This document shows, piece after piece, positions 1 to 64,000 of a stretch of DNA of 64,000 nt. Within the stretch, counting starts at the first letter, position 1. Every line of letters starts with the position of its first letter. The DNA is from Candidatus Jettenia sp. Its GTDB lineage: Bacteria > Planctomycetota > Brocadiia > Brocadiales > Brocadiaceae. The translations under genes were made by a program, and so were the position numbers. The stretch spans positions 773,659 to 837,658 of the forward strand of contig CP091278.1 in the NCBI GenBank assembly GCA_021650895.1. The letters run 5' to 3'. Under the pieces are notes generated by a model. It saw only the letters and a program-made list of their open reading frames with translations, had not been told where the DNA came from and did not search any database.

Positions 1-2210
1 AAGAACTTTTTCATACGGTAAAAAACGTATCGGTATTTGCAAGGGTATCACCTCAACATAAGTTAAGAATAACGAATCAATTATTAAAACATGGTGAGGT
101 AGTCGCAATGACAGGAGACGGAGTTAATGATGCACCTGCCCTCAAGGCTGCTCATATTGGTATTGCCATGGGCAGGACAGGAACTGATGTTGCGAAAGAG
201 GCCTCCGATGCTGTCCTTACCGATGATAATTTTGCAAGCATTTTTGCAGCGGTTGAAGAGGGAAGGGTAGTGTATGATAATATCAAGAAGGTCACCCTCT
301 TTCTGATATCATGCGGTTTTGGAGAACTGATTGCCATTATCACCACCGTTGCAATGGGTTTCCCTATACCCTATATAGCGGTACAGATACTCTGGTTGAA
401 CCTCGTAACAAACGGGCTTCAAGATATCGCTCTTGCCTTTGAACCAGGAGAAAAAGGAGTCTTACAGAAACCACCAAGGCATCCGAAAGAACGTATTCTT
501 ACCAGTATTATGATTCAAAGGACTGTTCTCATGGGACTTGTTATAGCAGCAGGAACGGTCACTCTCTACCTATACCATCTCAATAAAGGAGCATCATTAG
601 AACAGGCTCGTACCGTAGCCCTTACAACCATGGTCATTTTCCAATCCTACCAGGCATTTAACTGCCGTTCTGAATCACAATCCATTTTCAGGAAGAATCC
701 TCTGAGTAACCCATTTTTATTCTTCAGCATGATTGCTGCCCTCTTTGCCCATCTTTCAGTGTTGTATGTACCGGCTCTTCAATGGGTTTTTAGAACAGTT
801 CCTCTTACCAGGGAAGAATGGATCGATATCGGAGTGATAACCGTAGCAATTGTTATTGCCGTTGAGATCGATAAATTGATAAGAAGAAAAAGGAAAACAA
901 GAGCAACGATTACAGGATTTAAAACGGGAAAAATACTTGCATCAGTCAAAATACTTTTGATATCTGTTTGTATTTTCCTTGGATTATGGACTGCCTATAC
1001 ATTCTTCAGGCCCAAAAGAGAAGATGAAGTTGTTTTTAGTATTGGGTGTGGCGCCGAAGAAATCGGAATAATAAGGAGACTCATAGATACATTTGAAAAG
1101 GAAAATCCTGCGATACATGTTAAATTAAACATCCTTCCTGCGCCTACGGATCAGCAGCACCATTACTATCTTACTACCTTTGGGGTAAAGTCTGAAGATA
1201 TTGATGTGATGAGAATTGATACTATCTGGATTGCAGAATTTGCGTCAGCAAGATGGCTAGAGCCATTAGAAACATATATCAATCCTGGATATAAAGCATC
1301 ATTTATTCCCATAATTGATGCGATAAACATATACCAGGATCGTTTATACGCCATTCCCTGGAATGCCGATATTGGACTTTTCTATTATCGAAACGATTTA
1401 TTAAAAAAATACCAGGCATCTCCGCCGCAAACGTGGGAAGAGCTTATTGAAACAGGCACAAAAATTTCCTCCATGGAACCTGTATATGGATACCTCTGGC
1501 AAGGAAAACAGTATGAAGGATTGGTCTGTAATTTTATTGAATTCATTGGCAGCAACAATGGAGAAATACTTGATGCACAGGGAAGAGTAGTTGTTAATTC
1601 GATACAAAATCACACAGCTCTCAATCTCATGCATGATTTACTATGGAAGTATCAGATATCACCGCCAAATACCTACAGCGAACTTATGGAAGAGCCCACT
1701 CGTCATCTATTTCAACAGGGTAGAGGTCTTTTTTTAAGAAATTGGACTTATGTATGGAATCTTTTTCAGGCAGACCAGTTTATGAGGAATAAAGTAGGAG
1801 TATCTCACTTGCCTAAATTCTCCGGTGGACGCCCAGCTCCTGTATACGGAGGATGGCATCTCGCTATAAATGCTAACTCAAAAAGGAAGAAGCAGGCATG
1901 GCAACTCGTTAAATTCTTAAGCTCACACAGGGTGCAAAGAGAACTATCCAAGAGACTATCCTGGGCGCCGACACGTACCTCACTATATAAAGACCCGAGA
2001 CTGCTCCGAAGATTGCCATTTCTTTCAATCGTGCATGCATCCTTTCCAAACGTTCAAATACGGCCCAACCTTCCTTATTATCAGTGGGTGAGCGACATCA
2101 TACAAAAACACGTTAACAGGGTATTATCGAATCAGGAGAGCAGCAAACAAGCGTTACAATCTATTCAAACAGAACTCGAACGGGTGAGAAATGAATTTAC
2201 CAAAGACTAA
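1..2210 (+). CDS. P-type cation ATPase C-terminal half fused to an ABC sugar-binding protein (5' partial)
   Basis: The reading frame is open from base 3, so the gene starts before the window. The first ~300 visible residues are the end of a P-type ATPase: [10 protein letters not shown], then the hinge motif TGDGVNDAP, then six membrane helices including NLVTNGLQD in M6. The ATPase normally ends near the basic stretch RRKRK. Here the frame continues without a stop or an ATG into another hydrophobic helix (about 940-1015) and then a family 1 extracellular solute-binding protein to base 2210. The topology fits a real fusion: the ATPase C-terminus is cytoplasmic, the extra helix would cross outward, and the binding domain would sit in the periplasm. 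The 3' end overlaps the permease start by 20 bases. The ATPase resembles P2-type cation pumps, but its ion is unknown. A lost stop through a consensus error is the alternative. Confidence 0.85.
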
Positions 2211-3069
2211 GCTTGCTTACCTATTTTTATTGCCTGGAATACTCCTGATACTGGCATTTAGCTTTATTCCATTCGTAGATACTATTATAACTTCCTTCCA
2301 AAATGCAAAACTTATTTTGCCAAAAGAGCGATTTGCGGGATTTGATAATTATCAGAATATTGTAATCGATACCCGCTTCTGGTACTCACTCTTTATTACG
2401 CTTTTCTATACTTTTGTCTCAATATGCCTGGAAGCTATCCTGGGATTATGTTTTGCTCTTATTATGAATCGTCTATCGCCAGGAAGTAGCTTTTTAAGAA
2501 TCCTTATCCTTATTCCATGGGCAATTCCAACAGTAGTAACAGCAAGAATATGGCAGTGGATGTTTGATTATAACTTAGGAATTATGAATTACCTTTTTGA
2601 AACGCTCGGCTTCCATAGGATTCATTGGCTAGGAAAGCCTTTTTTAGCATTCTTTTCTATCATCATTGCAGATGTTTGGAAGACTGCCCCCTTTGTCGCC
2701 ATAATCGTTTTAGCAGGTCTCTCAGCCATCCCACAGGAGATATATAAAGCATCTGCTATTGACGGCGCAAATAGCTGGCAGCGGTTCCGTTATATAACAT
2801 TACCCCTGGTATTACCAATAGTAGGTGTAGCCATTATGTTCAGAGCTATAGATGCCCTGCGAATATTTGATCTCGTTTATGTGCTTACCGGCGGTGGTCC
2901 AGGAGGTTCAACGGAAACCTTATCTGTTTATGCATACAAATTATTCTTTTACAAAGGCGACTTTGGACAAGGTTCAGCTACATCAGTAATTATCCTGCTG
3001 TTAGTGGCCGGTTTTGGTTATTTCTATACAAAAAAATCATTTGAAGAAAATGCCATAAATAAAAGATAA
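2191..3069 (+). CDS. ABC sugar transporter permease, MalF/UgpA type
   Basis: A 292-residue integral membrane protein with about six helices. The cytoplasmic coupling (EAA) loop is visible as [18 protein letters not shown] near residue 190-210, the motif by which such permeases contact the ABC ATPase. It is of the MalF/UgpA/SugA class that imports sugars or glycerol derivatives with a family 1 binding protein. It overlaps the upstream binding-protein gene by 20 bases, so the two are probably co-translated. The expected second permease (MalG type) and the ATPase do not follow; the next genes are otsA and otsB. Trehalose or a related glucoside is therefore a reasonable guess for the substrate, but this rests only on context. 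Confidence 0.88.
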
Positions 3070-3160
3070 GAAGTTGAAAATGTATGAAATGGTCTTTATA
3101 ATACCTGCGGTCTCTTCGTTCGTTATGATTGGTCGTCCAAATTAAAAATTAGCACCTGCT

Positions 3161-3205
3161 GAGGAGAGAAACTTGAATAATAAAATTTCTTTTAACCGGA
3201 TATGA
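3161..3205 (+). other. possible leader minicistron ahead of otsA
   Basis: A strong Shine-Dalgarno sequence (GAGGAG, 3161-3166) lies six bases before a TTG codon at 3173. The TTG opens a ten-codon frame that stops at 3203-3205, overlapping the ATG of otsA (3202). The otsA ATG has no good ribosome site of its own, so translation may arrive by coupling through this short frame. It could also be the surviving start of a lost second permease gene, since the peptide begins with NNKISFNR. Neither idea is proven. Confidence 0.3.
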
Positions 3206-4674
3206 TATCGACCCGAGAGTCATTAAAAGAGCTGATTTCGAGCAAACTGAAAGATTACAAGCTTATTGTGGTATCGAATCGTGAACCTTACATTCACAAT
3301 TATGTTGGTGATGAGATTCATTATATTATTCCTGCAAGTGGAATGGTTACGGCTCTGGACCCTATTATTCGTGCAGAAGGAGGAACATGGGTTGCCTATG
3401 GAAGTGGAGATGCCGATAAGGAGGTTGTCGACAAGAACGACCGCATTGCAGTACCACCAGATCATCCACAATATACCCTTCGAAGGGTTTGGCTTACCCG
3501 TGAGGAGGAAGAACGGTTTTATTACGGGTTCTCCAATGAGGCACTCTGGCCTCTGTGCCATATTGTGTATGTCAAACCAAAATTTAATGAGGCAGACTGG
3601 TTAGCCTATAAGTCGGTAAATCAAAAGTTTGCCAAGGTTATTCTGGAAGAGGCAGGAAATGAAAAAGCGTTTGTTTTCATTCAGGACTATCATTTTACCC
3701 TGCTTCCGAAGATGCTCAAGGAGAGTAGACCAGACTTGCTTGTTGCACAATTCTGGCATATCCCGTGGCCAAACAGAGAGGCATTTCGCATATGTCCATG
3801 GGGTCAAGAAATTCTTGAGGGACTTTTAGGAAATGATCTCTTAGGATTTCATATACAATACCATTGTAATAATTTCCTTGATACGGTAGACCGGAATCTG
3901 GAGTCAAAGATAGATTATGGAATATTTGCAGCTACAAAGGGTGGAAAGACAACACATATTCGTCCCTTTCCCATTAGTATTGATTTTGATGAATTAAACA
4001 TGCAGGCACAGGGAAAAGAGGTTGAGTCTGAGATGGTCCGTATCAGGAAAGAACTGGGTTTAAAGGGACAGATTATTGGGATAGGACTGGATCGAGTAGA
4101 TTATACCAAGGGTATTTCAGAACGATTTATGGCGATTGACCGATTTCTTGAAAAGTATCCTGAGTACCGAAATAAATTTACATTTGTTCAAGCTGGCACC
4201 TTAAGCCGGATTCATATTGCAGACTACCGGGATTACAACGATACGATCTACGATCTGATGAATGAGATTAATCATAAATATCATAGTGGCAGATGGACAC
4301 CTATACGGCTAGTAAAATCACATTTTAATCGGGTAAGTATCCAGGCGCTGTACCGTTTATCAGACCTCTGTATTGTGAGCTCGTTGCATGATGGTATGAA
4401 TCTCGTTGCAAAGGAGTTTGTAGCTTCTCGTCCTGATGAGCTTGGAGTGCTTTTACTCAGCAGGTTTACCGGTGCTGCTTCAGAACTTACCGGCTGCATT
4501 CAAATTAATCCTTACGCCATAGATACCTTTGCAGAGGCAATAAAGGTTGCCATAGAAATGCCTGAGGAGGAAAAGAGAAAAAGAATGCAGCGAATGAGAA
4601 AATACGTATCTGAACATAACGTGTACCACTGGAGTCAAAATATTGTAAACGAATTGACGAAATTACACCAATGA
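3202..4674 (+). CDS. otsA: trehalose-6-phosphate synthase (GT20)
   Basis: A 490-residue family GT20 retaining glycosyltransferase that joins UDP-glucose and glucose-6-phosphate into trehalose-6-phosphate in the cytoplasm. Visible motifs are LIVVSNREPY at the N-terminus, FIQDYHFTLLP, FWHIPWPNREAF, the donor-site block GLDRVDYTKGI and DGMNLVAKEF near the C-terminus. The usual N-terminal GGLA loop reads SGMVTALDP here, as in the branch of GT20 proteins outside classical OtsA, so a glucosylglycerol-phosphate type acceptor is not excluded. Its last four bases overlap the start of otsB (ATGA), and the phosphatase next door supports the trehalose assignment. Confidence 0.9.
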   Translation: MISTRESLKELISSKLKDYKLIVVSNREPYIHNYVGDEIHYIIPASGMVTALDPIIRAEGGTWVAYGSGDADKEVVDKNDRIAVPPDHPQYTLRRVWLTREEEERFYYGFSNEALWPLCHIVYVKPKFNEADWLAYKSVNQKFAKVILEEAGNEKAFVFIQDYHFTLLPKMLKESRPDLLVAQFWHIPWPNREAFRICPWGQEILEGLLGNDLLGFHIQYHCNNFLDTVDRNLESKIDYGIFAATKGGKTTHIRPFPISIDFDELNMQAQGKEVESEMVRIRKELGLKGQIIGIGLDRVDYTKGISERFMAIDRFLEKYPEYRNKFTFVQAGTLSRIHIADYRDYNDTIYDLMNEINHKYHSGRWTPIRLVKSHFNRVSIQALYRLSDLCIVSSLHDGMNLVAKEFVASRPDELGVLLLSRFTGAASELTGCIQINPYAIDTFAEAIKVAIEMPEEEKRKRMQRMRKYVSEHNVYHWSQNIVNELTKLHQ

Positions 4675-5486
4675 GATATCTGTTCGATAATATTCAAACA
4701 ATTCATGAACTTCTTCATAGCAAGAAAAGGATACTTCTTTTATCCGATTATGACGGCACCTTAACGCCGATTCAGAAGCATCCGGATCTCGCTATACTTT
4801 CAGAAAAAGTTCGGGAACTTCTCATAAAATTTTCTTCTCACAAAGCATTTCGTTTAGGCATAGTTACAGGACGTTCTTTACAGCAAATAAAAAAATTAAT
4901 TAATATACAAAAAGCACTGTATGTTGCAAACTATGGTATAGAAATAGAAGGACCTAATATATGTCTCATTAGTCCAGAAGCTAAAAAGGCACGCTATATC
5001 CTTTGGAGCATCTACCTACAACTCTTGAAATCTCTAAGACACATTGAAGGAGTATATATAGAAGATAAAGGTCTTTCCATCAGTTTGCATTACCGTTTAG
5101 TAAAAACAACCCATGATATGGAATATATCACAAAAACCTTTCATACTATTACAAAACCTTTTTTAGACAAGGAAATGCTTTATCTAAGCACAGGAAAGAT
5201 GGTTTATGAAATACGGCCTCCCGTGAAGTGGAACAAGGCAACAAGAATTACATGGCTGCTGGCTCATTATTTTCCCCCAGAATTCAGTAACGATGCACTT
5301 GTTATATATTTAGGGGATGATAGCGCAGATAAAGAGGTATTTACTACACTAAACGGAAAAGGATTAAAGATTTTTGTAGGAGAGCCGTCAAATACATCTT
5401 CGGCAGATTACTTTGTTCATTCCCCTGAAGAGGTAGTTGCTTTTTTAGAGTATCTCTATGAACAGAAATCACAAACTCCTTTATGA
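4671..5486 (+). CDS. otsB: trehalose-6-phosphate phosphatase
   Basis: A 271-residue HAD-superfamily phosphatase that removes phosphate from trehalose-6-phosphate. HAD motif I is LLLSDYDGTLTPI (nucleophile and acid aspartates, residues about 24-36), motif II is VTGRS, and the final acidic motif is YLGDDSADKEVF near residue 215. The NYGIEIEG segment is typical of the OtsB cap region. Translation is coupled to otsA through an ATGA overlap. The 3' end overlaps the end of the convergent membrane-protein gene by six bases, leaving no room for a terminator between them. Confidence 0.92.
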   Translation: MRYLFDNIQTIHELLHSKKRILLLSDYDGTLTPIQKHPDLAILSEKVRELLIKFSSHKAFRLGIVTGRSLQQIKKLINIQKALYVANYGIEIEGPNICLISPEAKKARYILWSIYLQLLKSLRHIEGVYIEDKGLSISLHYRLVKTTHDMEYITKTFHTITKPFLDKEMLYLSTGKMVYEIRPPVKWNKATRITWLLAHYFPPEFSNDALVIYLGDDSADKEVFTTLNGKGLKIFVGEPSNTSSADYFVHSPEEVVAFLEYLYEQKSQTPL

Positions 5487-6320
5487 ATATTCAACAACAA
5501 CAGGATCAACGTCCAGGGAAAAACAAGTATCAGATACTAACTCAATCCTTGCAATACTGTAAGACAGAGAATAGAAAATAATCATCGGTGATAACACATC
5601 TAAAAAAGGAGCACCCACGTGCAAATCATATTCAGTAATTAATCCCACCACATTCGTTGCAAAAAGATTCCGTATAATGAAGAATATATACAGCATGAGA
5701 GCAACAGCCTTATTTGCGGCTAAATATTGACAATACACATACACAAAAATAAGAGGGGAACAGAGCTTAATTATGTCATTCAAAATATTCAACGCAAAGG
5801 ATGTTATTGTGGTATTCTCAATAAAGATTACCTCTAAAATAGGTGAGAAAAAATACCTTGAGAAAAAATATAATCCAAAACCTGCAATTGTTGTAAAAAA
5901 GAATCTTTTTGATCTCTGAAGACTATCCTCTAAATGTCGGGTGACTCCTCTATCATACAGATACATCGGTATATCAGTAACAGTGTTTTTTAAGCGTGCA
6001 GATGTATGAAACAAATATGCAATCGTAAACACGATAACCATTACTGTCTCTCCACACATATCGGGTATGCTTGGTGTATGTATATCATACCTTTGATTCT
6101 GATCCAGAGGCTGCAGGATATTAAAGAAAATAAGGGCATTCATGATGTTTTCCGTAATAAATCTTAGATTAATGCCTATAAACGTTAGTAAATCGCTTAT
6201 TCTTAAATTCCTTAAAGCAGCATTGATAGTTGTGCGTTGGCCAGCAGGATATGGTATGCCAAGCACTGATTCCTCAGTTATATATGTCCCATAAGTTTTC
6301 ATGTATTTTTTCAGATACAA
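5481..6320 (-). CDS. hypothetical polytopic membrane protein
   Basis: A 279-residue protein with about five or six hydrophobic segments (for example around residues 90-105, 150-165, 185-205 and 210-225). I do not recognise a family. The N-terminal 40 residues are polar. The spacing of helices recalls channel or small transporter proteins but shows no diagnostic motif. It runs against otsB with a six-base overlap and has no same-strand partner close by: the next gene upstream is the IS66 relic. Base composition is like that of its neighbours. Confidence 0.6.
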   Translation of the reverse strand: MYLKKYMKTYGTYITEESVLGIPYPAGQRTTINAALRNLRISDLLTFIGINLRFITENIMNALIFFNILQPLDQNQRYDIHTPSIPDMCGETVMVIVFTIAYLFHTSARLKNTVTDIPMYLYDRGVTRHLEDSLQRSKRFFFTTIAGFGLYFFSRYFFSPILEVIFIENTTITSFALNILNDIIKLCSPLIFVYVYCQYLAANKAVALMLYIFFIIRNLFATNVVGLITEYDLHVGAPFLDVLSPMIIFYSLSYSIARIELVSDTCFSLDVDPVVVEYS

Positions 6321-6598
6321 AAATTGAATTTTTTATACGATCCTATGGTAATAACAGATTAAGTAACACTTATAAAAGCAATAGCAGTGATATTGAGGTT
6401 AATACTAATACCTTTTCTTATTAATCCTAACCCTTACCACACAACAGTAATTTTTCTATTTTCTTTAGGTATTATTGGATGAGTTGCAAAATGTGTAATT
6501 ACTCAGGTTTTTTACAAAGATAGCATAAACATGATGAGTAAACTTTGCATCAGGATTGTTGTTCTTTGATAATACTACTACCCCCCATTAACGAAGAT

Positions 6599-6820
6599 TT
6601 AATGGAGAGTCAATGAGGGCGTTTTAATACCCTCTGTGGTCTTTCTGGATTGCTTGTGAACAATGGGGATAAAATTCCGGATTCGACAAAAACATTCTGC
6701 CATTTCTTTATTGTGAAATGTTTCTGATATCTTTTGTTTTAACTTGGCCATTCTCATATCGCGTTTGGCTAGTTTATTATTAAAAGACAGAAGCTGATAA
6801 GCTCTTAAATAAGTTGACAT
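6599..6820 (-). pseudogene. C-terminal remnant of an IS66-family transposase
   Basis: The 73-residue frame contains LSFNNKLAKRDMRMAKLKQK followed by an FCRIRNFI block. This corresponds to the conserved end of IS66 TnpC, where an NNxAERDIRM-type sequence is followed by KQKISGxFR and FCxIRSYIST. The upstream catalytic part is absent, and the bases on either side show no matching frame. The insertion sequence has therefore decayed to a stub. A short palindromic repeat lies 140 bases further left. Confidence 0.6.
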
Positions 6821-6960
6821 AGTTTTCAGATTTGTTTCATATGGTATTGAAAATGTATATTTCCAACACTTCTTGTGATATTATGGTATTAGGATTTTAT
6901 CTTAATTACTCAAGTTTAAGAAAATTCTCTTTCTGTATCCAGTAAAAAATTTAAAATATA

Positions 6961-7047
6961 TGTCATTCCCGAACGTCTTTATCGGGAATCCAGCCGGCGA
7001 AAAAAAACAGGAAAAGATACTGGATCCCCACTTGCGTGGGAATGACA
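6961..7047. repeat. 87 bp palindromic repeat with TGTCATTCCC ends
   Basis: The segment starts TGTCATTCCC and ends GGGAATGACA, a perfect ten-base terminal inverted repeat. Inside are GGGAATCCAG and CTGGATCCCC, so most of the element can fold back on itself. Repeats with these ends are common dispersed elements in bacterial intergenic DNA. It lies in the roughly 500 bases between the transposase stub and the gene ending at 7086, where I see no other feature. Confidence 0.7.
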
Positions 7048-7085
7048 AAAAACATTTCACATCATTTAAAAAATGTATCAATTCA

Positions 7086-7664
7086 TCACCAATCTCTTGA
7101 TTCAAACTCATATGAACGATGAGAAGCATCTTTAGACATCCCATGCTCAATGAGTTTCCAATGATCTAGCTCTTTTTCATAGGTGATTTTATAAGAATAA
7201 TCAATCATCCTCCACCGCCAGAAAAAGAAATGGGATATGCCGGTTACAAATATATCAAGGCGTTTGACCTTTGGATCTATATCTTCAAACATCGCTATAC
7301 AATGCTTTGTCGTTTTAGGAGCTAATTCCCCTTTTGCTATGATAGCACATTGATATTTTTTACCTTCCTGATAATCTTCATCTAGCTTTGCTACATGTTC
7401 CATAATGTCTGGATAGTAAGTATCCAGACATTTCTCTCCGGTATCTGTCATTAAAAATACTTCGATCGGTACTAGTATAGGTTTTTCTAAAGTATTTCCC
7501 AAATTATAGAACCATATTATATATCTGATTTCTCCGCTTGTACCTTCATTATGTATATACGTTTTTGGTGCATTCCATGAAAAATCAAGTGGAGAAGCAT
7601 CAATTCTGTATGATATACTCAGGATAATCATCAGAAATCCTACAAGTAGTATTTTTACTTTCAT
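7086..7664 (-). CDS. secreted hypothetical protein
   Basis: A 192-residue protein with a clear Sec signal (MKVKILLVGFLMIILSISY, cleavage probably after the DAS region near residue 24). The rest is a beta-rich soluble domain with no family that I recognise; FFFWRWRMIDYSYKITYEKE near residue 145 is its most distinctive stretch. It starts four bases after the end of the Reeler-like gene, which itself follows the FHA-protease gene by one base. The three therefore form a tight unit and probably work together in the cell envelope. Confidence 0.6.
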   Translation of the reverse strand: MKVKILLVGFLMIILSISYRIDASPLDFSWNAPKTYIHNEGTSGEIRYIIWFYNLGNTLEKPILVPIEVFLMTDTGEKCLDTYYPDIMEHVAKLDEDYQEGKKYQCAIIAKGELAPKTTKHCIAMFEDIDPKVKRLDIFVTGISHFFFWRWRMIDYSYKITYEKELDHWKLIEHGMSKDASHRSYEFESRDW

Positions 7665-7668
7665 AAAA

Positions 7669-8370
7669 TTATTCCTTCATTAATGCCCGAACCTGTTTTT
7701 TTTGTTCTTTCTTTTGTTCTACAATAATAAGCCTTGTTGCCTTGTAAATATAATCACCCATAGCAGTACCATCATTGTCAGCCTCAATTCCCATCGCATA
7801 AAACCTTACGGGGTTGGCGATCCAAAAATCAGCAGGAGGTGCTTGCCATTTTACATGCCAAAATTTTTGTTGCGTTCCTTTCTTTGTATGAGTTGCAAAA
7901 AGCCCTTCTGCTTCTACCTGTGTATCTTCATCGTCGCCTACATTAATGAAGGAACCTACTAATCGATTATAATATCTATCCTGTGCAGCAATTTGAAATC
8001 CATGAAAATCCGTATCTGTTTGTTTAAAAGAGACTAAAATATCAACAATTTCACCTGGCTCACATTTATCCAGCACAAATAACATAAATTTACCTTGACC
8101 GGAACCAATTGAATATTGAGAATGACATCCTAAAACACCGCAAGTAAATGTACTTCTTGGGGGATACATTCGCCAATTGAATTTGTCAATCCCGGCACCA
8201 AGGCAAGCCAAAGGCGAACCATCAGAGTGTGCATAGAGCGAATTACAAAACATACTCAATGCAAATATACACAGAATTATAGAATAAATCTTCTTGAATA
8301 TCCTTTTTGTAAATCTCTCACTATCCCTACCTTTATTTTTGATCAAAAAAGACAGATAACTATTTCTCAT
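7669..8370 (-). CDS. exported Reeler/choice-of-anchor V-like protein with a CX4CH motif
   Basis: A 233-residue exported protein. A basic N-region of about 30 residues precedes the hydrophobic core of the signal (IYSIILCIFALSMFCNSLYA). The mature part shows the pattern of Reeler-like or choice-of-anchor V domains: a cysteine-rich start with TCGVLGCHS, then PGEIVDILVSF, FHGFQIAAQD, FWHVKWQAPP and FYAMGIEADNDGTAMGDYIY. The C-x4-C-H segment might bind haem, but the canonical spacing is CXXCH, so this is speculation. It starts one base after the stop of the FHA-protease gene and is followed four bases later by another secreted protein. Confidence 0.65.
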   Translation of the reverse strand: MRNSYLSFLIKNKGRDSERFTKRIFKKIYSIILCIFALSMFCNSLYAHSDGSPLACLGAGIDKFNWRMYPPRSTFTCGVLGCHSQYSIGSGQGKFMLFVLDKCEPGEIVDILVSFKQTDTDFHGFQIAAQDRYYNRLVGSFINVGDDEDTQVEAEGLFATHTKKGTQQKFWHVKWQAPPADFWIANPVRFYAMGIEADNDGTAMGDYIYKATRLIIVEQKKEQKKQVRALMKE

Positions 8371-8371
8371 T

Positions 8372-9742
8372 TTAATCCTTCTTACTTAATGATGTTGATG
8401 TAATTGATTTAATCAGTTCTATACCGTAGCTGATCGGAACACCAAAACTCGATCCTCGAAATCCTGGAAAAATTCCGTAACTAATCCCAATAACCTTCCC
8501 TTTATTATTAAAGATAGGCCCTCCACTACCACCTGCAGTTGTTTGCGCATCATAAACAATCCTGTTTCTCATGATATCACTTAAATGACCCTGTGTTGAA
8601 AGTGGCCGTATCAAACCCCAATTTGAGAGTTCCTGTACCAGGGGAATAAACGGCAAGTTAAAAAGCTGCTTAACAGTTTCAGGATCTGCCTTTGCAAAAA
8701 TAGCATTAACTCCTGCCGGATATCCCAGTAATACAATAGGCTCACCGACCACTGCGCCACTCCCCGTAGTATCTAATTCTAAAATAGGCATACGAGAACC
8801 ACGAAGATCTATACGAAGGAGTGCAACATCTACCTCTTCAGAAATCTTTTCAATTTTTAAAGAAAAAGGCTCTTTAATACCAGGGAAAAATGCCCTGAAT
8901 TCTTCAAGTTTAGGTTTAATCGTAGGCCCCATATGGATGTAAGGAGACACTTCCATCCCCCACCACGGTTCAGCAATATGGCGGTTTGTTAGAATCAGAC
9001 CATCTGCACTGACTAAAAATCCGCTGCCTGTATATTCATTAATACCCCGTGGCCCTCTCCCCATCATCATAAGTGTCTCACCCGTCTCTTCATCAAAAAA
9101 ATAAAAAGTTCCCTGGATAAAGCAAACGCTATTACTGTATTTTTTGATGATATTTTCAGCAACCGATTTTTCAATCTCAAAGAGCCGCACCTTTTCTGCT
9201 GTCTTTGAGAGTCTTACATATTGCAAGGAAAAAAACGTTATTACGATGCCAGAGACGAGAAAGAGAATAATGAAAGCACTTACCTTGAAAAGCCGAGAGG
9301 ATTGAGTAAACGCCTCCCTTAAAAGCTGCCTAAAAAATACAGTTGCAGTAGTAAGTCTTCCCTTGGGAGATGTGCGAGCTATACCTAAAGAATCCTCCAG
9401 CATCTCCATCCATGGTTTACATACATCAGCATCATCTGGCTTAATACGGAATCGAATCCTGGGGCCGCCAGAACCAAACTCTATCAAATCACCATCTTTC
9501 AACACAATTTCACTAACCAGCCTATTGTTTACTAAGGTGCCTTTTGAACTCCCTTTATCATGTAACACATAATCACAACCTTTTAATTGTATCTCAGCAT
9601 GATGGTCTGATGTATTCTTATCCATTTCTGAATTAAAACAAAGATCATTTGAAGTGTCTGTGCCAATAGATATCTTTCCAGAAACAAAAACTTCTGTATT
9701 TCCACGGCGGCTACCTGACAAATGAACGAAAATGGCTTTCAA
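8372..9742 (-). CDS. FHA domain - transmembrane - trypsin-like serine protease
   Basis: A 456-residue protein with three parts. Residues 1-105 form an FHA phosphothreonine-binding domain (SIGTDTSNDL, DHHAEI, KGTLVNN). One helix follows at about 153-175 (FIILFLVSGIVITFFSL). Residues 215-445 form an S1C/HtrA-like protease with TNRHIAEP (His), EVDVALLRID (Asp) and TAGGSGGPIF (Ser). There is no PDZ domain. With a cytoplasmic FHA domain and one helix, the protease would face the periplasm, so the protein could pass a phosphorylation signal to envelope proteolysis. The two genes behind it encode exported proteins and follow almost without gaps; these may be partners or substrates. Confidence 0.85.
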   Translation of the reverse strand: MKAIFVHLSGSRRGNTEVFVSGKISIGTDTSNDLCFNSEMDKNTSDHHAEIQLKGCDYVLHDKGSSKGTLVNNRLVSEIVLKDGDLIEFGSGGPRIRFRIKPDDADVCKPWMEMLEDSLGIARTSPKGRLTTATVFFRQLLREAFTQSSRLFKVSAFIILFLVSGIVITFFSLQYVRLSKTAEKVRLFEIEKSVAENIIKKYSNSVCFIQGTFYFFDEETGETLMMMGRGPRGINEYTGSGFLVSADGLILTNRHIAEPWWGMEVSPYIHMGPTIKPKLEEFRAFFPGIKEPFSLKIEKISEEVDVALLRIDLRGSRMPILELDTTGSGAVVGEPIVLLGYPAGVNAIFAKADPETVKQLFNLPFIPLVQELSNWGLIRPLSTQGHLSDIMRNRIVYDAQTTAGGSGGPIFNNKGKVIGISYGIFPGFRGSSFGVPISYGIELIKSITSTSLSKKD

Positions 9743-9786
9743 AGAGTGCTTTCCTTATATTTTAATTCATTCCGATACGACAGACT

Positions 9787-10326
9787 TTAGCGCCGGTAAC
9801 ATTCATCTTTGAGAACACCAATAAAGGGAAGATTCCGATATTTATTATTATAATCTAATCCATATCCGACAACAAAATCATTCCCAATATCAAAACAACA
9901 GTACTCTGGATGAATGTGGTGCCGCCGCCTGCTCAACCGATTTAAGAGAACACAACTCTTGAGGGTTTTGGGATGATAACCCTTAATATCATCAAGAACC
10001 CTCTTCAGGGTGCTACCCGTATCAATAATATCATCAATCACCAATACATGTTTATCTTCTATATCAATTTTAAATTGATGTACGACCTTTGTCTCTCCTT
10101 TGGGAAAAGTATATTCACCATACGTAGCGGCATCAATAGTATCTAATCTGATAGGAAAGGGAATTAACCGAATTAAATCAGCAAGAAATACAAGACTTCC
10201 ATTGAGGATTGCAATGATCGTCCACTCTTTACCCTGATAATCATGAATTAGCGTCTTTGATAATTCGTGAAGTTTATTTCGAATCTGCTCTTCTCTGATT
10301 ATTACCCTTGCAATATCCTTCTCCAT
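9787..10326 (-). CDS. hpt: hypoxanthine phosphoribosyltransferase
   Basis: A 179-residue type I phosphoribosyltransferase of purine salvage, making IMP or GMP from hypoxanthine or guanine and PRPP. The PRPP-binding loop is VLVIDDIIDTGSTLKRV (residues about 96-112), and ILNGSLVFLADLIR is the conserved N-terminal loop. DIGNDFVVGYGLDYNNKYRNLPFIG is the purine-binding hood, typical of HPRT. Length and motifs are complete. It lies between the TPR lipoprotein gene and the FHA-protease gene on the same strand, with no functional link apparent. Confidence 0.93.
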   Translation of the reverse strand: MEKDIARVIIREEQIRNKLHELSKTLIHDYQGKEWTIIAILNGSLVFLADLIRLIPFPIRLDTIDAATYGEYTFPKGETKVVHQFKIDIEDKHVLVIDDIIDTGSTLKRVLDDIKGYHPKTLKSCVLLNRLSRRRHHIHPEYCCFDIGNDFVVGYGLDYNNKYRNLPFIGVLKDECYRR

Positions 10327-10500
10327 TCCACGCCCTCCACCTCATTTTCATATTTTTAGAATTTAACAAGATCAGAAGCATCTTGACACTATCGCATAAT
10401 AGACCCATTACGATATCATACTGTTCATTGATATCGCCCATTTGCCTCAGTTTCTGGAGCAAGAGATCGCTCAAGTATTTCTAAATCATTCTTTCTATTC

Positions 10501-11240
10501 CTACTTTTTTGAATATCTTTCATCGTTCTCCCTTTCAAATGAGAGTTGCCTCAGGATACGATTTTGTTCCATAACCTCGTTAACCATTCCAAGTTTATCA
10601 TAAATCACAGAAAGAACACTATGTGCCTTTTCCGATTTAGGGTTTAACTGAACGGCTTTTTTAAGCTCTGCTATAGAATCATCAAACATATTCTTTTTAA
10701 AATAGCAAACACCCATGAAATAATGTCCGTCCTCCAGGTTTGGATTAATCTCCAGAGCCTTTTTACATGCAATAAAAGCCTCTTCATTCTTTTCGATTAA
10801 ACTATACGTAATAGCCAGGTACAAATATCCCTCCGCCTCTTTTTTGTCCTTTTTTGCCGCAAACAGATCTATTGCTTTTGGTATTCAGAAATTGCATCCT
10901 CAAATTTCTTATTGGCTACATAAGCAAAAGCAATATTATAATGTGCCTTTGGCTCATCAGGATTTGCGTCAATTGCCTTTTTTAGTTCCGCTATCGATTC
11001 ATTTACCATACCTTTTGTATAATAAGCAATTCCTAAATCGAAACGGGCATTATAATGGTTGGGGTTCACTTCCAATGCTTTCTTAAATTCTGCAATTGAC
11101 TCATCATATTTCCTCTGATTATAGAGGGCAAGCCCTTTCCTGTCATGGTAACTTGCTTTATCCCCGCAACCTGTTACCAGGAAACATATCAGAAGTAATC
11201 CAGCGATTATCTTCACAAGAATTATATTCTGTTTTACCAT
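10501..11240 (-). CDS. TPR-repeat lipoprotein, broken by a one-base frameshift
   Basis: Two adjoining frames read as one protein of about 245 residues. The first (from 11240) has a lipoprotein signal ending in VTGCG and three TPR units (for example YDESIAEFKKALEVNPNHYN). It hits a stop near 10869. The second frame continues at once with AIDLFAAKKDKKEAEGYLYL and two further TPR units. Restoring one A in the run at 10876-10879 (T on the plus strand) joins them as EYQKAIDLF. TPR lipoproteins act as scaffolds in the envelope. The gene follows the GGDEF regulator by 21 bases and may belong to that signalling operon. Sequencing error or real mutation cannot be told apart here. Confidence 0.8.
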
Positions 11241-11261
11241 AAATTCACCTTATAGAGTTAT

Positions 11262-12224
11262 CTATTCAACTTCGACAATTACATCTTCTTTAAAATAACA
11301 TACCCTGTTTTTACCTAATCTTTTTGCATAATACATAGCGTCATCAGCTTTTCTAATTAAATTATCTTTTGATAATGCATCTTTTGGATATGCCACCATA
11401 CCTATACTCATGGTAATCCCTTTGTTAGAGAGAATATCCGTATACATCCATTTTTTAGATTGTACTTCTTTCATGATTCGATTCGCCACACCTAAACCGG
11501 CATTTATAGTCGTTTCAGGTAAAACAACCGTAAATTCCTCACCACCATACCGGGCTACAAAATCTGTCTTTCGTGTTGTATTTAAAAATATTGAGGCTAA
11601 CTCACGAAGTATCTCATCTCCGGCTAGATGGCCATTCAAATCATTGTAGACCTTAAAATCATCAACATCGGCAAATAAGAGAGAGAATGTACTTGAATTT
11701 CTTTTTGCCCTTTGTAGTTCACGCTCTATAAATTCATGAAAATATCTGTAATTATAAACCTTGGTTAAACTATCAGTAATGGAAAGATGCCTATAAAATT
11801 CCAGCATCCGGGATTCCCGTAACAGCCACTGTCTTTCTACAGCTTTCTCTACAATGATTTTCATCTCTTCCAGTTCAAAGGGTTTACAAATATAGTCATA
11901 CGCACCTAATTTCATTGCATTAACTGCTGATTCTACCGTACCATAGGCAGTCATAATTAATACACACACATCAGGGTTCATCTTGAGTACATACTGTAAT
12001 AATTCTATGCCACTTATGCCGGGCATTCTAAGATCAGTAATTACGATTTCAAAAGGCTCATTTTCAATTTGCTTAACCGCATCCCTTCCGTTTATTGCAA
12101 CCTTTACTTTATATCCCGTTTGGGAGAGCGTATCATAAAGTAAATCACGAATTATCTCTTCATCGTCAACAATGAGTATCCGTATAGGTTCCTTCGCCTC
12201 TATTAATTTGTTCATTACTCTCAT
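11262..12224 (-). CDS. response regulator with diguanylate cyclase output (REC-GGDEF)
   Basis: A 320-residue PleD-like protein. Residues 14-130 form a receiver domain: IRILIVDDEE (acidic pocket), VITDLRMPG (phosphoacceptor Asp), MTAYG and CKPFE (Lys). Residues about 150-315 form a GGDEF domain with FADVDDFKVYND and an intact active site RYGGEEF. RKTD five residues before GGEEF is the RxxD inhibitory site for c-di-GMP feedback. The enzyme should make c-di-GMP when phosphorylated. The start overlaps the end of the histidine kinase gene by about 59 bases; a second ATG at 12215 is an alternative start. The kinase next door is its probable partner. Confidence 0.93.
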   Translation of the reverse strand: MRVMNKLIEAKEPIRILIVDDEEIIRDLLYDTLSQTGYKVKVAINGRDAVKQIENEPFEIVITDLRMPGISGIELLQYVLKMNPDVCVLIMTAYGTVESAVNAMKLGAYDYICKPFELEEMKIIVEKAVERQWLLRESRMLEFYRHLSITDSLTKVYNYRYFHEFIERELQRAKRNSSTFSLLFADVDDFKVYNDLNGHLAGDEILRELASIFLNTTRKTDFVARYGGEEFTVVLPETTINAGLGVANRIMKEVQSKKWMYTDILSNKGITMSIGMVAYPKDALSKDNLIRKADDAMYYAKRLGKNRVCYFKEDVIVEVE

Positions 12225-14115
12225 TATCCTTCTGTATCGGCACTGGCAATATGACAGTAAAAATAGTCCCTTTTCCCATTTGACTACTCACCATAATATT
12301 TCCATTATGCCTTTTTATAATATCATAGCATATTGATAATCCAAGTCCAGTCCCTTTCCAATCCATCTTTGTTGTAAAAAAAGGTTCAAATATTCGCTCT
12401 ATATGTTCCTCAGCAATTCCACAACCCGTATCTTTAAATTCAGCCTCTACAACTCTGCCCTTAGTTCTTCTCGTCGAAATAAACAAATGTCCTCCTTTAG
12501 GCATTGCCTGCTGGGCATTCAGTATTACGTTAATAAATACCTGTTGTAGCTGATTAGCATTTCCATCGATCAGATCTACGTCATTCACTAAATTATTCAC
12601 CACTTCGATCTTATTCGCTAACAACTGGCCTTTTATGAGAGATAACGTATCTGCTATAATATTGTTTATATTCAAAGGTTCAAAAATTTCATTTGATTTT
12701 CTTGCGAATTGAAGCAAATTTTGCACTATATCCATGCAACGATGTGTGCTATTTTCTATGTGTTGTAAACACTTCCTAAAGGTAGAAATATCCTCCATCT
12801 TTACATTTTCCTTTGATACTTTCTCTAGCATATATTGTGTATAGCCCAGGATACCTGTCATGGGATTATTCAACTCATGAGCAACACCGGCCCCCAACTG
12901 ACCAATAGCTGCCAGTTTACCAGACTGAATCAACTGAAATTGCTTTTCTTTCAATTCTTTCGTCCTCTGCTCTACTTTTTTCTCCAAATTAACGTTTAAT
13001 TCGTTAATTTGGTTAAATGCATCGCGCAATGCCTCTGTTTTTCTCTGTATTTCAGCCCTTGCTTTGCCTAACCGCATTATCATGTCGTTGAAAGATATCC
13101 CTAACAAGCCAATTTCATCTCTATTCTTTATATTTGTTTTGTAGTTTAAATCACCATCAGATACTCTCGCCATCCCGTGAATCAAGGTGTGTATGGGTTT
13201 TACTACACCTTTTGAAACTATAATACTCATGAGTATTACCAAGAAAAAGCTACTGCTTAAAACATATACAACATTTTTTTTCAACCTCAATATATTGGAT
13301 AACGCATCCCTTCTCTCTTGTGCAACAATAACCCGCCAGTTAGGAAACTCATACTCTGAGTTACCCACGTATCTCTCTGAACTGTAAATAAACGTTTTAA
13401 AATCAGGTTCTATCGCATTAACAACCCCGGATTGTTTATCCGGATCAAAAGGTGCATGCTGAAATAACTTTTCCTTTCTGGGATGGGCAATGAAGTACTG
13501 TAAGTTATTAACAATTGCGATAATCCCGGTATTCCCTATGGTTATATTATCTACAATCTCCCATATACGTTCCATATTAAGCTGTCCAACAATGGCTGCC
13601 TGTATCTTCCCCTTATCATCCACGAGCGGAACAGCAATGGCAACGACAACCTCATAAGGATCAAGGATGATATGTGCATCAGAAATATACACCTTACCGT
13701 TTATCGCCTCCTGAAACCATTTTTTCGATTTCCATTCACCCTGATAATTGTATGCTGTAGATGTTATTACACGACCTTTTATATCGATCATAGTAATATC
13801 TTCAAAACACTTGTAATATTCCTGAATTCTTTTCATTTCAGATAATTTCTTATCGACAGATATATGTGTACTTCTCATACTTTCGCTCTCTGCCAGCATT
13901 TTCATGTCTGTCACGCAGCTCTCCATAAAGCGATGTATCTCTTCTTTTGTATTTTTAGCTAGCATGCCAAGATTGTTAAGGACCTCATCTTTTATAAAAC
14001 TCTCAGTACTTTTAAACAGAAAAAATAAACCAATAAACAACGGCAAAAGCCCCACGAAAGAAATAAACAAGGCCATTTTAAACCCTAACCGTCTAAATAC
14101 ACTTATTTTTCTCAT
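12166..14115 (-). CDS. membrane sensor histidine kinase (Cache-HAMP-HisKA-HATPase)
   Basis: A 649-residue kinase. Helix 1 is at about residues 13-33 and helix 2 at about 285-305, enclosing a periplasmic double-Cache type sensor of some 250 residues. A HAMP linker follows (VVKPIHTLIHGMARVSDGDL), then a coiled coil, then the H-box VAHELNNPMTGILGY with the phosphoacceptor histidine, then the ATPase domain with FINVILNAQQAM, DTGCGIAEEHIERIFEPFF and GTGLGLSI. The HELNNP box is the NtrB-like class. It starts three bases after a PotD-like binding protein gene and overlaps a REC-GGDEF gene. The unit therefore looks like binding protein to kinase to c-di-GMP synthase. Confidence 0.93.
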   Translation of the reverse strand: MRKISVFRRLGFKMALFISFVGLLPLFIGLFFLFKSTESFIKDEVLNNLGMLAKNTKEEIHRFMESCVTDMKMLAESESMRSTHISVDKKLSEMKRIQEYYKCFEDITMIDIKGRVITSTAYNYQGEWKSKKWFQEAINGKVYISDAHIILDPYEVVVAIAVPLVDDKGKIQAAIVGQLNMERIWEIVDNITIGNTGIIAIVNNLQYFIAHPRKEKLFQHAPFDPDKQSGVVNAIEPDFKTFIYSSERYVGNSEYEFPNWRVIVAQERRDALSNILRLKKNVVYVLSSSFFLVILMSIIVSKGVVKPIHTLIHGMARVSDGDLNYKTNIKNRDEIGLLGISFNDMIMRLGKARAEIQRKTEALRDAFNQINELNVNLEKKVEQRTKELKEKQFQLIQSGKLAAIGQLGAGVAHELNNPMTGILGYTQYMLEKVSKENVKMEDISTFRKCLQHIENSTHRCMDIVQNLLQFARKSNEIFEPLNINNIIADTLSLIKGQLLANKIEVVNNLVNDVDLIDGNANQLQQVFINVILNAQQAMPKGGHLFISTRRTKGRVVEAEFKDTGCGIAEEHIERIFEPFFTTKMDWKGTGLGLSICYDIIKRHNGNIMVSSQMGKGTIFTVILPVPIQKDNESNEQINRGEGTYTDTHC

Positions 14116-14118
14116 CGC

Positions 14119-15162
14119 CTAATCTGAAACGAGTTCTGCCCAACATTCATTGAACTTTTTCTGAACATTAGAATTCAAAATTTCATATACTTCCAACGTA
14201 TCGATTGTTTTTTCATTTATATAAATATAAGGATTTTTTAACAATTCCTTATTAACAAACACTCGTGCCTTTTTATTACAATTTGCATAATAAGAATAAT
14301 TAGTATGCTTTCCACTAATTTCCGGACGAAGCATAAAATTAATAAACTTTTCTGCAAGTCGTTTATGTTTTGCGCCAATAGTAACCGCTATGTTATCCGT
14401 CCAAAAGCCTGTACCTTCTTTCGGTAATATAAACTTTATGGCATTATTTCTTTCATTAACGAATGCAGCATCTCCATTGTAACACTGAGCAATCCATAAT
14501 ACTTCGCTTATTAACCCTTCATCAATCTTATTATAAGAAATAAACCCCTCTTTCAGAAGGAGAGGTTTTAATGCTTTCAATATCTTTAATGATTCGTCTG
14601 CATCCTTAGGGTTCGTAGGTTTTAATGAATAACCCAACCTTTTTAGTCCGACAGTCATTACATCGTACATGTTATTTGAAAGCGCCATCCTGCCCCTATA
14701 TCTTTTGTCCCAAAAAATACCCCAACTATCAACATGACCTTTTACGTATTTTGTATTATATGCAATACCAGTAACACCCCAATCAATAGGAACGCTATAT
14801 CTTCTCCACTTTCTATTTGAAATAGTCCTGAATCTTGCTTTAAGATTTTTCTTATTGGGTATCTGATGCATATCAAGTTTTGATAGCAATTTAGATTTTA
14901 TCATCACATCCGTTAAGGAATCACTCGGAAAGATAACATCGTATCGTTCTGGCTGCGATTGAACCAAAGAAAACATTGCCTCTTCATCATCGTAAAAATC
15001 AACATGTACTTTCACCTGAAATTCTTTCTCAAAATCGGAAAAGATCTCCGGATCGATATAGTCGACCCATGTATATACATTAAGCTCTGTATCAGAGCCA
15101 CCTGCATGAGGAACGATAAACCCGAACCATATGATGAAAACAACAGAAAAAAGTATTTTCAT
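14119..15162 (-). CDS. periplasmic polyamine-type binding protein (PotD/PotF-like), likely sensor partner
   Basis: A class II periplasmic binding protein of the spermidine/putrescine family (about 347 residues): signal peptide MKILFSVVFIIWFGFIVPHA, then ELNVYTWVDYIDPEIFSDFE, RYDVIFPSD, VPIDWGVTGIAYNT and the C-terminal ECWAEL. I chose ATG at 15162; a TTG at 15180 would add six residues before the signal. No permease or ATPase gene lies nearby. The histidine kinase gene begins three bases downstream. This suggests a receptor that loads ligand onto the kinase's Cache domain rather than a transporter subunit. The agmatinase two genes upstream makes a polyamine ligand plausible. Confidence 0.87.
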   Translation of the reverse strand: MKILFSVVFIIWFGFIVPHAGGSDTELNVYTWVDYIDPEIFSDFEKEFQVKVHVDFYDDEEAMFSLVQSQPERYDVIFPSDSLTDVMIKSKLLSKLDMHQIPNKKNLKARFRTISNRKWRRYSVPIDWGVTGIAYNTKYVKGHVDSWGIFWDKRYRGRMALSNNMYDVMTVGLKRLGYSLKPTNPKDADESLKILKALKPLLLKEGFISYNKIDEGLISEVLWIAQCYNGDAAFVNERNNAIKFILPKEGTGFWTDNIAVTIGAKHKRLAEKFINFMLRPEISGKHTNYSYYANCNKKARVFVNKELLKNPYIYINEKTIDTLEVYEILNSNVQKKFNECWAELVSD

Positions 15163-15261
15163 TGCATTTTTAATATCCAAAACGCATAAAGATGTTCAAG
15201 GAATAATTTTGCTTAAATTTACTTCCCTTCAATAACTCTATGATGAAACAATCTCTCTATT

Positions 15262-16761
15262 TCAAAATATAATTTCCGTTACTAATTCAATTTGATAAGC
15301 AGGGTCTGCATCTCCATCAAAACGAGGCGCAGGCGCTAAACCCAAAATATCTCCATCATTCCTCTTTTCATGATAATATCTACCGGGAAAGAAAATACCT
15401 GTCTGAAGACTAAAAGAAATATGATCCGTTAAATCATAGCTGCTATAAAAATCCAGTTCATGCCCTAAATCTGAGCTTAAGGTAATAGCACGATTGTTGA
15501 GAATGCCTATGGCATGTTCAAAACTTCTCAGGTACCAATAATCAAGAGATAATAACCATGTATCCGTTATTTGTATATCTATTCCTATATTCGGTAGAAT
15601 AAGATTATTCAACTGATACGGGTCACCAAAAGTGCCTGGCCGAACAATACCATAATTCAAGCCATAACTTCCTCCTGTTGCTACAAACGGACCATAAGCT
15701 GCCGGATAAATAGTATCCGAAAGGTTTATATTTGTAGGAGAATAAACAGAGAAGACATTATTACTATGGGAATTGAAACGGCCTTGTACTACATCATCGG
15801 CATCCATCTTATTACCGGAACTCACAAGCAGTTTTGACCTGGGAGTAAATTTTTCAAAATTATAAGAAATATCGGCATAGGCCATATATCCTTTATGGAT
15901 TATATCATCTTGATCATCTAAGACATTTGCACTACCAAAATTTTTTGCAACTTCAAATCCAACATGGAGTGTATCAAAATATATTTCTGTATCAATGCCA
16001 ATAGTAAACAAATTATCCTCATTTACAGGAACAGGAATCGTGCTAACCCTGCGATTGCTTGGTGTTGTATCGTGCAACAATCCAATATAAGGTTGAAGTA
16101 AACCATTATCGCGTTTCATAAGAACATCAAAACTCACAAAATGGGCATTAGAATCGTATTCTACATCTAGGGACCTTTCTTGAGGCACTTGAGGCCCCAG
16201 GATAATTTTATTTACTACATCGGGTTTTACGTAAGAGAAAGTCCATTTGAAATCTTCGCTCATACTGTAGGCACTAAAACCACAATTCTCATAGTATCCT
16301 CCAAGTGCATAACCATTCCCCACGTGATAGGCATATTGCCCTAATTTAAGCCTCGCAGGTAAATGAAAAATTAAAGAGTCTATCCAATACTCTTCAACCC
16401 GTGGAATTATTTCAGGAACACTATAATTATCAACTTCTCCAAAGAGGGTATTGATTTTTTTGTCTGATATAATTGGGGCATCATAATCAAAAGGGCCGCT
16501 ACTCTCAAATCTTATAAAAGATATCAGGAAATCTTTATAAGTAATATTAAATTCCGTATCATACGTGTATCCTACATACGTAACGCCATCACTCTTTTTG
16601 CTATCTAAGTCCAGGTTATTTCCTATAGAATTACCTGAAAATCGCAGGTGGTTTTTTATAGAAAGTTTTAGATTTGGGGATATGTTACAGAACGTTTCAG
16701 AGAAAGTAAAGGGGGGAAACACAAATATCATGACAAGGATACAGGGAATCTTTTTTATCAT
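15262..16761 (-). CDS. outer-membrane beta-barrel protein (alginate-export/porin-like)
   Basis: A 499-residue exported protein with signal MIKKIPCILVMIFVFPPFTFS and alternating amphipathic strands to a C-terminal phenylalanine (VTEIIF). Aromatic C-termini of this kind are the barrel-assembly signature of outer-membrane proteins. Strand pairs such as PARLKLGQYAYHVGNGYALG and WLLSLDYWYLRSFEHAIG recall the alginate-export (AlgE-like) superfamily. The substrate is unknown. It follows the agmatinase gene by 11 bases and precedes the PotD-like gene by about 100, so passage of small amines or organics is one possibility. Its presence supports a true outer membrane in this organism. Confidence 0.75.
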   Translation of the reverse strand: MIKKIPCILVMIFVFPPFTFSETFCNISPNLKLSIKNHLRFSGNSIGNNLDLDSKKSDGVTYVGYTYDTEFNITYKDFLISFIRFESSGPFDYDAPIISDKKINTLFGEVDNYSVPEIIPRVEEYWIDSLIFHLPARLKLGQYAYHVGNGYALGGYYENCGFSAYSMSEDFKWTFSYVKPDVVNKIILGPQVPQERSLDVEYDSNAHFVSFDVLMKRDNGLLQPYIGLLHDTTPSNRRVSTIPVPVNEDNLFTIGIDTEIYFDTLHVGFEVAKNFGSANVLDDQDDIIHKGYMAYADISYNFEKFTPRSKLLVSSGNKMDADDVVQGRFNSHSNNVFSVYSPTNINLSDTIYPAAYGPFVATGGSYGLNYGIVRPGTFGDPYQLNNLILPNIGIDIQITDTWLLSLDYWYLRSFEHAIGILNNRAITLSSDLGHELDFYSSYDLTDHISFSLQTGIFFPGRYYHEKRNDGDILGLAPAPRFDGDADPAYQIELVTEIIF

Positions 16762-16772
16762 AACTACTAGAG

Positions 16773-17714
16773 TTAAGATAAAAGGGTATATTTATTATAA
16801 AATCCTATATTTTTATACACAAGATTGGCAGCTAAAAAATTTGGCGCTTCATTTCCCGGATTGGGTTTCAACTCAACCACATCGAATCCAACCACTTTTC
16901 GATTCGTATATACTTTGCGTAAAAAATCCAGTGTCCGATACCACCCCAAACCACCAGGAACAGGAGTCCCTGTAGCAGGCATAATCGATATATCGAAGCC
17001 ATCCACATCCAAAGTAATATATACATAATCTTCTAATGTTTCTATGGCTTCCTCATGCCAGTCATCATTATTATAAATATCTCTTGCATAAAACACAGAT
17101 ACGGCATTTTTACTCTTTTCTACAAATTCCTGTTCTTCCTTCGATACTACCCTTACGCCAAAACTGGTCACTTTACATCTCAGGTCTTCAGCCACCCTTC
17201 TTGATACACTCGCGTGGCTGTAGGGAGTACCGCCAAACTGTTCCATTAAATCAAGATGCGCATCGAGTTGAAGCACAGATAATTTCTTGTATTTTTCTTT
17301 ATATGCTTTTATTACACCTTGTGAAATCGAATGCTCACCACCTAACGTTGCCAAAAACTTATTGTCTTTTACAATTCCTTTACTGACATGATAAACTGCC
17401 TCGATTACCTTTTTTGCATCAGTATGAATTTCCTCTAAATTAAGTATTCCCACAGTAAAAATACCTGCAGAATAGATATCACCTAATTCGTCATCATACG
17501 GCTCTACATTAATAGACGCATTAAGTATTGCATAAGGACCTACTTTGGTTCCTGTTTGATAGGTAGCTGTACCATCAAAAGGTACTCCCATAATAATAAC
17601 CTTAGAATGTTTGTAAGCATCACTGTCACTTTTAAAATCGTAAGGAAACGCTCCAAACTGTAGTGAACTTAGCACATATTGTCTGATATTACGCAGCATA
17701 GGATTCTCCAGCAT
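16773..17714 (-). CDS. speB: agmatinase / ureohydrolase
   Basis: A 313-residue arginase-family enzyme. Manganese-binding motifs are GGEHSIS (with Glu where most members have Asp), QLDAHLDLME, and TLDVDGFDISIMPATGTPVPGG, which matches the agmatinase form of the final motif. The likely reaction is agmatine to putrescine plus urea; arginase or formimidoylglutamase activity cannot be excluded. It is the first gene of a short group with the outer-membrane barrel gene 11 bases downstream, and a PotD-like sensor follows. The terminator of the respiratory operon lies just upstream. Confidence 0.85.
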   Translation of the reverse strand: MLENPMLRNIRQYVLSSLQFGAFPYDFKSDSDAYKHSKVIIMGVPFDGTATYQTGTKVGPYAILNASINVEPYDDELGDIYSAGIFTVGILNLEEIHTDAKKVIEAVYHVSKGIVKDNKFLATLGGEHSISQGVIKAYKEKYKKLSVLQLDAHLDLMEQFGGTPYSHASVSRRVAEDLRCKVTSFGVRVVSKEEQEFVEKSKNAVSVFYARDIYNNDDWHEEAIETLEDYVYITLDVDGFDISIMPATGTPVPGGLGWYRTLDFLRKVYTNRKVVGFDVVELKPNPGNEAPNFLAANLVYKNIGFYNKYTLLS

Positions 17715-17734
17715 AAATAAAATAGCTATAAAAC

Positions 17735-17767
17735 AAAAAAGGCATCTTCAACAAAGATGCCTTTTTT
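17735..17767 (-). terminator. intrinsic terminator of the respiratory operon
   Basis: The stem AAGGCATCTT pairs with AAGATGCCTT around a four-to-five base loop. It is flanked by six A on the left and six T on the right, so it can act in both directions. On the minus strand it follows the octaheme gene (ending 17792) and separates the respiratory operon from agmatinase. Confidence 0.9.
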
Positions 17768-17791
17768 GCCTCTATTATAAAAAGACTACTC

Positions 17792-19536
17792 TTATTCGTG
17801 ATTAGTCTCACGTCTCTTTTTCCACAATGCAGCGCCAAACATTAATACCGCAACGATTCCGATAATGCTTCCTATAATACCAGCAAATTTTTTCCTGTCC
17901 TTAGCTTTCAGGATCTCATGGAACTCTTTATCATGTTTAAGTGCAGCGGCCTGGCTTTCCAGTATATTAATCTTCTGATATACCTTGGCAGCGCCATACC
18001 ACCATGAAATATCCTGCTGACCATGAGCTACACCTTTATAGGCATGAGCTTTATCCCCAAACCACATATCAGCATAGGTAATTTCAATTTCTGAAGGATT
18101 ATTCCTTCCCGTTGCAAACAAACCATGCAAGCCAAGGATAGGTCCAATGACAGGTACTTTTCCAGCTTTTGTTTTGAAGGCTTTATACACTGACTCTCCC
18201 AATAATCCAGGTCCAAGCGCATCGGCAAGTATATCTCCAAGCGGAAAGATGTCTCTCTCTTTAATAGGTACCTCGAAAGCGTCTAACTCAACAATTTCGT
18301 CTAAGATAAGCTGGGCTCTATCCTGTAACTTCCACATTTCAAACATAAAATCGTTTAAATTTTCACGATATAACCTGGCAAATCTTGGGCTGTGACATTT
18401 GCTACACACTGCTACCCATTGCTCTGATCTTTGTTTATTTTCAGGAGAATAAATATCAAGACTATAATTCAGAGGGGGAAGATTGATACCATGCGGGTAA
18501 TCTTTTAACGATGATTTGTAATCTACCCCTTTTGGTGGAACTGTTCCCATTCTCCACACGCCTTTTGTAACCGGGTTGTGGGCGAACTTGCCATTTCCTT
18601 GATCAAAATGGCAAAACTGGCATGTTGGCGTTCTGTAATCTTTACCAGGCACAATTTCTGCCAACGGTTTTTCCCAATCCCAGTGCTCTCCCTCCAGATG
18701 ATAAATATATCCCATCTTTGATTCACCATAGGTTTCTGCATCTGGATGGTCAAAACCCATATGACAACTCATACAGGCCTCCGGTCTTCTGCCTCTGCTG
18801 CTGCAAACTTATGTCTTGTATGACAAATGTTGCATCGGTCGGTTGCATGGCAAAGATCACATCCAAATTGAGCTGTTGGATATCCCCTCCGGAACATCTC
18901 GGGATACCAAGGCGGAATAACGTTTGCTGCCAGTCCCTCAATATGATTTGGACGTCCGCGGTCAGCCTCGCTCATAAATTCAGTTGTTTCCTTAGGATGA
19001 CATTCTCCACACTTAGCTGGTGTAGGCATAACAAGCTCTTTGTGATCCTGACCATGGCAATCTTTACAGAGCACTTGTTTTAGTTCTCTGCCAATTAACT
19101 TCTCTATTTGTTGTGTTTTTTCTGCAATCCTAGGATTTTTCCGTAAATTTGCATGTGTAGACTCTTCCCAGTCGTGTACAAAACCAGGTGTTACCTCTTT
19201 ATGACATTCTATACAATCAGAGGGTTTATATTTTTCCAACAATTGATCATAATATGTCCCATCAGGCTTTACATAATGCCTTACAGGAAACCAATACATT
19301 TGTAATGGCACAGGCTTATAGATATTTTGCCAGGGACCTGCACCCTTCTCCAGCCCAACATTATTAACAAACCAATCTTTTAATGTATCAGTTGGATACA
19401 AAGCATCATAGTAGCTCATAGCCTTTTTTTGCATTTCTTTTAACTCAGTTTCTGACTGTGCTTGTAGGCTTCCAGTCAGTGAACCCCACATTAAAGGGGC
19501 GGCAAGTAAAACCGCTCCCAACCTCATTAAATTCAT
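17792..19536 (-). CDS. membrane-anchored octaheme HAO-family protein, split by a one-base frameshift
   Basis: Two frames give one protein of about 580 residues. The first (from 19536) has a signal peptide and haem motifs CIECH, CKDCH, CGECH, CDLCH and CNICH. It ends in the wrong frame after KFAAAEAEDRRPV at about 18769. The second supplies RPEACMSCH, CQFCH and CSKCH, bringing the total to eight. The cysteine of CMSCH lies just before the second frame's ATG, so the break runs through a haem site. One base missing near 18784-18789 explains it. The C-terminus has a helix (FAGIIGSIIGIVAVLMFGAAL) and a basic tail. In NeHAO the catalytic cross-link tyrosine lies after the last haem; here that stretch reads ISWWYG, which suggests it is absent and that the protein transfers electrons or reduces rather than oxidises hydroxylamine. 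It is the last gene of the Rieske/cytochrome b operon. Confidence 0.92.
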
Positions 19537-19625
19537 TATAAGCCTCCTCCCCTTAAAACCTGCAAATAGTATAATTCTAAGTAGTAGTTTTATCTAGCTG
19601 ATCTTTACAATACACATATCGATTT

Positions 19626-20720
19626 TTAAAAGATTTTTGGCAATGGTTCCGGTCCAGATACTTCTTTTTTTTCCATAAGACCCGTTTTATACGGCCTTGT
19701 ATGTTCGGGAAAAAACCACTCATCAGGACTACCTTTTTCCTGGAAAAATTTCAGTCGCATTTCATGGTTACGCGTATGATGGCAAGGCCCGCATATATTA
19801 AATGCTGTACCGTATGTTCCTACCTTAGCTATCTTCTGCCCTTCCGGTGCCTTTCCAATGTCCATAAAATAACTAAATATTTCTCCTGCTCCATGACAGG
19901 CCTCACAAGTAACGCCTTCCTCTGAGTATTTTCCCGTGCTCTCATCATAGCCAGTTGTATGACATTTTAAACATGTCTTTCGATATGCAGCGTCTCCTGC
20001 AATATAATCAGGAGCTTCTTTTACACGATCAAAGGTTTTAAACTTGATCCTCATCCATCTTTCAACATGCGGGGATGTTAACCCTGTATGGCACTTGAGA
20101 CATTTTTGGCTACCTACATAAATAGCTTTATCTCCTGTAATGCTATATTTTTTAAAATTGCCCATTTCTACCCTTTCATTAGGGTCGGTCTCTTCTGGCG
20201 TTAAAGTTGCTAATTCTTCCCAAAAGTCAAACATTGCCTCAGCCACAACGAGTTTCTGCTCCATCTGCCTTTTATGATAATACATGCCCTCATGTGCGCT
20301 CTCCTCGCTCAATGCTCTTCCGTTCCCCCCATGGCATACAGTACATCCGTAAACATCAAAGGGTAATTCCTTTGTATGAGAATGTTTTGCTTTCAGCTTG
20401 TCCTCATCAATATGACAGGTCATACAACGGTCAACCTTGACCCCATTTTGCTTTTTTTCCCAACTATAGTCACCTTTGAGCAGTATCTGTTTAATCTCAT
20501 AAAGGGGATAACGCATTGCCGTAAGGCGCTTACCCAACAACTCCTTTTCTTTTACAGATGAGGCTGCTAAAAATTCCTTCTCAACCTTCAATGCCTGTTC
20601 TTCATAATACTCCTTTTGGTATTTTTTCCAATTTGGATTAAATTCATCTTTAATCCACATAGAAGAGCCTATAAAAAACAAAACGCTCAAAACAAAAAAA
20701 ATAAACCTTTGTAAGCTCAT
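19626..20720 (-). CDS. membrane-anchored hexaheme cytochrome c
   Basis: A 364-residue protein with an uncleaved N-terminal anchor (FIFFVLSVLFFIGSSMWI) and six CXXCH motifs: CMTCH, CTVCH, CLKCH, CLKCH, CEACH and CGPCH. The second half has the cytochrome c554-like layout (YVGSQKCLKCH, TCLKCHTTGYDE, GVTCEACHG). The haem domain should face the paryphoplasm or anammoxosome lumen side. It sits 47 bases after subunit IV and 89 before the octaheme gene, so it probably replaces cytochrome c1 or f as the electron exit of this complex. The partner roles are inferred from gene order. Confidence 0.92.
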   Translation of the reverse strand: MSLQRFIFFVLSVLFFIGSSMWIKDEFNPNWKKYQKEYYEEQALKVEKEFLAASSVKEKELLGKRLTAMRYPLYEIKQILLKGDYSWEKKQNGVKVDRCMTCHIDEDKLKAKHSHTKELPFDVYGCTVCHGGNGRALSEESAHEGMYYHKRQMEQKLVVAEAMFDFWEELATLTPEETDPNERVEMGNFKKYSITGDKAIYVGSQKCLKCHTGLTSPHVERWMRIKFKTFDRVKEAPDYIAGDAAYRKTCLKCHTTGYDESTGKYSEEGVTCEACHGAGEIFSYFMDIGKAPEGQKIAKVGTYGTAFNICGPCHHTRNHEMRLKFFQEKGSPDEWFFPEHTRPYKTGLMEKKEVSGPEPLPKIF

Positions 20721-20767
20721 AAATCACCTGTTCTAAAAATACTCAATGTTAAGTATCTTGAAATAAA

Positions 20768-21484
20768 TTATATATTGATCCAAGGTGTAGCAATGATATA
20801 TTTTACATTAAACGCTAGCCTAAAAATCATTTTAATTACCGTACCTATCATGGTTAGAAGAAGCCCCATCGTTAATACATACCTAACGATACCAAGTTTA
20901 TAAAAAAAATCTCTTTTTACAAACGCAGGAAGAACTAACCCTAAGAAATAAAATCCTATCATGAGTGCAATTCCCAATGGCAAGGGTAAATCATGTAAAG
21001 GTGGTGGGGTAGGAAAATCGTGTGTCCACTTTTCCCAGGGCCAGAAAAATGCCCAGAATGGACCTCGAAGTGCAGTGCCAATGTATATCAACACATACCA
21101 AAAAACATAGCCAAAAACAAAGACAGATACCGCAAATTTTCTCTCTTTAAATGTATAATAACCATTCCCTTTAGGATTATTGTCTAAATAGGGGATGAGT
21201 ATTAAGCCAAGAATGATAATGCTGGGAAGTACAACACCAGCATACCATGGATCAAAATAAACTAATGCCTCTTGTAAACCTAAAAAATACCACGGCGCCT
21301 TTGCCGGGTTCTCGGCTTGCCCGGGATTTGACAATTCTCTCAACGGAGCGTCCACTACATACGAATAAAAAAGTAGCCCTACCGTAACAAAAATAGCAGC
21401 TAAGAATTCTTTAGCAACCAAGTTGGGCCAGGTAAAAACTCTATCATCTTTAACTTCTCTTCCCTTCTCCTCCATAACCTCCAT
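20768..21484 (-). CDS. petD: cytochrome b6f-type subunit IV (C-terminal half of cytochrome b)
   Basis: A membrane protein of about 238 residues with four to five helices, corresponding to the C-terminal half of cytochrome b. I chose ATG 21484 because GAGGAG lies seven bases ahead; ATG 21511 would add nine residues. The Qo-site motif usually written PEWY appears as KAPWYFLGLQE, so the glutamate position is occupied by proline, as in some menaquinol-type relatives. It follows the cytochrome b N-terminal subunit by about 54 bases. Together they form the quinol-oxidising core with the Rieske protein. Confidence 0.9.
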   Translation of the reverse strand: MEVMEEKGREVKDDRVFTWPNLVAKEFLAAIFVTVGLLFYSYVVDAPLRELSNPGQAENPAKAPWYFLGLQEALVYFDPWYAGVVLPSIIILGLILIPYLDNNPKGNGYYTFKERKFAVSVFVFGYVFWYVLIYIGTALRGPFWAFFWPWEKWTHDFPTPPPLHDLPLPLGIALMIGFYFLGLVLPAFVKRDFFYKLGIVRYVLTMGLLLTMIGTVIKMIFRLAFNVKYIIATPWINI

Positions 21485-21538
21485 GGAATGACTCCTCAGA
21501 AATATCTTCAATTAACTATAGAAACTTCAACGATAGAA

Positions 21539-22309
21539 CTATAATGGACCTGAAATACCACCGTCTTTACGCACTCTCCAGAAATGCACCATCATCAACG
21601 CTGAAGCCATCACAGGAATTGCTATACAGTGCCATACATAGGCTCGCAGTAAGGCAGGAGCTTCAATCATTGTTCCACCTAACAAAGCAAAGCGAACATC
21701 ATTGTCAGCTCTCATTCCCAGTATGTAGGCAAATGGTCCCTCATGGCCTAAAAACGGTGTCGCACGCGCCATATTCGTACCAACAGTAATAGCCCAGTAA
21801 CCTAATTGATCCCAAGGCAACAGATAACCGGTAAAACTTAACAAAAATGTAAGAACTAGCAGGATCACACCAACCACCCAGTTAAACTGCCGTGGCGGTT
21901 TATATGAGCCTGTTAAGAAAACCCGAAACATATGGATACTCACAGTAATAACCATTGCGTGAGCACCCCATCGGTGAGAATTTCTTAAAAATCTACCAAA
22001 AGGTACTACATACATTAAATCTACAATATCTGCATATGCCCTGTTTACATCAGGAACATAGTAAAACATTAACAGGATACCTGTTATTGTCTCAAACAGG
22101 AATATAAAAAACGTAATCCCTCCCATACACCAGGTAAAGCGAATCTTCGTACCATGCTCTCGCACCTTTGCTGGATGTAGATGCAACCATATATTGCTGA
22201 TAATCTGAAGAACCCTGTTTCTGGGGGTATCTGCATATCCATGGCGAAATACAGATCTCCAAATTTCATTATCTGTAATTTTCTTTATTAAATCAGGAAT
22301 TAATTTCAT
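21539..22309 (-). CDS. petB: cytochrome b (N-terminal, b6-type) subunit
   Basis: A 256-residue protein with four membrane helices that carries the two b haems. Ligand histidines are visible as [21 protein letters not shown] (one of each pair) and [46 protein letters not shown] is the conserved first helix with its glycine. The length matches b6-type split cytochrome b rather than full-length mitochondrial type. It lies between the NAD(P)-linked flavoprotein and subunit IV in the operon. Role: oxidises quinol and recycles one electron across the membrane. Confidence 0.94.
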
Positions 22310-22391
22310 GTGAGCAACCCTCTCTCCTTTTCACTTTTTCGCAATTTCCCCTCATAACGAAAAAAAATTATCTTTCTGCTTTTCCCCTTTC

Positions 22392-24137
22392 TTATAACAT
22401 TTTATTAATTTCTTCATTAGGTTTCCAAAGCACACGCTTTAAGGATATCACACTTACCGGACAATCCTTGCAATTTCCACATCGAATACACTTATCAGTA
22501 TATTTAATTACTATGCCATCTTTGCTAACGAACGGCTGATACCCTTTATTTTCATCATACGCATCAACTTGCTTCAATGCACCAACAGGACATACCATAC
22601 TGCATCGGCCGCACAGTACGCATTCATTCGTTTCTACATTAATATTAAGATCGCATTTCAGACAACGTAATGCTTCAATTTTTGCCTGAGCTTCGGTAAG
22701 GCCGAGTTCTACTAAATTAAAAGTGCCCTCTCTATCCTCCACAGGCAGCATTTGCATCTGCTGGCGAGGAACGGCATCATAATTTTCTTCACGTAAATCA
22801 AATTCGTTATCTAAGAGTGTAACCCAGGCTTTTTTCTTAGGTTCCTGAACCTCTTCTCCTCTTATGAATCTATCAATAGCCTTTGCGGCAACATGTCCTT
22901 GTGCAATACATTCAATGACAGTACTTGGCCCTAACGTTACATCGCCCCCGGCAAAAATACCCTTTTTATTGGTCATAAGAGTATCACTAACAGCAAGCGT
23001 TCCCCATTTTGTAACATCTAAACCATGATCGTCTCCAAGAAACTTCAGGTCTGATTCCTGACTAATTGCAGTAATGATGCAATCTGTTTCAATGGTAAAT
23101 TCAGAATTAGGAACTGGCTCTGGTCTCCTTCTTCCGCTATTATCAGGCTTACCTAATCGCATCTTGATACATTCCAAAGCCTTTACCTTCCCATTTTCAG
23201 TTAAAATCCTGACAGGCGCTGCTAAAAAATGGAACTGGATCCCTTCATGATCAGCCTCTTCGACTTCCCATGGTAAGGCCGGCATCTCTTCTCGTGTCCT
23301 TCTGTATACAATGTAAACTTCCGGGCCTAGCCGGTGAGCAGTCCTCGCTGCGTCTATAGCAGAATTTCCACCACCAATAACAACTACTTTTTTACCCGGA
23401 CTTCTCGTATCGCCATCATTCACATTTTTCAAAAACTCCAAACAATCCACGACTCCTTCTGTTCCGTCTTCTCCGGGAATTTCAAGCCTTTTCCCTTTTT
23501 GTGCACCGACAGCTATGAATACGGATTTATATCCTTCGTTAAATAAATCAGAAATTGTTTTTCCCGGACTTCCAATCGGTGTATTCGTCCTGATATCAAC
23601 ACCGCGCTCTAAAATATGGCTTACATCAAACATAATTTGATCACGGGGAAGTCTATATGAGGGAATCGCCCACATCATCATGCCGCCTACTTGGGATTCC
23701 TTTTCAAAAACAGTTACCTTATACCCCATACCGGCAAGGTCATTGGCAGCAGTTAGTCCTGCAGGACCAGCTCCAATGATAGCAACTTTTTCTTCCTTTT
23801 GCTTTATCTTTGGAGAGGAAACCCTTATCTTATTTTTGTAAATATAATCCGTAACAAACCGCTTTAAAGCATCAATTGCTACAGGTCTGTCAAAATCGCC
23901 ACGTTTACATTTGCTCTCACAGGGATGCGGGCATATGTAGCCACAAACGGCTGGAAATGGATTAGTCTCTTTCATCAATTCGTAAGACTCCTGGTATTTT
24001 CCTTCCTGAATCAAACGAATATAACCGGGCACATCCATGTGTGCCGGGCATCGGTGCTGGCAACGAATATTTTCCTTTAACCAATCCAAATCAACAAGCG
24101 CCCGTATTCCCCGTTTTGGTAATGTTGCTTGTTCCAT
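22392..24137 (-). CDS. NAD(P)-linked FAD oxidoreductase with ferredoxin domains (GltD/NfnB-like)
   Basis: A 581-residue iron-sulfur flavoprotein. The N-terminal cysteine-rich domain (CQHRCPAHMDVPGY, CGYICPHPCESKCKRG) is the GltD-type Fe-S region. The FAD site is VAIIGAGPAGLTAANDLAG near residue 118, and the NAD(P) site is VVVIGGGNSAIDAARTA near 255. The C-terminus adds two 4Fe-4S sets (CVLCGRCSMVCPVG and CIRCGNCKDCP). Such proteins are usually soluble partners of glutamate synthase or NADPH:ferredoxin enzymes. Here it is placed between Rieske and cytochrome b, so it probably docks on the complex and exchanges electrons between NAD(P)H or ferredoxin and the quinone pool. The direction is unknown. 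Confidence 0.93.
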   Translation of the reverse strand: MEQATLPKRGIRALVDLDWLKENIRCQHRCPAHMDVPGYIRLIQEGKYQESYELMKETNPFPAVCGYICPHPCESKCKRGDFDRPVAIDALKRFVTDYIYKNKIRVSSPKIKQKEEKVAIIGAGPAGLTAANDLAGMGYKVTVFEKESQVGGMMMWAIPSYRLPRDQIMFDVSHILERGVDIRTNTPIGSPGKTISDLFNEGYKSVFIAVGAQKGKRLEIPGEDGTEGVVDCLEFLKNVNDGDTRSPGKKVVVIGGGNSAIDAARTAHRLGPEVYIVYRRTREEMPALPWEVEEADHEGIQFHFLAAPVRILTENGKVKALECIKMRLGKPDNSGRRRPEPVPNSEFTIETDCIITAISQESDLKFLGDDHGLDVTKWGTLAVSDTLMTNKKGIFAGGDVTLGPSTVIECIAQGHVAAKAIDRFIRGEEVQEPKKKAWVTLLDNEFDLREENYDAVPRQQMQMLPVEDREGTFNLVELGLTEAQAKIEALRCLKCDLNINVETNECVLCGRCSMVCPVGALKQVDAYDENKGYQPFVSKDGIVIKYTDKCIRCGNCKDCPVSVISLKRVLWKPNEEINKML

Positions 24138-24178
24138 AAATATAACCTTCTTTAAAGAATGTCTATTGAAATTTCATA

Positions 24179-24697
24179 CTAAACAATTAATTCTGTCTCA
24201 ATAGGTACAATTTTACTTGTATCTACAACTAATTTTCCACTATCGGATAAAATAACTTCAAAGTGACTTAAAGGACGGGGAGCTGGTCCGGCAAAATTCA
24301 CACCGTTTCGATAGTATTTACTTCCATGACACGGACACTCAAAGATATTCTTTTCCTTTGAGAATTCCACCGCACACCCCAGGTGTTGACATACTACTGA
24401 AATCGCCTTAAAACTATTGCCATCACGCACAACAAATATCTTTCTTGATTTAAGCGTGGTTACCGAATTTTCAGGAAAAGATTTAGGCTCCCCTACAGCA
24501 AATTTCGGTGAAGGCTCGAAAAGCACTTTGGGATAAAAAAACCCCTTATATCCGAGAATTTGCGATAAATAAGCACCTATGGTTGCAAAAAACAATCCCC
24601 ATCCTGCTACTGTTAAAAAATTTCTACGGGAGAAATTAAACCAAATCCTTCCTTCGGTTTCCGACGTATTGCGTCTGGTCTTTTCTTTCGCTTCCAT
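24179..24697 (-). CDS. Rieske 2Fe-2S protein
   Basis: A 172-residue membrane-anchored Rieske protein. An N-terminal RRNFLTVAGWGLFF segment is the helix, preceded by a twin-arginine-like RR, consistent with Tat export of a folded Fe-S domain. Cluster ligands are CQHLGC and CPCHGSKY, spaced as in bc complexes, followed by GPAPRPL. It is the first gene of the six-gene respiratory operon, with a strong ribosome site (GGAGG) and a promoter about 100 bases upstream. It takes the first electron from quinol at the Qo site and passes it to the haem subunits. Confidence 0.94.
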   Translation of the reverse strand: MEAKEKTRRNTSETEGRIWFNFSRRNFLTVAGWGLFFATIGAYLSQILGYKGFFYPKVLFEPSPKFAVGEPKSFPENSVTTLKSRKIFVVRDGNSFKAISVVCQHLGCAVEFSKEKNIFECPCHGSKYYRNGVNFAGPAPRPLSHFEVILSDSGKLVVDTSKIVPIETELIV

Positions 24698-24796
24698 AAT
24701 ATAAACCTCCTGCTAAAATCCTTATCTAATTACTTAAAATTGTATTATTTTTTATATTTTTCCAAAACAAAATTTCTTATAGTACTTAAAAGCCGC

Positions 24797-24825
24797 ATAT
24801 TATATTTAACAATGAAAAAAGTCAA
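24797..24825 (-). promoter_or_regulatory. sigma70-type promoter of the respiratory operon
   Basis: Read on the minus strand, TTGACT (24825-24820), a 17-base spacer and TAATAT (24802-24797) match the -35 and -10 consensus. A start of transcription near 24790 would leave a leader of about 90 bases before the Rieske ATG. It lies in AT-rich DNA downstream of tusA's start region. Confidence 0.5.
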
Positions 24826-24852
24826 GTACATTTTAGAGAACTCAAATATAGT

Positions 24853-25098
24853 TTATACCTTTTTAACGAGCAAACGGTAAGCACCTTGAAGATTTTCTAC
24901 CTTAATAATTTTATGACCCTCTTCTTTCAAACTTCGAGGAACACTTCTTATCGGTTCTCCATCGTCTAATATTACCTCTAAAACTTGACCAGAATCCATC
25001 ATTTCCAGTTTTAACTTTGTTTTTACAAAGTTAATAGGGCAAAGCACCCCTCTTAAGTCAATCTGCTCATCAGGATTAATGTTTCCATCTTCTACCAT
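24853..25098 (-). CDS. tusA: TusA/SirA-family sulfur carrier protein
   Basis: An 81-residue small protein of the TusA/SirA/YeeD family. DLRGVLCPINFVKTKLKLE carries the conserved cysteine that holds a persulfide. The family motif is CPxP; here the last proline is Asn (CPIN), as occurs in some sulfur-relay members. It is the last gene of the sulfite-to-cysteine set, 23 bases after the JAMM peptidase gene. Probable role: carries sulfur between sulfite reduction and cysteine or cofactor synthesis. It could also be an unrelated tRNA-thiolation relay protein. Confidence 0.88.
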   Translation of the reverse strand: MVEDGNINPDEQIDLRGVLCPINFVKTKLKLEMMDSGQVLEVILDDGEPIRSVPRSLKEEGHKIIKVENLQGAYRLLVKKV

Positions 25099-25121
25099 GT
25101 ATAAAACTCCAAATATTTATG

Positions 25122-25544
25122 TTATATCCTAGTTATCTTTTCTTCCTCAAATTGCTTCTCTACTTCATCATAAACCCATGATCTGACTTCAATCTTTTTG
25201 CCTTTCTCGATAGCAATAATCATGTAGGAATAACCAAACCATGCGCGTTCCGTATCAAAAACAGATGGTATTGCAGGATGGTCCGGGTGGGAATGGTATA
25301 TTCCTATAATCTGAAGACCCTTTTTTGCTGCTTCCTTATCAACCCTTGTAAACTCTTTGCCGTCTATTTCATATCTATCATGGGTTCTTTCTGTATTTTT
25401 GTTCTGTACAGGATAAACTTCAACCACCTTTTTTTCAGATGTATTTGTACCAATTAACAACCCACAACATTCCAGAGGATAACTCTTTCTGACCTCATTC
25501 TCTATATCGTGAAGTTTACGAGCATCAATACACAATGATCCCAT
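25122..25544 (-). CDS. JAMM/MPN metallopeptidase, Mec+-like
   Basis: A protein of about 140 residues with a complete JAMM zinc site: an early glutamate in LECCGLLIG and HSHPDHPAIPSVFD (His-x-His-x10-Asp). I chose ATG 25544 because GAGAGGA precedes it by four bases; an upstream start would overlap the cysteine synthase gene. In mycobacteria the relative Mec+ releases cysteine from the carrier protein CysO. Its position directly behind cysteine synthase suggests the same job, but no CysO/ThiS-type carrier with a GG end is encoded nearby. Confidence 0.87.
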   Translation of the reverse strand: MGSLCIDARKLHDIENEVRKSYPLECCGLLIGTNTSEKKVVEVYPVQNKNTERTHDRYEIDGKEFTRVDKEAAKKGLQIIGIYHSHPDHPAIPSVFDTERAWFGYSYMIIAIEKGKKIEVRSWVYDEVEKQFEEEKITRI

Positions 25545-25576
25545 GGATTCCTCTCGAATTCTCACAGATTTTATCT

Positions 25577-26533
25577 TTACACACCTGCCCAAAAACTTGT
25601 ACTCAAATAACGGTCCCCTCTATCAGGAAAAATCGTAACAATCAGACCTTTCTCAAGTTCACTCGCCACTCTCAATGATGCCATAAGTGCAGCACCGGAA
25701 GAATATCCCACAAAAAATCCTTCTTCTGCTGCAAGTTTCTTAATAATCGTATAAGCATCTTCTGTCTCTACTGCAATTTTTTTGTCAGGGAAATGATCAT
25801 CATAAATACCAGGAACAACTGAGGTACTCATGTGTTTCATACCTTCCAGCCCATGAATTGAGGTAGAAGGCTCAACCGCTATCACTTGAATGCAAGGATT
25901 ATATTCTTTAAGGCGCCGCCCGGTACCCATAAGGGTGCCACTTGTCCCTAAACATGCAACAAAATGCGTTACCTCACCTGCCGTTTGCTCCCATATCTCT
26001 ACACCTGTAGTATCATAATGCGCTTTCCAATTTGCAGGGTTATTATACTGGTCAGCATAAAAATATTTTGAAGGATCTTCATTTACAATTCTTTTCGCTT
26101 CTAACATTGCACCGTCTGAGCCAAGCAATGGATCAGTAAATATAATCTTGGCTCCAAAGGCACGTATGATCCTCTTCCGCTCCTCACTAACATTCAAAGG
26201 CATCACTAAAGTTACTTTATACCCTCTTGAGGCACCAATGAGAGCATAGGCAATACCTGTATTTCCTGATGTTGAATCTATAATAGTCGTATCGTAGTTA
26301 AGCTTTCCCGTTTTTTCAGCTTCTTCTATAATTCGCAAAGCTGGACGATCTTTTACAGAACCTCCCGGATTAAACCATTCGGCCTTAGCATAGATCTCCA
26401 CATCTTTATCTCTTAATTCCTTTGCAATTCTATTAATTCTTAAGAGGGGAGTATTTCCTACATTGTCTAAAAGTGAACTATTCGGAATCCGCTTTGATAT
26501 ACATTTTGTGTTCTTTATAGCAGTACTCGCCAC
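25577..26533 (-). CDS. cysM: cysteine synthase (PLP-dependent, CysM-like)
   Basis: A 318-residue fold-type II PLP enzyme. NPGGSVKDRPALRII contains the PLP lysine, TSGNTGIAYA is the substrate loop and GTSGTLMGTGRRLKEYN is the phosphate-binding loop. SSGAALMASLRVA lies near the C-terminus. It joins an activated serine (O-acetyl- or O-phosphoserine) to sulfide or a thiocarboxylate carrier. Its neighbours (sulfite reductase, DsrE, JAMM peptidase, TusA) point to a carrier-based route like that of mycobacterial CysM, though a plain sulfide-using enzyme is possible. Confidence 0.92.
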   Translation of the reverse strand: MASTAIKNTKCISKRIPNSSLLDNVGNTPLLRINRIAKELRDKDVEIYAKAEWFNPGGSVKDRPALRIIEEAEKTGKLNYDTTIIDSTSGNTGIAYALIGASRGYKVTLVMPLNVSEERKRIIRAFGAKIIFTDPLLGSDGAMLEAKRIVNEDPSKYFYADQYNNPANWKAHYDTTGVEIWEQTAGEVTHFVACLGTSGTLMGTGRRLKEYNPCIQVIAVEPSTSIHGLEGMKHMSTSVVPGIYDDHFPDKKIAVETEDAYTIIKKLAAEEGFFVGYSSGAALMASLRVASELEKGLIVTIFPDRGDRYLSTSFWAGV

Positions 26534-26552
26534 GACACTACCTCATCTTGCG

Positions 26553-26972
26553 TCATATAAATAATTGTGTTTCTGCACCATCTGCTAGTTCCAATAAAGT
26601 AGTTAATCCAACAATATCATCTACTTTAGATTTAACTACAGATTCCTCTAATTCCATAAGCTTCACGGCTGTAGTGCAGGCATAAATTTTTAAATTTCCC
26701 ATCGTTCGCACATCATCGAGTATTTCTTTCAGTGAAATTGGATTGATCTCACGAATCCTCCTGGATAACTGTTCGCCTTCCTTGCCAAACTCATTTGATA
26801 ACTTTGTTAGATCAAAATCTTCATTCACGAACCTCTTCAATGCCCAAAAGAAGAGGAAAATATACGTATCCCTTCCCATAGAGGCCGCTGTAATAGCTAA
26901 AGTAACTATCTGATAGAGCTTATCATAAGTACCGCTATGAGCAAATATAATAAACTTCTTTCTACTTTTCAT
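26553..26972 (-). CDS. DsrE/DsrF-like sulfur-relay protein
   Basis: A protein of about 139 residues in the DsrE/F/H-like superfamily: FIIFAHSGTYDKLYQIVTLA at the N-terminus, TYIFLFFWALK, and KIYACTTAVKLME with the conserved cysteine, ending near GLTTLLELADGA. I chose ATG 26972 because GAAGGA precedes it by six bases; an upstream start would overlap sulfite reductase by 26 bases. DsrE proteins bind persulfide and work with TusA and siroheme sulfite reductases. It lies between the reductase and cysteine synthase. Confidence 0.85.
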   Translation of the reverse strand: MKSRKKFIIFAHSGTYDKLYQIVTLAITAASMGRDTYIFLFFWALKRFVNEDFDLTKLSNEFGKEGEQLSRRIREINPISLKEILDDVRTMGNLKIYACTTAVKLMELEESVVKSKVDDIVGLTTLLELADGAETQLFI

Positions 26973-26985
26973 CGGGAGTCCTTCA

Positions 26986-27876
26986 TTAGGTTTTTTCAAA
27001 TGCACTCGCAACTTCTTTTTTAAATTTATCTAATCCTACACGTTCTATAGAAGTACCGATTCTTTCCTTCGGCTTGCCATTCTCTTGATACCATTTCAAA
27101 GTTGCTGCAATAAAATCATTTACTTTGTGATCAGGGAGAAAATTAACTACTTGATCAGCCTCTCGGGGATGTCTACCATGCTTCCCACCAGTACGCACAA
27201 GCCAGCCCTTCTTCTTATCCTTCCAGGCATCGGTAGGACATGCTCTTATACAATCCCCACAATAGACACATTTCGATTCATCGAAAACCGGTTTGCCCTC
27301 TTTATCTGCAACAATTGCACCTTCCATACAGGCTTTGGCACACAAGGTGCATCCCGTACATAAATCTTTACTCCATTCCGGATACACCACACCCTGAAAC
27401 CCTAAATCCATCTCCCTTGTCCTTGTACAATCAATAGGGCAACCAGAAAATCCCATCTTAAACTTATGAGGGCATGGTATACCAAAAAACTTCTCATCGA
27501 CTTCCAGGGCCTTCGCTTGTGTATCCATAATCCCGTTGGGATTATACTCACAACCCCCACATGCCGTAGGAACCCTTACCCTCGGACCACAGGATGCGAT
27601 CTTTTGTCCTACTGTAGCCAGCTCCTTTATCACTGCATCAAAATCATCAATATGAACACCAATAATCTCCACAGATTGCCGAAAACTCAAATGACAGTAT
27701 CCTAACCGACTATATTTCTTTGCAACCTCGGCAATTTTTGTCAACTTTTCAGGTGTAATTCTCCCACCCGGAACTTTTAATCGGACAGTAAAAAGGTCTT
27801 TCTGTGTCTGTTTTATGAAGCCACCTGATTTTAATTCATCGAGATTAATTCTTTGCTTTCCCTTATTTTCTACCAT
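26986..27876 (-). CDS. small siroheme sulfite/nitrite reductase with ferredoxin domain
   Basis: A 296-residue protein. An N-terminal ferredoxin-like half-domain (FTVRLKVPGGRITPEKL) is followed by a siroheme/4Fe-4S core with ACGGCEYNPNG and FSGCPIDC, then two 4Fe-4S motifs (CTGCTLCAKACMEG, CVYCGDCIRACP), then a basic tail. This is the layout of short anaerobic or assimilatory sulfite reductases (DsrAB/aSir relatives). Siroheme synthase lies 154 bases upstream, and DsrE, CysM, JAMM and TusA genes follow. The role is probably reduction of sulfite to sulfide for cysteine. Nitrite as substrate cannot be excluded from sequence alone. Confidence 0.9.
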   Translation of the reverse strand: MVENKGKQRINLDELKSGGFIKQTQKDLFTVRLKVPGGRITPEKLTKIAEVAKKYSRLGYCHLSFRQSVEIIGVHIDDFDAVIKELATVGQKIASCGPRVRVPTACGGCEYNPNGIMDTQAKALEVDEKFFGIPCPHKFKMGFSGCPIDCTRTREMDLGFQGVVYPEWSKDLCTGCTLCAKACMEGAIVADKEGKPVFDESKCVYCGDCIRACPTDAWKDKKKGWLVRTGGKHGRHPREADQVVNFLPDHKVNDFIAATLKWYQENGKPKERIGTSIERVGLDKFKKEVASAFEKT

Positions 27877-28030
27877 TCAAACTCCTAAATCGATACAATT
27901 ATCCATCTTTATAAATAATTAAGCAAACGACAATTATATACATACAATTGAACCAATATCTAACAATTTTTAATATTAGCACTTCATAAAAAATCTTGCA
28001 AGAGAAAATAAGTCTATAGACATTGTCAAC

Positions 28031-28666
28031 TTATTTCAAAATTTTTTCAGAAATAATCTCTAACATTCTTTTTTTTGCTTCAAGGATACCTTTTTCCTTA
28101 ACAACTTCAAGCATATCAAGCGCCGCAATCTGTTGCAAGATATCACGCCTTATAGACTCATCCATTATCTCAGAAAGCACCTTTCTTCGCATCTCCGATA
28201 AAAGTTTTGTAAATTCATCATACTCATTCCCAAATTGTTTTTCCAAATACTCCCGGATATTCCGAGCTAATGCAGGACTTGCACCACCCGTTGAGATACT
28301 AATACAGAGATCACCCCGCACCATGGATGAAGGCACAATGAAAGAACAAAATTCAGGTTTATCAACAACATTTACCAATATTCCTTTCTCCATGGCATCG
28401 GAATAAATTCTCTTGTTTACTTCTTCATCATCCGTAGATGCAATAACTACCAACGCTTCTTTTAAAAATTCTTTATCATACTTTTGTTTGATCCGCTCAA
28501 TCTCTGTTTCTTTTTCCAATTCAGGACAAAATTCAGGGGATACTACCGTTACCCTTGCGCCTGCTTCTTTTAGACTGCACACCTTACGCCAGGCAACATT
28601 ACCACCACCTATCACTACACATTTTTTATCCTGTATATTCAGGAATATAGGATAATATTTTGCCAT
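28031..28666 (-). CDS. precorrin-2 dehydrogenase / sirohydrochlorin ferrochelatase (Met8-like)
   Basis: A 211-residue protein with an N-terminal NAD-binding site (CVVIGGGNVAWRKVCSL), VVDKPEFCSFIVPS and the signature STGGASPALARNIREYLE. It has the length of a Met8/SirC/CysG-B domain without the methyltransferase half. It oxidises precorrin-2 to sirohydrochlorin and, in Met8-type proteins, inserts iron to make siroheme. The product is the cofactor of the sulfite reductase encoded just downstream on the same strand. The same pathway also feeds haem d1. Confidence 0.92.
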   Translation of the reverse strand: MAKYYPIFLNIQDKKCVVIGGGNVAWRKVCSLKEAGARVTVVSPEFCPELEKETEIERIKQKYDKEFLKEALVVIASTDDEEVNKRIYSDAMEKGILVNVVDKPEFCSFIVPSSMVRGDLCISISTGGASPALARNIREYLEKQFGNEYDEFTKLLSEMRRKVLSEIMDESIRRDILQQIAALDMLEVVKEKGILEAKKRMLEIISEKILK

Positions 28667-28708
28667 TGCACCTCAACACCATATAAAGTTCTTGGTAATA
28701 ACTTACTA

Positions 28709-30010
28709 TTATAAGTTCTCACCCTTGACTAAATCCTCGTATGTCTCCCGTTCCCTGATAATACGATACTGATTCCCTTCTACCAGCACCTCACATGGAC
28801 GAGGGCGGGAATTATAGCTGGAACTCATGGTAAAACCATAAGCACCGGCACTGAATATTGCCAATAAGTCCCCTTCTTCAACTTTGGGTAAAGCCCTTTT
28901 GGTTGCAAAGGTATCACTCGTTTCACAAACAGGGCCAACAATGTCTACGAAATACATCCCCTTTTTTATTGTAGGTTTATTAGGTATTTCCACCTTTGGC
29001 ATTTTTACACGTGGATTTACAGGCCATATCCTGTGAAAAGCATCATAAAGGGCCGGACGTATTAAATCATTCATAGCAGCATCACAAATAATAAACTTTT
29101 TACCATGTAGGGTCTCCTTTGTATAGGTTACACGGGTAATTAAAATACCTGAATTTCCCACGATAAATCGCCCCGGCTCCATAACAAGATTACATTGCAT
29201 TTCTTTCACAAATGGTAAAATTTTCGATGCATACTCTTTTGGCCGTATTACCTTTTCTCCCGTATAAGAAATACAATAGCCACCTCCAATGTTCATGTAT
29301 TCAATATCAAACCCAGCATCTTTACATCTACGAGCAAACGCAACAATCTTCTTAAGGGCATGCACATAAGGGGCAACCGTATAAATAGGAGAGCCAAGAT
29401 GTACATGTAACCCACAAAGATTGATGTTTACATATTTTGTTGATTGCCTGATAATTTTTTCAGCTTCGGCAAGGTCTACACCAAATTTGTTCTCTTTTTT
29501 TCCCGTCGTAGTCTTTGCATGGGTTTTTGCATCGATATCCGGATTGATTCGCAAGGCAACCTTAGGTATCTTACCCATCTCACCAGCTAACGTATTAATA
29601 TGTTCTAATTCTGAAACAGATTCTATGTTAAACATAAAAATATCGTTTCCCAGAGCATACTGTATTTCCTTGTCCGTTTTCCCTACCCCTGCAAATACAA
29701 TCTTTGACAGGTCGCCCCCCGCCCTCATAGCGCGAAATAACTCTCCTCCGGAAACTACATCAAAACCCGATCCTTCCTCTGCCAGTATTTTACATATAGA
29801 TAAGTTCGAATTAGACTTTACAGAAAAACAAATCAAGGTATTGGCATTTTGAAAAGCTGATTTTAACTCACGATATCGTGCTAAAATTGCATTTTTACTA
29901 TAAATATAGGCAGGAGTTCCTACCTTGGAAATAATATCCTCTACCTTTACCTTTTCACAAAAAAGTGACTTATCTTTGTATTCAAAATCATCCATAAAAT
30001 AATCATCCAT
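28709..30010 (-). CDS. lysA: diaminopimelate decarboxylase
   Basis: A 433-residue fold-type III PLP enzyme, the last step of lysine synthesis. ICFSVKSNSNLSI holds the PLP lysine, GLHVHLGSPI and MNIGGGYCISY are barrel motifs, MEPGRFIVGNSG binds phosphate, and PVCETSDTFA carries the catalytic cysteine. The first ~17 residues extend past the usual start. It lies 42 bases upstream of the siroheme synthase gene on the same strand. Full length and intact. Confidence 0.94.
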   Translation of the reverse strand: MDDYFMDDFEYKDKSLFCEKVKVEDIISKVGTPAYIYSKNAILARYRELKSAFQNANTLICFSVKSNSNLSICKILAEEGSGFDVVSGGELFRAMRAGGDLSKIVFAGVGKTDKEIQYALGNDIFMFNIESVSELEHINTLAGEMGKIPKVALRINPDIDAKTHAKTTTGKKENKFGVDLAEAEKIIRQSTKYVNINLCGLHVHLGSPIYTVAPYVHALKKIVAFARRCKDAGFDIEYMNIGGGYCISYTGEKVIRPKEYASKILPFVKEMQCNLVMEPGRFIVGNSGILITRVTYTKETLHGKKFIICDAAMNDLIRPALYDAFHRIWPVNPRVKMPKVEIPNKPTIKKGMYFVDIVGPVCETSDTFATKRALPKVEEGDLLAIFSAGAYGFTMSSSYNSRPRPCEVLVEGNQYRIIRERETYEDLVKGENL

Positions 30011-30163
30011 TAAAAATCATAATCATTCACCACTATACTCAAAAATCATACGAGGAGGTATTGCGAAACTACAAACAAAAGATTTAAAATCCTAAGGGTA
30101 ACGGTCATCAAACTTAAGCATCTACCAAACACTAATTCGCATATTTCAGTACTGAGTTATCAC

Positions 30164-31537
30164 TTAGCTTCTTCTCCCAGTATGCAATTCGTTTTTTAAC
30201 AAATCCGGTGCTGTAGAACCGTAACTTTTATAATTCTTAATACAGTTTTCAACCCCCAGTACTTTATAAACATCCTTTTCTATGATAGAAGAAAATGCCT
30301 TAAAACCTTCCAATTTCAAATCCATTAAGGTACAATGTACCCGTATGCATTCTCGTACAATATTCCCTACAATCTCATGAGCCTTACGAAAAGGTAAACC
30401 TTTCTTGACAAGGTACTCTGCCAGGGCAGTAGCATCAATAAAACCCTTCTCACAAGCCAACATCATCCGTTCTTTATTAAAATGTGTGTTTGTCACAAGT
30501 TCCGTAAGAATAGATAACGAGGCCTGAACAGTATCTGTCGCATCAAAGAGTGCTATCTTATCTTCCTGCATATCACGATTATAGGTTAATGGTAATCCTT
30601 TAAGCAGGGTAAGCAAAGATACCAAATGTCCGAACACACGACCACATTTACCCCGAATCAATTCCAGCACATCAGGATTCTTCTTTTGAGGCATAATACT
30701 GGAACCTGTACAATAGTCATCACCTATCTCAATAAACTTAAATTCATCATTGCACCAGATAATCCACTCCTCACAGAAGCGGGAGAGATGCATGGCAATC
30801 GTAGAAAGACAAAATGAGTATTCAACACAAAAGTCTCTATCACTTACAGCATCCATGCTATTTTCGCAAATCCCTTTAAAACCGAGCAGTTTTGCCGTAA
30901 GTATAGAATCGGTTTGCAGTGTCGTGCCTGCAAGGGCACATGCCCCGAGAGGCGATTTGTTAAGTCGGGTAAAACAATCTTGGAGACGCGTTTTATCCCG
31001 TTCGAACATCTCTATATATGCTAATAAATAGTGGGATACTAAAACAGGCTGGGCATGCTGAAGATGAGTGAAACCAGGCATAATAAAACTAAGATAATTT
31101 TTCGCTTTTTTAACAAGTTCCCTTTGCAACATTACTAAGAGCTTTATCATTTGCTGTGTCTGGTCACGTGTCCAAAGTCGCAGATCAAGGGCAATCTGGT
31201 CATTTCTACTTCGTGCAGTATGAAGTTTCTTGCCAACTTCACCAATCCGATCGATTAACACAGATTCGATATTCATGTGGATATCTTCAAGAGATTTTTT
31301 AAACTCGAACTTTTCAGCAAGAATATCTGATAAAATCCCTTTAAGACCTTTAACGATAGTATCTTTTTCTTTCTCCGTAATGAGCTTGCACTTAGCAAGC
31401 ATAACTGCATGGGTAATACTTCCTTCAATATCGTACTTATAAAGTCTCCAATCAAAAGATATTGATTCAGTAAACGATTCTACTGAGGCTGCTGTTTGTT
31501 TTGTAAACCGCCCTCCCCATAATTTTTTTTGTCTCAT
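30164..31537 (-). CDS. argH: argininosuccinate lyase
   Basis: A fumarase/aspartase-superfamily enzyme of about 457 residues that splits argininosuccinate into arginine and fumarate. The signature GSSIMPQKKNPDVLEL lies near residue 280. HTARSRNDQIALDLRLW and PGFTHLQHAQPVLVSHYLLA are the other active-site regions. I chose ATG 31537 because the family starts with KLWGGRF close to the first Met; a GTG at 31564 would add nine residues. A 150-base gap without features separates it from lysA. Arginine could feed agmatine and polyamine metabolism. Confidence 0.94.
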   Translation of the reverse strand: MRQKKLWGGRFTKQTAASVESFTESISFDWRLYKYDIEGSITHAVMLAKCKLITEKEKDTIVKGLKGILSDILAEKFEFKKSLEDIHMNIESVLIDRIGEVGKKLHTARSRNDQIALDLRLWTRDQTQQMIKLLVMLQRELVKKAKNYLSFIMPGFTHLQHAQPVLVSHYLLAYIEMFERDKTRLQDCFTRLNKSPLGACALAGTTLQTDSILTAKLLGFKGICENSMDAVSDRDFCVEYSFCLSTIAMHLSRFCEEWIIWCNDEFKFIEIGDDYCTGSSIMPQKKNPDVLELIRGKCGRVFGHLVSLLTLLKGLPLTYNRDMQEDKIALFDATDTVQASLSILTELVTNTHFNKERMMLACEKGFIDATALAEYLVKKGLPFRKAHEIVGNIVRECIRVHCTLMDLKLEGFKAFSSIIEKDVYKVLGVENCIKNYKSYGSTAPDLLKNELHTGRRS

Positions 31538-31564
31538 GTCATTCGTCTTTCTATAAACCTGCAC

Positions 31565-31853
31565 AATGAATCAAATCTTCATTTCACCTTCAATAATTAT
31601 CTATTTCTGAGCCTATTTCTATTTACATTGCAAAAGAGGCAATTTACCAATGTTTTTGAATATAAAGATAAAGGAAGTAATATAGCTAAACACCCTGATC
31701 TAGTCAACACAATTCATTAAACAGTCAAACTTTGTGATCATAGAATCACGGAAGATGCCAAATAAGCAAATATTACAGAGTTTTACTTAACCACTGTTAC
31801 AGATAAAAGGAAATTAAGTGTATATACCACACCTAAATAAAAAGTATTTTCAG
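31565..31853. other. divergent intergenic region argH / CPBP protease
   Basis: About 290 AT-rich bases between the argH start and the promoter at 31854. Short open frames here have no family resemblance and no ribosome sites. I see no repeat, riboswitch or RNA gene. Confidence 0.6.
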
Positions 31854-31882
31854 TTGACAACTTCTTTTTACAACACTATGAT
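31854..31882 (+). promoter_or_regulatory. near-consensus sigma70 promoter overlapping a gene start
   Basis: TTGACA at 31854-31859, a 17-base spacer and TATGAT at 31877-31882 give an almost perfect promoter. Transcription would begin near 31888-31890, at or just inside the first ATG codons (31886 and 31889) of the CPBP gene. The mRNA would then have little or no leader. Confidence 0.65.
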
Positions 31883-31885
31883 TCT

Positions 31886-32845
31886 ATGATGAATTCATTT
31901 GAAGGTACGAAACAATATAAAAAGATTTTTTTATTATTTCTCGTAATACTATGCGTGAGCAGCATTCTTGCACCCTTTATAAAAGCACTTCTCGATTCTC
32001 TGGTATTATCCAGCCCTTTCGTAGTTGATTTACTCCATTATAAGCAAGAGAGTTATGATTTTGGAAAGGTCATGCGGCGTATCATGCTGGCTGTAGCTAT
32101 TCTCATGATTTTCTTATTTAGAAAACCACTCATGATTAGCTCCTTTGCCACCATAGGTATAAAACACACCCAAAAATGGCAGGAACAGTTACAAATGGGA
32201 TTCCTCTTAGGTGCCGGTATGCTAACTTTGTATATTGCCTTTTTGTATAGTGCTGGTACAAGGATATTAGATATAGATGCAAAATCGTTTGGTGATCTCA
32301 TTTTTCAGTTAGCTAAGATATTACTCATTGCTGGTCTTGTTGGATGTATTGAAGAACTGTTTTTCAGAGGATTTATCCTTCAGAGCCTATTAAAGGATTT
32401 ACCAGCCATACTTGCTGTTTGTATCACAAGTATATTTTATTCCTCATTACACTTCTTTAAGGTAAAACTTATTGTGTCTCCTGGTATTCAGCCATATGTA
32501 GGTTTTATGGTAATTTATCAATTTCTCAAAAACTTTGTAGTGGATTTTAACACCATTTTGCCTTCCATGGTTGGTCTTTTTCTCGTTGGTGTAGTATTAT
32601 CCTATGCCTGTCTGAGAACAAATTCATTATATCTCTCTATCGGACTTCATGCAGGATGGGTATTTCTTATAAAGACAAATAGCCTATTCTTCGACCACGT
32701 ACACAGAAACTCAAATTGGTTATTTGGAGATAGCAATGTAGTTACCGGCGTACTAGGATGGGTCCTTCTCGTTATTACATTAATCATTATACGATTTGTA
32801 ACAAAAATGCCACACAATACAGATATTACTCCATACCACATATAA
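31886..32845 (+). CDS. CPBP-family intramembrane metalloprotease
   Basis: A 319-residue membrane protein with about eight helices and the CPBP (CAAX protease and bacteriocin-processing, Abi) motifs: CIEELFFRGFI (Glu-Glu and Arg), then FYSSLHFFK and a later SIGLHAGW with conserved histidine. Members are intramembrane glutamate or metal proteases. In bacteria they are tied to bacteriocin immunity or regulated cleavage; the substrate here is unknown. The promoter overlaps the start, so ATG 31889 on a leaderless message is a plausible true start. It is followed 82 bases later by lpxD. Confidence 0.85.
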   Translation: MMNSFEGTKQYKKIFLLFLVILCVSSILAPFIKALLDSLVLSSPFVVDLLHYKQESYDFGKVMRRIMLAVAILMIFLFRKPLMISSFATIGIKHTQKWQEQLQMGFLLGAGMLTLYIAFLYSAGTRILDIDAKSFGDLIFQLAKILLIAGLVGCIEELFFRGFILQSLLKDLPAILAVCITSIFYSSLHFFKVKLIVSPGIQPYVGFMVIYQFLKNFVVDFNTILPSMVGLFLVGVVLSYACLRTNSLYLSIGLHAGWVFLIKTNSLFFDHVHRNSNWLFGDSNVVTGVLGWVLLVITLIIIRFVTKMPHNTDITPYHI

Positions 32846-32927
32846 TTACTATCTGAACAGTAACGTCCGTGGTTATTTCTAAATTTGACTCATTTGGGTA
32901 AAAGATAATTTCTGGATAAAATTCTCA

Positions 32928-33968
32928 ATGGAAAAAACATTACAAGAACTCGCTGAATACATCGGCGGTACAGTTGTGGGTGATCCTCTTATAAAGATTC
33001 GTGGTATTATGGGTATCGATGAGGCACAAGAGGGAGATATTACTTTTATATCGAATGATAAATATACAAAGAAAATCCATCTAACTCATGCATCCGCTAT
33101 TATTGTCTCACCAAAATTAAAAGAAATAAAAAAGAACCTTTTGGTATGCAACAACCCTTATCTTGCATTTGCAAAGCTAGTAGAACTTATGATATATAAA
33201 AAGCCAATATACGCTAAAGGCATCGATAATTCTGCCAAAATCAGCAAAACTGCTATGATTGGCCAGGATATTTCTATTCAGGCTTACGTGCACGTGGGCG
33301 AAAACACCCGTATTGGCAACCGCGTGGTCCTGCATCCATGCGTTTATATTGGTGATCATTGTGCTATTGGTGATGATACTATCATTTACCCAAATGCTGT
33401 GATTTATCGTGATACGGTAATCGGTCAACGTGTGACTATTCATAGTAATACAGTTATTGGTAGCTGTGGCTTTGGATACGCACCAGATGGCCAGAGTTAT
33501 TATAAAATACCGCAGGTCGGTATTACTGTAATCGAAGATGATGTAGACATTGGAGCAAATACAACGATCAATCGCGCTGCTTTGGGAGAAACAATTATTC
33601 GAAAAGGTACAAAGATTGACAGTCAGGTTGTTATCTCACATAATGTTGAGATAGGAGAAAACTCTTTAATTGTATCCCAGGTAGGTATTGCAGGCACAGC
33701 CAAGATTGGAAAACATGTAACCCTGGCTGGTGGAGTTGGCATCGTTGGACATATCAAAATAGGTGATAATGTCACTGTTGGCGGACGTTCTGGCGTAGCA
33801 AGCGATATCCCGGATAATGAAGTTTATTTAGGAGCACCCGCACTCCCTATTCAGCGGATGCGCCGGTGCTATGTCATTATCGAAAAATTACCCGAAATGA
33901 AAGAATATATTAAAACCCTTGAGAAAAGGATAGAGAAACTAGAAGCGTCATGGAAAAACTCGGGTTAA
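32928..33968 (+). CDS. lpxD: UDP-3-O-acylglucosamine N-acyltransferase
   Basis: A 346-residue left-handed beta-helix acyltransferase, third step of lipid A synthesis. The N-terminal domain shows IRGIMGIDEAQEGDITFISN. Hexapeptide repeats follow (AKISKTAMIGQDISIQAYVHVGE, split here at about residues 105-125), with VISHNVEIGEN carrying the catalytic histidine. The C-terminal helix is present (MKEYIKTLEKRIEKLE). Its end overlaps the start of lpxI by 19 bases. Together they indicate lipopolysaccharide-type outer-membrane synthesis. Confidence 0.94.
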   Translation: MEKTLQELAEYIGGTVVGDPLIKIRGIMGIDEAQEGDITFISNDKYTKKIHLTHASAIIVSPKLKEIKKNLLVCNNPYLAFAKLVELMIYKKPIYAKGIDNSAKISKTAMIGQDISIQAYVHVGENTRIGNRVVLHPCVYIGDHCAIGDDTIIYPNAVIYRDTVIGQRVTIHSNTVIGSCGFGYAPDGQSYYKIPQVGITVIEDDVDIGANTTINRAALGETIIRKGTKIDSQVVISHNVEIGENSLIVSQVGIAGTAKIGKHVTLAGGVGIVGHIKIGDNVTVGGRSGVASDIPDNEVYLGAPALPIQRMRRCYVIIEKLPEMKEYIKTLEKRIEKLEASWKNSG

Positions 33969-34768
33969 TAGCAGGAAACGGCCGATTCCCAATATTATTT
34001 GCAAAAGGAGCACGGGATAATAATGTTCCCATAATTGCTGTGGGAATTGATGGGGAAACCTCTCCGGAAATTGAATATTATGTGGAAAAACTGTACTGGG
34101 TGGGTGTTGCTCAAATTGGAAAACTGATTAAAATATTTAAACAAGAGCAGATATCAAAGGCAGTTATGGCAGGTGGGATAAAAAAAACCAATATGTTTTC
34201 CTCCTGGAGAAATATCAGGTTTATGCCAGATTTAAGAACAATCAATCTCTGGTACAGAACAGTAAAAAAAAGAGATGATCATTCCCTGCTTGGGGCTGTT
34301 TCTGAAGAATTGCTAAAAGATGGCATTGAATTGCAAAGCTCGACGCTGTATGTACCGCAACTACTTGCTCAAAAAGGAATATTGACAAAAAAGCAACCCA
34401 CAGACAGGGAAATGGAGGATATCCATTTCGGATGGCCTATTGCCAAAGAAATTTCAAAATTTGGTATAGGACAATGCATTGTAATAAAAGAAAAGGTAGT
34501 TTTAGCCGTTGAAGCTTTAGAGGGCACTGATGAAGCTATTCGCCGAGGCGGAAATTTGGGAAAGGAAGATATTATCGTTATAAAAGTCAGTAAACATGAT
34601 TTTGATCCACGATTTGATATTCCTACCGTTGGACTAGAAACTATTAAATCACTCAGAGAATCTTCTGCATCGGTCCTCGCCCTCGAGGCAGAAAAAACAC
34701 TTATTCTGGACACCGAAGAGACCATTGCAGCAGCCGATAATGCACATATAGCTATTATTGGATTGTGA
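33950..34768 (+). CDS. lpxI: UDP-2,3-diacylglucosamine pyrophosphatase LpxI
   Basis: A 272-residue protein of the LpxI (formerly DUF1009) family, which cuts UDP-2,3-diacylglucosamine to lipid X and UMP in organisms lacking LpxH. Visible motifs are KLGLIAGNGRFPILFAKGA at the N-terminus, VMAGGIKKTNMFSSW, LLKDGIELQSST and VEALEGTDEAIRRGG near residue 185. PRFDIPTVGLETI lies at the C-terminus. The overlap with lpxD shows an operon. Length and motifs are complete. Confidence 0.93.
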   Translation: MEKLGLIAGNGRFPILFAKGARDNNVPIIAVGIDGETSPEIEYYVEKLYWVGVAQIGKLIKIFKQEQISKAVMAGGIKKTNMFSSWRNIRFMPDLRTINLWYRTVKKRDDHSLLGAVSEELLKDGIELQSSTLYVPQLLAQKGILTKKQPTDREMEDIHFGWPIAKEISKFGIGQCIVIKEKVVLAVEALEGTDEAIRRGGNLGKEDIIVIKVSKHDFDPRFDIPTVGLETIKSLRESSASVLALEAEKTLILDTEETIAAADNAHIAIIGL

Positions 34769-34822
34769 TATTGGGAAAAATACGGAACGCTATTATAAAA
34801 ATCCTACTATTGTACGCAAACT

Positions 34823-35890
34823 ATGAGATCAATTACAATCCTTTCTATCGGTGTTCTTTTCGTTTTCTATCAATTTTTTACTGGTAACTCCAGTGTTGCA
34901 GATGAGTGGAGTCTGGAAGAACAAACACTAAAATATGAATGGGGACTGGAAAAACAAACACAAAAAAATGAGTGGGGTTTAGAAGAACAGATAACGAAAC
35001 ACGATAAAAGCGATAGTATTATACTCCATTATGACGGAAAAACATGGAATTGTATTTATAATGGATACAGTGTATGGCTCAATACTATTTATGGATTTGA
35101 TGATAACGATATCTTTGCTGTTGGAGAGCACGGTGTTATACTCCACTACGATGGCAAATCATGGATTAAACAAAAAAGCCCAGTTACTTCCAGATTAAAT
35201 AAAATTTGGGGTAGCAGCCGTAATAATATCTATATCTCCGGAGATTATGGTACTATTATCCATTATAATGGCAAGGAATGGAAAAGATATAAGATGAGAA
35301 CCAGCAATTGGTTTAGCAATATTTGGGGCTTTGATGAGAAATATATATTCATAGTAGGTGCTTTAGGAGAGATATTGCATTACGATGGAAAGACATGGAA
35401 AGAACAAAACAGTGGTACCATCAATTGGCTCTATGGTATCGGAGGTAATAGCAAAAATAATATTTACGCTGTAGGAGATTATGGTACTATACTCCATTAT
35501 GATGGAAGGGAATGGAAAATGTCCGCTTTAAACACAAATAAAAGGCTTACGAGTGTTTGTGTTACAGATTCAAACAATGTATTTGTTGTAGGTGCGGACG
35601 GCTTGATCCTTCATTACGATGGAATAAACTGGATACGACAAAGAAGTGGCACGAATAATTGGCTTCGAAGAATATGGGGTATCGATAGCAATACCATCTT
35701 TGCAGTAGGGGATTATGGAGCGATACTTTATTATGATGGTACAAAATGGAATAAGCAAAAAAGTGGTACTAATTATTTATTGTTAGGAATATGGGGTAAT
35801 AAAAAGGATAATGTATATGTTGTTGGGATAAAATCGGATAGTTATTACGATCATCTTTTAGATGTATCATCCCGGAAAAGTGGTAATTAG
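34823..35890 (+). CDS. exported repeat protein, predicted beta-propeller
   Basis: A 355-residue protein with signal ITILSIGVLFVFYQFFTG. A low-complexity stretch follows with three copies of an EWxLExQ unit (residues about 28-55). From residue 60 to 345 there are about seven 40-residue repeats of the form WG-x-NNIYxVGDYGTILHYDGKxWKxQxSGTxxW. This spacing suits a six- or seven-bladed propeller, as in Kelch or Ycf48-like proteins of secreted Bacteroidetes and planctomycete proteins. The ligand is unknown. It stands alone, with no clear operon partner. Confidence 0.75.
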   Translation: MRSITILSIGVLFVFYQFFTGNSSVADEWSLEEQTLKYEWGLEKQTQKNEWGLEEQITKHDKSDSIILHYDGKTWNCIYNGYSVWLNTIYGFDDNDIFAVGEHGVILHYDGKSWIKQKSPVTSRLNKIWGSSRNNIYISGDYGTIIHYNGKEWKRYKMRTSNWFSNIWGFDEKYIFIVGALGEILHYDGKTWKEQNSGTINWLYGIGGNSKNNIYAVGDYGTILHYDGREWKMSALNTNKRLTSVCVTDSNNVFVVGADGLILHYDGINWIRQRSGTNNWLRRIWGIDSNTIFAVGDYGAILYYDGTKWNKQKSGTNYLLLGIWGNKKDNVYVVGIKSDSYYDHLLDVSSRKSGN

Positions 35891-36038
35891 CAAACATTGC
35901 ATAAGAACCTCTAAAATCTTGAATCTCACGAAACTCATATACATTCGGTTCGCAAATAAAAAAGGAAACGTAATTATTTTTATCACAAATTGGTTTTTCG
36001 CCTGCCAAATTACTTTTGGAGCAGATTAGTTCTTTTCT

Positions 36039-36659
36039 ATGCAGCATACAACAATTAGCCTCATAGCGGCAACATTCTTCATTGCTTTAACTCACGCCAT
36101 AATGCCTACACATTGGATGCCTTTTGCATTAATAGGAAAAGGACAAAAGTGGAGCCTGACAAAAACCATCTTTGTCACCGCAGCCGCAGGGCTGGGTCAT
36201 TCCCTGATAACAAGTATTTTAGGTTCCATTATTGCCCTCCTTGGATCTCGTATGGTAAAATATATAGAAACCATTGCAGAGCCTCTTTCCGGTTTTATCT
36301 TAGTTGCCATTGGTATTACCTTTATCCTTATAGGAAGGTTAAGGTCAACTCCACACAATCATAACCACACAGCATTCTCGGACAAAGGTGTCATTATTTC
36401 GCTATTCCTAATGTTAAGCTGTTCACCTTGTGTCGCCTTATTACCTATATTTTTAGCTGCAAGTACATTCAGTTGGGCTATGCTTTTGGTACTTTCAATT
36501 GTCTTGTCAGTAACAACTATTTCCGGTATGTTAGGATTAACAGTACTTGCCTATAAAGGGGTAAAAAAACTACATATTTGTAGCATCGAACGTTACGAAA
36601 AAGAGATTATTGGGGGAATACTGACCCTTATAGGAATACTATTTCTCGTAATCCATTAG
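36039..36659 (+). CDS. NicO/UreH-like multispan membrane protein
   Basis: A 206-residue protein with six helices. THAIMPTHWMPFALIGKGQKW in the first loop and AGLGHSLITSILG in the second helix resemble the histidine-bearing helices of nickel/cobalt exporters (NicO, RcnA) and of urease-accessory or cytochrome-biogenesis membrane proteins (UreH/SafE group). HNHNH at about residue 105 is a metal-binding-type loop, and SCSPCVALLPIF resembles the CP motif of CcdA-like proteins. Metal export or thiol/metal transfer are both possible. Confidence 0.65.
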   Translation: MQHTTISLIAATFFIALTHAIMPTHWMPFALIGKGQKWSLTKTIFVTAAAGLGHSLITSILGSIIALLGSRMVKYIETIAEPLSGFILVAIGITFILIGRLRSTPHNHNHTAFSDKGVIISLFLMLSCSPCVALLPIFLAASTFSWAMLLVLSIVLSVTTISGMLGLTVLAYKGVKKLHICSIERYEKEIIGGILTLIGILFLVIH

Positions 36660-36980
36660 ATGGGTTAATAGAAAAATTCCCATATTCCTTTGATGTAGGA
36701 CGGCTTTAGCCTTGCTCCCTTTCCCCGCCTGAATACATGATCGGGAATAGCAATTCCTATAGGATTGAAACTTTCGTACATTAAAAACAGGGTATATTAC
36801 AGCCTGCATAGGAGATGTATTGCTCATTCGTTGTAACATCCAGCCACCACTCCACATGTTATAAACCTGGCTATTCTCTTCCATCAAAAATGCAAATTTG
36901 ATTTTTCTTGACAATTCATCTTGTAACACTAAAATGCTGTAAAAATTATTAATTTTTATAAAGGGGTTAGAATAAGAATT
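36660..36980. other. non-coding gap before a TPR lipoprotein gene
   Basis: About 320 bases. A minus-strand frame fills much of it (36639-36929), but it has a GTG start without ribosome site and overlaps the previous gene, so I do not call it. One segment, 36746-36771, resembles a CRISPR repeat end (CCTATAGGATTGAAAC) and occurs once. TTGACA at 36908 may be part of the promoter for the gene at 36981. Confidence 0.4.
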
Positions 36981-38015
36981 ATGAAAAATCCATCTCTTTT
37001 TCAGACTTTATGTTCTTTAAAATCAGTTTACTGTAGCTTAGCTCTTCTCGCAGGTGTTTTTCTTATTACCTGTTGTGGATGTGAGAAAATGGAAGTTGAA
37101 GAGACTATAGAATTCAAGGATATTATTTCAACTACCTATGAAAAGTTGACACCAAAAGTAGCCGAAGAGACCACACCGGTTGAGACCAAACAGGTTATTC
37201 CAGAGCAACCCGCTATTCCGGTACAATCTAGCAAAATCAACGAAACACCACAACCAACTCCACCAGTGATTGATAAGCCGGTTACCGTACAAGTTACGGC
37301 ACAAGATTTTTTTAACGAAGGCTTGGAATACTTTAACCAGGGCCAATTTGAAGAGGCAATCGAATCGTTTAGCAAGGCAACTGAAATAGAAAATACCATG
37401 GTTGATGCTTACAGAATGAAAGTTTTAGCGTACAGCAAGCTTGGAAAGACAAATGAAACCGCTATCTCATTGAAAAAGATTGTAGAGCTAGATTCAAAAG
37501 ATTCTGGAGCAAACCTTAATCTGGGAATTTTTTATGCTAAGAAGGGAATGACTGACGATGCTATCACAGCATTTGAAAGGTCTATATCATTAAGCCCGAA
37601 TAACGCCAAGGTTTATTATAATTTGGGCTGCCTTTATAACAAAAAGAAGTTAACCGATAAGGCAATTACGGCTTATCAAAGGGCAGTAAAAATTGATCCA
37701 AACTATGCTGATGCATATTACAATCTCGGTGTTATTTATAATAATAAGCAGAAGTATGACGATGCCATAAAAGCTTTTAAAAGGGTTTTAACCTTGAATG
37801 CTGAACATCACGAAGCCCGTTATAATCTTGGATTTGCATACAATCAAAAAGGACTCTATAATGAGGCTATAGCTACGTGTGAAAAGCTTCTAGAATTAAG
37901 CCCAGGAAATGCTCATGCACACCTTTTATTAGGTGATAGCTACAGTAAGCTAGGTAAACACAAAGAGGCAAAAGAAGAATATGATATCTATAAAGAATTA
38001 ATTTTCATTGAATAA
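36981..38015 (+). CDS. TPR-repeat lipoprotein
   Basis: A 344-residue lipoprotein: basic N-terminus, hydrophobic core and lipobox LITCCGC near residue 28. A proline- and threonine-rich linker covers about residues 55-105. At least seven TPR units follow from about 107, such as YDDAIKAFKRVLTLNAEHHE and EEAIESFSKATEIENTMVD. It probably holds protein complexes together at the outer or inner membrane. It stands between the NicO-like gene and the convergent ilvC gene, with a shared terminator at 38065. Confidence 0.85.
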   Translation: MKNPSLFQTLCSLKSVYCSLALLAGVFLITCCGCEKMEVEETIEFKDIISTTYEKLTPKVAEETTPVETKQVIPEQPAIPVQSSKINETPQPTPPVIDKPVTVQVTAQDFFNEGLEYFNQGQFEEAIESFSKATEIENTMVDAYRMKVLAYSKLGKTNETAISLKKIVELDSKDSGANLNLGIFYAKKGMTDDAITAFERSISLSPNNAKVYYNLGCLYNKKKLTDKAITAYQRAVKIDPNYADAYYNLGVIYNNKQKYDDAIKAFKRVLTLNAEHHEARYNLGFAYNQKGLYNEAIATCEKLLELSPGNAHAHLLLGDSYSKLGKHKEAKEEYDIYKELIFIE

Positions 38016-38064
38016 TATTTGTAAGATATCATTTTAAGTTAGTGATAAATACTTGAGATTAACA

Positions 38065-38105
38065 GATGACACAGATTTTTGTTCATAGACATAATCTGTG
38101 TCATC
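38065..38105. terminator. bidirectional hairpin between TPR gene and ilvC
   Basis: GATGACACAGATT pairs with AATCTGTGTCATC over 13 bases with a loop of about 15. It stands between two convergent genes (ends 38015 and 38127), where a shared terminator is expected. Flanking T or A runs are short, so it could also be a dispersed palindrome. Confidence 0.6.
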
Positions 38106-38126
38106 TTGGAATTTCCTTACATTTCG

Positions 38127-39128
38127 TTATAGCTCTTTAGCATTAATCCACTTCATCATCTTCCGCAATTCTCTACCGACTTTTTCAATAAGATGACCTT
38201 TATCCTTTTTCTCCAGGGCATTGAAGACGGGCCTTCCTGCTTGGTTTTCTAATATCCATTCTTTGGCGAACTGACCAGTTTGTATCTCGGTTAATATACG
38301 TTTCATTTCCTTCTTCGTTTCTTCTGTAACAATGCGCGGACCACGTGTCAGGTCTCCATATTCAGCAGTATTGCTAATTGAATATCGCATATAACTCAGA
38401 CCGCCCTGATAAAAAAGATCTACAATCAATTTTAGCTCATGCATGCATTCAAAATAGGCAAGCTCAGGCTGATATCCTGCTTCTACCAATGTCTCAAACC
38501 CTGCCTTAACAAGAGCGGCTGCCCCTCCACATAATACCGCTTGCTCACCAAAGAGGTCTGTCTCAGTTTCTTCTGAAAAGGTCGTCTCAATTACACCCGC
38601 CCGTGTACCTCCAATTCCGTGTGCATAAGCCATAGCCTTTTCCTTCGCCTTTCCCGTGGCATCCTGATGGATAGCCATAAGGCACGGAACACCACCACCT
38701 TTTTCAAATTCACTGCGAACAAGATGCCCAGGCCCTTTTGGTGCCACCATTATAACATCTATATTACTTGGAGGTATGACCTGTCCAAAATGTATATTGA
38801 AACCATGCGAGAAACATAATGTCTTCCCTTCTTTTAAATAGGGTTTAATTTGTGTCTCATAAACCATCCTTTGTGTCTCATCCGGTATAAGTATCTGAAT
38901 AAAATCGCCCTGTCGAGCTGCCTCGTCCACAGTAACTGGTTTAAACCCATGTTTAACTGCTAACTGATAATTAGGTGTGCCCGCCCTTGTGGATACAATT
39001 ACATCCATGCCGGATTCTTTTAAATTCTGTGCTTGCGCATGTCCCTGACTGCCGTACCCGATCACAGCAACCTTTTTCCCTTTCAGCACGTTAATATCAG
39101 CATCTTTTTCATAATAAATTTTTAGCAT
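38127..39128 (-). CDS. ilvC: ketol-acid reductoisomerase
   Basis: A 333-residue class I enzyme of valine and isoleucine synthesis, which isomerises and reduces acetolactate with NAD(P)H and magnesium. The nucleotide site is [21 protein letters not shown] near residue 18, followed by [25 protein letters not shown] and the metal-ligand region [15 protein letters not shown] are present, as is the C-terminal domain [15 protein letters not shown]. It follows ilvH by 26 bases. The large acetolactate synthase subunit gene is not in the window. Confidence 0.95.
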
Positions 39129-39154
39129 ATATCTTCCTTTTTTGTTCTCTCTCG

Positions 39155-39634
39155 TTATTTTGTACCGCGTGCAATAGCAATACTCCCTGTCCGTACTAAC
39201 TCTTTAATTCCATACGGTCTCAATAAGCTTAGTATCGCCTCAAGTTTATCCTCTGTACCAGCAATCTCAATGACAAGGTCCTTCTGACCTACATCCACAA
39301 TCTTTCCTCTGAAGATAGTTACTATTTCAATAATTTCTCCACGTTTTCCAAGAGGGCTGTTCACTTTTAGCAGCATTAAATCCCGCTCAATAAATTCCTC
39401 GGTAGTAAAATCGATTACCTTAACCACATCGATAATCTTTCCTATCTGTTTTCTTACTTGTTCCAAAATGGCATCGTCACCTCTCACTACAATGGTAATT
39501 CGCGAAAACGCAGGATTTTCTGTCTCTCCAACAGCAAGACTATCAATATTAAATCCTCTTCCGCTAATAAGACCAGTAATACGAGCTAAAATGCCAACCT
39601 TATTTTCTACTAAAATAGAGATAACGTGCCGCAT
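39155..39634 (-). CDS. ilvH: acetolactate synthase small (regulatory) subunit
   Basis: A 159-residue protein with an N-terminal ACT domain ([34 protein letters not shown]) that binds valine for feedback control, and the C-terminal domain of ALS small subunits ([21 protein letters not shown]-type region, [17 protein letters not shown]). It starts three bases after the end of rnfA and precedes ilvC, so the branched-chain genes are transcribed from the rnf side. No ilvB is present nearby. Confidence 0.94.
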
Positions 39635-39637
39635 ATA

Positions 39638-40276
39638 TTATTGAACCATCCCTGAAAATCCTAAAAAAGCCAGAGCCATAAGACCAGTGCAAATAAAGGC
39701 AATGGGAATACCTCGCAGGGGCTGAGGTATATTGACCAAAGCTAAACGCTCCCGAATCCCTGACATCAAAAGCATAGCTACTGTAAAACCAATCCCTGCT
39801 CCAAACCCCTGTATCGTAGCCTCTAAAAATCCCAAATGTCTTGGAGAATCAGTCGTATTTAAAAGCGCAACTCCTAATACTGCACAGTTAGTAGTGATCA
39901 ATGGTAGATATATACCAAGACTCTCATAGAGAGCCGGCACCATCTTTCTGAGTAGCATTTCAACTAATTGCACCAATGTTGCAATAACAAGAATATAACT
40001 AATAGTCTTCAATACCTCGATAAGACCCGTTTCCCGGACAGAAGGAAAGATGGCTGCGATAATGTTTGCATCACCTGGCAGAAGGATATAGTTATATACA
40101 ATCCATGTAATCGCTGAGGAAAGAGTCATGACAAATGTGACCGCCACACCCATTCCCATAGCAGATGATGTTTTTTGAGAAACACCAAGGAATGGACAGA
40201 GCCCCAGAAACTTTGCCAGAACAAAGTTATTAACAAAAACGACACTTATAATAATGAATGCAATTTCCTTAATCAT
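39638..40276 (-). CDS. rnfA: electron transport complex subunit RnfA
   Basis: A 212-residue protein with six membrane helices, highly typical of RnfA: FVNNFVLAKFLGLCPFLGVS at the N-terminus (with the cysteine that can hold a shared Fe-S centre), VEMLLRKMVPALYESLGIYL, ITTNCAVLGVALLN (second cysteine) and FGAGIGFTVAMLLMSGIRERL. RnfA and RnfE form the membrane core of the ferredoxin:NAD oxidoreductase ion pump. The related NqrE is the alternative. Its start overlaps rnfE by eight bases. Genes B, C, D and G are not in this window. Confidence 0.92.
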   Translation of the reverse strand: MIKEIAFIIISVVFVNNFVLAKFLGLCPFLGVSQKTSSAMGMGVAVTFVMTLSSAITWIVYNYILLPGDANIIAAIFPSVRETGLIEVLKTISYILVIATLVQLVEMLLRKMVPALYESLGIYLPLITTNCAVLGVALLNTTDSPRHLGFLEATIQGFGAGIGFTVAMLLMSGIRERLALVNIPQPLRGIPIAFICTGLMALAFLGFSGMVQ

Positions 40277-40906
40277 TTTTCATATATTCCATCATGGCTT
40301 TTTCACTTTTTTTGAGCTTTCTCCAGTTAAAAAAGCCCAATAACAATCCCAATACAATAAACGCCCCTGGAGCCATAATCATGACTGAGGCAGGATTATA
40401 TGACTCGGATACTTTTAGGCCAAAAAGCGTCCCAGCCCCTAAAATTTCACGTATGGATGAGACAATGCAGAGCGAGAGTGTCCACCCTAAACCCAAACCA
40501 GCTCCATCCAAAACAGAAATGAACGGTTTGTTTTTATATGCAAAGGATTCTGCACGATACATGATAATACAGTTAACAACAATAAGCGGTATGAATATAC
40601 CGAGCGATGCATTCAACTCTGGGGCGGCAGATACGCCTTCATAAGCAATTCCACCATAGTTACAAAGGCAGCAATAATAACAATAAAACATGGGATACGA
40701 ATTTCTCGTGGAATAAACGACCGGACAAGAGAAATAATATAGTTCGAGCAAACAAGTACAAAGGTTGCAGCCCCTCCCATTGCAAGTCCATTTTTCACCG
40801 ATGTTGTAACCGCAAGGCTGGGACAAAGTCCCAATACCAGCACAAACATGGGATTGTATTGAAAAAATCCCTTCGTAAATTCTTTCAGATTATTTTCTTC
40901 TGCCAT
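40269..40906 (-). CDS. rnfE: electron transport complex subunit RnfE, split by a one-base frameshift
   Basis: Two frames make one protein of about 212 residues. The first (from 40906) reads KGFFQYNPMFVLVLGLCPSLAV and continues to VELLMKAYLPPQS before a stop. The correct frame resumes with PELNASLGIFIPLIVVNC and runs through GLGLGWTLSLCIVSSIREIL to the end. One C missing in the run at 40621-40624 (G on the plus strand) restores it. RnfE pairs with RnfA in the membrane core, each carrying a conserved LGLCP and VNC cysteine. Residues before the junction in the second frame are out-of-frame and should be ignored. Confidence 0.88.
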
Positions 40907-40973
40907 ATCAATCTATAATTCCAAAAATCTTCAAAAGGCTAAATGTTTTATAGATAAAAGTCAAGGATAAATT

Positions 40974-41228
40974 TTAGTGGAGATATTTGTCAATTTCTTT
41001 CTCATCAAAACCGTATAATACTTTATCACCAATAACTACAATAGGCAATTTGTCGAGCGATTCAATATCATCGGTTCCTACAATTTTTATTACTTCTCTT
41101 CTCGCAGTATCATCTTTATCAATATCATAAGAAACGTAATCCGCTTTTTTCTTGTTTAGATAAGCTAACAACTGATTGCACTTTGGACAAAAGGGAGTAC
41201 AAAATACCTTAAATTTATTCTTAATCAT
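40974..41228 (-). CDS. glutaredoxin-like thiol protein
   Basis: An 84-residue thioredoxin-fold protein with VFCTPFCPKCNQLLAYLN (CPKC active site), DYVSYDIDKD, the cis-proline in LDKLPIVVIGDK and a final FDEKEIDKYL helix. It is like NrdH or short glutaredoxins. The extra cysteine four residues before CPKC is unusual. It lies 67 bases upstream of rnfE on the same strand and may be the first gene of that transcript. Its redox partner is unknown. Confidence 0.85.
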   Translation of the reverse strand: MIKNKFKVFCTPFCPKCNQLLAYLNKKKADYVSYDIDKDDTARREVIKIVGTDDIESLDKLPIVVIGDKVLYGFDEKEIDKYLH

Positions 41229-41297
41229 ATTATTTCTCCCAAGTAAATAAGGCCTTCGGGAATCTTACCCTTTTCATAATACCAAAAGGTATGCTGG

Positions 41298-41476
41298 TAG
41301 TACACTGTCAACTTAATTTATCATAATAGACTCTCTCGTATGTGTCATTGCGAGGGGTATTTTCCCGAAGCAATCTTTTTTGAGATATCCAGGGGATTGC
41401 TTCGGACAATACCCTCGCAATGACACAGCCCCATGCAGTTGAACCGTATTATCATGAATTATATTGACAGTGTAGT
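41298..41476. mobile_element. MITE-like inverted-repeat element, copy 1
   Basis: The left end is TAGTACACTGTCAA and the right end TTGACAGTGTAGTA, inverted repeats of 14 bases with one mismatch. The interior is itself palindromic (TGTCATTGCGAGGGG near the left, CCCTCGCAATGACA near the right). There is no coding capacity. A second copy in reverse orientation is at 55005-55195. The terminal TA suggests insertion at TA, as for elements moved by IS630/Tc1-type transposases. Confidence 0.85.
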
Positions 41477-41650
41477 AGCTCTATCGTTATTGTTAGAATC
41501 CCCGTACAATTATGAATTTAAAAATTCTGTATAGAGAAAAGATTCAAACAAAAAAGATAATAACAGTCAACGAAAAAAAATACCTATGAGATAAATTACG
41601 ATAGTATTTATCCTATTAGTATCCAGTAGTATACAGACAGGGTTATTCTT

Positions 41651-41679
41651 TTGACTTGATTTTTCTATTCTGCTAGAAT
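41651..41679 (+). promoter_or_regulatory. sigma70-type promoter of purH-trpF
   Basis: TTGACT at 41651-41656, a 17-base spacer and TAGAAT at 41674-41679. Transcription would start near 41686, about 90 bases before the purH ATG at 41777, which has GGAGAG a few bases ahead. The leader shows no obvious purine riboswitch fold. Confidence 0.6.
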
Positions 41680-41776
41680 CACAGAACAGAAAAATAAACT
41701 ACAAAGAAGACGGAGAAAAAGCTTATTAAAGCTGGTATTTGCATAAGTTTATCTACAAATAAAATGAGGAGAGAAG

Positions 41777-43354
41777 ATGACAAGAGTAGAAAGGGCACTC
41801 ATTAGTGTCTCGGATAAAACAGGCATTGTAGAGTTTGCTAAGGAATTACAACATTTGGGTGTCGAGATTATTTCAACTGGCGGTACATCCAAATTACTGA
41901 AAGAGAACGGCATTCGCGTAATAGAAATATCTGAATATACAGGTTTCCCTGAAATCATGGACGGACGTGTAAAAACATTACATCCAAGGGTGCATGGTGG
42001 ATTATTAGCTTTAAGAGACAACGAAATCCACAAAAGGCAAATGAGAGAACTGGAAATCAAACCCATTGATATGGTTGTAGTCAATCTTTATCCTTTCGAA
42101 AAAACAATCGCCAAAAAAGGCGTAAGTATGGAGGAGGCCATTGAAAATATCGATATTGGAGGTCCTTCTATGATTCGGTCTGCCTCTAAAAATTACAAAC
42201 AGGTAATTGTCGTTGTTAACCCTAAGCGCTATAACTTTCTTATTGAAGAACTGAAAGCAAATCATAACGATATTTCAGAAAAGATGCGTCTAGAACTGGC
42301 TATTGAGGCATTCAGGACAACAGGCCGCTATGATAGAATAATAGCTAACTATTTTGATAGTCTGGGTGAGGAAAAGGGAGGCTATCCAACAGCCCTCTCA
42401 CTCGACTATATGAAGCGGCAAGCCCTGCGTTATGGTGAGAATCCGCATCAAACAGCCTCATTTTATATTGAAGAAAATGTTCAGGAACCTTGTATCTCCA
42501 ACGCTCAGCAATTATATGGGAAGGAACTTTCCTATAATAATATCATAGACCTCAATGCAGCCCTGGAACTAGTGAAAGAATTTGAGCGGCCTTCTGCTAT
42601 TGTAATAAAACATACTAACCCTTGTGGTTCCGCATCGGCAGATACTTTAGCCGAGGCATTCATAAACGCATACCGTGGCGATCCTGTATCTGCATTCGGT
42701 TGTATTCTGGGATTGAACAAGACCGTGGACAGTAAAACTGCTGAAGCTATCACAGAACCGGGTCATTTTGTAGAAGCAATTATTGCACCAGATTACGAGC
42801 AAGAGGCTATAGAAATACTCACAACAAAACGGAAATGGGGAAGCAATTTAAGAATTTTAAAGACAGGTGAATTATTGGCAAAATCGATAGATCCTCATGC
42901 CTACGATATGAAGAGGGTAATAGGAGGAATGCTTTTGCAGAGCAGGGATTTAACCATATATGATTCTACAGCCCTTAAGATTGTTACCAGAAAAAAGCCA
43001 TCCGAAAAGGAAATGGCTGATCTTCAATTTGCCTTTATCGTTTGTAAACATGTAAAGTCTAACAGTATTGTACTAGCAAAAAATGAGGCGGTAATAGGTG
43101 TCGGTGCCGGTCAAATGAGCCGTATTGATTCCACGGAAATTGCTATGAAAAAGGCAGGCGAAAGGGTGAAAGGAGCTGTAATGGCTTCGGATGCCTTTTT
43201 CCCCTTCAGGGATAATGTGGATGCGGCTGCGAAGGCTGGTATAATTGCAATCATTCAACCTGGAGGATCTACGAAAGATGACGAATCAATCGCAGCAGCA
43301 GATGAACATGGAATTGCCATGGTATTTACCGGTCAACGGCATTTCAGGCACTAA
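41777..43354 (+). CDS. purH: bifunctional AICAR transformylase / IMP cyclohydrolase
   Basis: A 525-residue enzyme of the last two steps of IMP synthesis. The N-terminal MGS-like cyclohydrolase domain shows ALISVSDKTGIVEFAKEL, STGGTSKLLKENG, MDGRVKTLHPRVHGG and PFEKTIAKKG. The transformylase part shows RYGENPHQTASFY, KHTNPCGSASA, LQFAFIVCKHVKSNSIV and FFPFRDNVDAAAKAG. It is full length. trpF follows after two bases, an unusual pairing for purine and tryptophan pathways. Confidence 0.96.
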   Translation: MTRVERALISVSDKTGIVEFAKELQHLGVEIISTGGTSKLLKENGIRVIEISEYTGFPEIMDGRVKTLHPRVHGGLLALRDNEIHKRQMRELEIKPIDMVVVNLYPFEKTIAKKGVSMEEAIENIDIGGPSMIRSASKNYKQVIVVVNPKRYNFLIEELKANHNDISEKMRLELAIEAFRTTGRYDRIIANYFDSLGEEKGGYPTALSLDYMKRQALRYGENPHQTASFYIEENVQEPCISNAQQLYGKELSYNNIIDLNAALELVKEFERPSAIVIKHTNPCGSASADTLAEAFINAYRGDPVSAFGCILGLNKTVDSKTAEAITEPGHFVEAIIAPDYEQEAIEILTTKRKWGSNLRILKTGELLAKSIDPHAYDMKRVIGGMLLQSRDLTIYDSTALKIVTRKKPSEKEMADLQFAFIVCKHVKSNSIVLAKNEAVIGVGAGQMSRIDSTEIAMKKAGERVKGAVMASDAFFPFRDNVDAAAKAGIIAIIQPGGSTKDDESIAAADEHGIAMVFTGQRHFRH

Positions 43355-43356
43355 TT

Positions 43357-43983
43357 ATGAGGGTTAAAATTTGTGGAATTACGAATAGTGAAGATGCGCA
43401 AAATGCTGTCGAGCTAGGTGCAGATGCCCTGGGATTTGTCTTTGCAAAAAGCCCCCGTCAGATAACGAAGGATCAGGCCAGAGACATTATTAAAAACCTG
43501 CCGCCCTTTGTCTCTGCTGTGGGAGTTTTTGTTGATGAACAGGTAACTAGTATTAAAGAGATATGTGAATTTTGCAATATACGCATAGTTCAGCTTCATG
43601 GCAATGAACCCCCCTCGTATTTGAAAGATCTGTATACCTATGTCATTATAAAAGCCTTTCGGATTAGAGATGATGATGATTTAAAACCTATGGCAATTTA
43701 CAAACCTCATGCCTTTTTATTGGATAGCTATGTAAAAGGAACCATGGGCGGAACAGGAATCTCCTTTCCATGGAAAATAGCCAAACAGGCACATAAATAC
43801 GGGACTATTATCCTATCAGGCGGTTTAACGCCAGAAAACGTTAAAGAGGCTATCCATACGGCGAGACCTTATGCAGTGGATGTATCCTCAGGTGTAGAAC
43901 TATCACCAGGCAAGAAAGATAAGACATTCATAAGACGTTTCATAAAAAATGCAAAGGAAGAATCAACGTATCTTAAACTATAA
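43357..43983 (+). CDS. trpF: phosphoribosylanthranilate isomerase
   Basis: A 208-residue (beta/alpha)8-barrel enzyme of tryptophan synthesis. VKICGITNSEDAQNAVELGAD contains the catalytic cysteine, GFVFAKSPRQIT follows, IRIVQLHGNE and LLDSYVKGTMGGTGISFPW hold the catalytic aspartate, and LSGGLTPENV with DVSSGVELSPGKKD binds phosphate. Gap to purH is two bases, so they are co-transcribed. No other trp genes lie nearby. Confidence 0.94.
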   Translation: MRVKICGITNSEDAQNAVELGADALGFVFAKSPRQITKDQARDIIKNLPPFVSAVGVFVDEQVTSIKEICEFCNIRIVQLHGNEPPSYLKDLYTYVIIKAFRIRDDDDLKPMAIYKPHAFLLDSYVKGTMGGTGISFPWKIAKQAHKYGTIILSGGLTPENVKEAIHTARPYAVDVSSGVELSPGKKDKTFIRRFIKNAKEESTYLKL

Positions 43984-44077
43984 ATACGTACAAATTTCTC
44001 CCTTTTCTAAAGGGGAATCAAGGGGGATTATGTATCCATATAATTTTTGAAGAGCAACAATTTTAATAAATTTTTTT

Positions 44078-44853
44078 GTGTTTACTATAGAAGTATTCAA
44101 CGTTGCGGGCATGCCCGTTCCTTTCACCAACAGCGTTGATATTAGAGAACTCACTCCTGATTCACGTTATGAATCGTACCAGTTGTTCAAACTCAATTAT
44201 GAAGCGCATAAATTAGCACTTCATCCTGCCTTTGATACCTTATTCTCACTGAATCTTGCCCGGGGAATTATCCCATTCGATCACCAGGTAAATTCTATAA
44301 AAAAACTCCTCAGCAGGTTTCGGGGCAGAGGGATGCTTTGCGAAGAAGTAGGACTGGGCAAGACCATCGAGGCGTGCCTTGCTATGATGGAACTTATTAC
44401 ACGAGGGCTTGTCAAACGAGTCCTCATTTTAGTTCCACCGTCTTTGATAGAACGATGGAAAGAAGAGACATTTTTTAAATTTAATCTCGAATTTATCACC
44501 TCTGATGATAAAAGGTTTAAAGAATGCAGAACCGATGCATGGGGAGAATTTGATCGTATTATCGCATCCATCCACACCGCCAAAAATCGGTATCCAACCT
44601 GGTAAAGAATCAGTACAAGGGCTCCCCGCAGCAGATAAAAATGACGTTAAGAATTTTACAGGAAGTGGTTAATTTGAGAAATAAAGAAGCGGAGCGTATT
44701 ACAAAATACTATGAGACGCTCTTTCAGGAGGCAGAAGAACTTTTGATGAAAAAGGCGCACGATAAAAGAGTAGTTGAAGAGATTCAGGCAAAACAAAAAA
44801 CAATCCAACTCCAAAAACAGGCTGCCTTAAGCAACATTGAACTTCGATACTGA
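44078..44853 (+). pseudogene. SNF2-type helicase remnant with internal deletion
   Basis: From a GTG at 44078 the first frame matches the start of a large SNF2/DEAD-like helicase: FDHQVNSIKKLLSRFRGRGM, Walker A EEVGLGKTIEACLA and LILVPPSLIERWKEE. It stops at 44605, before the DEAH box. A different frame resumes from about 44601 with a charged coiled-coil stretch (KEAERITKYYETLFQEAEEL) and ends at 44853; this is like the C-terminal part of helicases of this kind. The middle, several hundred residues, is gone. Related full-length helicases occur in defence islands, but the remnant cannot function. Confidence 0.7.
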
Positions 44854-44930
44854 TATGATTATAGACAATGAACAATCACGAATAAATAACCCCGATAGGG
44901 GTGAAATGATTGTAGAATCATACGATTTAT

Positions 44931-46028
44931 TTAAGATTTCGAACGGCCGCGCTTATTTACAAAGACAATCAGATGGCTCACCAGGATATAAACCAGTCCG
45001 GAAAATGCGGCCAGCCAGGTCAATAACGCTATGTATACAAAACAGCGCGGAATTACATACAGAAATTCCAGGTCCATCGCCCGGGCCATCTGGAATGTAC
45101 AAGCAGTATACATACCCAGAGGGAAGATCGCTCCCCAATAGAGAGGATCGTACTTCAGCGGGAATCGCTTGTAGACATACCTCCACATGGCCAGAATAAT
45201 AAGCATGGGAATCCACCACGTACCGGTCGCCCAATAAAATATGGTAAAACCCTTCAGAAAAGGAAGTAACGACCGAAGGAAAGGGGCGTCAGGCGAGTTG
45301 GCAATGAGGAGAGAACCGGCCAGAGTAGAGATAGCCATTGCCCCCATGTTGATCCAGTAAGGTGGCGTCAGATCACCGGGGGAAAACTTAAAGAACGTAT
45401 AACGGTAGAAAATAAGGGAAATCATCCAAATATAAAGCATACCGCCCCACAACCACATGGAGAGGGCGAAGAAGTTTACTTCAAGCTTGTAAGGCTGTTC
45501 CCAATGAGAGGCTATAAGGGCACTCAGGGCAGCGATTGATTGGGTAGAGACGACAGCAAGTAACCACGCACCGGTAATGCCCTCACCCAGAGAAGGTTTA
45601 TTCTCCTTAATGGTGTAAGTCAGACATAGCCAAAGAATGATTCCCATGACCCATAAAAATATTGCTATCCGATAACTCCCTGAGATCAGGACAAATTGGC
45701 TACCAAGAACACAGGACCCGGCAACAAACGTGAAGAAACCCGGACCACGTTTGTGGTCAACCATGTCGCTAAAGAACTGGTTCGAGAACCAAACAATCCG
45801 CAGCACATTGAGGAACCATAAAACCAGATAAGCACCAATGTTCAACCAGAACAGCGCAACAGCGATAAACGGCATCCCTAACAAATGGGCTGCGATGGAA
45901 ACAATACCTGTGGCCATGACCATTGCAAAATAAGCTGGGACCAACCCCTTTACTGTCTCTTTCAAACCGTTCAGGAGAGATACATAATCAAACTTCGGAT
46001 AATTTTCAGGTTTTAAAGACATTGTCAT
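44931..46028 (-). CDS. TDT/SLAC1-family anion or dicarboxylate transporter
   Basis: A 365-residue protein with ten helices of the tellurite-resistance/dicarboxylate transporter (TDT, TehA/SLAC1) family. [20 protein letters not shown] is the typical first helix, with later [32 protein letters not shown] and [16 protein letters not shown] and a final [18 protein letters not shown]. Relatives carry anions such as nitrate, sulfite or chloride. The base composition is visibly GC-richer than in the core genes, suggesting transfer. The start ATG overlaps the stop of a 46-codon small frame. Confidence 0.87.
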
Positions 46029-46165
46029 GGTCTACCGGTAAGATCATAGAAGTGAACATACCGAATAATGAAATTGCACGGTATGAAGATAGCATCAGCA
46101 ATTTTCACATCCGCTTTTTCATCTGAAATAGCGAGTAAAATATCTTTATCTTTAATAGGTGTCAT
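46025..46165 (-). CDS. small ORF coupled to the TDT transporter (uncertain)
   Basis: A 46-codon frame from ATG 46165 to a TGA that overlaps the transporter's ATG as ATGA, a layout typical of translational coupling. It begins [20 protein letters not shown] and is charged at the N-terminus. I recognise no family and see no strong ribosome site. It may be a truncated gene or chance. Confidence 0.3.
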
Positions 46166-46201
46166 AGGTATCAAACTTGATTAGCAATTTTAATCTTTCG
46201 C

Positions 46202-46226
46202 GGGTTCAAGTTTGCAACTTGAACCC
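46202..46226. repeat. perfect inverted repeat (hairpin)
   Basis: GGGTTCAAGTT and AACTTGAACCC form an 11-base perfect stem with a three-base loop. It lies in the 360-base gap between the small ORF and the gene ending at 46393, where nothing else is visible apart from the small frame. No T run follows on either strand, so a dispersed palindrome is more likely than a terminator. Confidence 0.6.
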
Positions 46227-46392
46227 TACAATTAGAGTGTTGATTTAACTATAATTTTATTAATAGGGTTTGTAAACAATTATGTGAGAATAGGACGACA
46301 AATCCCTAAGGAAACTTTTTGAGATCAAAATTAAAGATTCAAGTGTAAATCTGAACCCATATATAGAAAGAATCCTGTATATCCATCTCAGA

Positions 46393-47498
46393 TCAAATTG
46401 GCATGACGTATTCGATCCTGTAAAGCCGGCCGGTTTGAATACGTCTGTTGAATTTCTGTAATTCGCTCTTTAAATTCTTCCAGCTTTCCCCGGTATTCCG
46501 CAGATCTTTTAATAGGGCAAGGGCGCTATCATACGACTTGGGCTTCTTCTCTTCAATCAAAGATTCTACCTGTTGCCAAATTTCATTTTCCTTTCCTCCT
46601 AACTCCTCTAGCCGACGTTTTCGTGCAAGTTCAGCTTTACGTTGTTTATCCTTTTGTTTACGGTCTCGCCATTCCTCCGCAGCTTGAATCAATTCGGCAA
46701 TCGTCCTTTGCCCTGAGTCTACAATCTTCTTGGAAGGCTGCACCTTATTGGCTAGCTCATGAAGGCGTCTGTTCAAAAGTACCGATAGATTAGGCTCTCC
46801 CCGACTTAAGCGTATGAGAAACCCATGTTGTTCTTTGGTTGATAATTTTTCCACCCATTCTTCGAGTTGCAGAGGATCTTGCTTGCGATCCTCACTCCTT
46901 TGGGCCGCTACCGCAAGCATCGCTTCGTCAATTCCAAAAAACCTGACAAAGCTCTTTAGGGCATCAGAGAGTTTGTTAATCCTGTTGGAACAGGAGGCTC
47001 CAAAGTATCCTCATCAACATCTTCGAGTCCCAACACATTTTCTGTGGCTTTCAGCCATGCCAGATAGAGCATCCGGCAATCTCCCTGAATTAGTTCCTCT
47101 CTCAATCCGGCAAGTTCGTCTAACCACCCCTCACCTTCAGTCCATTCGGCAAGCTCTTCATCGTGAAAGTTCAGGTCCAAAATTACATGCTCTTTCGCCA
47201 CTATTTTATTGATTTCATCAGAAATACAATATCGTCCGACTTTTTTCACATCAATCAGGGATTGAGGTATACGGAACATCAAACGCCTTGCACCCCAATT
47301 AGCCATGTATAGCATGACATCAAAATAGTCTCTCATAAGTTGTTCAGGATTTCCCCGAAAATCTCCGTAGTTATAGACAAAAGAGGCTGAGTGCGAGGTC
47401 ACCCGTGTCCGGCTAGAAAGCGCAGAAATCTCCGACTTCTGGATTTCTGTTAGAGGACGGTCGATTGTGCGAAATTCATAATATTGATACTCACTCAT
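46393..47498 (-). CDS. conserved hypothetical protein, split by a one-base frameshift
   Basis: The first frame (from 47498) begins MSEYQYYEFRTIDRPLTE and ends PVPTGLTNSLMP at about 46956. The second frame continues as LSDALKSFVRFFGIDEAMLA and runs to 46393. One base missing in the TTT at 46972-46974 joins them into one protein of about 367 residues. The first half is acidic with YMANWGARRLMFRIPQ. The second is very rich in charged residues and probably helical, with RKQKDKQRKAELARKRR. I know no function. In its patch it accompanies a helicase remnant, which is the only hint of context. Confidence 0.65.
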
Positions 47499-47740
47499 GA
47501 TACATAGTCCTCCACCTGGTATCGTAATTTAAAATGCAAAATCCATGTAAGCGTATAGCAATACGCCCTGCAAATAACATAATTAAGATTTATTTTTATC
47601 TTTATTTTATTAATTGTCAATACGTTATTTTATGACATAACGAGTGTTAAGCAGAATCATCAGGGATTATGGTCATTGTTCGATTTTGTTATACTTTTCC
47701 TCATCAATGGTTCAGACATTTTTTATTGAAAAGATAAAAA

Positions 47741-47768
47741 TTGACAAACAAGAGTTAAGTGGTATAAC
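47741..47768 (+). promoter_or_regulatory. sigma70-type promoter before the transthyretin-like gene
   Basis: TTGACA at 47741-47746, a 16-base spacer and TATAAC at 47763-47768. Transcription from about 47775 would give a leader of roughly 360 bases containing a 38-codon small gene and two near-identical ribosome-site blocks before the gene at 48139. Confidence 0.45.
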
Positions 47769-47928
47769 CTATACTAAGTGACGTGTCAAGAACTGTCACC
47801 TCGGACACCCAATAGAGAATGATGATAAGGTCTCTGGCCTACCAAACACCTCCTCATCGTTTCTCTTACTTCCTATGCCTGCTTACCGCGAAACAGCTCT
47901 GAATATAGGTGTAAGGAGAACAGCGCTT

Positions 47929-48045
47929 ATGAGTATCAAGAAATGTAAGAGTTTATTTATTTCTCCTCTGAAAAGAGGTAAAGTCCTGCTGCTTTCGCTT
48001 ATATCAGTTCTTAGCTTGATGTATATAGGCACTCCCCCACAATAG
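47929..48045 (+). CDS. small hydrophobic peptide ORF (38 codons)
   Basis: ATG 47929 follows AAGGAG by ten bases. The peptide starts MSIKKCKSLFISPLKRGK and ends in a hydrophobic stretch, VLLLSLISVLSLMYIGTPPQ, that could be a signal or membrane segment. A second strong ribosome site (AAAGGAGG) starts right after the stop but is followed by no start codon. It may be a leader peptide, a small membrane protein, or the truncated start of a lost secreted protein. Confidence 0.4.
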   Translation: MSIKKCKSLFISPLKRGKVLLLSLISVLSLMYIGTPPQ

Positions 48046-48138
48046 TTTTGAAAGGAGGAACAGCCATTTATTGCTTATAAAAAGAAGAAAAACTCTTAAG
48101 GTATTAATCCCAACAATATTTTGAAAGGAGGAATAATA

Positions 48139-49988
48139 ATGGCTTATATCTTTCGCGGGAAGCTTTGCGGGTTGATTTGCCCTGAATATTCAGAACCGCT
48201 TGCAAATGTAACTGTGCGGCTCTACCGCAGCCGTAATGTGCAAACTGTGGTAGCCTTAACTGTTACTAGTCCTAAAGAGCCCTTTGTCATCTTAACCGAA
48301 GAGCAGGTTAAAGAAAGATCGTCTGCGTTGATCGCCGAAACCAATACCGATGAAGAAGGTAACTTTACCTTCGAGTTGGGTGACAACGAGCGCTACAATG
48401 GTGAAATGTTCGAAGTTGACGTCTACTGCACTACAGTACCGCGGCTTAAACCGAGTTCACAGATACCAACGCCGATGCAGTTTTCAATCACAACCTTACA
48501 ACCTCGCTGGCGGCAAACGGAAAAAGGCTTTGTGTCTGTATGGAATTACTGCCTTCCGCATCGCTTCTGGTGTCTGGTGCGTGGGCGCTTCGGTGCATGG
48601 ACAATCTACGGAAGGGTGACGCACTGCGCCACTGGTGCACCGATTCCCAACGTGAGGGTACGCGGCTTCGATGTTGATTGGCTTCAGGACGATGATCTCG
48701 GCTCAGCGATCACAGACACCAACGGCAAATTCCGGATCGACTATCTTGCCTCAGATTTCCAGCAAACCATCTTTTCCTCTCTTCAACTAGAGTGGGTGGG
48801 AGGACCTGACCTCTATTTCAAAGTTGAGACTCTCAGCGGTACCCCCTTGCTTACAGAACCGCCATCGCGTGGCCGTGATTCCGACCGGGAAAATGCCGGC
48901 CCGTGTTTCTGTGTGAGCCTTTGCCTGGAAGAACAGCCTGAACCACAGACCGAGCCACTTCCAGTATTCACAAAATTGGGCGGCTATAAATATGCGTCAC
49001 AGATACACAGCAGCGTTCCCGGCACTGGTCTGACGGTAGGAGATAACCGTGCATTTTATTCCACCGTGCGGCTCAACGGTATCCTCTCTAAGAAACTCAA
49101 CGGCCAGCCGATGGAATACCGCTTCGAGGTGCGTACAACCGATGCAACTGGTGGAAGTCCTGGTCCCTGGATGGCCATTCCGATGTTTCAAATCGCCCGC
49201 ACGGTGATTGGCGATCTCGAGACATATGCCCCTGATTTTCCAGGGGATCCAAACCCTATCAAGACCAAAGACTACACTGTCAACGGCGTAGCTGGACCGG
49301 ATGAACTGGTAGCCTCCGTCACTCCTGATGGATGGATCCAGGTACCCCAGGAGAGCGATGTCTTTAGCCCAAGCGGATATTTTCAACCTAACGGGAATAT
49401 GATCAATCTGATTACCCCGATGCTTGCCGTCTTCGGCACAAAGGACATGACTGGCGTCCTTGCCGGGAATAGCTCAACATCGAACGGAGCTACCCTCGCG
49501 GCAAATCATCACTTTTCGTTACGCATGCGGGTACGACAAGCAGGCAATCCGGCAACTGAGATCACAGCCGGGTTCTGCCCCCACGTGGCAATTAATAACA
49601 CCGGCTACGATAACGTGAAACACCATCCGTCATGGGCTGGCTTCACCGACCCTCCGAAACCATTGGAGTACGCTTGCTTGATATTCAGCAGTTGATCACC
49701 AATGGGTGCGTAGAAATCACCAACGCTCTTGATGTGCTCTTCACAGCCACACATCCCGATCTCGGCTCTGTGTCCGTGACAATGAGCGGCCCGGGTGGCC
49801 CTTACAATTTTACGCTTCCCGCCGCAGTACCAGGAGAACGCTTCGGCACAGCAACACCCTCCGGATGGACAGTGGCTTCACTTCAGCCCTGTGCCTACAT
49901 TGTGCGGCTCTCGGTCCAGCTTCTGCTGACCACCGGCGATAGCATACCGGATAACCTTTACGACGATATCGCGTTCTGCAAAAGCTGA
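48139..49988 (+). CDS. protein with transthyretin-like (carboxypeptidase regulatory) domains, frameshifted near the 3' end
   Basis: About 616 residues when the two frames are joined. ATG 48139 has AAAGGAGG seven bases ahead. Two transthyretin-like folds are visible: FRGKLCGLICPEYSEPLANV with ETNTDEEGNFTFEL, and IYGRVTHCATGAPIPNVRV with ITDTNGKFRIDYLA. The main frame ends at 49695 after PLEYACLIFSS; the correct frame resumes as LLDIQQLITNGCVEI and ends at 49988. One base missing near 49671-49680 explains the break. There is no signal peptide. Base composition is clearly GC-richer than that of neighbouring core genes. Function unknown; surface structure or phage-tail-like assembly are guesses. 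Confidence 0.7.
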
Positions 49989-50031
49989 CACGCCGGTCGT
50001 GGGGTAATACCATTGACAACTCACAAGAAAA

Positions 50032-50063
50032 GAGGAGGCGTAACTATTGCTACGCCTCCTCTC
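50032..50063. terminator. strong hairpin after the transthyretin-like gene
   Basis: AGAGGAGGCGTA pairs perfectly with TACGCCTCCTCT, 12 bases with an eight-base loop. It begins 44 bases after the gene's stop. The following sequence on the plus strand has no long T run, so termination efficiency is uncertain. Confidence 0.65.
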
Positions 50064-50117
50064 TGATAAAGTAGAAGTCTACAAGGGATAAAGGCCGGGT
50101 TTCGCAATCCAAGACCA

Positions 50118-50178
50118 GGTCAGACCTTCATAATTCAGTTGCCAAACATAAGAGAAAAAGAATTATGAAGGTCTGACC
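50118..50178. repeat. 19 bp inverted repeat flanking 23 bases
   Basis: GGTCAGACCTTCATAATTC (50118-50136) and its exact reverse complement (50160-50178) enclose a short spacer. Similar GTCAGACC ends border palindromic elements associated with IS200/REP-type transposases. Here only the arms remain. It lies just before the rubredoxin stop codon. Confidence 0.65.
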
Positions 50179-50189
50179 CTACTTAACTG

Positions 50190-50348
50190 TCAAATTTTCT
50201 CAAACTGATCCTGTGGTGCACCGCATACGGGACAAACCCAGTCTCCTGGTAAATTCATAAAACTAGTACCGGGACTTACCCCGTAATCAGGATCGCCAAT
50301 TTCCGGATCATAGACATATCCACAAACTATGCATCTGTACTTTTCCAT
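50190..50348 (-). CDS. rubredoxin
   Basis: A 52-residue rubredoxin: [20 protein letters not shown] carries the first CxxCGY pair and [16 protein letters not shown] the second CPxCG pair, which together bind one iron. The length is standard. It carries single electrons in the cytoplasm, often to oxygen- or peroxide-detoxifying enzymes. A ferredoxin gene lies 120 bases upstream on the same strand and a small cysteine protein beyond that, so the three may respond to oxidative stress together. Confidence 0.95.
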
Positions 50349-50468
50349 TTTTAAACCTTTCTTTCTTTTTGAATATTTCCAAACACACTCGATTGAAATT
50401 CCTTCTATTTCAGTTCAATTGTGATTGAACCATTGAAGTAGTTAATGAAAGTCTTATCAGAAATACTC

Positions 50469-50657
50469 TTATTCTACTATATATATACATGACACAGGAC
50501 ATTCATTAGATGCTTCTCTGCAGGCATCTTCAACTTCTTTAGGAACAATGTCAACATACACTACTGATTTATCGCCTTCCATCCTAAAAACTTCAGGACA
50601 GATTTGGGTACATAAGGCACAACCGATACAGACATCCTGATCCACCTTTGCCTTCAT
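50469..50657 (-). CDS. 4Fe-4S ferredoxin
   Basis: A 62-residue monocluster ferredoxin: KVDQDVCIGCALCTQICPEVF has the CxxCxxC and following CP ligands, and NECPVSCIYIV near the end supplies the last ligand. The charge pattern and length match single 4Fe-4S ferredoxins of anaerobes. It is encoded between the small cysteine protein gene and rubredoxin on the same strand. Confidence 0.94.
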   Translation of the reverse strand: MKAKVDQDVCIGCALCTQICPEVFRMEGDKSVVYVDIVPKEVEDACREASNECPVSCIYIVE

Positions 50658-50679
50658 AATCGACTCCTTATCTAAAGTC

Positions 50680-50840
50680 TCAGTCTTTTCCTAACAACTT
50701 CTTGAGAAGTGTAAAAGTATTTTCCCCTCCATGTCTTTTTGTTATATCAGAATCCTTTGCTGCTTCTCAAAAGTTTTTCCTGGAACGCTGTCAGAACTCA
50801 TAACACTATTCTCGTTACCACAATCATAGTTATAACACAT
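50680..50840 (-). CDS. small cysteine-containing protein, frameshifted
   Basis: ATG 50840 has an excellent ribosome site (GGAGGTG, six bases ahead). The peptide begins MCYNYDCGNENSVMSS and reaches KTFEK; then the frame is lost. A neighbouring frame continues exactly with AAKDSDITKRHGGENTFTLL and KKLLGKD, then stops at 50680. One base missing at the TT of 50764-50765 (AA on the coding strand) gives a 53-residue protein. From memory it resembles a family of short proteins starting MCxxYxCG, but I cannot verify that. Neighbours are ferredoxin and rubredoxin. Confidence 0.65.
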
Positions 50841-51106
50841 ATCTTTCACCTCCATCACGCATCCTTAAAACAAAAAGAGTCCGATTGCAAAGACATTCAT
50901 TTGAAAATATCTTCAGCAATAAGACTCTCTTTTGTTATAAAACGATTCTAACAACTCTTTACTTTATGCATTCTGATCACTTAAGGTTTACCTTTATCGT
51001 GATATACTTTATTTTTAGCAGGTTTTGGATTTATATCAATCTAAAAATGAAAATAAAAAACAGGGGTAGGAAATGACTTTGCGGTTTTGGATTAAAACAC
51101 AAAAGG
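50841..51106. other. intergenic gap, nothing recognised
   Basis: About 265 AT-rich bases between the small cysteine protein's start and the end of the ABC ATPase gene. Plus-strand frames here have no ribosome site and no recognisable content. Imperfect arms (ACAAAAAGAGTC and GACTCTCTTTTGT) could form a long-loop stem. Confidence 0.4.
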
Positions 51107-51862
51107 TTACTTCATAAAACGGCTGAGAAATGCCTTTGTACGGTCATTTCTTGGAGTGTAAAAGATATCTTGCGGCCCCCCCTGCTCTACAATATCGCCT
51201 TTCTCTATGAAGATTACGTGTGTAGAAACATCCCTTGCAAAGCTCATCTCGTGCGTTGCGATTACCGTTGTCATTCCTTCCGACACGAGATCTTTTATTA
51301 CCTTGAGCACATCATCAATCATTTCCGGGTCAAGAGAGGATGTCGGTTCATCAAAGAGCATCGCTTCAGGTCTCATAGCAAGGGCACGGGCAATAGCAAC
51401 CCGCTGTTGTTCTCCACCCGATAATTGTTCAGGATAATTCTGAGCTTTTTCCTCTAAGTTTACTTTTCGGAGCAAAGAAATAGCATTTGACTCAGCTTCA
51501 GCCCGACCAATACCTAATACATGGATTGGAGATTCAGTAATATTTTGAAGAACTGTCATATGGGGAAAGAGATTGAACTGCTGAAATACCATTCCCACCT
51601 TCTTGCGTATATTTCTTAAAGCAAGTTCTTCTTGTGCCTTATGGTAACCTGATTCATTAACACCATACCGTGTTTGGCTATCAATAGAAATCCACCCTCC
51701 ATCAAAGGGCTCCAATCCATTTATACACCGTAAGAGCGTACTCTTGCCACTTCCCGATGGTCCAATAATAGTAACAACGCTTCTTTTTGCTATGTCTACA
51801 CTCAACCCTTTGAACAGAGGCTGATGATTATAGTGTTTAAATAAATTCTGAATTTTAATCAT
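51107..51862 (-). CDS. glnQ: polar amino-acid ABC transporter ATPase
   Basis: A 251-residue ABC ATPase of the GlnQ/HisP class. Walker A is TIIGPSGSGKSTLLRCINGLE, abridged here to GPSGSGKST; the Q-loop is VGMVFQQFNLFPHMT, the signature is QLSGGEQQRVAIARAL and Walker B is AMLFDEPTSSLDPE with ATHEMSFARDV. It provides energy for the binding protein-permease fusion encoded 80 bases upstream. The substrate is probably glutamine or another polar amino acid. Confidence 0.94.
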   Translation of the reverse strand: MIKIQNLFKHYNHQPLFKGLSVDIAKRSVVTIIGPSGSGKSTLLRCINGLEPFDGGWISIDSQTRYGVNESGYHKAQEELALRNIRKKVGMVFQQFNLFPHMTVLQNITESPIHVLGIGRAEAESNAISLLRKVNLEEKAQNYPEQLSGGEQQRVAIARALAMRPEAMLFDEPTSSLDPEMIDDVLKVIKDLVSEGMTTVIATHEMSFARDVSTHVIFIEKGDIVEQGGPQDIFYTPRNDRTKAFLSRFMK

Positions 51863-51942
51863 GCGATTTTACTATCCGTTTGATTTAAAAATATCCGCAG
51901 ATTCCGTAAATTATACAGATTCTTATTTACCTTCCTAACTTT

Positions 51943-53469
51943 TTATCGACTTGACGATGATCGTGTTAGTTTTTTTTCCAATTTTCTTGCATACAAGGAA
52001 AGAGGATAACTCATACCAAAATAAAGGAGGGCTGTGATAATCCCCAAGGTGAAAAAATTCATTGATGAAGCAGCTAACATACTATAACTCTTTGTGAGTT
52101 CTACTATAGCAATAACTGAAACTAAAGACGAGTCCTTAAATAAAGCAACAAAATCATTCGTCATCGGTGGTATCGTGATACGGAATGCTTGTGGTAAGAT
52201 AATTCTCCTTAAGGTCAAACGCATTGACATGCCCAGAGATAAAGCCGCCTCTGTTTGCCCCTTAGGAATAGATTGTATACCTGCACGATAAATTTCAGCC
52301 TCATATGCAGCGTAGTTCATACCTAATCCAAGAATAGCAGCAGCAAGTGCGCTTAAGGTAATACCGATGTTAGGTAAACCATAATATAAGATATAGAGTT
52401 GAATAAGAAGGGGTGTACCACGGTAGATTTCAATATAGGCCGTAGAAATTTTTTGTAACCATATATTGCCGTATAGCCTCATAATTGCCAGTATCAAACC
52501 TAAAACAACCGCCAGCATCATAGACAAAATGGAGATACCGATCGTAACCAATGCTCCTTTTAGCAAGGTCGGTAAAAATGTAGTTACCCGAAGGGGTACT
52601 TTTTGAGAAACAGAAGGAGGACTTTCTGTATATTTTTGTAACAGTTCATCATGTAAGAAGAGTTTTTCCTGAGAGGTATTCCACAATCCCCATCGGCCGT
52701 AAATCTTCTTTAATTCACCTGATCTCAACAACTTATCAAGAATTGTATTTATCTCCTCAACCAGGGCTGTATCTTCTTTTCTGAAAGCAATACCATAATA
52801 TCCTTCGCCCACTGGCTCACCGACTAATCGTAATTGTGGATTTGGCATGGCATAGTATAAGGCAACGGGCATATCCACAAAAACGGCATCTATACGGCTT
52901 AATAAGAGATCTTTGAAAGGTTCCACCTGCCCGCTGTAACTATTAACTTGTATATCCCCCATTTCGTCCAGCATTCGTTTGGCTACTGTATTATACAGGG
53001 TGCCAACCTTTTTTTTCCGAAGATCTTCCAGACAATTAATGCGGATTTCCGAGGCACGGGTAACGATTTGTTCTGCATAGGCAAAATACGGGCGACTGAA
53101 TAATACAGCCTGTTCTCTATCCGGTGTTATCTCGATACCATTCAATGCAACGTCAAAATCTCCACGCTGAAGTGCAAGTAAGATGCTGTCCCACGCATTT
53201 TGGAAATATTGCACCTTCACACCCATCTCCCTAGCAATAGCCTCTACAAGATCAACTTCAAAGCCAATAAGTTTCGAAGGATGTTTGAGATCATAAAATA
53301 CATACGGGGCCCCCCCTTCTGCATCAAACCCCCACACTAATACCCCGGTAGATTTAATTTTTTCAAGGGTATTTTGATATGCAAATGCAGGAGGAGAAGA
53401 AAAATATAGTATGGAAAAACATATTTGTAATAACAAAATAATACGAATTATTATAGGTTTATAGCTCAT
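51943..53469 (-). CDS. amino-acid ABC transporter binding protein-permease fusion
   Basis: A 508-residue fusion. After a signal segment (IIRIILLLQICFSILYFSS), residues about 35-270 form a GlnH-type binding domain (GVLVWGFDAEGGAPYVFYD, GFEVDLVEAIAREMGVK, GDFDVALNGIEITPDREQAV). Residues about 300-500 form a HisM/GlnP-type permease (GALVTIGISILSMMLAVVLG, EIYRGTPLLIQLYILYYG, ALSLGMSMRLTLRRIILPQA as the coupling loop). Fusions of this kind occur in several phyla and use a GlnQ ATPase, which is encoded next. Confidence 0.94.
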   Translation of the reverse strand: MSYKPIIIRIILLLQICFSILYFSSPPAFAYQNTLEKIKSTGVLVWGFDAEGGAPYVFYDLKHPSKLIGFEVDLVEAIAREMGVKVQYFQNAWDSILLALQRGDFDVALNGIEITPDREQAVLFSRPYFAYAEQIVTRASEIRINCLEDLRKKKVGTLYNTVAKRMLDEMGDIQVNSYSGQVEPFKDLLLSRIDAVFVDMPVALYYAMPNPQLRLVGEPVGEGYYGIAFRKEDTALVEEINTILDKLLRSGELKKIYGRWGLWNTSQEKLFLHDELLQKYTESPPSVSQKVPLRVTTFLPTLLKGALVTIGISILSMMLAVVLGLILAIMRLYGNIWLQKISTAYIEIYRGTPLLIQLYILYYGLPNIGITLSALAAAILGLGMNYAAYEAEIYRAGIQSIPKGQTEAALSLGMSMRLTLRRIILPQAFRITIPPMTNDFVALFKDSSLVSVIAIVELTKSYSMLAASSMNFFTLGIITALLYFGMSYPLSLYARKLEKKLTRSSSSR

Positions 53470-53834
53470 AGAGAAAGGGAATTTCAGTATTTCCTCTTAT
53501 TGGATATTTCAAAATTTTTCCCTGATAAACACTTCGGATATTTTCATTCTTTTAGAGAGAAATCAAGAGAGATTATCTCGGCTTCATTTGCAATACTTAT
53601 AGTAAACATACGTATTTTGACATCTCAGTAACAAAATAATTTACGCAATATTACTGTGTAACTGATCTGAGGTCAAGAAAAAGTCATGGTATTGTCAGCA
53701 AAGATATAAAAAGCTATTTCCATGTTCCTTAAACACTCAAGACTTAAACTCTATTCTAAATCTGCCTTGAATGTACAAAAAATTATTATATACTTAAAAT
53801 TTTAATATCTATCAAAAATAGTAACAGATTAGTT
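53470..53834. other. divergent intergenic region, nothing recognised
   Basis: About 365 AT-rich bases between the divergent starts of the amino-acid transporter fusion and the MgtE-like gene. It must contain both promoters, but I see no clear -35/-10 pair, repeat or leader structure. Confidence 0.4.
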
Positions 53835-54821
53835 ATGCGCTTCCATAATAAACATAAAATAATTAAAAAACATTCTGAGTTTAAATATAGCACCGAGATG
53901 TTTGCTGTTTCAGAAGATAATACTGCTCAAACCGCTTTTGAATTACTGCGTGGCAGTAACCTTTCTGGTAATATTTTTTATTGTTATGTTATAGACAAAG
54001 AAGGGAAATTAACAGGTATTATACCTTTAAGAAAGCTTATAACGGCACCTTGGGGAACCATGGTTTCTGATATTATGGTACGTAATCCAATTCGATTAAC
54101 TACGCAAACTCCTTTTGATACGGTTCTTGAATATTTTTTAATATATAAATTCCTTGCTTTTCCTGTTGTCGATGAACAAGGAAGACTTATTGGTATTGCA
54201 CGAGCAAACGATTTTATAGAAGATACAATAACTATTGAAGAAAAAATGGAGCAAGCACGGGATAATCTGCTCAAAATAATCGGTATAAAATTGGAAGAGT
54301 TTCGAAAACCTTCCATCTTTAAAAGCACCTTTTTACGATTTCCTTATTTGCTTTTTAATATCTTGAGCGGACTCACCTGTGCTTTTATTACCAATCTATT
54401 TAGCAACACTGTAGATAAGTTTGTTTTTGTAGCCTTCTTTATAACTATAATCTTAGGCCTTGCAGAAAGCATAGGTACTCAAGCTGTTGCGGTTACTCTT
54501 TCTTCACTTGAGAAAACAATCAGGATGAAAAGACTTGTTCTCTATGAGACACTGGTCGGAGCAAAAATAGGTATGCTATGTGGAGGAATATTATATCTTG
54601 TATCCTTTTTGTGGTTATGGGAGCAAGCCTTTTCTATCGCTTTATCCCTTACTATCTTATTTTCCATTCTTACGGCTTCTTTTCTTGGATGCATGCTACC
54701 GGTCCTTTTTAAAAAGATGGGTATCAATCCAACGCATGCCTCTTGCCCTTTTGTATTAGCCATCGCCGATGTTGTATCATTAACTTCATACTTTTCCCTT
54801 GGAACATATCTCCTCAATTAG
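53835..54821 (+). CDS. MgtE-like divalent cation channel (CBS pair plus membrane domain)
   Basis: A 328-residue protein. Residues about 20-150 form two CBS domains (IPLRKLITAPWGTMVSDIM, FLAFPVVDEQGRLIGIARAND). Residues about 180-328 carry five helices of the MgtE channel: FFITIILGLAESIGTQAVAV, ETLVGAKIGMLCGGILYLVS and HASCPFVLAIADVVSLTSYF, which corresponds to the family's signature helix with its pore aspartate. The usual N-terminal superhelical domain of MgtE is missing, so magnesium gating must differ. Magnesium transport is probable but not certain. Confidence 0.85.
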   Translation: MRFHNKHKIIKKHSEFKYSTEMFAVSEDNTAQTAFELLRGSNLSGNIFYCYVIDKEGKLTGIIPLRKLITAPWGTMVSDIMVRNPIRLTTQTPFDTVLEYFLIYKFLAFPVVDEQGRLIGIARANDFIEDTITIEEKMEQARDNLLKIIGIKLEEFRKPSIFKSTFLRFPYLLFNILSGLTCAFITNLFSNTVDKFVFVAFFITIILGLAESIGTQAVAVTLSSLEKTIRMKRLVLYETLVGAKIGMLCGGILYLVSFLWLWEQAFSIALSLTILFSILTASFLGCMLPVLFKKMGINPTHASCPFVLAIADVVSLTSYFSLGTYLLN

Positions 54822-55004
54822 TTTATATAATTGATGTAAAAAGTACGATGATACTTTGAGATTCTTGCTCTATCATCTGATTGTTTAACCATCAGAGTAT
54901 CTGATATCTCTCTTATCATTTTAATCTTCCTTGCAGAAAAGACTATATGGAACCAAAGAAATATATTACCATACCGTAGTGGTTTTCTTTACCTTGAAAG
55001 TCGC

Positions 55005-55195
55005 TAGTACACTGTCAATATAATTCATGATAATACGATTTGTATCGGTTCAACTGCATGGGGCTGTGTCATTGCGAGGGTAGTGTCCGAAGCAATCCCC
55101 CTGGACATTTCAAAAGAGATTGCTTCGGGAAAATACCCCTCGCAATGACACATACGAGAGAGTCTATTATAGTAAATTAAGTTGACAGTGTACTA
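55005..55195. mobile_element. MITE-like inverted-repeat element, copy 2
   Basis: Reverse-oriented relative of the element at 41298. Ends are TAGTACACTGTCAA and TTGACAGTGTACTA, a perfect 14-base inverted repeat. The interior has GTGTCATTGCGAGGG and CCCTCGCAATGACAC arms. The right end contributes bases 55193-55195, the stop codon of the LamG gene on the minus strand. The 180 bases between the MgtE-like gene and this element show nothing else. Confidence 0.87.
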
Positions 55196-57817
55196 GTTAT
55201 ACAATCCCTGTACCTTATTATACAAATTTTGTACTTCCTGACTACTCAAAGCTCGATTATAAAGGCGTACATCATCTATAATGCCACTAAAATATCCCTT
55301 ATTAACCCTTGAGTAACCTACTTTCATATCAGGATAAGATGTCATTGGGACTATGGTGTTTCCTGCTGGATGAGCTCGGGTATTAACTAACAGCCCATTT
55401 ATATACAAATTCTGTTCTCCTTTTATTTTATTGTAAGTGCCTACAACATGATACCATTTGCCAACTGAATTTCCCAAATCCTTTTGAACAGTTCTTGTCG
55501 ACCTCGTTCCACTCCCATTTTGTGTTACTAATATAAATTCAAGGGTATCAGGGGTACTTTTGTAAAATCGTACATCAAAACCTTGCCGATATTGAGAATT
55601 TAAATTCCACTTATATGCGCCAAATATAGCATCAGCATATGTTGCATCACTGGCATTTTTATAGAACCATGCGGAAATTGAGACCTCATCGTAATTCATG
55701 CGAGGAACTGATACAGAATCGTCAATCCCATCGAAGTTCAACCCCCCTCCAATTTTACCGGTTGTCCATGTAGCACCATTAATTGTACCATTATTTTTGT
55801 TGCCAGATGAATCATTCACAATAGTCCCTACCCCTTCGTTGAAACTATAGAGAGCCTTCAGACTAGAACTTACCGTAAAGACAAGATCCGAAGAACTTGA
55901 GCTATTCCCATATCCATCAACAGAAGTAACTTTATAGTGATACAAAGCGCCCTGGGCTAGTTCAGCAAGTACGATAGTATGGGAAGTCACCAGAGAAGCC
56001 TTCTTCACAGAACCATTCTCATAAGCAGATGTTGGTCCGTAATCTACCTTGCTTGTCGAAGGTTTATCGGTAGTCCAGGTTACTGTTGCTTTTGTATTAT
56101 TGGATACCACCTGAATATTGCTGATTACCGGCGGCGTTGTATTATTATAGAAAGGACCGGGTGTTATTGTTACATTGCCAAAACTGACATCTGCATAATG
56201 AGCTAATAACAACAATGAACCCTGTTGTAACTCTCCTTCTACCCCTAGTCCCCTCAAATCCCATTCTGAAGGTTCGGGTGTACCTTTTTCCCATATTTTT
56301 AAAGAGTAAACACTTTTCCCTGCAACCGTTTCTGCCCGCATTTTAAATAAGTATTCAGTACCTATCTCTAAATGCCGGCCACTTTTGTCTTCTGCAATTG
56401 AACTTTTATTTCCAAACATACGTAACATATAACCTCCTGACTCTCCATTCCATACCCAATCATATCCTCCAAAAGCTCCAAAAGGATACCATCCCCACCT
56501 CGGACGGCTGCCATCCCAATCATAATGACCTTTCCACCTCATCACAAAACCAACAGAGCCACGGTGTGTTGAAGATCCTAATTTGTGAATAGTAACAGGG
56601 GCAGTAACCTCATACTCATCCCAGGAAACATCACCAATTGCAATCAAACGATCATACCCTTTTATCGCTGTACGAACACCACTTGTCCCTAACACCCAGA
56701 GACCATCAACAACCTGCGCCACATCTTGTATATTCGTAACAGAGCTCCAGTTAACAGAATATGTTTCAGGCCATATATTTCCACAATCATATTTAATATC
56801 CACGGTCTTAAGAGCTGTGTTACCAAAAATATCAGTTGCTGTAATTGCAACTTGATTTTGTCCGCATAAAAGATCTGTATATGCTATATCTATGTTAAAA
56901 TCACCAAACGAAGTAAGACGTCTTTCATCTGGTCCAAGAGAGAGAGGATACTTTGGTCCACCATTCAGAGAATATGATAGTGAGGAAATATCATCCAGGT
57001 CAGGGTCTGATACCCTGCCCAGGATATTTATCCATCTTTGTGGTATTCCAAGATATCCAAAACGTTGATAATTACCGTACCAAACGTTAACTACAGGTGG
57101 TTTTGTGTTCCCACCATCCTCTGGATTAATAGGAGATGATGTATTGAAGAAATAATCAATCAGGCCGGTATATGCCGGTATACTGCTGCTGCTGCCAGAA
57201 TTTCCTACAAATATCCCTACTGATTTTACTGTTAGACCATAGCTAAAGCTAACGTTAGTAAACCATTTCACTCTATTATAGGAGTACGATTGTGTCCACT
57301 GGTTTCCCTGTCGTTTAATACGCATATATAAAGGAACAGAACTAGGGATATCATCCATTATAATACGGTTTTTTTTGGTGGTGGAAGATCCATTTGCATA
57401 ACTTGCGGCAAAAATTGCAATATCTGTGCTATTAGAATAAAAATCAAAGCGCAGATAATTTTTACTATCCTGTTCAATAATTAATCCTTGCATCTGATAC
57501 TTTTTGCTTAATCGAGACCCGAACTTTACCTCAATCTCAAAATTGGTATTATTAGCAGGCTGCATAATTCGGGGAGCAGTATTTCCTCCACTCCTTATCT
57601 CATGTGATATCCCTGCAGGAACCGATATTGATATACCAGTTCCTGTCATGATCAGGCTTGCATCTCCAAGAGGATTAATAAATGTCCATATATCTTTATT
57701 AAGACTTGTTGCCCTGAAATCATCAGATACAATATTTGACTGACCATAAGTCAAAACCGTATAAGAGGGCATAGATATACAAACAGCAGCGATAAAATAC
57801 CATATACTTTTTCTCAT
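55193..57817 (-). CDS. large secreted protein with DUF1349-like, fibronectin III and LamG domains
   Basis: An 874-residue exported protein with signal MRKSIWYFIAAVCISMPSYTV. The first ~220 residues look like a DUF1349/concanavalin-type beta-sandwich (DFRATSLNKDIWTFINPLGD, YLRFDFYSN). Bacterial Ig-like and further beta-sandwich regions follow to about 575. A fibronectin III domain follows at about 585-675 (NTKATVTWTTDKPSTSKVDYG, AQGALYHYKVTSVDGYGN). A LamG domain closes at about 680-870 (GGGLNFDGIDDSVSVPR, GIIDDVRLYNRALSSQEVQN). Probable sugar- or matrix-binding surface protein. Its stop codon lies inside the inverted-repeat element, so the original C-terminus may have been different. Confidence 0.87.
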   Translation of the reverse strand: MRKSIWYFIAAVCISMPSYTVLTYGQSNIVSDDFRATSLNKDIWTFINPLGDASLIMTGTGISISVPAGISHEIRSGGNTAPRIMQPANNTNFEIEVKFGSRLSKKYQMQGLIIEQDSKNYLRFDFYSNSTDIAIFAASYANGSSTTKKNRIIMDDIPSSVPLYMRIKRQGNQWTQSYSYNRVKWFTNVSFSYGLTVKSVGIFVGNSGSSSSIPAYTGLIDYFFNTSSPINPEDGGNTKPPVVNVWYGNYQRFGYLGIPQRWINILGRVSDPDLDDISSLSYSLNGGPKYPLSLGPDERRLTSFGDFNIDIAYTDLLCGQNQVAITATDIFGNTALKTVDIKYDCGNIWPETYSVNWSSVTNIQDVAQVVDGLWVLGTSGVRTAIKGYDRLIAIGDVSWDEYEVTAPVTIHKLGSSTHRGSVGFVMRWKGHYDWDGSRPRWGWYPFGAFGGYDWVWNGESGGYMLRMFGNKSSIAEDKSGRHLEIGTEYLFKMRAETVAGKSVYSLKIWEKGTPEPSEWDLRGLGVEGELQQGSLLLLAHYADVSFGNVTITPGPFYNNTTPPVISNIQVVSNNTKATVTWTTDKPSTSKVDYGPTSAYENGSVKKASLVTSHTIVLAELAQGALYHYKVTSVDGYGNSSSSSDLVFTVSSSLKALYSFNEGVGTIVNDSSGNKNNGTINGATWTTGKIGGGLNFDGIDDSVSVPRMNYDEVSISAWFYKNASDATYADAIFGAYKWNLNSQYRQGFDVRFYKSTPDTLEFILVTQNGSGTRSTRTVQKDLGNSVGKWYHVVGTYNKIKGEQNLYINGLLVNTRAHPAGNTIVPMTSYPDMKVGYSRVNKGYFSGIIDDVRLYNRALSSQEVQNLYNKVQGLYN

Positions 57818-58257
57818 ACAAATCTTTCCTCCTCAAGATATTACTAAGGAATGGATAATAATTATAGTATTACAGTACACAACCCTTTAATAACTGATCA
57901 TTCATACAAAATATCAAAAAATATACCATATAGGAGAAAATTTAATTTAATTGCGTTTTTGCGGCAAAATAGACCTCTCCTGGAAAGAAAAAGGAAATAC
58001 ATCTATGATACATTTAATAAAGTGTGTGACATATCACAAAAGTGTGCTGTTACAAAATGCGGCATGTCACATGAGGTATTGAAGGGCACCAAAAAGGATG
58101 CATACCTGTAGAGAATTACTGCCAAAATACCGTTCTTTATTAAGAAAAAATCAGGCTTGATACTTCTAAAAATATTTGCTATTCAGAAGTTTGACCTCTA
58201 GAATGTAAGATAATACAATGGATTTTTAAGATATTTTATAAAGGAAGCTTATATAGT
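57818..58257. other. divergent intergenic region with possible operator
   Basis: About 440 AT-rich bases. A frame at 57851-58111 has no ribosome site and no family likeness. TGTGA-CATA-TCACA at 58025-58038 resembles a CRP/FNR-type half-site pair with a short spacer. ATGTCACA at 58064-58071 mirrors its left arm. I see no other structure. Confidence 0.35.
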
Positions 58258-58869
58258 ATGGAAGATACGCCCTTTCAAGAGTTATTACCCCTAATATTTC
58301 AATACCTTGATAAAGAAAAATTAATTAAAGAGAATCCCTCAATAACTGAAGAGATGATTGATACCTTTATTCAGAAAATTTCTTATCAAAAAAAAGAGAA
58401 AAAATCTAATGAAAAAGGGTTACAACAGCACCCAGATATGCAACATAAAAAAGACGAATTGAATGAACTTATTATCCATACCGACGGTGCATCAAGGGGA
58501 AATCCTGGCAAAGCAGGCATTGGCATAGTTATATACGATAAAGAACATCGTATTATTGAAGAGGCATGCAGGTATATCGGAAAATCTACCAATAATGTTG
58601 CTGAATATCGAGCAATGATACTGGCAGCTCAAAAAGCCATTCATCATAACGCTAAAAGAGTAATCTTTAAAACGGATAGCGAACTTCTCGTAAGACAACT
58701 GAATGGTATATACCGTGTAAAAAGCACCAGTATTCTGCCTCTCTATAATGAACTTATGGCAATTCTACACAAGATACCTGTGTGGAAAATTCAACATGTG
58801 CGCAGAGAAGAAAATATCCATGCCGACGCTTTGGCCAATCAAGGAATTGATAACTCTTTGGAAGGGTAG
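58258..58869 (+). CDS. rnhA: RNase HI-like protein with N-terminal extension
   Basis: A 203-residue protein. Residues about 70-200 are an RNase H fold with IIHTDGASRGNPGKAGIG (first Asp), TNNVAEYRAMILAAQ (Glu), VIFKTDSELLVRQLNG (second Asp) and ENIHADALANQG (last Asp). This is the archaeal/Gram-positive type, which lacks the basic protrusion. The ~65-residue helical N-terminal part (IQKISYQKKEKKSNEKGLQQ) is of unknown function. It degrades RNA in RNA-DNA hybrids. No operon partner: lolD starts 88 bases later. Confidence 0.9.
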   Translation: MEDTPFQELLPLIFQYLDKEKLIKENPSITEEMIDTFIQKISYQKKEKKSNEKGLQQHPDMQHKKDELNELIIHTDGASRGNPGKAGIGIVIYDKEHRIIEEACRYIGKSTNNVAEYRAMILAAQKAIHHNAKRVIFKTDSELLVRQLNGIYRVKSTSILPLYNELMAILHKIPVWKIQHVRREENIHADALANQGIDNSLEG

Positions 58870-58957
58870 TAACGCTAAATTAAAATTGACTAATATTTAC
58901 CTGTGTGATATAGTTGCAGGCTAAAAATATTTGTTCACGGTGTAGATAAATGGTAAT

Positions 58958-59662
58958 GTGAATATCATGAGCAGCAGTATATTACAAGCTATAAATGTAT
59001 TTAAGGAATACACAAGCGGTGAACGCACATTACCTGTCTTACATGGAGTAAATCTATCTGTCGAAAAAAATGAAATTGTAGCAATTGTAGGTGCATCCGG
59101 GGCAGGGAAAAGTACGCTATTACATATTTTAGGAATTTTAGATACACCTACGTCTGGTTCAGTATTATACAAGGGTATAAATCTCACGAAATTAAGTGCA
59201 AAAAAACAGGCAGAGACAAGAAATCGCACCTTCGGATTTGTCTTCCAGTTTTATCACCTTTTACCCGATTTTACTGCATTAGAGAACGTTTTACTGCCAA
59301 GTTTGATAGGAAGTGGATTCTCAAATTCAGAAATATCGGATAAAAACTACAAAAGTAAAGCACTCTCACTGTTGGAAAGAGTCGGACTGGGGAACCGGGT
59401 AACGCATAAACCCTCACAACTTTCTGGCGGAGAAAGACAGCGAGTCGCTATCGTACGGGCATTAATCAATAACCCTGAAATATTGCTGTGTGATGAGCCT
59501 ACAGGTAACTTAGATACAAAGACAGGTCATGAGATTCTCGAATTAATTTGGGATTTGAACAGAACATCACACCAAACACTGATAATCGTCACTCATGATG
59601 AGGAAATAGCCAAACACGCCGGACGCATTGTAAGAATTATCGATGGACGTATTTTAGAATAG
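58958..59662 (+). CDS. lolD: lipoprotein-release-type ABC ATPase (LolD/MacB class)
   Basis: A 234-residue ABC ATPase. Walker A is [16 protein letters not shown], the Q-loop region is [20 protein letters not shown], the signature is [16 protein letters not shown] and Walker B is [16 protein letters not shown]. The [13 protein letters not shown] form is typical of LolD and MacB. Starts at GTG 58958 or ATG 58967 are both possible. LolC/LolE permeases are not adjacent. With LspA and several lipoproteins in this window, lipoprotein sorting to an outer membrane is plausible. Confidence 0.9.
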
Positions 59663-59691
59663 AAGAAAAGAAAGGAATAAAAGGTAGATTA

Positions 59692-60555
59692 ATGGGATTA
59701 AAGATTTATATAAATGGTCAAATACTTCCTCAAGAAGATGCTAAAATATCTGTCTTTGACCATGGGCTGCTCTATGGAGACGGAGTATTTGAGGGAATAC
59801 GTGCCTATAATGGGAAAATATTTACATTAAATCAGCATCTTGATAGATTGTATGATTCAGCAACAGCCATCTCACTAAAAATTCCCTTAACAAAGGATGA
59901 AATGGCGCATGCTATAAGAAAAACCATGGAGGCTAATAATCTAACGGACTCTTACATTCGCCTCATTGTTACCCGAGGCGTTGGAAAACTTGGATTAGAT
60001 CCCAACAAGTGCGCAACACCGCAGGTCATTATTATCACAGATACCATTGAACTATATTCAAAAACGCTTTATGAAAAAGGATTAGATATTGTAACAGTAA
60101 CAACGATTCGAAATCATTTCTCTGCCCTCGATCCCAAAATAAAATCTCTTAATTATCTGAATAATATCTTAGCAAAATTAGAATCCATACAAGCAGGAGC
60201 CGGAGAAGCGCTCATGCTCAATAAGGATGGTTATGTAGCAGAGTGTGCTGGGGACAATATCTTTATTGTTAAAAATAATACCCTTTTAACTCCTCCGGAA
60301 AGCGCCGGAATATTAATCGGCATTACCCGGAATATTGTAATGGAATTAGCCACTGAAATCGGAATCCAAGTTAAAGAAGAATTAATGACCCGATACGATT
60401 TGTATATTGCCGATGAATGTTTTTTGACCGGAACTGCTGCTGAAATTATTCCTGTTGTAAGAATTGATGGAAGAACAATCGGTACGGGAAAACCTGGAAA
60501 AGTAACTCTGAGCTTACTGAAAAAATATCAGGATCTTACAAAAAACAGTTTTTAG
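59692..60555 (+). CDS. ilvE: branched-chain amino acid aminotransferase
   Basis: A 287-residue fold-type IV PLP enzyme. VFDHGLLYGDGVFEGIRAYNG begins the active-site region, LVTRGVGKLGLDP binds phosphate, and IKSLNYLNNILAKLES holds the PLP lysine. EALMLNKDGYVAECAGDNIF and FLTGTAAEIIPV follow. It transfers the amino group to valine, leucine and isoleucine. D-amino acid aminotransferases share these motifs, but the RAYNG and ECAGDNIF forms favour IlvE. The 3' end overlaps the convergent lspA gene by four bases. Confidence 0.92.
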   Translation: MGLKIYINGQILPQEDAKISVFDHGLLYGDGVFEGIRAYNGKIFTLNQHLDRLYDSATAISLKIPLTKDEMAHAIRKTMEANNLTDSYIRLIVTRGVGKLGLDPNKCATPQVIIITDTIELYSKTLYEKGLDIVTVTTIRNHFSALDPKIKSLNYLNNILAKLESIQAGAGEALMLNKDGYVAECAGDNIFIVKNNTLLTPPESAGILIGITRNIVMELATEIGIQVKEELMTRYDLYIADECFLTGTAAEIIPVVRIDGRTIGTGKPGKVTLSLLKKYQDLTKNSF

Positions 60556-61028
60556 GCATGCTCATGCTGCTTCTTTAAAGAAAAGGAGCTAAAAACCATG
60601 ATAGATATACCAACGCAAATCAAACTATCAGCTATATTAAAAGTAGGCCAGTGGTATTTATCTTTAATATGGAGATCTATAAAATCTCTTACATGGCTGA
60701 ACCATATTCTATCCCACAGGTTTCCTATAGCACCCGCCAGAATAAGTCCCAAAGCTACATTTGACACAAAGAATGTTTTATCTGACCAGATATAAATACA
60801 TACAATTATTATAATTGCTATAGCTGAAAAAGCGATGAAGGCGTTGGTTCTACCAGGGAACATTCCAAAGACAACCCCCTCATTTTCAGTTCGTAATATA
60901 TTTACGAAACCAGGAACTAAGGTTACTTTTTCAAAGGCATCTAACCGGGAGAAAACAAACCACTTTGATATGATATCGAGAATTACTCCACTCACCGTAG
61001 TAATAACAAATGCGGGTATATTTTTCAT
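60552..61028 (-). CDS. lspA: lipoprotein signal peptidase (signal peptidase II)
   Basis: A 158-residue aspartyl protease with four helices. NILRTENEGVVFGMFPGRTN is the first conserved loop, GAIGNLWDRIWFSHVRDFIDL carries the first catalytic aspartate and TFNIADSLICVGI the second. I chose ATG 61028 because AGGATA precedes it by six bases; starting at 61070 would overlap the DksA-like gene. It removes the signal of prolipoproteins in the inner membrane. The DksA-like gene eight bases upstream is a common neighbour of lspA. Confidence 0.92.
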   Translation of the reverse strand: MKNIPAFVITTVSGVILDIISKWFVFSRLDAFEKVTLVPGFVNILRTENEGVVFGMFPGRTNAFIAFSAIAIIIIVCIYIWSDKTFFVSNVALGLILAGAIGNLWDRIWFSHVRDFIDLHIKDKYHWPTFNIADSLICVGISIMVFSSFSLKKQHEHA

Positions 61029-61036
61029 GGAATATC

Positions 61037-61426
61037 CTATGCGTGATCGACTTCCTCTTCCCTCTGGCAATCAATACAAAGTTTTGCATAAGGCACAGCC
61101 TTTAGCCGTTCTTTATTTATTTTTTTCCCGCATAACTCGCAAATACCAAAGGTACCTTCTTCAATCTTTTCTAAAGCAGTGTCTATATCACGTAGACTTT
61201 GTTCTCCCGTCTGTATAAGCTCGATCATAAGATCTCTTTCATAATTGTCAGTACCCACATCTGCCATATGAATTGGAACGTTAGACAAGTCACCAGACGC
61301 ATCTTGTCTGGATCTTTTTAGTGCCTCTCCTTGCATAGAATCAACTTTGCCTACTAATCTTTCACGTAACGAAAGCAGAAGCTTTTTGAACTGAGTAAAT
61401 TCTTCTTTCATTTCCCTCTCCATCAA
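61037..61426 (-). CDS. DksA/TraR-family zinc-finger protein
   Basis: A 129-residue protein with a helical coiled-coil half (EFTQFKKLLLSLRERLVGK, DNYERDLMIELIQTGEQSL, DIDTALEKIEEGTFGICELC) and a C4 zinc finger, CELCG and LCIDCQ. The acidic tip residues needed for RNA polymerase control in DksA (DxxDxA) read NYERDL here, so it may be a TraR/YocK-type member rather than true DksA. It is eight bases ahead of lspA. Confidence 0.88.
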   Translation of the reverse strand: MMEREMKEEFTQFKKLLLSLRERLVGKVDSMQGEALKRSRQDASGDLSNVPIHMADVGTDNYERDLMIELIQTGEQSLRDIDTALEKIEEGTFGICELCGKKINKERLKAVPYAKLCIDCQREEEVDHA

Positions 61427-61654
61427 TTAAAATCACGAAATAACATGCCTAAAGTTATAACATCATTACCCGAATACGACACGACTTTTTAAAACAAACT
61501 GGAGAATCAGTCATAGTTAAAATCCGCACACAACATACTATAAGCTTAAATTCTAAAAAGTCTAGCATATATTAAAAAATATTCAATAAAATAGATAATA
61601 TAAAAAGAGTACCACAAGACTAATCTTCAGCAAACTTTGCCCTAATAAACAAAA

Positions 61655-61689
61655 AAGGGATAATGCCACACAACCCGCATTATCCCTTA
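61655..61689 (-). terminator. intrinsic terminator
   Basis: AAGGGATAATGC pairs with GCATTATCCCTT around an 11-base loop, with six A on the left (T run on the minus strand). It follows the small cysteine-rich gene ending at 61722 on the minus strand. Confidence 0.8.
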
Positions 61690-61721
61690 TAATAATTACT
61701 TAAAATATAGTATCTTTATTA

Positions 61722-61913
61722 TTATTGCCCTTTTTTCTTTTCTTTAGTCTTTTCCGGAACAATATCATTTATTTGCCAATTCCGTTCAAAGGCTGTACAA
61801 GATTTGTATGATACATCACGCATAAGGATATTACAAAAGGCAATTTTTGCATCTAAAATAATGGCATAATTACATCCAAAACAAATGCTCTTACTATTTT
61901 TCTTATTTTTCAT
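61722..61913 (-). CDS. small cysteine-containing hypothetical protein
   Basis: A 63-residue protein with CFGCNYAIILDAKIAFCNIL and SCTAFER: four cysteines that could hold a metal or Fe-S cluster. The N- and C-termini are very basic (KNKKNSKS, EKTKEKKKGQ). It has its own terminator 33 bases downstream, which favours a real gene. I recognise no family. There is no close neighbour on the same strand. Confidence 0.55.
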   Translation of the reverse strand: MKNKKNSKSICFGCNYAIILDAKIAFCNILMRDVSYKSCTAFERNWQINDIVPEKTKEKKKGQ

Positions 61914-62171
61914 CTACTGATTACTCCATTAAGGGTTAGCAGGAATATAAGCACTTCACCTTACAAAATAATAATATTGATATTTACAAAAGAAGTCAAT
62001 GTAAAAAAGAATAATATTGCTTCCTGTTGATGCATGTCAAACAGGTATAAATTTATTTGTAAAAAACGATTAAAATCTCTTGAAATTTACACTATTAGGT
62101 ATAATATATAACTTTAAATTTTGGATAACTTTACTTCCGTATTATTACTGTTTTTGTAGGAGGAAAAAACA

Positions 62172-63053
62172 ATGATTATGCAAAAGGAGAAAACAATAAT
62201 AAAGAAATCGCTTAAAATTTTTCTCATAGCATCATTTGTAATAACTGCCAGATACAAAACGACATTGGGAGTAGAAAATCGGTATAAATACGAGAAGCAG
62301 GAAGCAAGATTCCAAAAGAGTTCCTTCCATCAATTTCAAACCACTCTTGAAAAAACTTTTGATGGATTAGACCAAAAAGTAGATAACCTTGATACTATGA
62401 ACCAAAATTTGGAAGGACGAATTAATATGCTTGCGTCTGAGAAGGATAAATTAAATAAAGCATATGTACAGATGAAAACGAAACAATCTGCATTGGAGAA
62501 AGAACATACCAAACTGAAGAAGAAAACTACGTCCTTAGAGGTTGCATACAGCAAACTCACTCACAAGACAAAAGTAGCCAAAAATACTAAAGCATCAAAA
62601 CCAGTAGTAAAAAAGACTTCAAAGGCTTCAAAGAAAAAGATGGCACAAAAAAATCAAGCCAATACAAAACTCAAGAGCACAAAGCAAAAAACTGCCAATA
62701 AAAAGATATCTGTTGATAAAAAGGTATCTCTGAATGATACTCAAAGGGTAGAAGATACTTCTCCTGTACCATCCTATCCTTCAGTAACCCCAAGAGCAAA
62801 TATATCTGAAGAACGAAAGGCTGAGACTGTTAGTGAATTAGACATTAAAAAGATTAACGAAAAAGGTATTGAATACGGTAAGAAAGGAATGTATGACGAG
62901 GCGATAAAAGAGTTTCAAAAAGTCGCAACCGTTGAACCAGGTATGGCTAACATTCATTACAATCTGGGCCTTGCATATAAGAAAAAGGGGATGATTTCAG
63001 AATCTGAGAAAGCGTTCGCTGAATATGAACGTCTTAAAGAGCAAACCAACTAA
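62172..63053 (+). CDS. coiled-coil protein with C-terminal TPR
   Basis: A 293-residue protein. A hydrophobic segment near residue 15-30 (FLIASFVITARY) may be a signal or anchor. Residues about 50-125 form a long coiled coil (FDGLDQKVDNLDTMNQNLEG, KLNKAYVQMKTKQSALEKEH). A lysine-rich linker runs from about 130 to 190, and two TPR units close the protein (YDEAIKEFQKVATVEPGMAN). GGAGGAAA precedes the start. Possibly an envelope or cell-division scaffold; no specific function can be named. Confidence 0.7.
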   Translation: MIMQKEKTIIKKSLKIFLIASFVITARYKTTLGVENRYKYEKQEARFQKSSFHQFQTTLEKTFDGLDQKVDNLDTMNQNLEGRINMLASEKDKLNKAYVQMKTKQSALEKEHTKLKKKTTSLEVAYSKLTHKTKVAKNTKASKPVVKKTSKASKKKMAQKNQANTKLKSTKQKTANKKISVDKKVSLNDTQRVEDTSPVPSYPSVTPRANISEERKAETVSELDIKKINEKGIEYGKKGMYDEAIKEFQKVATVEPGMANIHYNLGLAYKKKGMISESEKAFAEYERLKEQTN

Positions 63054-63113
63054 ATTACGGCAAATTCTTAAGAGCTTATAATTTTCAAAACTATCAAAAA
63101 GTATATTTTATAT

Positions 63114-63139
63114 ATAAGGATGGTGCAAACCATCCTTAT
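63114..63139. terminator. bidirectional terminator
   Basis: ATAAGGATGG pairs with CCATCCTTAT around TGCAAA. The hairpin stands between convergent genes ending at 63053 and 63233. Near-identical direct repeats of about 21 bases lie on either side. Confidence 0.75.
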
Positions 63140-63232
63140 ATTAATGTTATGAGCAGTTTCCTTTTTGCAAATTCTTAAGCACTTATACATGCAAAATTTG
63201 ATTTAAGTCAGTCCACCAGCAACCCTCATTAA

Positions 63233-63808
63233 TTAATTGTTACCACAATATTTTTTGTATTCTTCAGGGGTATTTAAATTAATAAGGGATTGCCCAGATG
63301 CATCCAATCCCCTGAATTCCTTTTCATCCACAATCTTTACCTTCACTTCTGAAAAAAAATCAACAATTCGTAACTTACCTTCTTCAAGACAGCGATACAT
63401 TGGCTGTATGCAATTCGTGGAATAAAAGGCATGCATAGGTTCTAATCCACGGTTGGTCTGAGGCACAACCACATCATAGCCACCGATATATCTCCTGAGA
63501 TAAAGAATCACCTTTTCGTTAATAAAGGGCATATCACAAGCAACTACGAAGGCATGAGAATTTTTTGTATACATCAACCCTGCGCAAATACCGCTCAGCG
63601 GACCTTTCTCTGGTATCACATCGGGTACTATGGGTAAATTTAAATTATCATAAATACTGCGATCATTTGCTGATATAATAATTTCATGGAAGATTTTATT
63701 CAGTTTAGTTATTTGATGCTCAATAAATGTTTTATCTCCATACTTAAGAAACGATTTATTGAAGCCCATTCTCCGGCTTCTACCACCTGCCATGATAATT
63801 ACCGTCAC
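63233..63808 (-). CDS. mobA: molybdenum cofactor guanylyltransferase
   Basis: A 191-residue nucleotidyltransferase of the MobA/GlmU fold. VIIMAGGRSRRMGFNKSFL is the GTP-binding signature with its lysine, GPLSGICAGL follows, and FVVACDMPFI carries the metal-binding aspartate. I chose GTG 63808, which has AAGGAG seven bases ahead; ATG 63874 has no such site. It adds GMP to molybdopterin for DMSO-reductase-family enzymes such as nitrate reductases and formate dehydrogenases. Confidence 0.92.
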   Translation of the reverse strand: MTVIIMAGGRSRRMGFNKSFLKYGDKTFIEHQITKLNKIFHEIIISANDRSIYDNLNLPIVPDVIPEKGPLSGICAGLMYTKNSHAFVVACDMPFINEKVILYLRRYIGGYDVVVPQTNRGLEPMHAFYSTNCIQPMYRCLEEGKLRIVDFFSEVKVKIVDEKEFRGLDASGQSLINLNTPEEYKKYCGNN

Positions 63809-63923
63809 TCTATTCTCCTTACTTTTTAAAGTTAAAAAACGTTGACACCTTAATTTTAACTGTGATATAATCAAATTTCAATTTATACTTCTCGTGTAAG
63901 CGTAATCTTTTTAATTTTATTAA

Positions 63924-64000
63924 ATGAGTATCATGATGAAAATCCATGTAACAATGTATCTTTTTGCTTTATTCGTTTTTGTAGGAGCATTTTTCACCAA
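63924..64000 (+). CDS. start of an exported protein (3' partial)
   Basis: ATG 63924 or 63933/63936 opens a frame to the window edge: MMKIHVTMYLFALFVFVGAF is a signal-like N-terminus. Too little remains to name the product, and no strong ribosome site is visible. Confidence 0.4.
   Translation, partial: MSIMMKIHVTMYLFALFVFVGAFFT

Follow-up and report, generated by a model that had tools for sequence, protein, structure and literature searches.

What does a PotD-like solute-binding protein (SBP) do when it is encoded with a histidine kinase and a c-di-GMP enzyme? The question is raised by a gene run of Candidatus Jettenia sp. (GCA_021650895.1, contig CP091278.1, positions 773,659 to 837,658 of the forward strand; coordinates below are counted within this whole 64,000-nt stretch, the window). 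The host is an ammonia-oxidising (anammox) bacterium. The run probably serves to sense small amines and to adapt the way of life of the cell, since a PotD-like protein without a matching pump is encoded together with a sensor kinase and a c-di-GMP enzyme. On balance we favour an SBP-gated two-component relay to c-di-GMP, the ligand of which would be a small cationic amine, most likely of the agmatine/putrescine class.

On the minus strand, the run comprises the genes for an agmatinase (16773–17714), an outer-membrane barrel-like protein of 499 aa (15262–16761), the SBP (14119–15162), a histidine kinase of 649 aa (12166–14115) and a REC-GGDEF response regulator of 320 aa (11262–12224), followed by a TPR lipoprotein gene that begins 21 bases past the cyclase gene. 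The SBP counts 347 aa from its ATG, or 353 aa from a TTG at 15180 that is also open. Domain search assigned dCache_1-HAMP-HisKA-HATPase_c to the kinase, with the H-box His at 413 and a G2 box at 588. The run starts with agmatinase, which a 15-pair hairpin (17734–17768, hairpin search) separates from cytochrome genes; terminator-like sites in the region were at chance level overall (7 observed versus 5.1 expected). The agmatinase and barrel genes are 11 bases apart, and the barrel and SBP genes 99. Only 3 bases separate the SBP gene from the kinase gene, and the kinase and cyclase reading frames share 59 bases, or 50 with a cyclase start at Met4, which alignment with the L035 cyclase suggests. 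No transporter genes were found in the run by gene and domain reading. An earlier sequence-only reading of this DNA had described this abutment, this overlap and the lack of transporter subunits, and all three were borne out. The unit drawn in that reading left out the agmatinase and the barrel-like protein, both upstream in the run. A congener (L029) has the same gene order, with five proteins 95–98% identical. The arrangement exceeds chance, because the order recurs in this congener and the parts co-occur across the family.

The cyclase carries GGEEF at residue 227, preceded by RKTD, the RxxD pattern of the I-site. REC, GG[DE]EF and RxxD are all present, a combination that we take to be PleD/WspR-like. 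The claim that the cyclase retains its active and inhibitory sites agrees with these motifs, which look intact.

Binding pocket and transporter question

The SBP matched SBP_bac_8 with 88 bits (cut-off 27), its best solved relatives were of the PotD/PotF/SpuD type, and its N-terminus resembles a signal peptide by eye. It fell below the cut-offs of the curated PotD and PotF equivalogs (159 of 582 bits and 117 of 636 bits). Its structure model was of moderate quality (pLDDT 76.5, pTM 0.68; the other four models of the run, 36–56). Pocket residues were scored in 14 full-length SBP copies of the anammox family, using PotD numbering and the roles of sites given in the available parts of PMC8666671 and PMC11414716. 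W34, W255, Tyr229 and Asp232 were kept in all 14 copies, as were an acidic residue at 36, 171 and 257 and an aromatic one at 34, 37, 229, 255 and 293. D168 was replaced by Asn in 10 copies, the Jettenia copy of this run among them. The pocket thus appears to be of the amine type, with polyamine-contact residues mostly kept. Changes specific to the family were also found: Tyr at 211 (14/14), Tyr, Phe or Asn in place of R170 (14/14) and Ser at 85 (10/14). None of the 14 retained D120, Y129 or R170, residues present in 85, 83 and 84, respectively, of the 85 relatives linked to a transporter. The SBP therefore resembles PotD/PotF receptors in its fold, in most acidic residues of the pocket and in the aromatic ones, and differs from them in these three replacements and in the lack of PotABC.

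The same relay could respond to a non-polyamine ligand such as GABA, 5-aminovalerate or another cationic amine or amino-acid derivative, which we consider possible and less probable than not. The changes at 211, 170 and 85 would fit such a ligand, and the available text of PMC11113362 reports a preference for GABA or 5-aminovalerate in the SBP_bac_8 proteins next to two kinases of P. aeruginosa; there PA0602 bound neither putrescine nor spermidine and PA4985 bound spermidine weakly (160 uM). However, positions 36, 171, 232 and 257 are acidic in all 14 copies (168 is not), which would disfavour a zwitterion, and the run opens with an agmatinase gene.

A search for a cognate permease was in line with the claim that the SBP works without a transporter: no Pot-type permease was recognised among the 12 permease domains of the genome, where the best match to a PotB query was a molybdate permease (28%), and PotABC genes stood beside the SBP in none of the 16 family loci read. 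The missing adjacent transporter is nevertheless weaker proof of a receptor, because 7 of 20 planctomycete PotD homologs (32–34% identity) look alike, with no PotB/C or similar kinase nearby (3 of the 7 lie no more than 1 kb from a contig end). As a further sign, a lost permease-docking surface was considered and rejected. The docking residues Y56 and D212 of PotD are present in 71 of 72 relatives linked to a transporter, as against 0 and 2 of the 14 anammox SBPs, and of the conserved columns the latter kept 0/2 for docking, 3/4 for the pocket and 32/45 elsewhere. However, only two docking columns reached the conservation needed for scoring, and transporter-linked SBPs of planctomycetes mostly lack these residues too (Y56 in 2/14, D212 in 2/14).

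Pairing with the kinase sensor

Among the genomes searched, close relatives were confined to one anammox family. The SBP occurs in 12 of 33 family genomes. Nine of these 12, and no others of the 33, have the kinase sensor with >50% identity (hypergeometric 6e-6, a value that ignores kinship); the next-best sensor match falls from 245 to 45.9 bits. The SBP was linked to a kinase in 10 of the 16 loci read, L048 included, and kinase-linked SBPs are found in all main groups of the SBP tree. Distances of SBP and sensor tracked one another poorly over eight pairs: r was 0.79 but dropped to 0.52 without the congener pair, and it was 0.53 for SBP and kinase core. At L038 and L039, SBP and barrel stand beside hybrid kinases with a GGDEF gene after them; the dCache identity of these kinases is 55–56%, that of the core 25%. 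As read from these identities, SBP and sensor stay together even where the kinase core has been replaced. Four genes, those for barrel, SBP, kinase and cyclase, are absent as a block in one congener and one other genus, which keep TPR lipoprotein and agmatinase; scraps of barrel, kinase and cyclase were found at one such site (L149) and of the barrel at the other (L151).

These distributions bear on the idea that the SBP is a nutrient scavenger for a non-ABC or distant carrier and that its kinase neighbourhood is incidental. Six of the 16 loci hold agmatinase, barrel and SBP without an adjoining kinase (three of the genomes carry the kinase locus elsewhere, and the other three are 58–86% complete), the amine could feed the agmatinase, and PotD homologs standing alone are no rarity among planctomycetes, as counted above. 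On the other hand, the genome yielded no recognisable Pot-type permease, none of the 33 genomes showed the sensor in the absence of the SBP, and the pair outlasts the core exchange. We therefore regard scavenging as unlikely.

The kinase sensor resembles, in its predicted model, the domains of PctA, CtaA and Mlp24 by structure comparison. The matches of a fold search with the kinase were filled by kinase cores, and LuxQ was absent among the matches listed in the kinase and sensor fold searches, which carries no weight. Where the dCache motifs for amino acids and for amines share an Asp, 8 of 9 kinases have Gln and the other has Lys, and the aligned position that presumably corresponds to the Arg of the amino-acid motif is Lys in all 9; these assignments rest on a weak alignment (E 0.01 with PctA and 2e-5 with another chemoreceptor). 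The small-molecule site of the dCache domain itself thus looks disabled. Direct binding of the ligand by this domain, with the SBP acting separately, is accordingly an improbable alternative: direct binding of amines and amino acids is common among dCache domains, but mutations or single mismatches of the amine motif abolish or much reduce affinity, according to the available text of PMC10104139.

Barrel, agmatinase and TPR lipoprotein

The barrel-like protein matched Alginate_exp just under the Pfam cut-off, and 10 of 10 homologs scanned matched at E <= 0.01; a solved-structure search with the barrel profile gave no match. Near-full-length copies were found in 10 family genomes, all SBP-bearing, and the barrel and the SBP are absent together. 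The agmatinase scored 225 bits against TIGR01230 (cut-off 174), and with a pyruvoyl arginine decarboxylase in the genome the agmatine pathway is present. Agmatinase is only a possible member of the module, because it stays where the sensor block is missing.

The TPR lipoprotein is split here into two ORFs, 10869–11240 (minus strand; the N-terminal half, its frame broken at the end) and 10501–10824, by an A-run one A shorter than in two congeners; in relatives it is one protein of about 240 aa. The suggestion that it may be part of the output was rejected because it remains in two lineages without barrel, SBP, kinase and cyclase, and none was seen beside the two hybrid-kinase versions. It is probably a mere neighbour outside the sensor module. 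Barrel and TPR lipoprotein could alternatively form an exopolysaccharide-export pair, presumably AlgE/AlgK-like, as a direct output of the cyclase. This is very improbable: the weak Alginate_exp matches favour it, as does a relative of the barrel (40%) in G040, of another family, where it adjoins a large protein, TPR-like by eye, but the TPR lipoprotein is kept where the barrel is scrap, and no polysaccharide synthase was seen among the genes of the run.

Proposed relay and known systems

In the relay that we favour, a small amine of the agmatine or putrescine class would enter the periplasm, possibly via the co-encoded barrel, and be clamped by the SBP. The loaded SBP would dock on the dCache domain and switch the kinase, which would pass phosphate to REC and so turn on the GGDEF domain, with feedback on the cyclase at the I-site. 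We infer the ligand, the SBP-kinase docking, the sign of the signal, the phosphotransfer and the downstream behaviour (aggregation, matrix). The earlier proposal of SBP-based sensing of a polyamine or similar ligand, turned into c-di-GMP, is thus partly supported, by the missing transporter, the amine-type pocket, the SBP-sensor pairing and the intact-looking cyclase; its TPR output is not.

LuxP-LuxQ and TorT-TorS are SBP-gated sensor kinases, in which, as here, a periplasmic SBP is encoded next to a membrane kinase with a periplasmic sensor; unlike them, the Jettenia run has a PotD-type SBP, a dCache sensor and a cyclase as response regulator. That class is described in the available text of PMC11113362, where neighbouring SBPs and kinases of P. 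aeruginosa showed no contact and proved not to be linked. The best reading by analogy is that the relay would act like NspS-MbaA, but via two-component steps. In Vibrio cholerae and Sinorhizobium meliloti, that system has a sensing PotD-like SBP, its gene abutting or overlapping the receptor gene, and c-di-GMP output (PMC9993111, in part); the Jettenia SBP gene likewise abuts a receptor gene without transporter genes. MbaA is a single polypeptide with HAMP, an SGDEF-type cyclase and EAL/EVL parts and, in the text available, no RxxD (PMC9993111), whereas in Jettenia a histidine kinase would act on a separate REC-GGDEF protein with GGEEF and RxxD and no EAL. Salmonella STM1987 with ArtI also combines a dCache_1 sensor, a separate SBP that is needed and c-di-GMP output, but the dCache_1 protein itself senses L-arginine with ArtI and no kinase is involved, as far as the available text of PMC8846402 describes it.

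Granules and biofilms are the forms in which anammox bacteria are grown. Tentatively, evolution in this anammox family may have plugged a modular amine receptor, made of a PotD-family protein and a dCache domain without direct ligand binding, into different c-di-GMP phosphorelays; with agmatinase and a dedicated barrel, it could read agmatine or putrescine leaked by neighbours or self as a sign of density or decay that governs aggregation. Among the matches listed in a literature search, which left most subscription papers outside, no paper was found on an external signal feeding the anammox c-di-GMP network or on anammox bacteria that combine a PotD-like SBP with a histidine kinase and a cyclase. 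For that network the run provides a definite input that can be tested, in the form of an amine-type ligand, together with a circuit. If correct, PotD-family signalling would extend from proteobacterial one-piece GGDEF-EAL receptors to a planctomycete two-component relay, and the naturally swapped kinase cores would serve as an internal test of SBP-sensor recognition.

Gene order and surroundings of the unit

The window (773659-837658) is part of a 3.82-Mb genome in one contig. ORF analysis and a domain scan of the window recovered every gene named by the sequence-only reading, with the claimed spacing: on the minus strand, a PotD-like solute-binding protein (SBP, 14119-15162) abuts a kinase with a dCache sensor (12166-14115), which overlaps a REC-GGDEF cyclase (11262-12224) with GGEEF and RKTD motifs, and a TPR lipoprotein (10869-11240) follows. 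Two genes absent from that reading, encoding an agmatinase (16773-17714) and a 499-aa outer-membrane barrel-like protein (barrel, 15262-16761), precede the SBP in the same direction and lie 11 and 99 bases, respectively, from the next gene. The agmatinase scored above its NCBIfam cut-off, and a weak Alginate_exp match was found for the barrel in 10/10 homologs scanned. A 15-pair hairpin lies between the agmatinase and the cytochrome genes. Upstream of the unit are multihaem cytochromes, whose hydrazine dehydrogenase matches were weak (48 and 62 bits, far under cut-off), together with cytochrome b subunits and a Rieske-like protein recognized by reading ORFs.

Relative to both congeners, the window has two single-base deficits: one splits a multihaem cytochrome (18769-18772) that is about 580 aa long in relatives, the other the TPR lipoprotein (10824-10869). 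They could be either real mutations or sequencing slips. Several loci of the family have, downstream of the unit, an FHA domain fused to a trypsin-like protease (8372-9742 in the window); in the congener locus L149 it was matched over the last 63 residues only. Between the TPR and phosphoribosyltransferase genes of another locus (L035:2302-4245), a domain scan found a fusion of glutaredoxin, ferredoxin-thioredoxin-reductase beta and DUF3422. Judged by the N-terminus, similar fusions occupy this interval in L036:2839-4797 and L037:1846-3807 (the scan covered L035), and none was seen at the corresponding place in the window.

Retention and probable joint loss of the SBP and the kinase sensor

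The SBP was present in 14/59 genomes, counting the own one; 12 of these 14 belong to the anammox family, which has 33 genomes in the set. In a phylum sample of 392 genomes, identity was at most 37% outside the family, versus 61-100% for the matches listed inside it. The sensor at >50% identity occurred in 9/33 family genomes, and the near-full-length barrel in 10/33, with the SBP present in all 9 and all 10; the next sensor match dropped from 245 to 46 bits. Hypergeometric values for co-occurrence with the SBP, which ignore kinship, were 6e-6 (sensor) and 7e-7 (barrel). Barrel relatives of 39-40% identity were found without the SBP in two genomes of another family (G040, G045).

A kinase was present at 10/16 SBP loci read in the family. 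The order agmatinase-barrel-SBP-kinase-cyclase was shared by the window and the congener locus L029; L041 showed agmatinase-SBP-kinase-cyclase, and L035, L036 and L037 showed SBP-kinase-cyclase. L040 carried SBP and a kinase truncated by the contig end, and L048 kinase-barrel-SBP, with the SBP truncated likewise. Six loci (L030-L034, L042) had agmatinase, barrel and SBP without kinase; the L034 agmatinase is a fragment at a contig end, visible in L053, and in L042 barrel and SBP are both broken. Three of the genomes with kinase-less loci (G018, G021, G023) have a kinase locus elsewhere. Near two kinase-less barrel-SBP loci, kinase-REC-GGDEF hybrids lie on the opposite strand, one with PAS domains (L034:4566-7409) and one truncated by the contig end (L031:1-1932).

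The remaining two loci, L038 and L039, had the order barrel-SBP-hybrid kinase. Compared with the own kinase, these hybrids retained 55-56% identity in dCache and 71 and 68% in HAMP versus only 25% in the core, indicating that SBP and sensor stayed together through an exchange of the kinase core. As judged from sequence, this persistence is the strongest evidence for a joint function of SBP and sensor. In L038, a Pfam scan found two REC domains in the hybrid kinase, followed by a gene with Hpt and HDOD-GGDEF domains; alignment, BLAST match and inspection by eye gave the same layout for L039. Both kinds of kinase thus adjoin GGDEF genes.

In L149, of the congener genome G001, remnants follow the agmatinase: barrel residues 1-75, a kinase scrap around the G2 box and the last codons of the cyclase. 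After these, the TPR and phosphoribosyltransferase genes are complete. In L151, from another genus (G008), a TPR match lies within about 80 bases after barrel residues 1-73. Genome searches found neither the SBP nor a close sensor elsewhere in G001 or G008. Barrel fragments were also left in L150, L152 and L153. Barrel, SBP, kinase and cyclase thus appear to have gone jointly at least twice, and TPR and agmatinase did not, which argues for a functional block. Because scraps remain, loss is the likely direction. The TPR lipoprotein, proposed earlier as part of the output, stays in L149 and L151 where the block is missing, which speaks against that role.

Ligand pocket and sensor domain

In excerpts of the source on PotF (PMC8666671), the pocket comprises proximal (S38, D39, D247), aromatic (W37, W244, F276) and distal (S85, S87, A182, E185, D278, L348) groups, and an excerpt on PotD (PMC11414716) lists E36, D168, E171 and D257 with W34, Y37, W229 and W255. 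The own SBP has W32, D34, Y35, S80, S82, N164, D167, Y228, D231, W254, D256 and Y292 at pocket positions, of which D34, S82 and D231 are PotF-like and W254 is PotD-like. All 14 full-length anammox copies are acidic at PotD positions 36, 171, 232 and 257 and aromatic at 34, 37, 229, 255 and 293; position 168 is Asn in 10/14. These residues would suit a short diamine or agmatine as predicted ligand. Position 211 is Tyr in 14/14 copies and R170 is lost, so the exact ligand is not readable from the residues. The five NspS contacts W41, Y233, D236, W261 and D263, general to PotD homologs according to an excerpt of PMC9993111, seem to correspond to own W32, Y228, D231, W254 and D256.

Over residues 41-270, the sensor was predicted with pLDDT about 78 (whole kinase model 68, pTM 0.41), and a structure search matched it to the PctA, CtaA and Mlp24 domains with Z about 20. 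Sequence alignments were weak (chemoreceptor domain 5ave/3c8c, E 2e-5; PctA, E 0.01), and both placed Gln178 at the Asp common to the dCache amino-acid and amine motifs (PMC10104139, in excerpt). By this weak alignment, the Asp position is Gln in 8/9 kinases and Lys in 1/9. Where the amino-acid motif has an Arg, Lys stands in 9/9 kinases. The sensor looks like a domain that formerly bound small molecules, and it may now depend on the SBP.

Transporter genes, signal source and output

A PF00528 profile search found 12 permease domains in the genome. From their surroundings, they were assigned to molybdate, sulfonate-family, glycine-betaine-like (SBP fused), polar amino acid (SBP fused) and two aminophosphonate/iron-like systems, among which only the molybdate SBP, the sulfonate SBP and the amino-acid permease domain passed the NCBIfam cut-off; further domains were assigned to sugar and phosphate systems by reading ORFs alone. 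None was assigned to a Pot-type system, in agreement with the earlier view that the SBP has no transporter, and the best match of a PotB-like query from a related family (L043) in the genome was the molybdate permease (28%). Among 80 PotD-like matches listed from a collection scan, a PotB/C-like gene lay within 6 kb in 71/74 loci at <=40% identity and in 0/6 anammox loci. In other planctomycetes, 7/20 PotD homologs also had no PotB/C nearby, three of the seven being close to a contig end; a lone SBP gene is therefore not proof of signalling. Tandem PotD-like genes, with no PotB/C found nearby, were seen in two loci of other planctomycetes (L181:4758-6870, L185:1572-3751).

The genome encodes a pyruvoyl arginine decarboxylase in addition to the unit's agmatinase, which gives the cell a route to agmatine and putrescine. 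A single PilZ domain was found in the genome. The unit would resemble NspS-MbaA in its mode of action but falls outside that system, its receptor being a kinase and that of NspS-MbaA a GGDEF-EAL protein. Its gene content matches the SBP-gated kinase class. An excerpt of work on P. aeruginosa cautions that neighbouring SBP and kinase genes need not interact (PMC11113362).

At the window's start (1-2210, plus strand; L158:4401 onward), a P-type cation ATPase (by reading) and a sugar-type solute-binding protein share a single open frame of 1323 aa, flanked by ABC-transporter genes and a trehalose-phosphate synthase (the latter by reading). The long frame is also present in G001 and G012 and, in two copies, in G002 (64-96% identity); elsewhere in the family, many genomes have separate frames matching the two parts.
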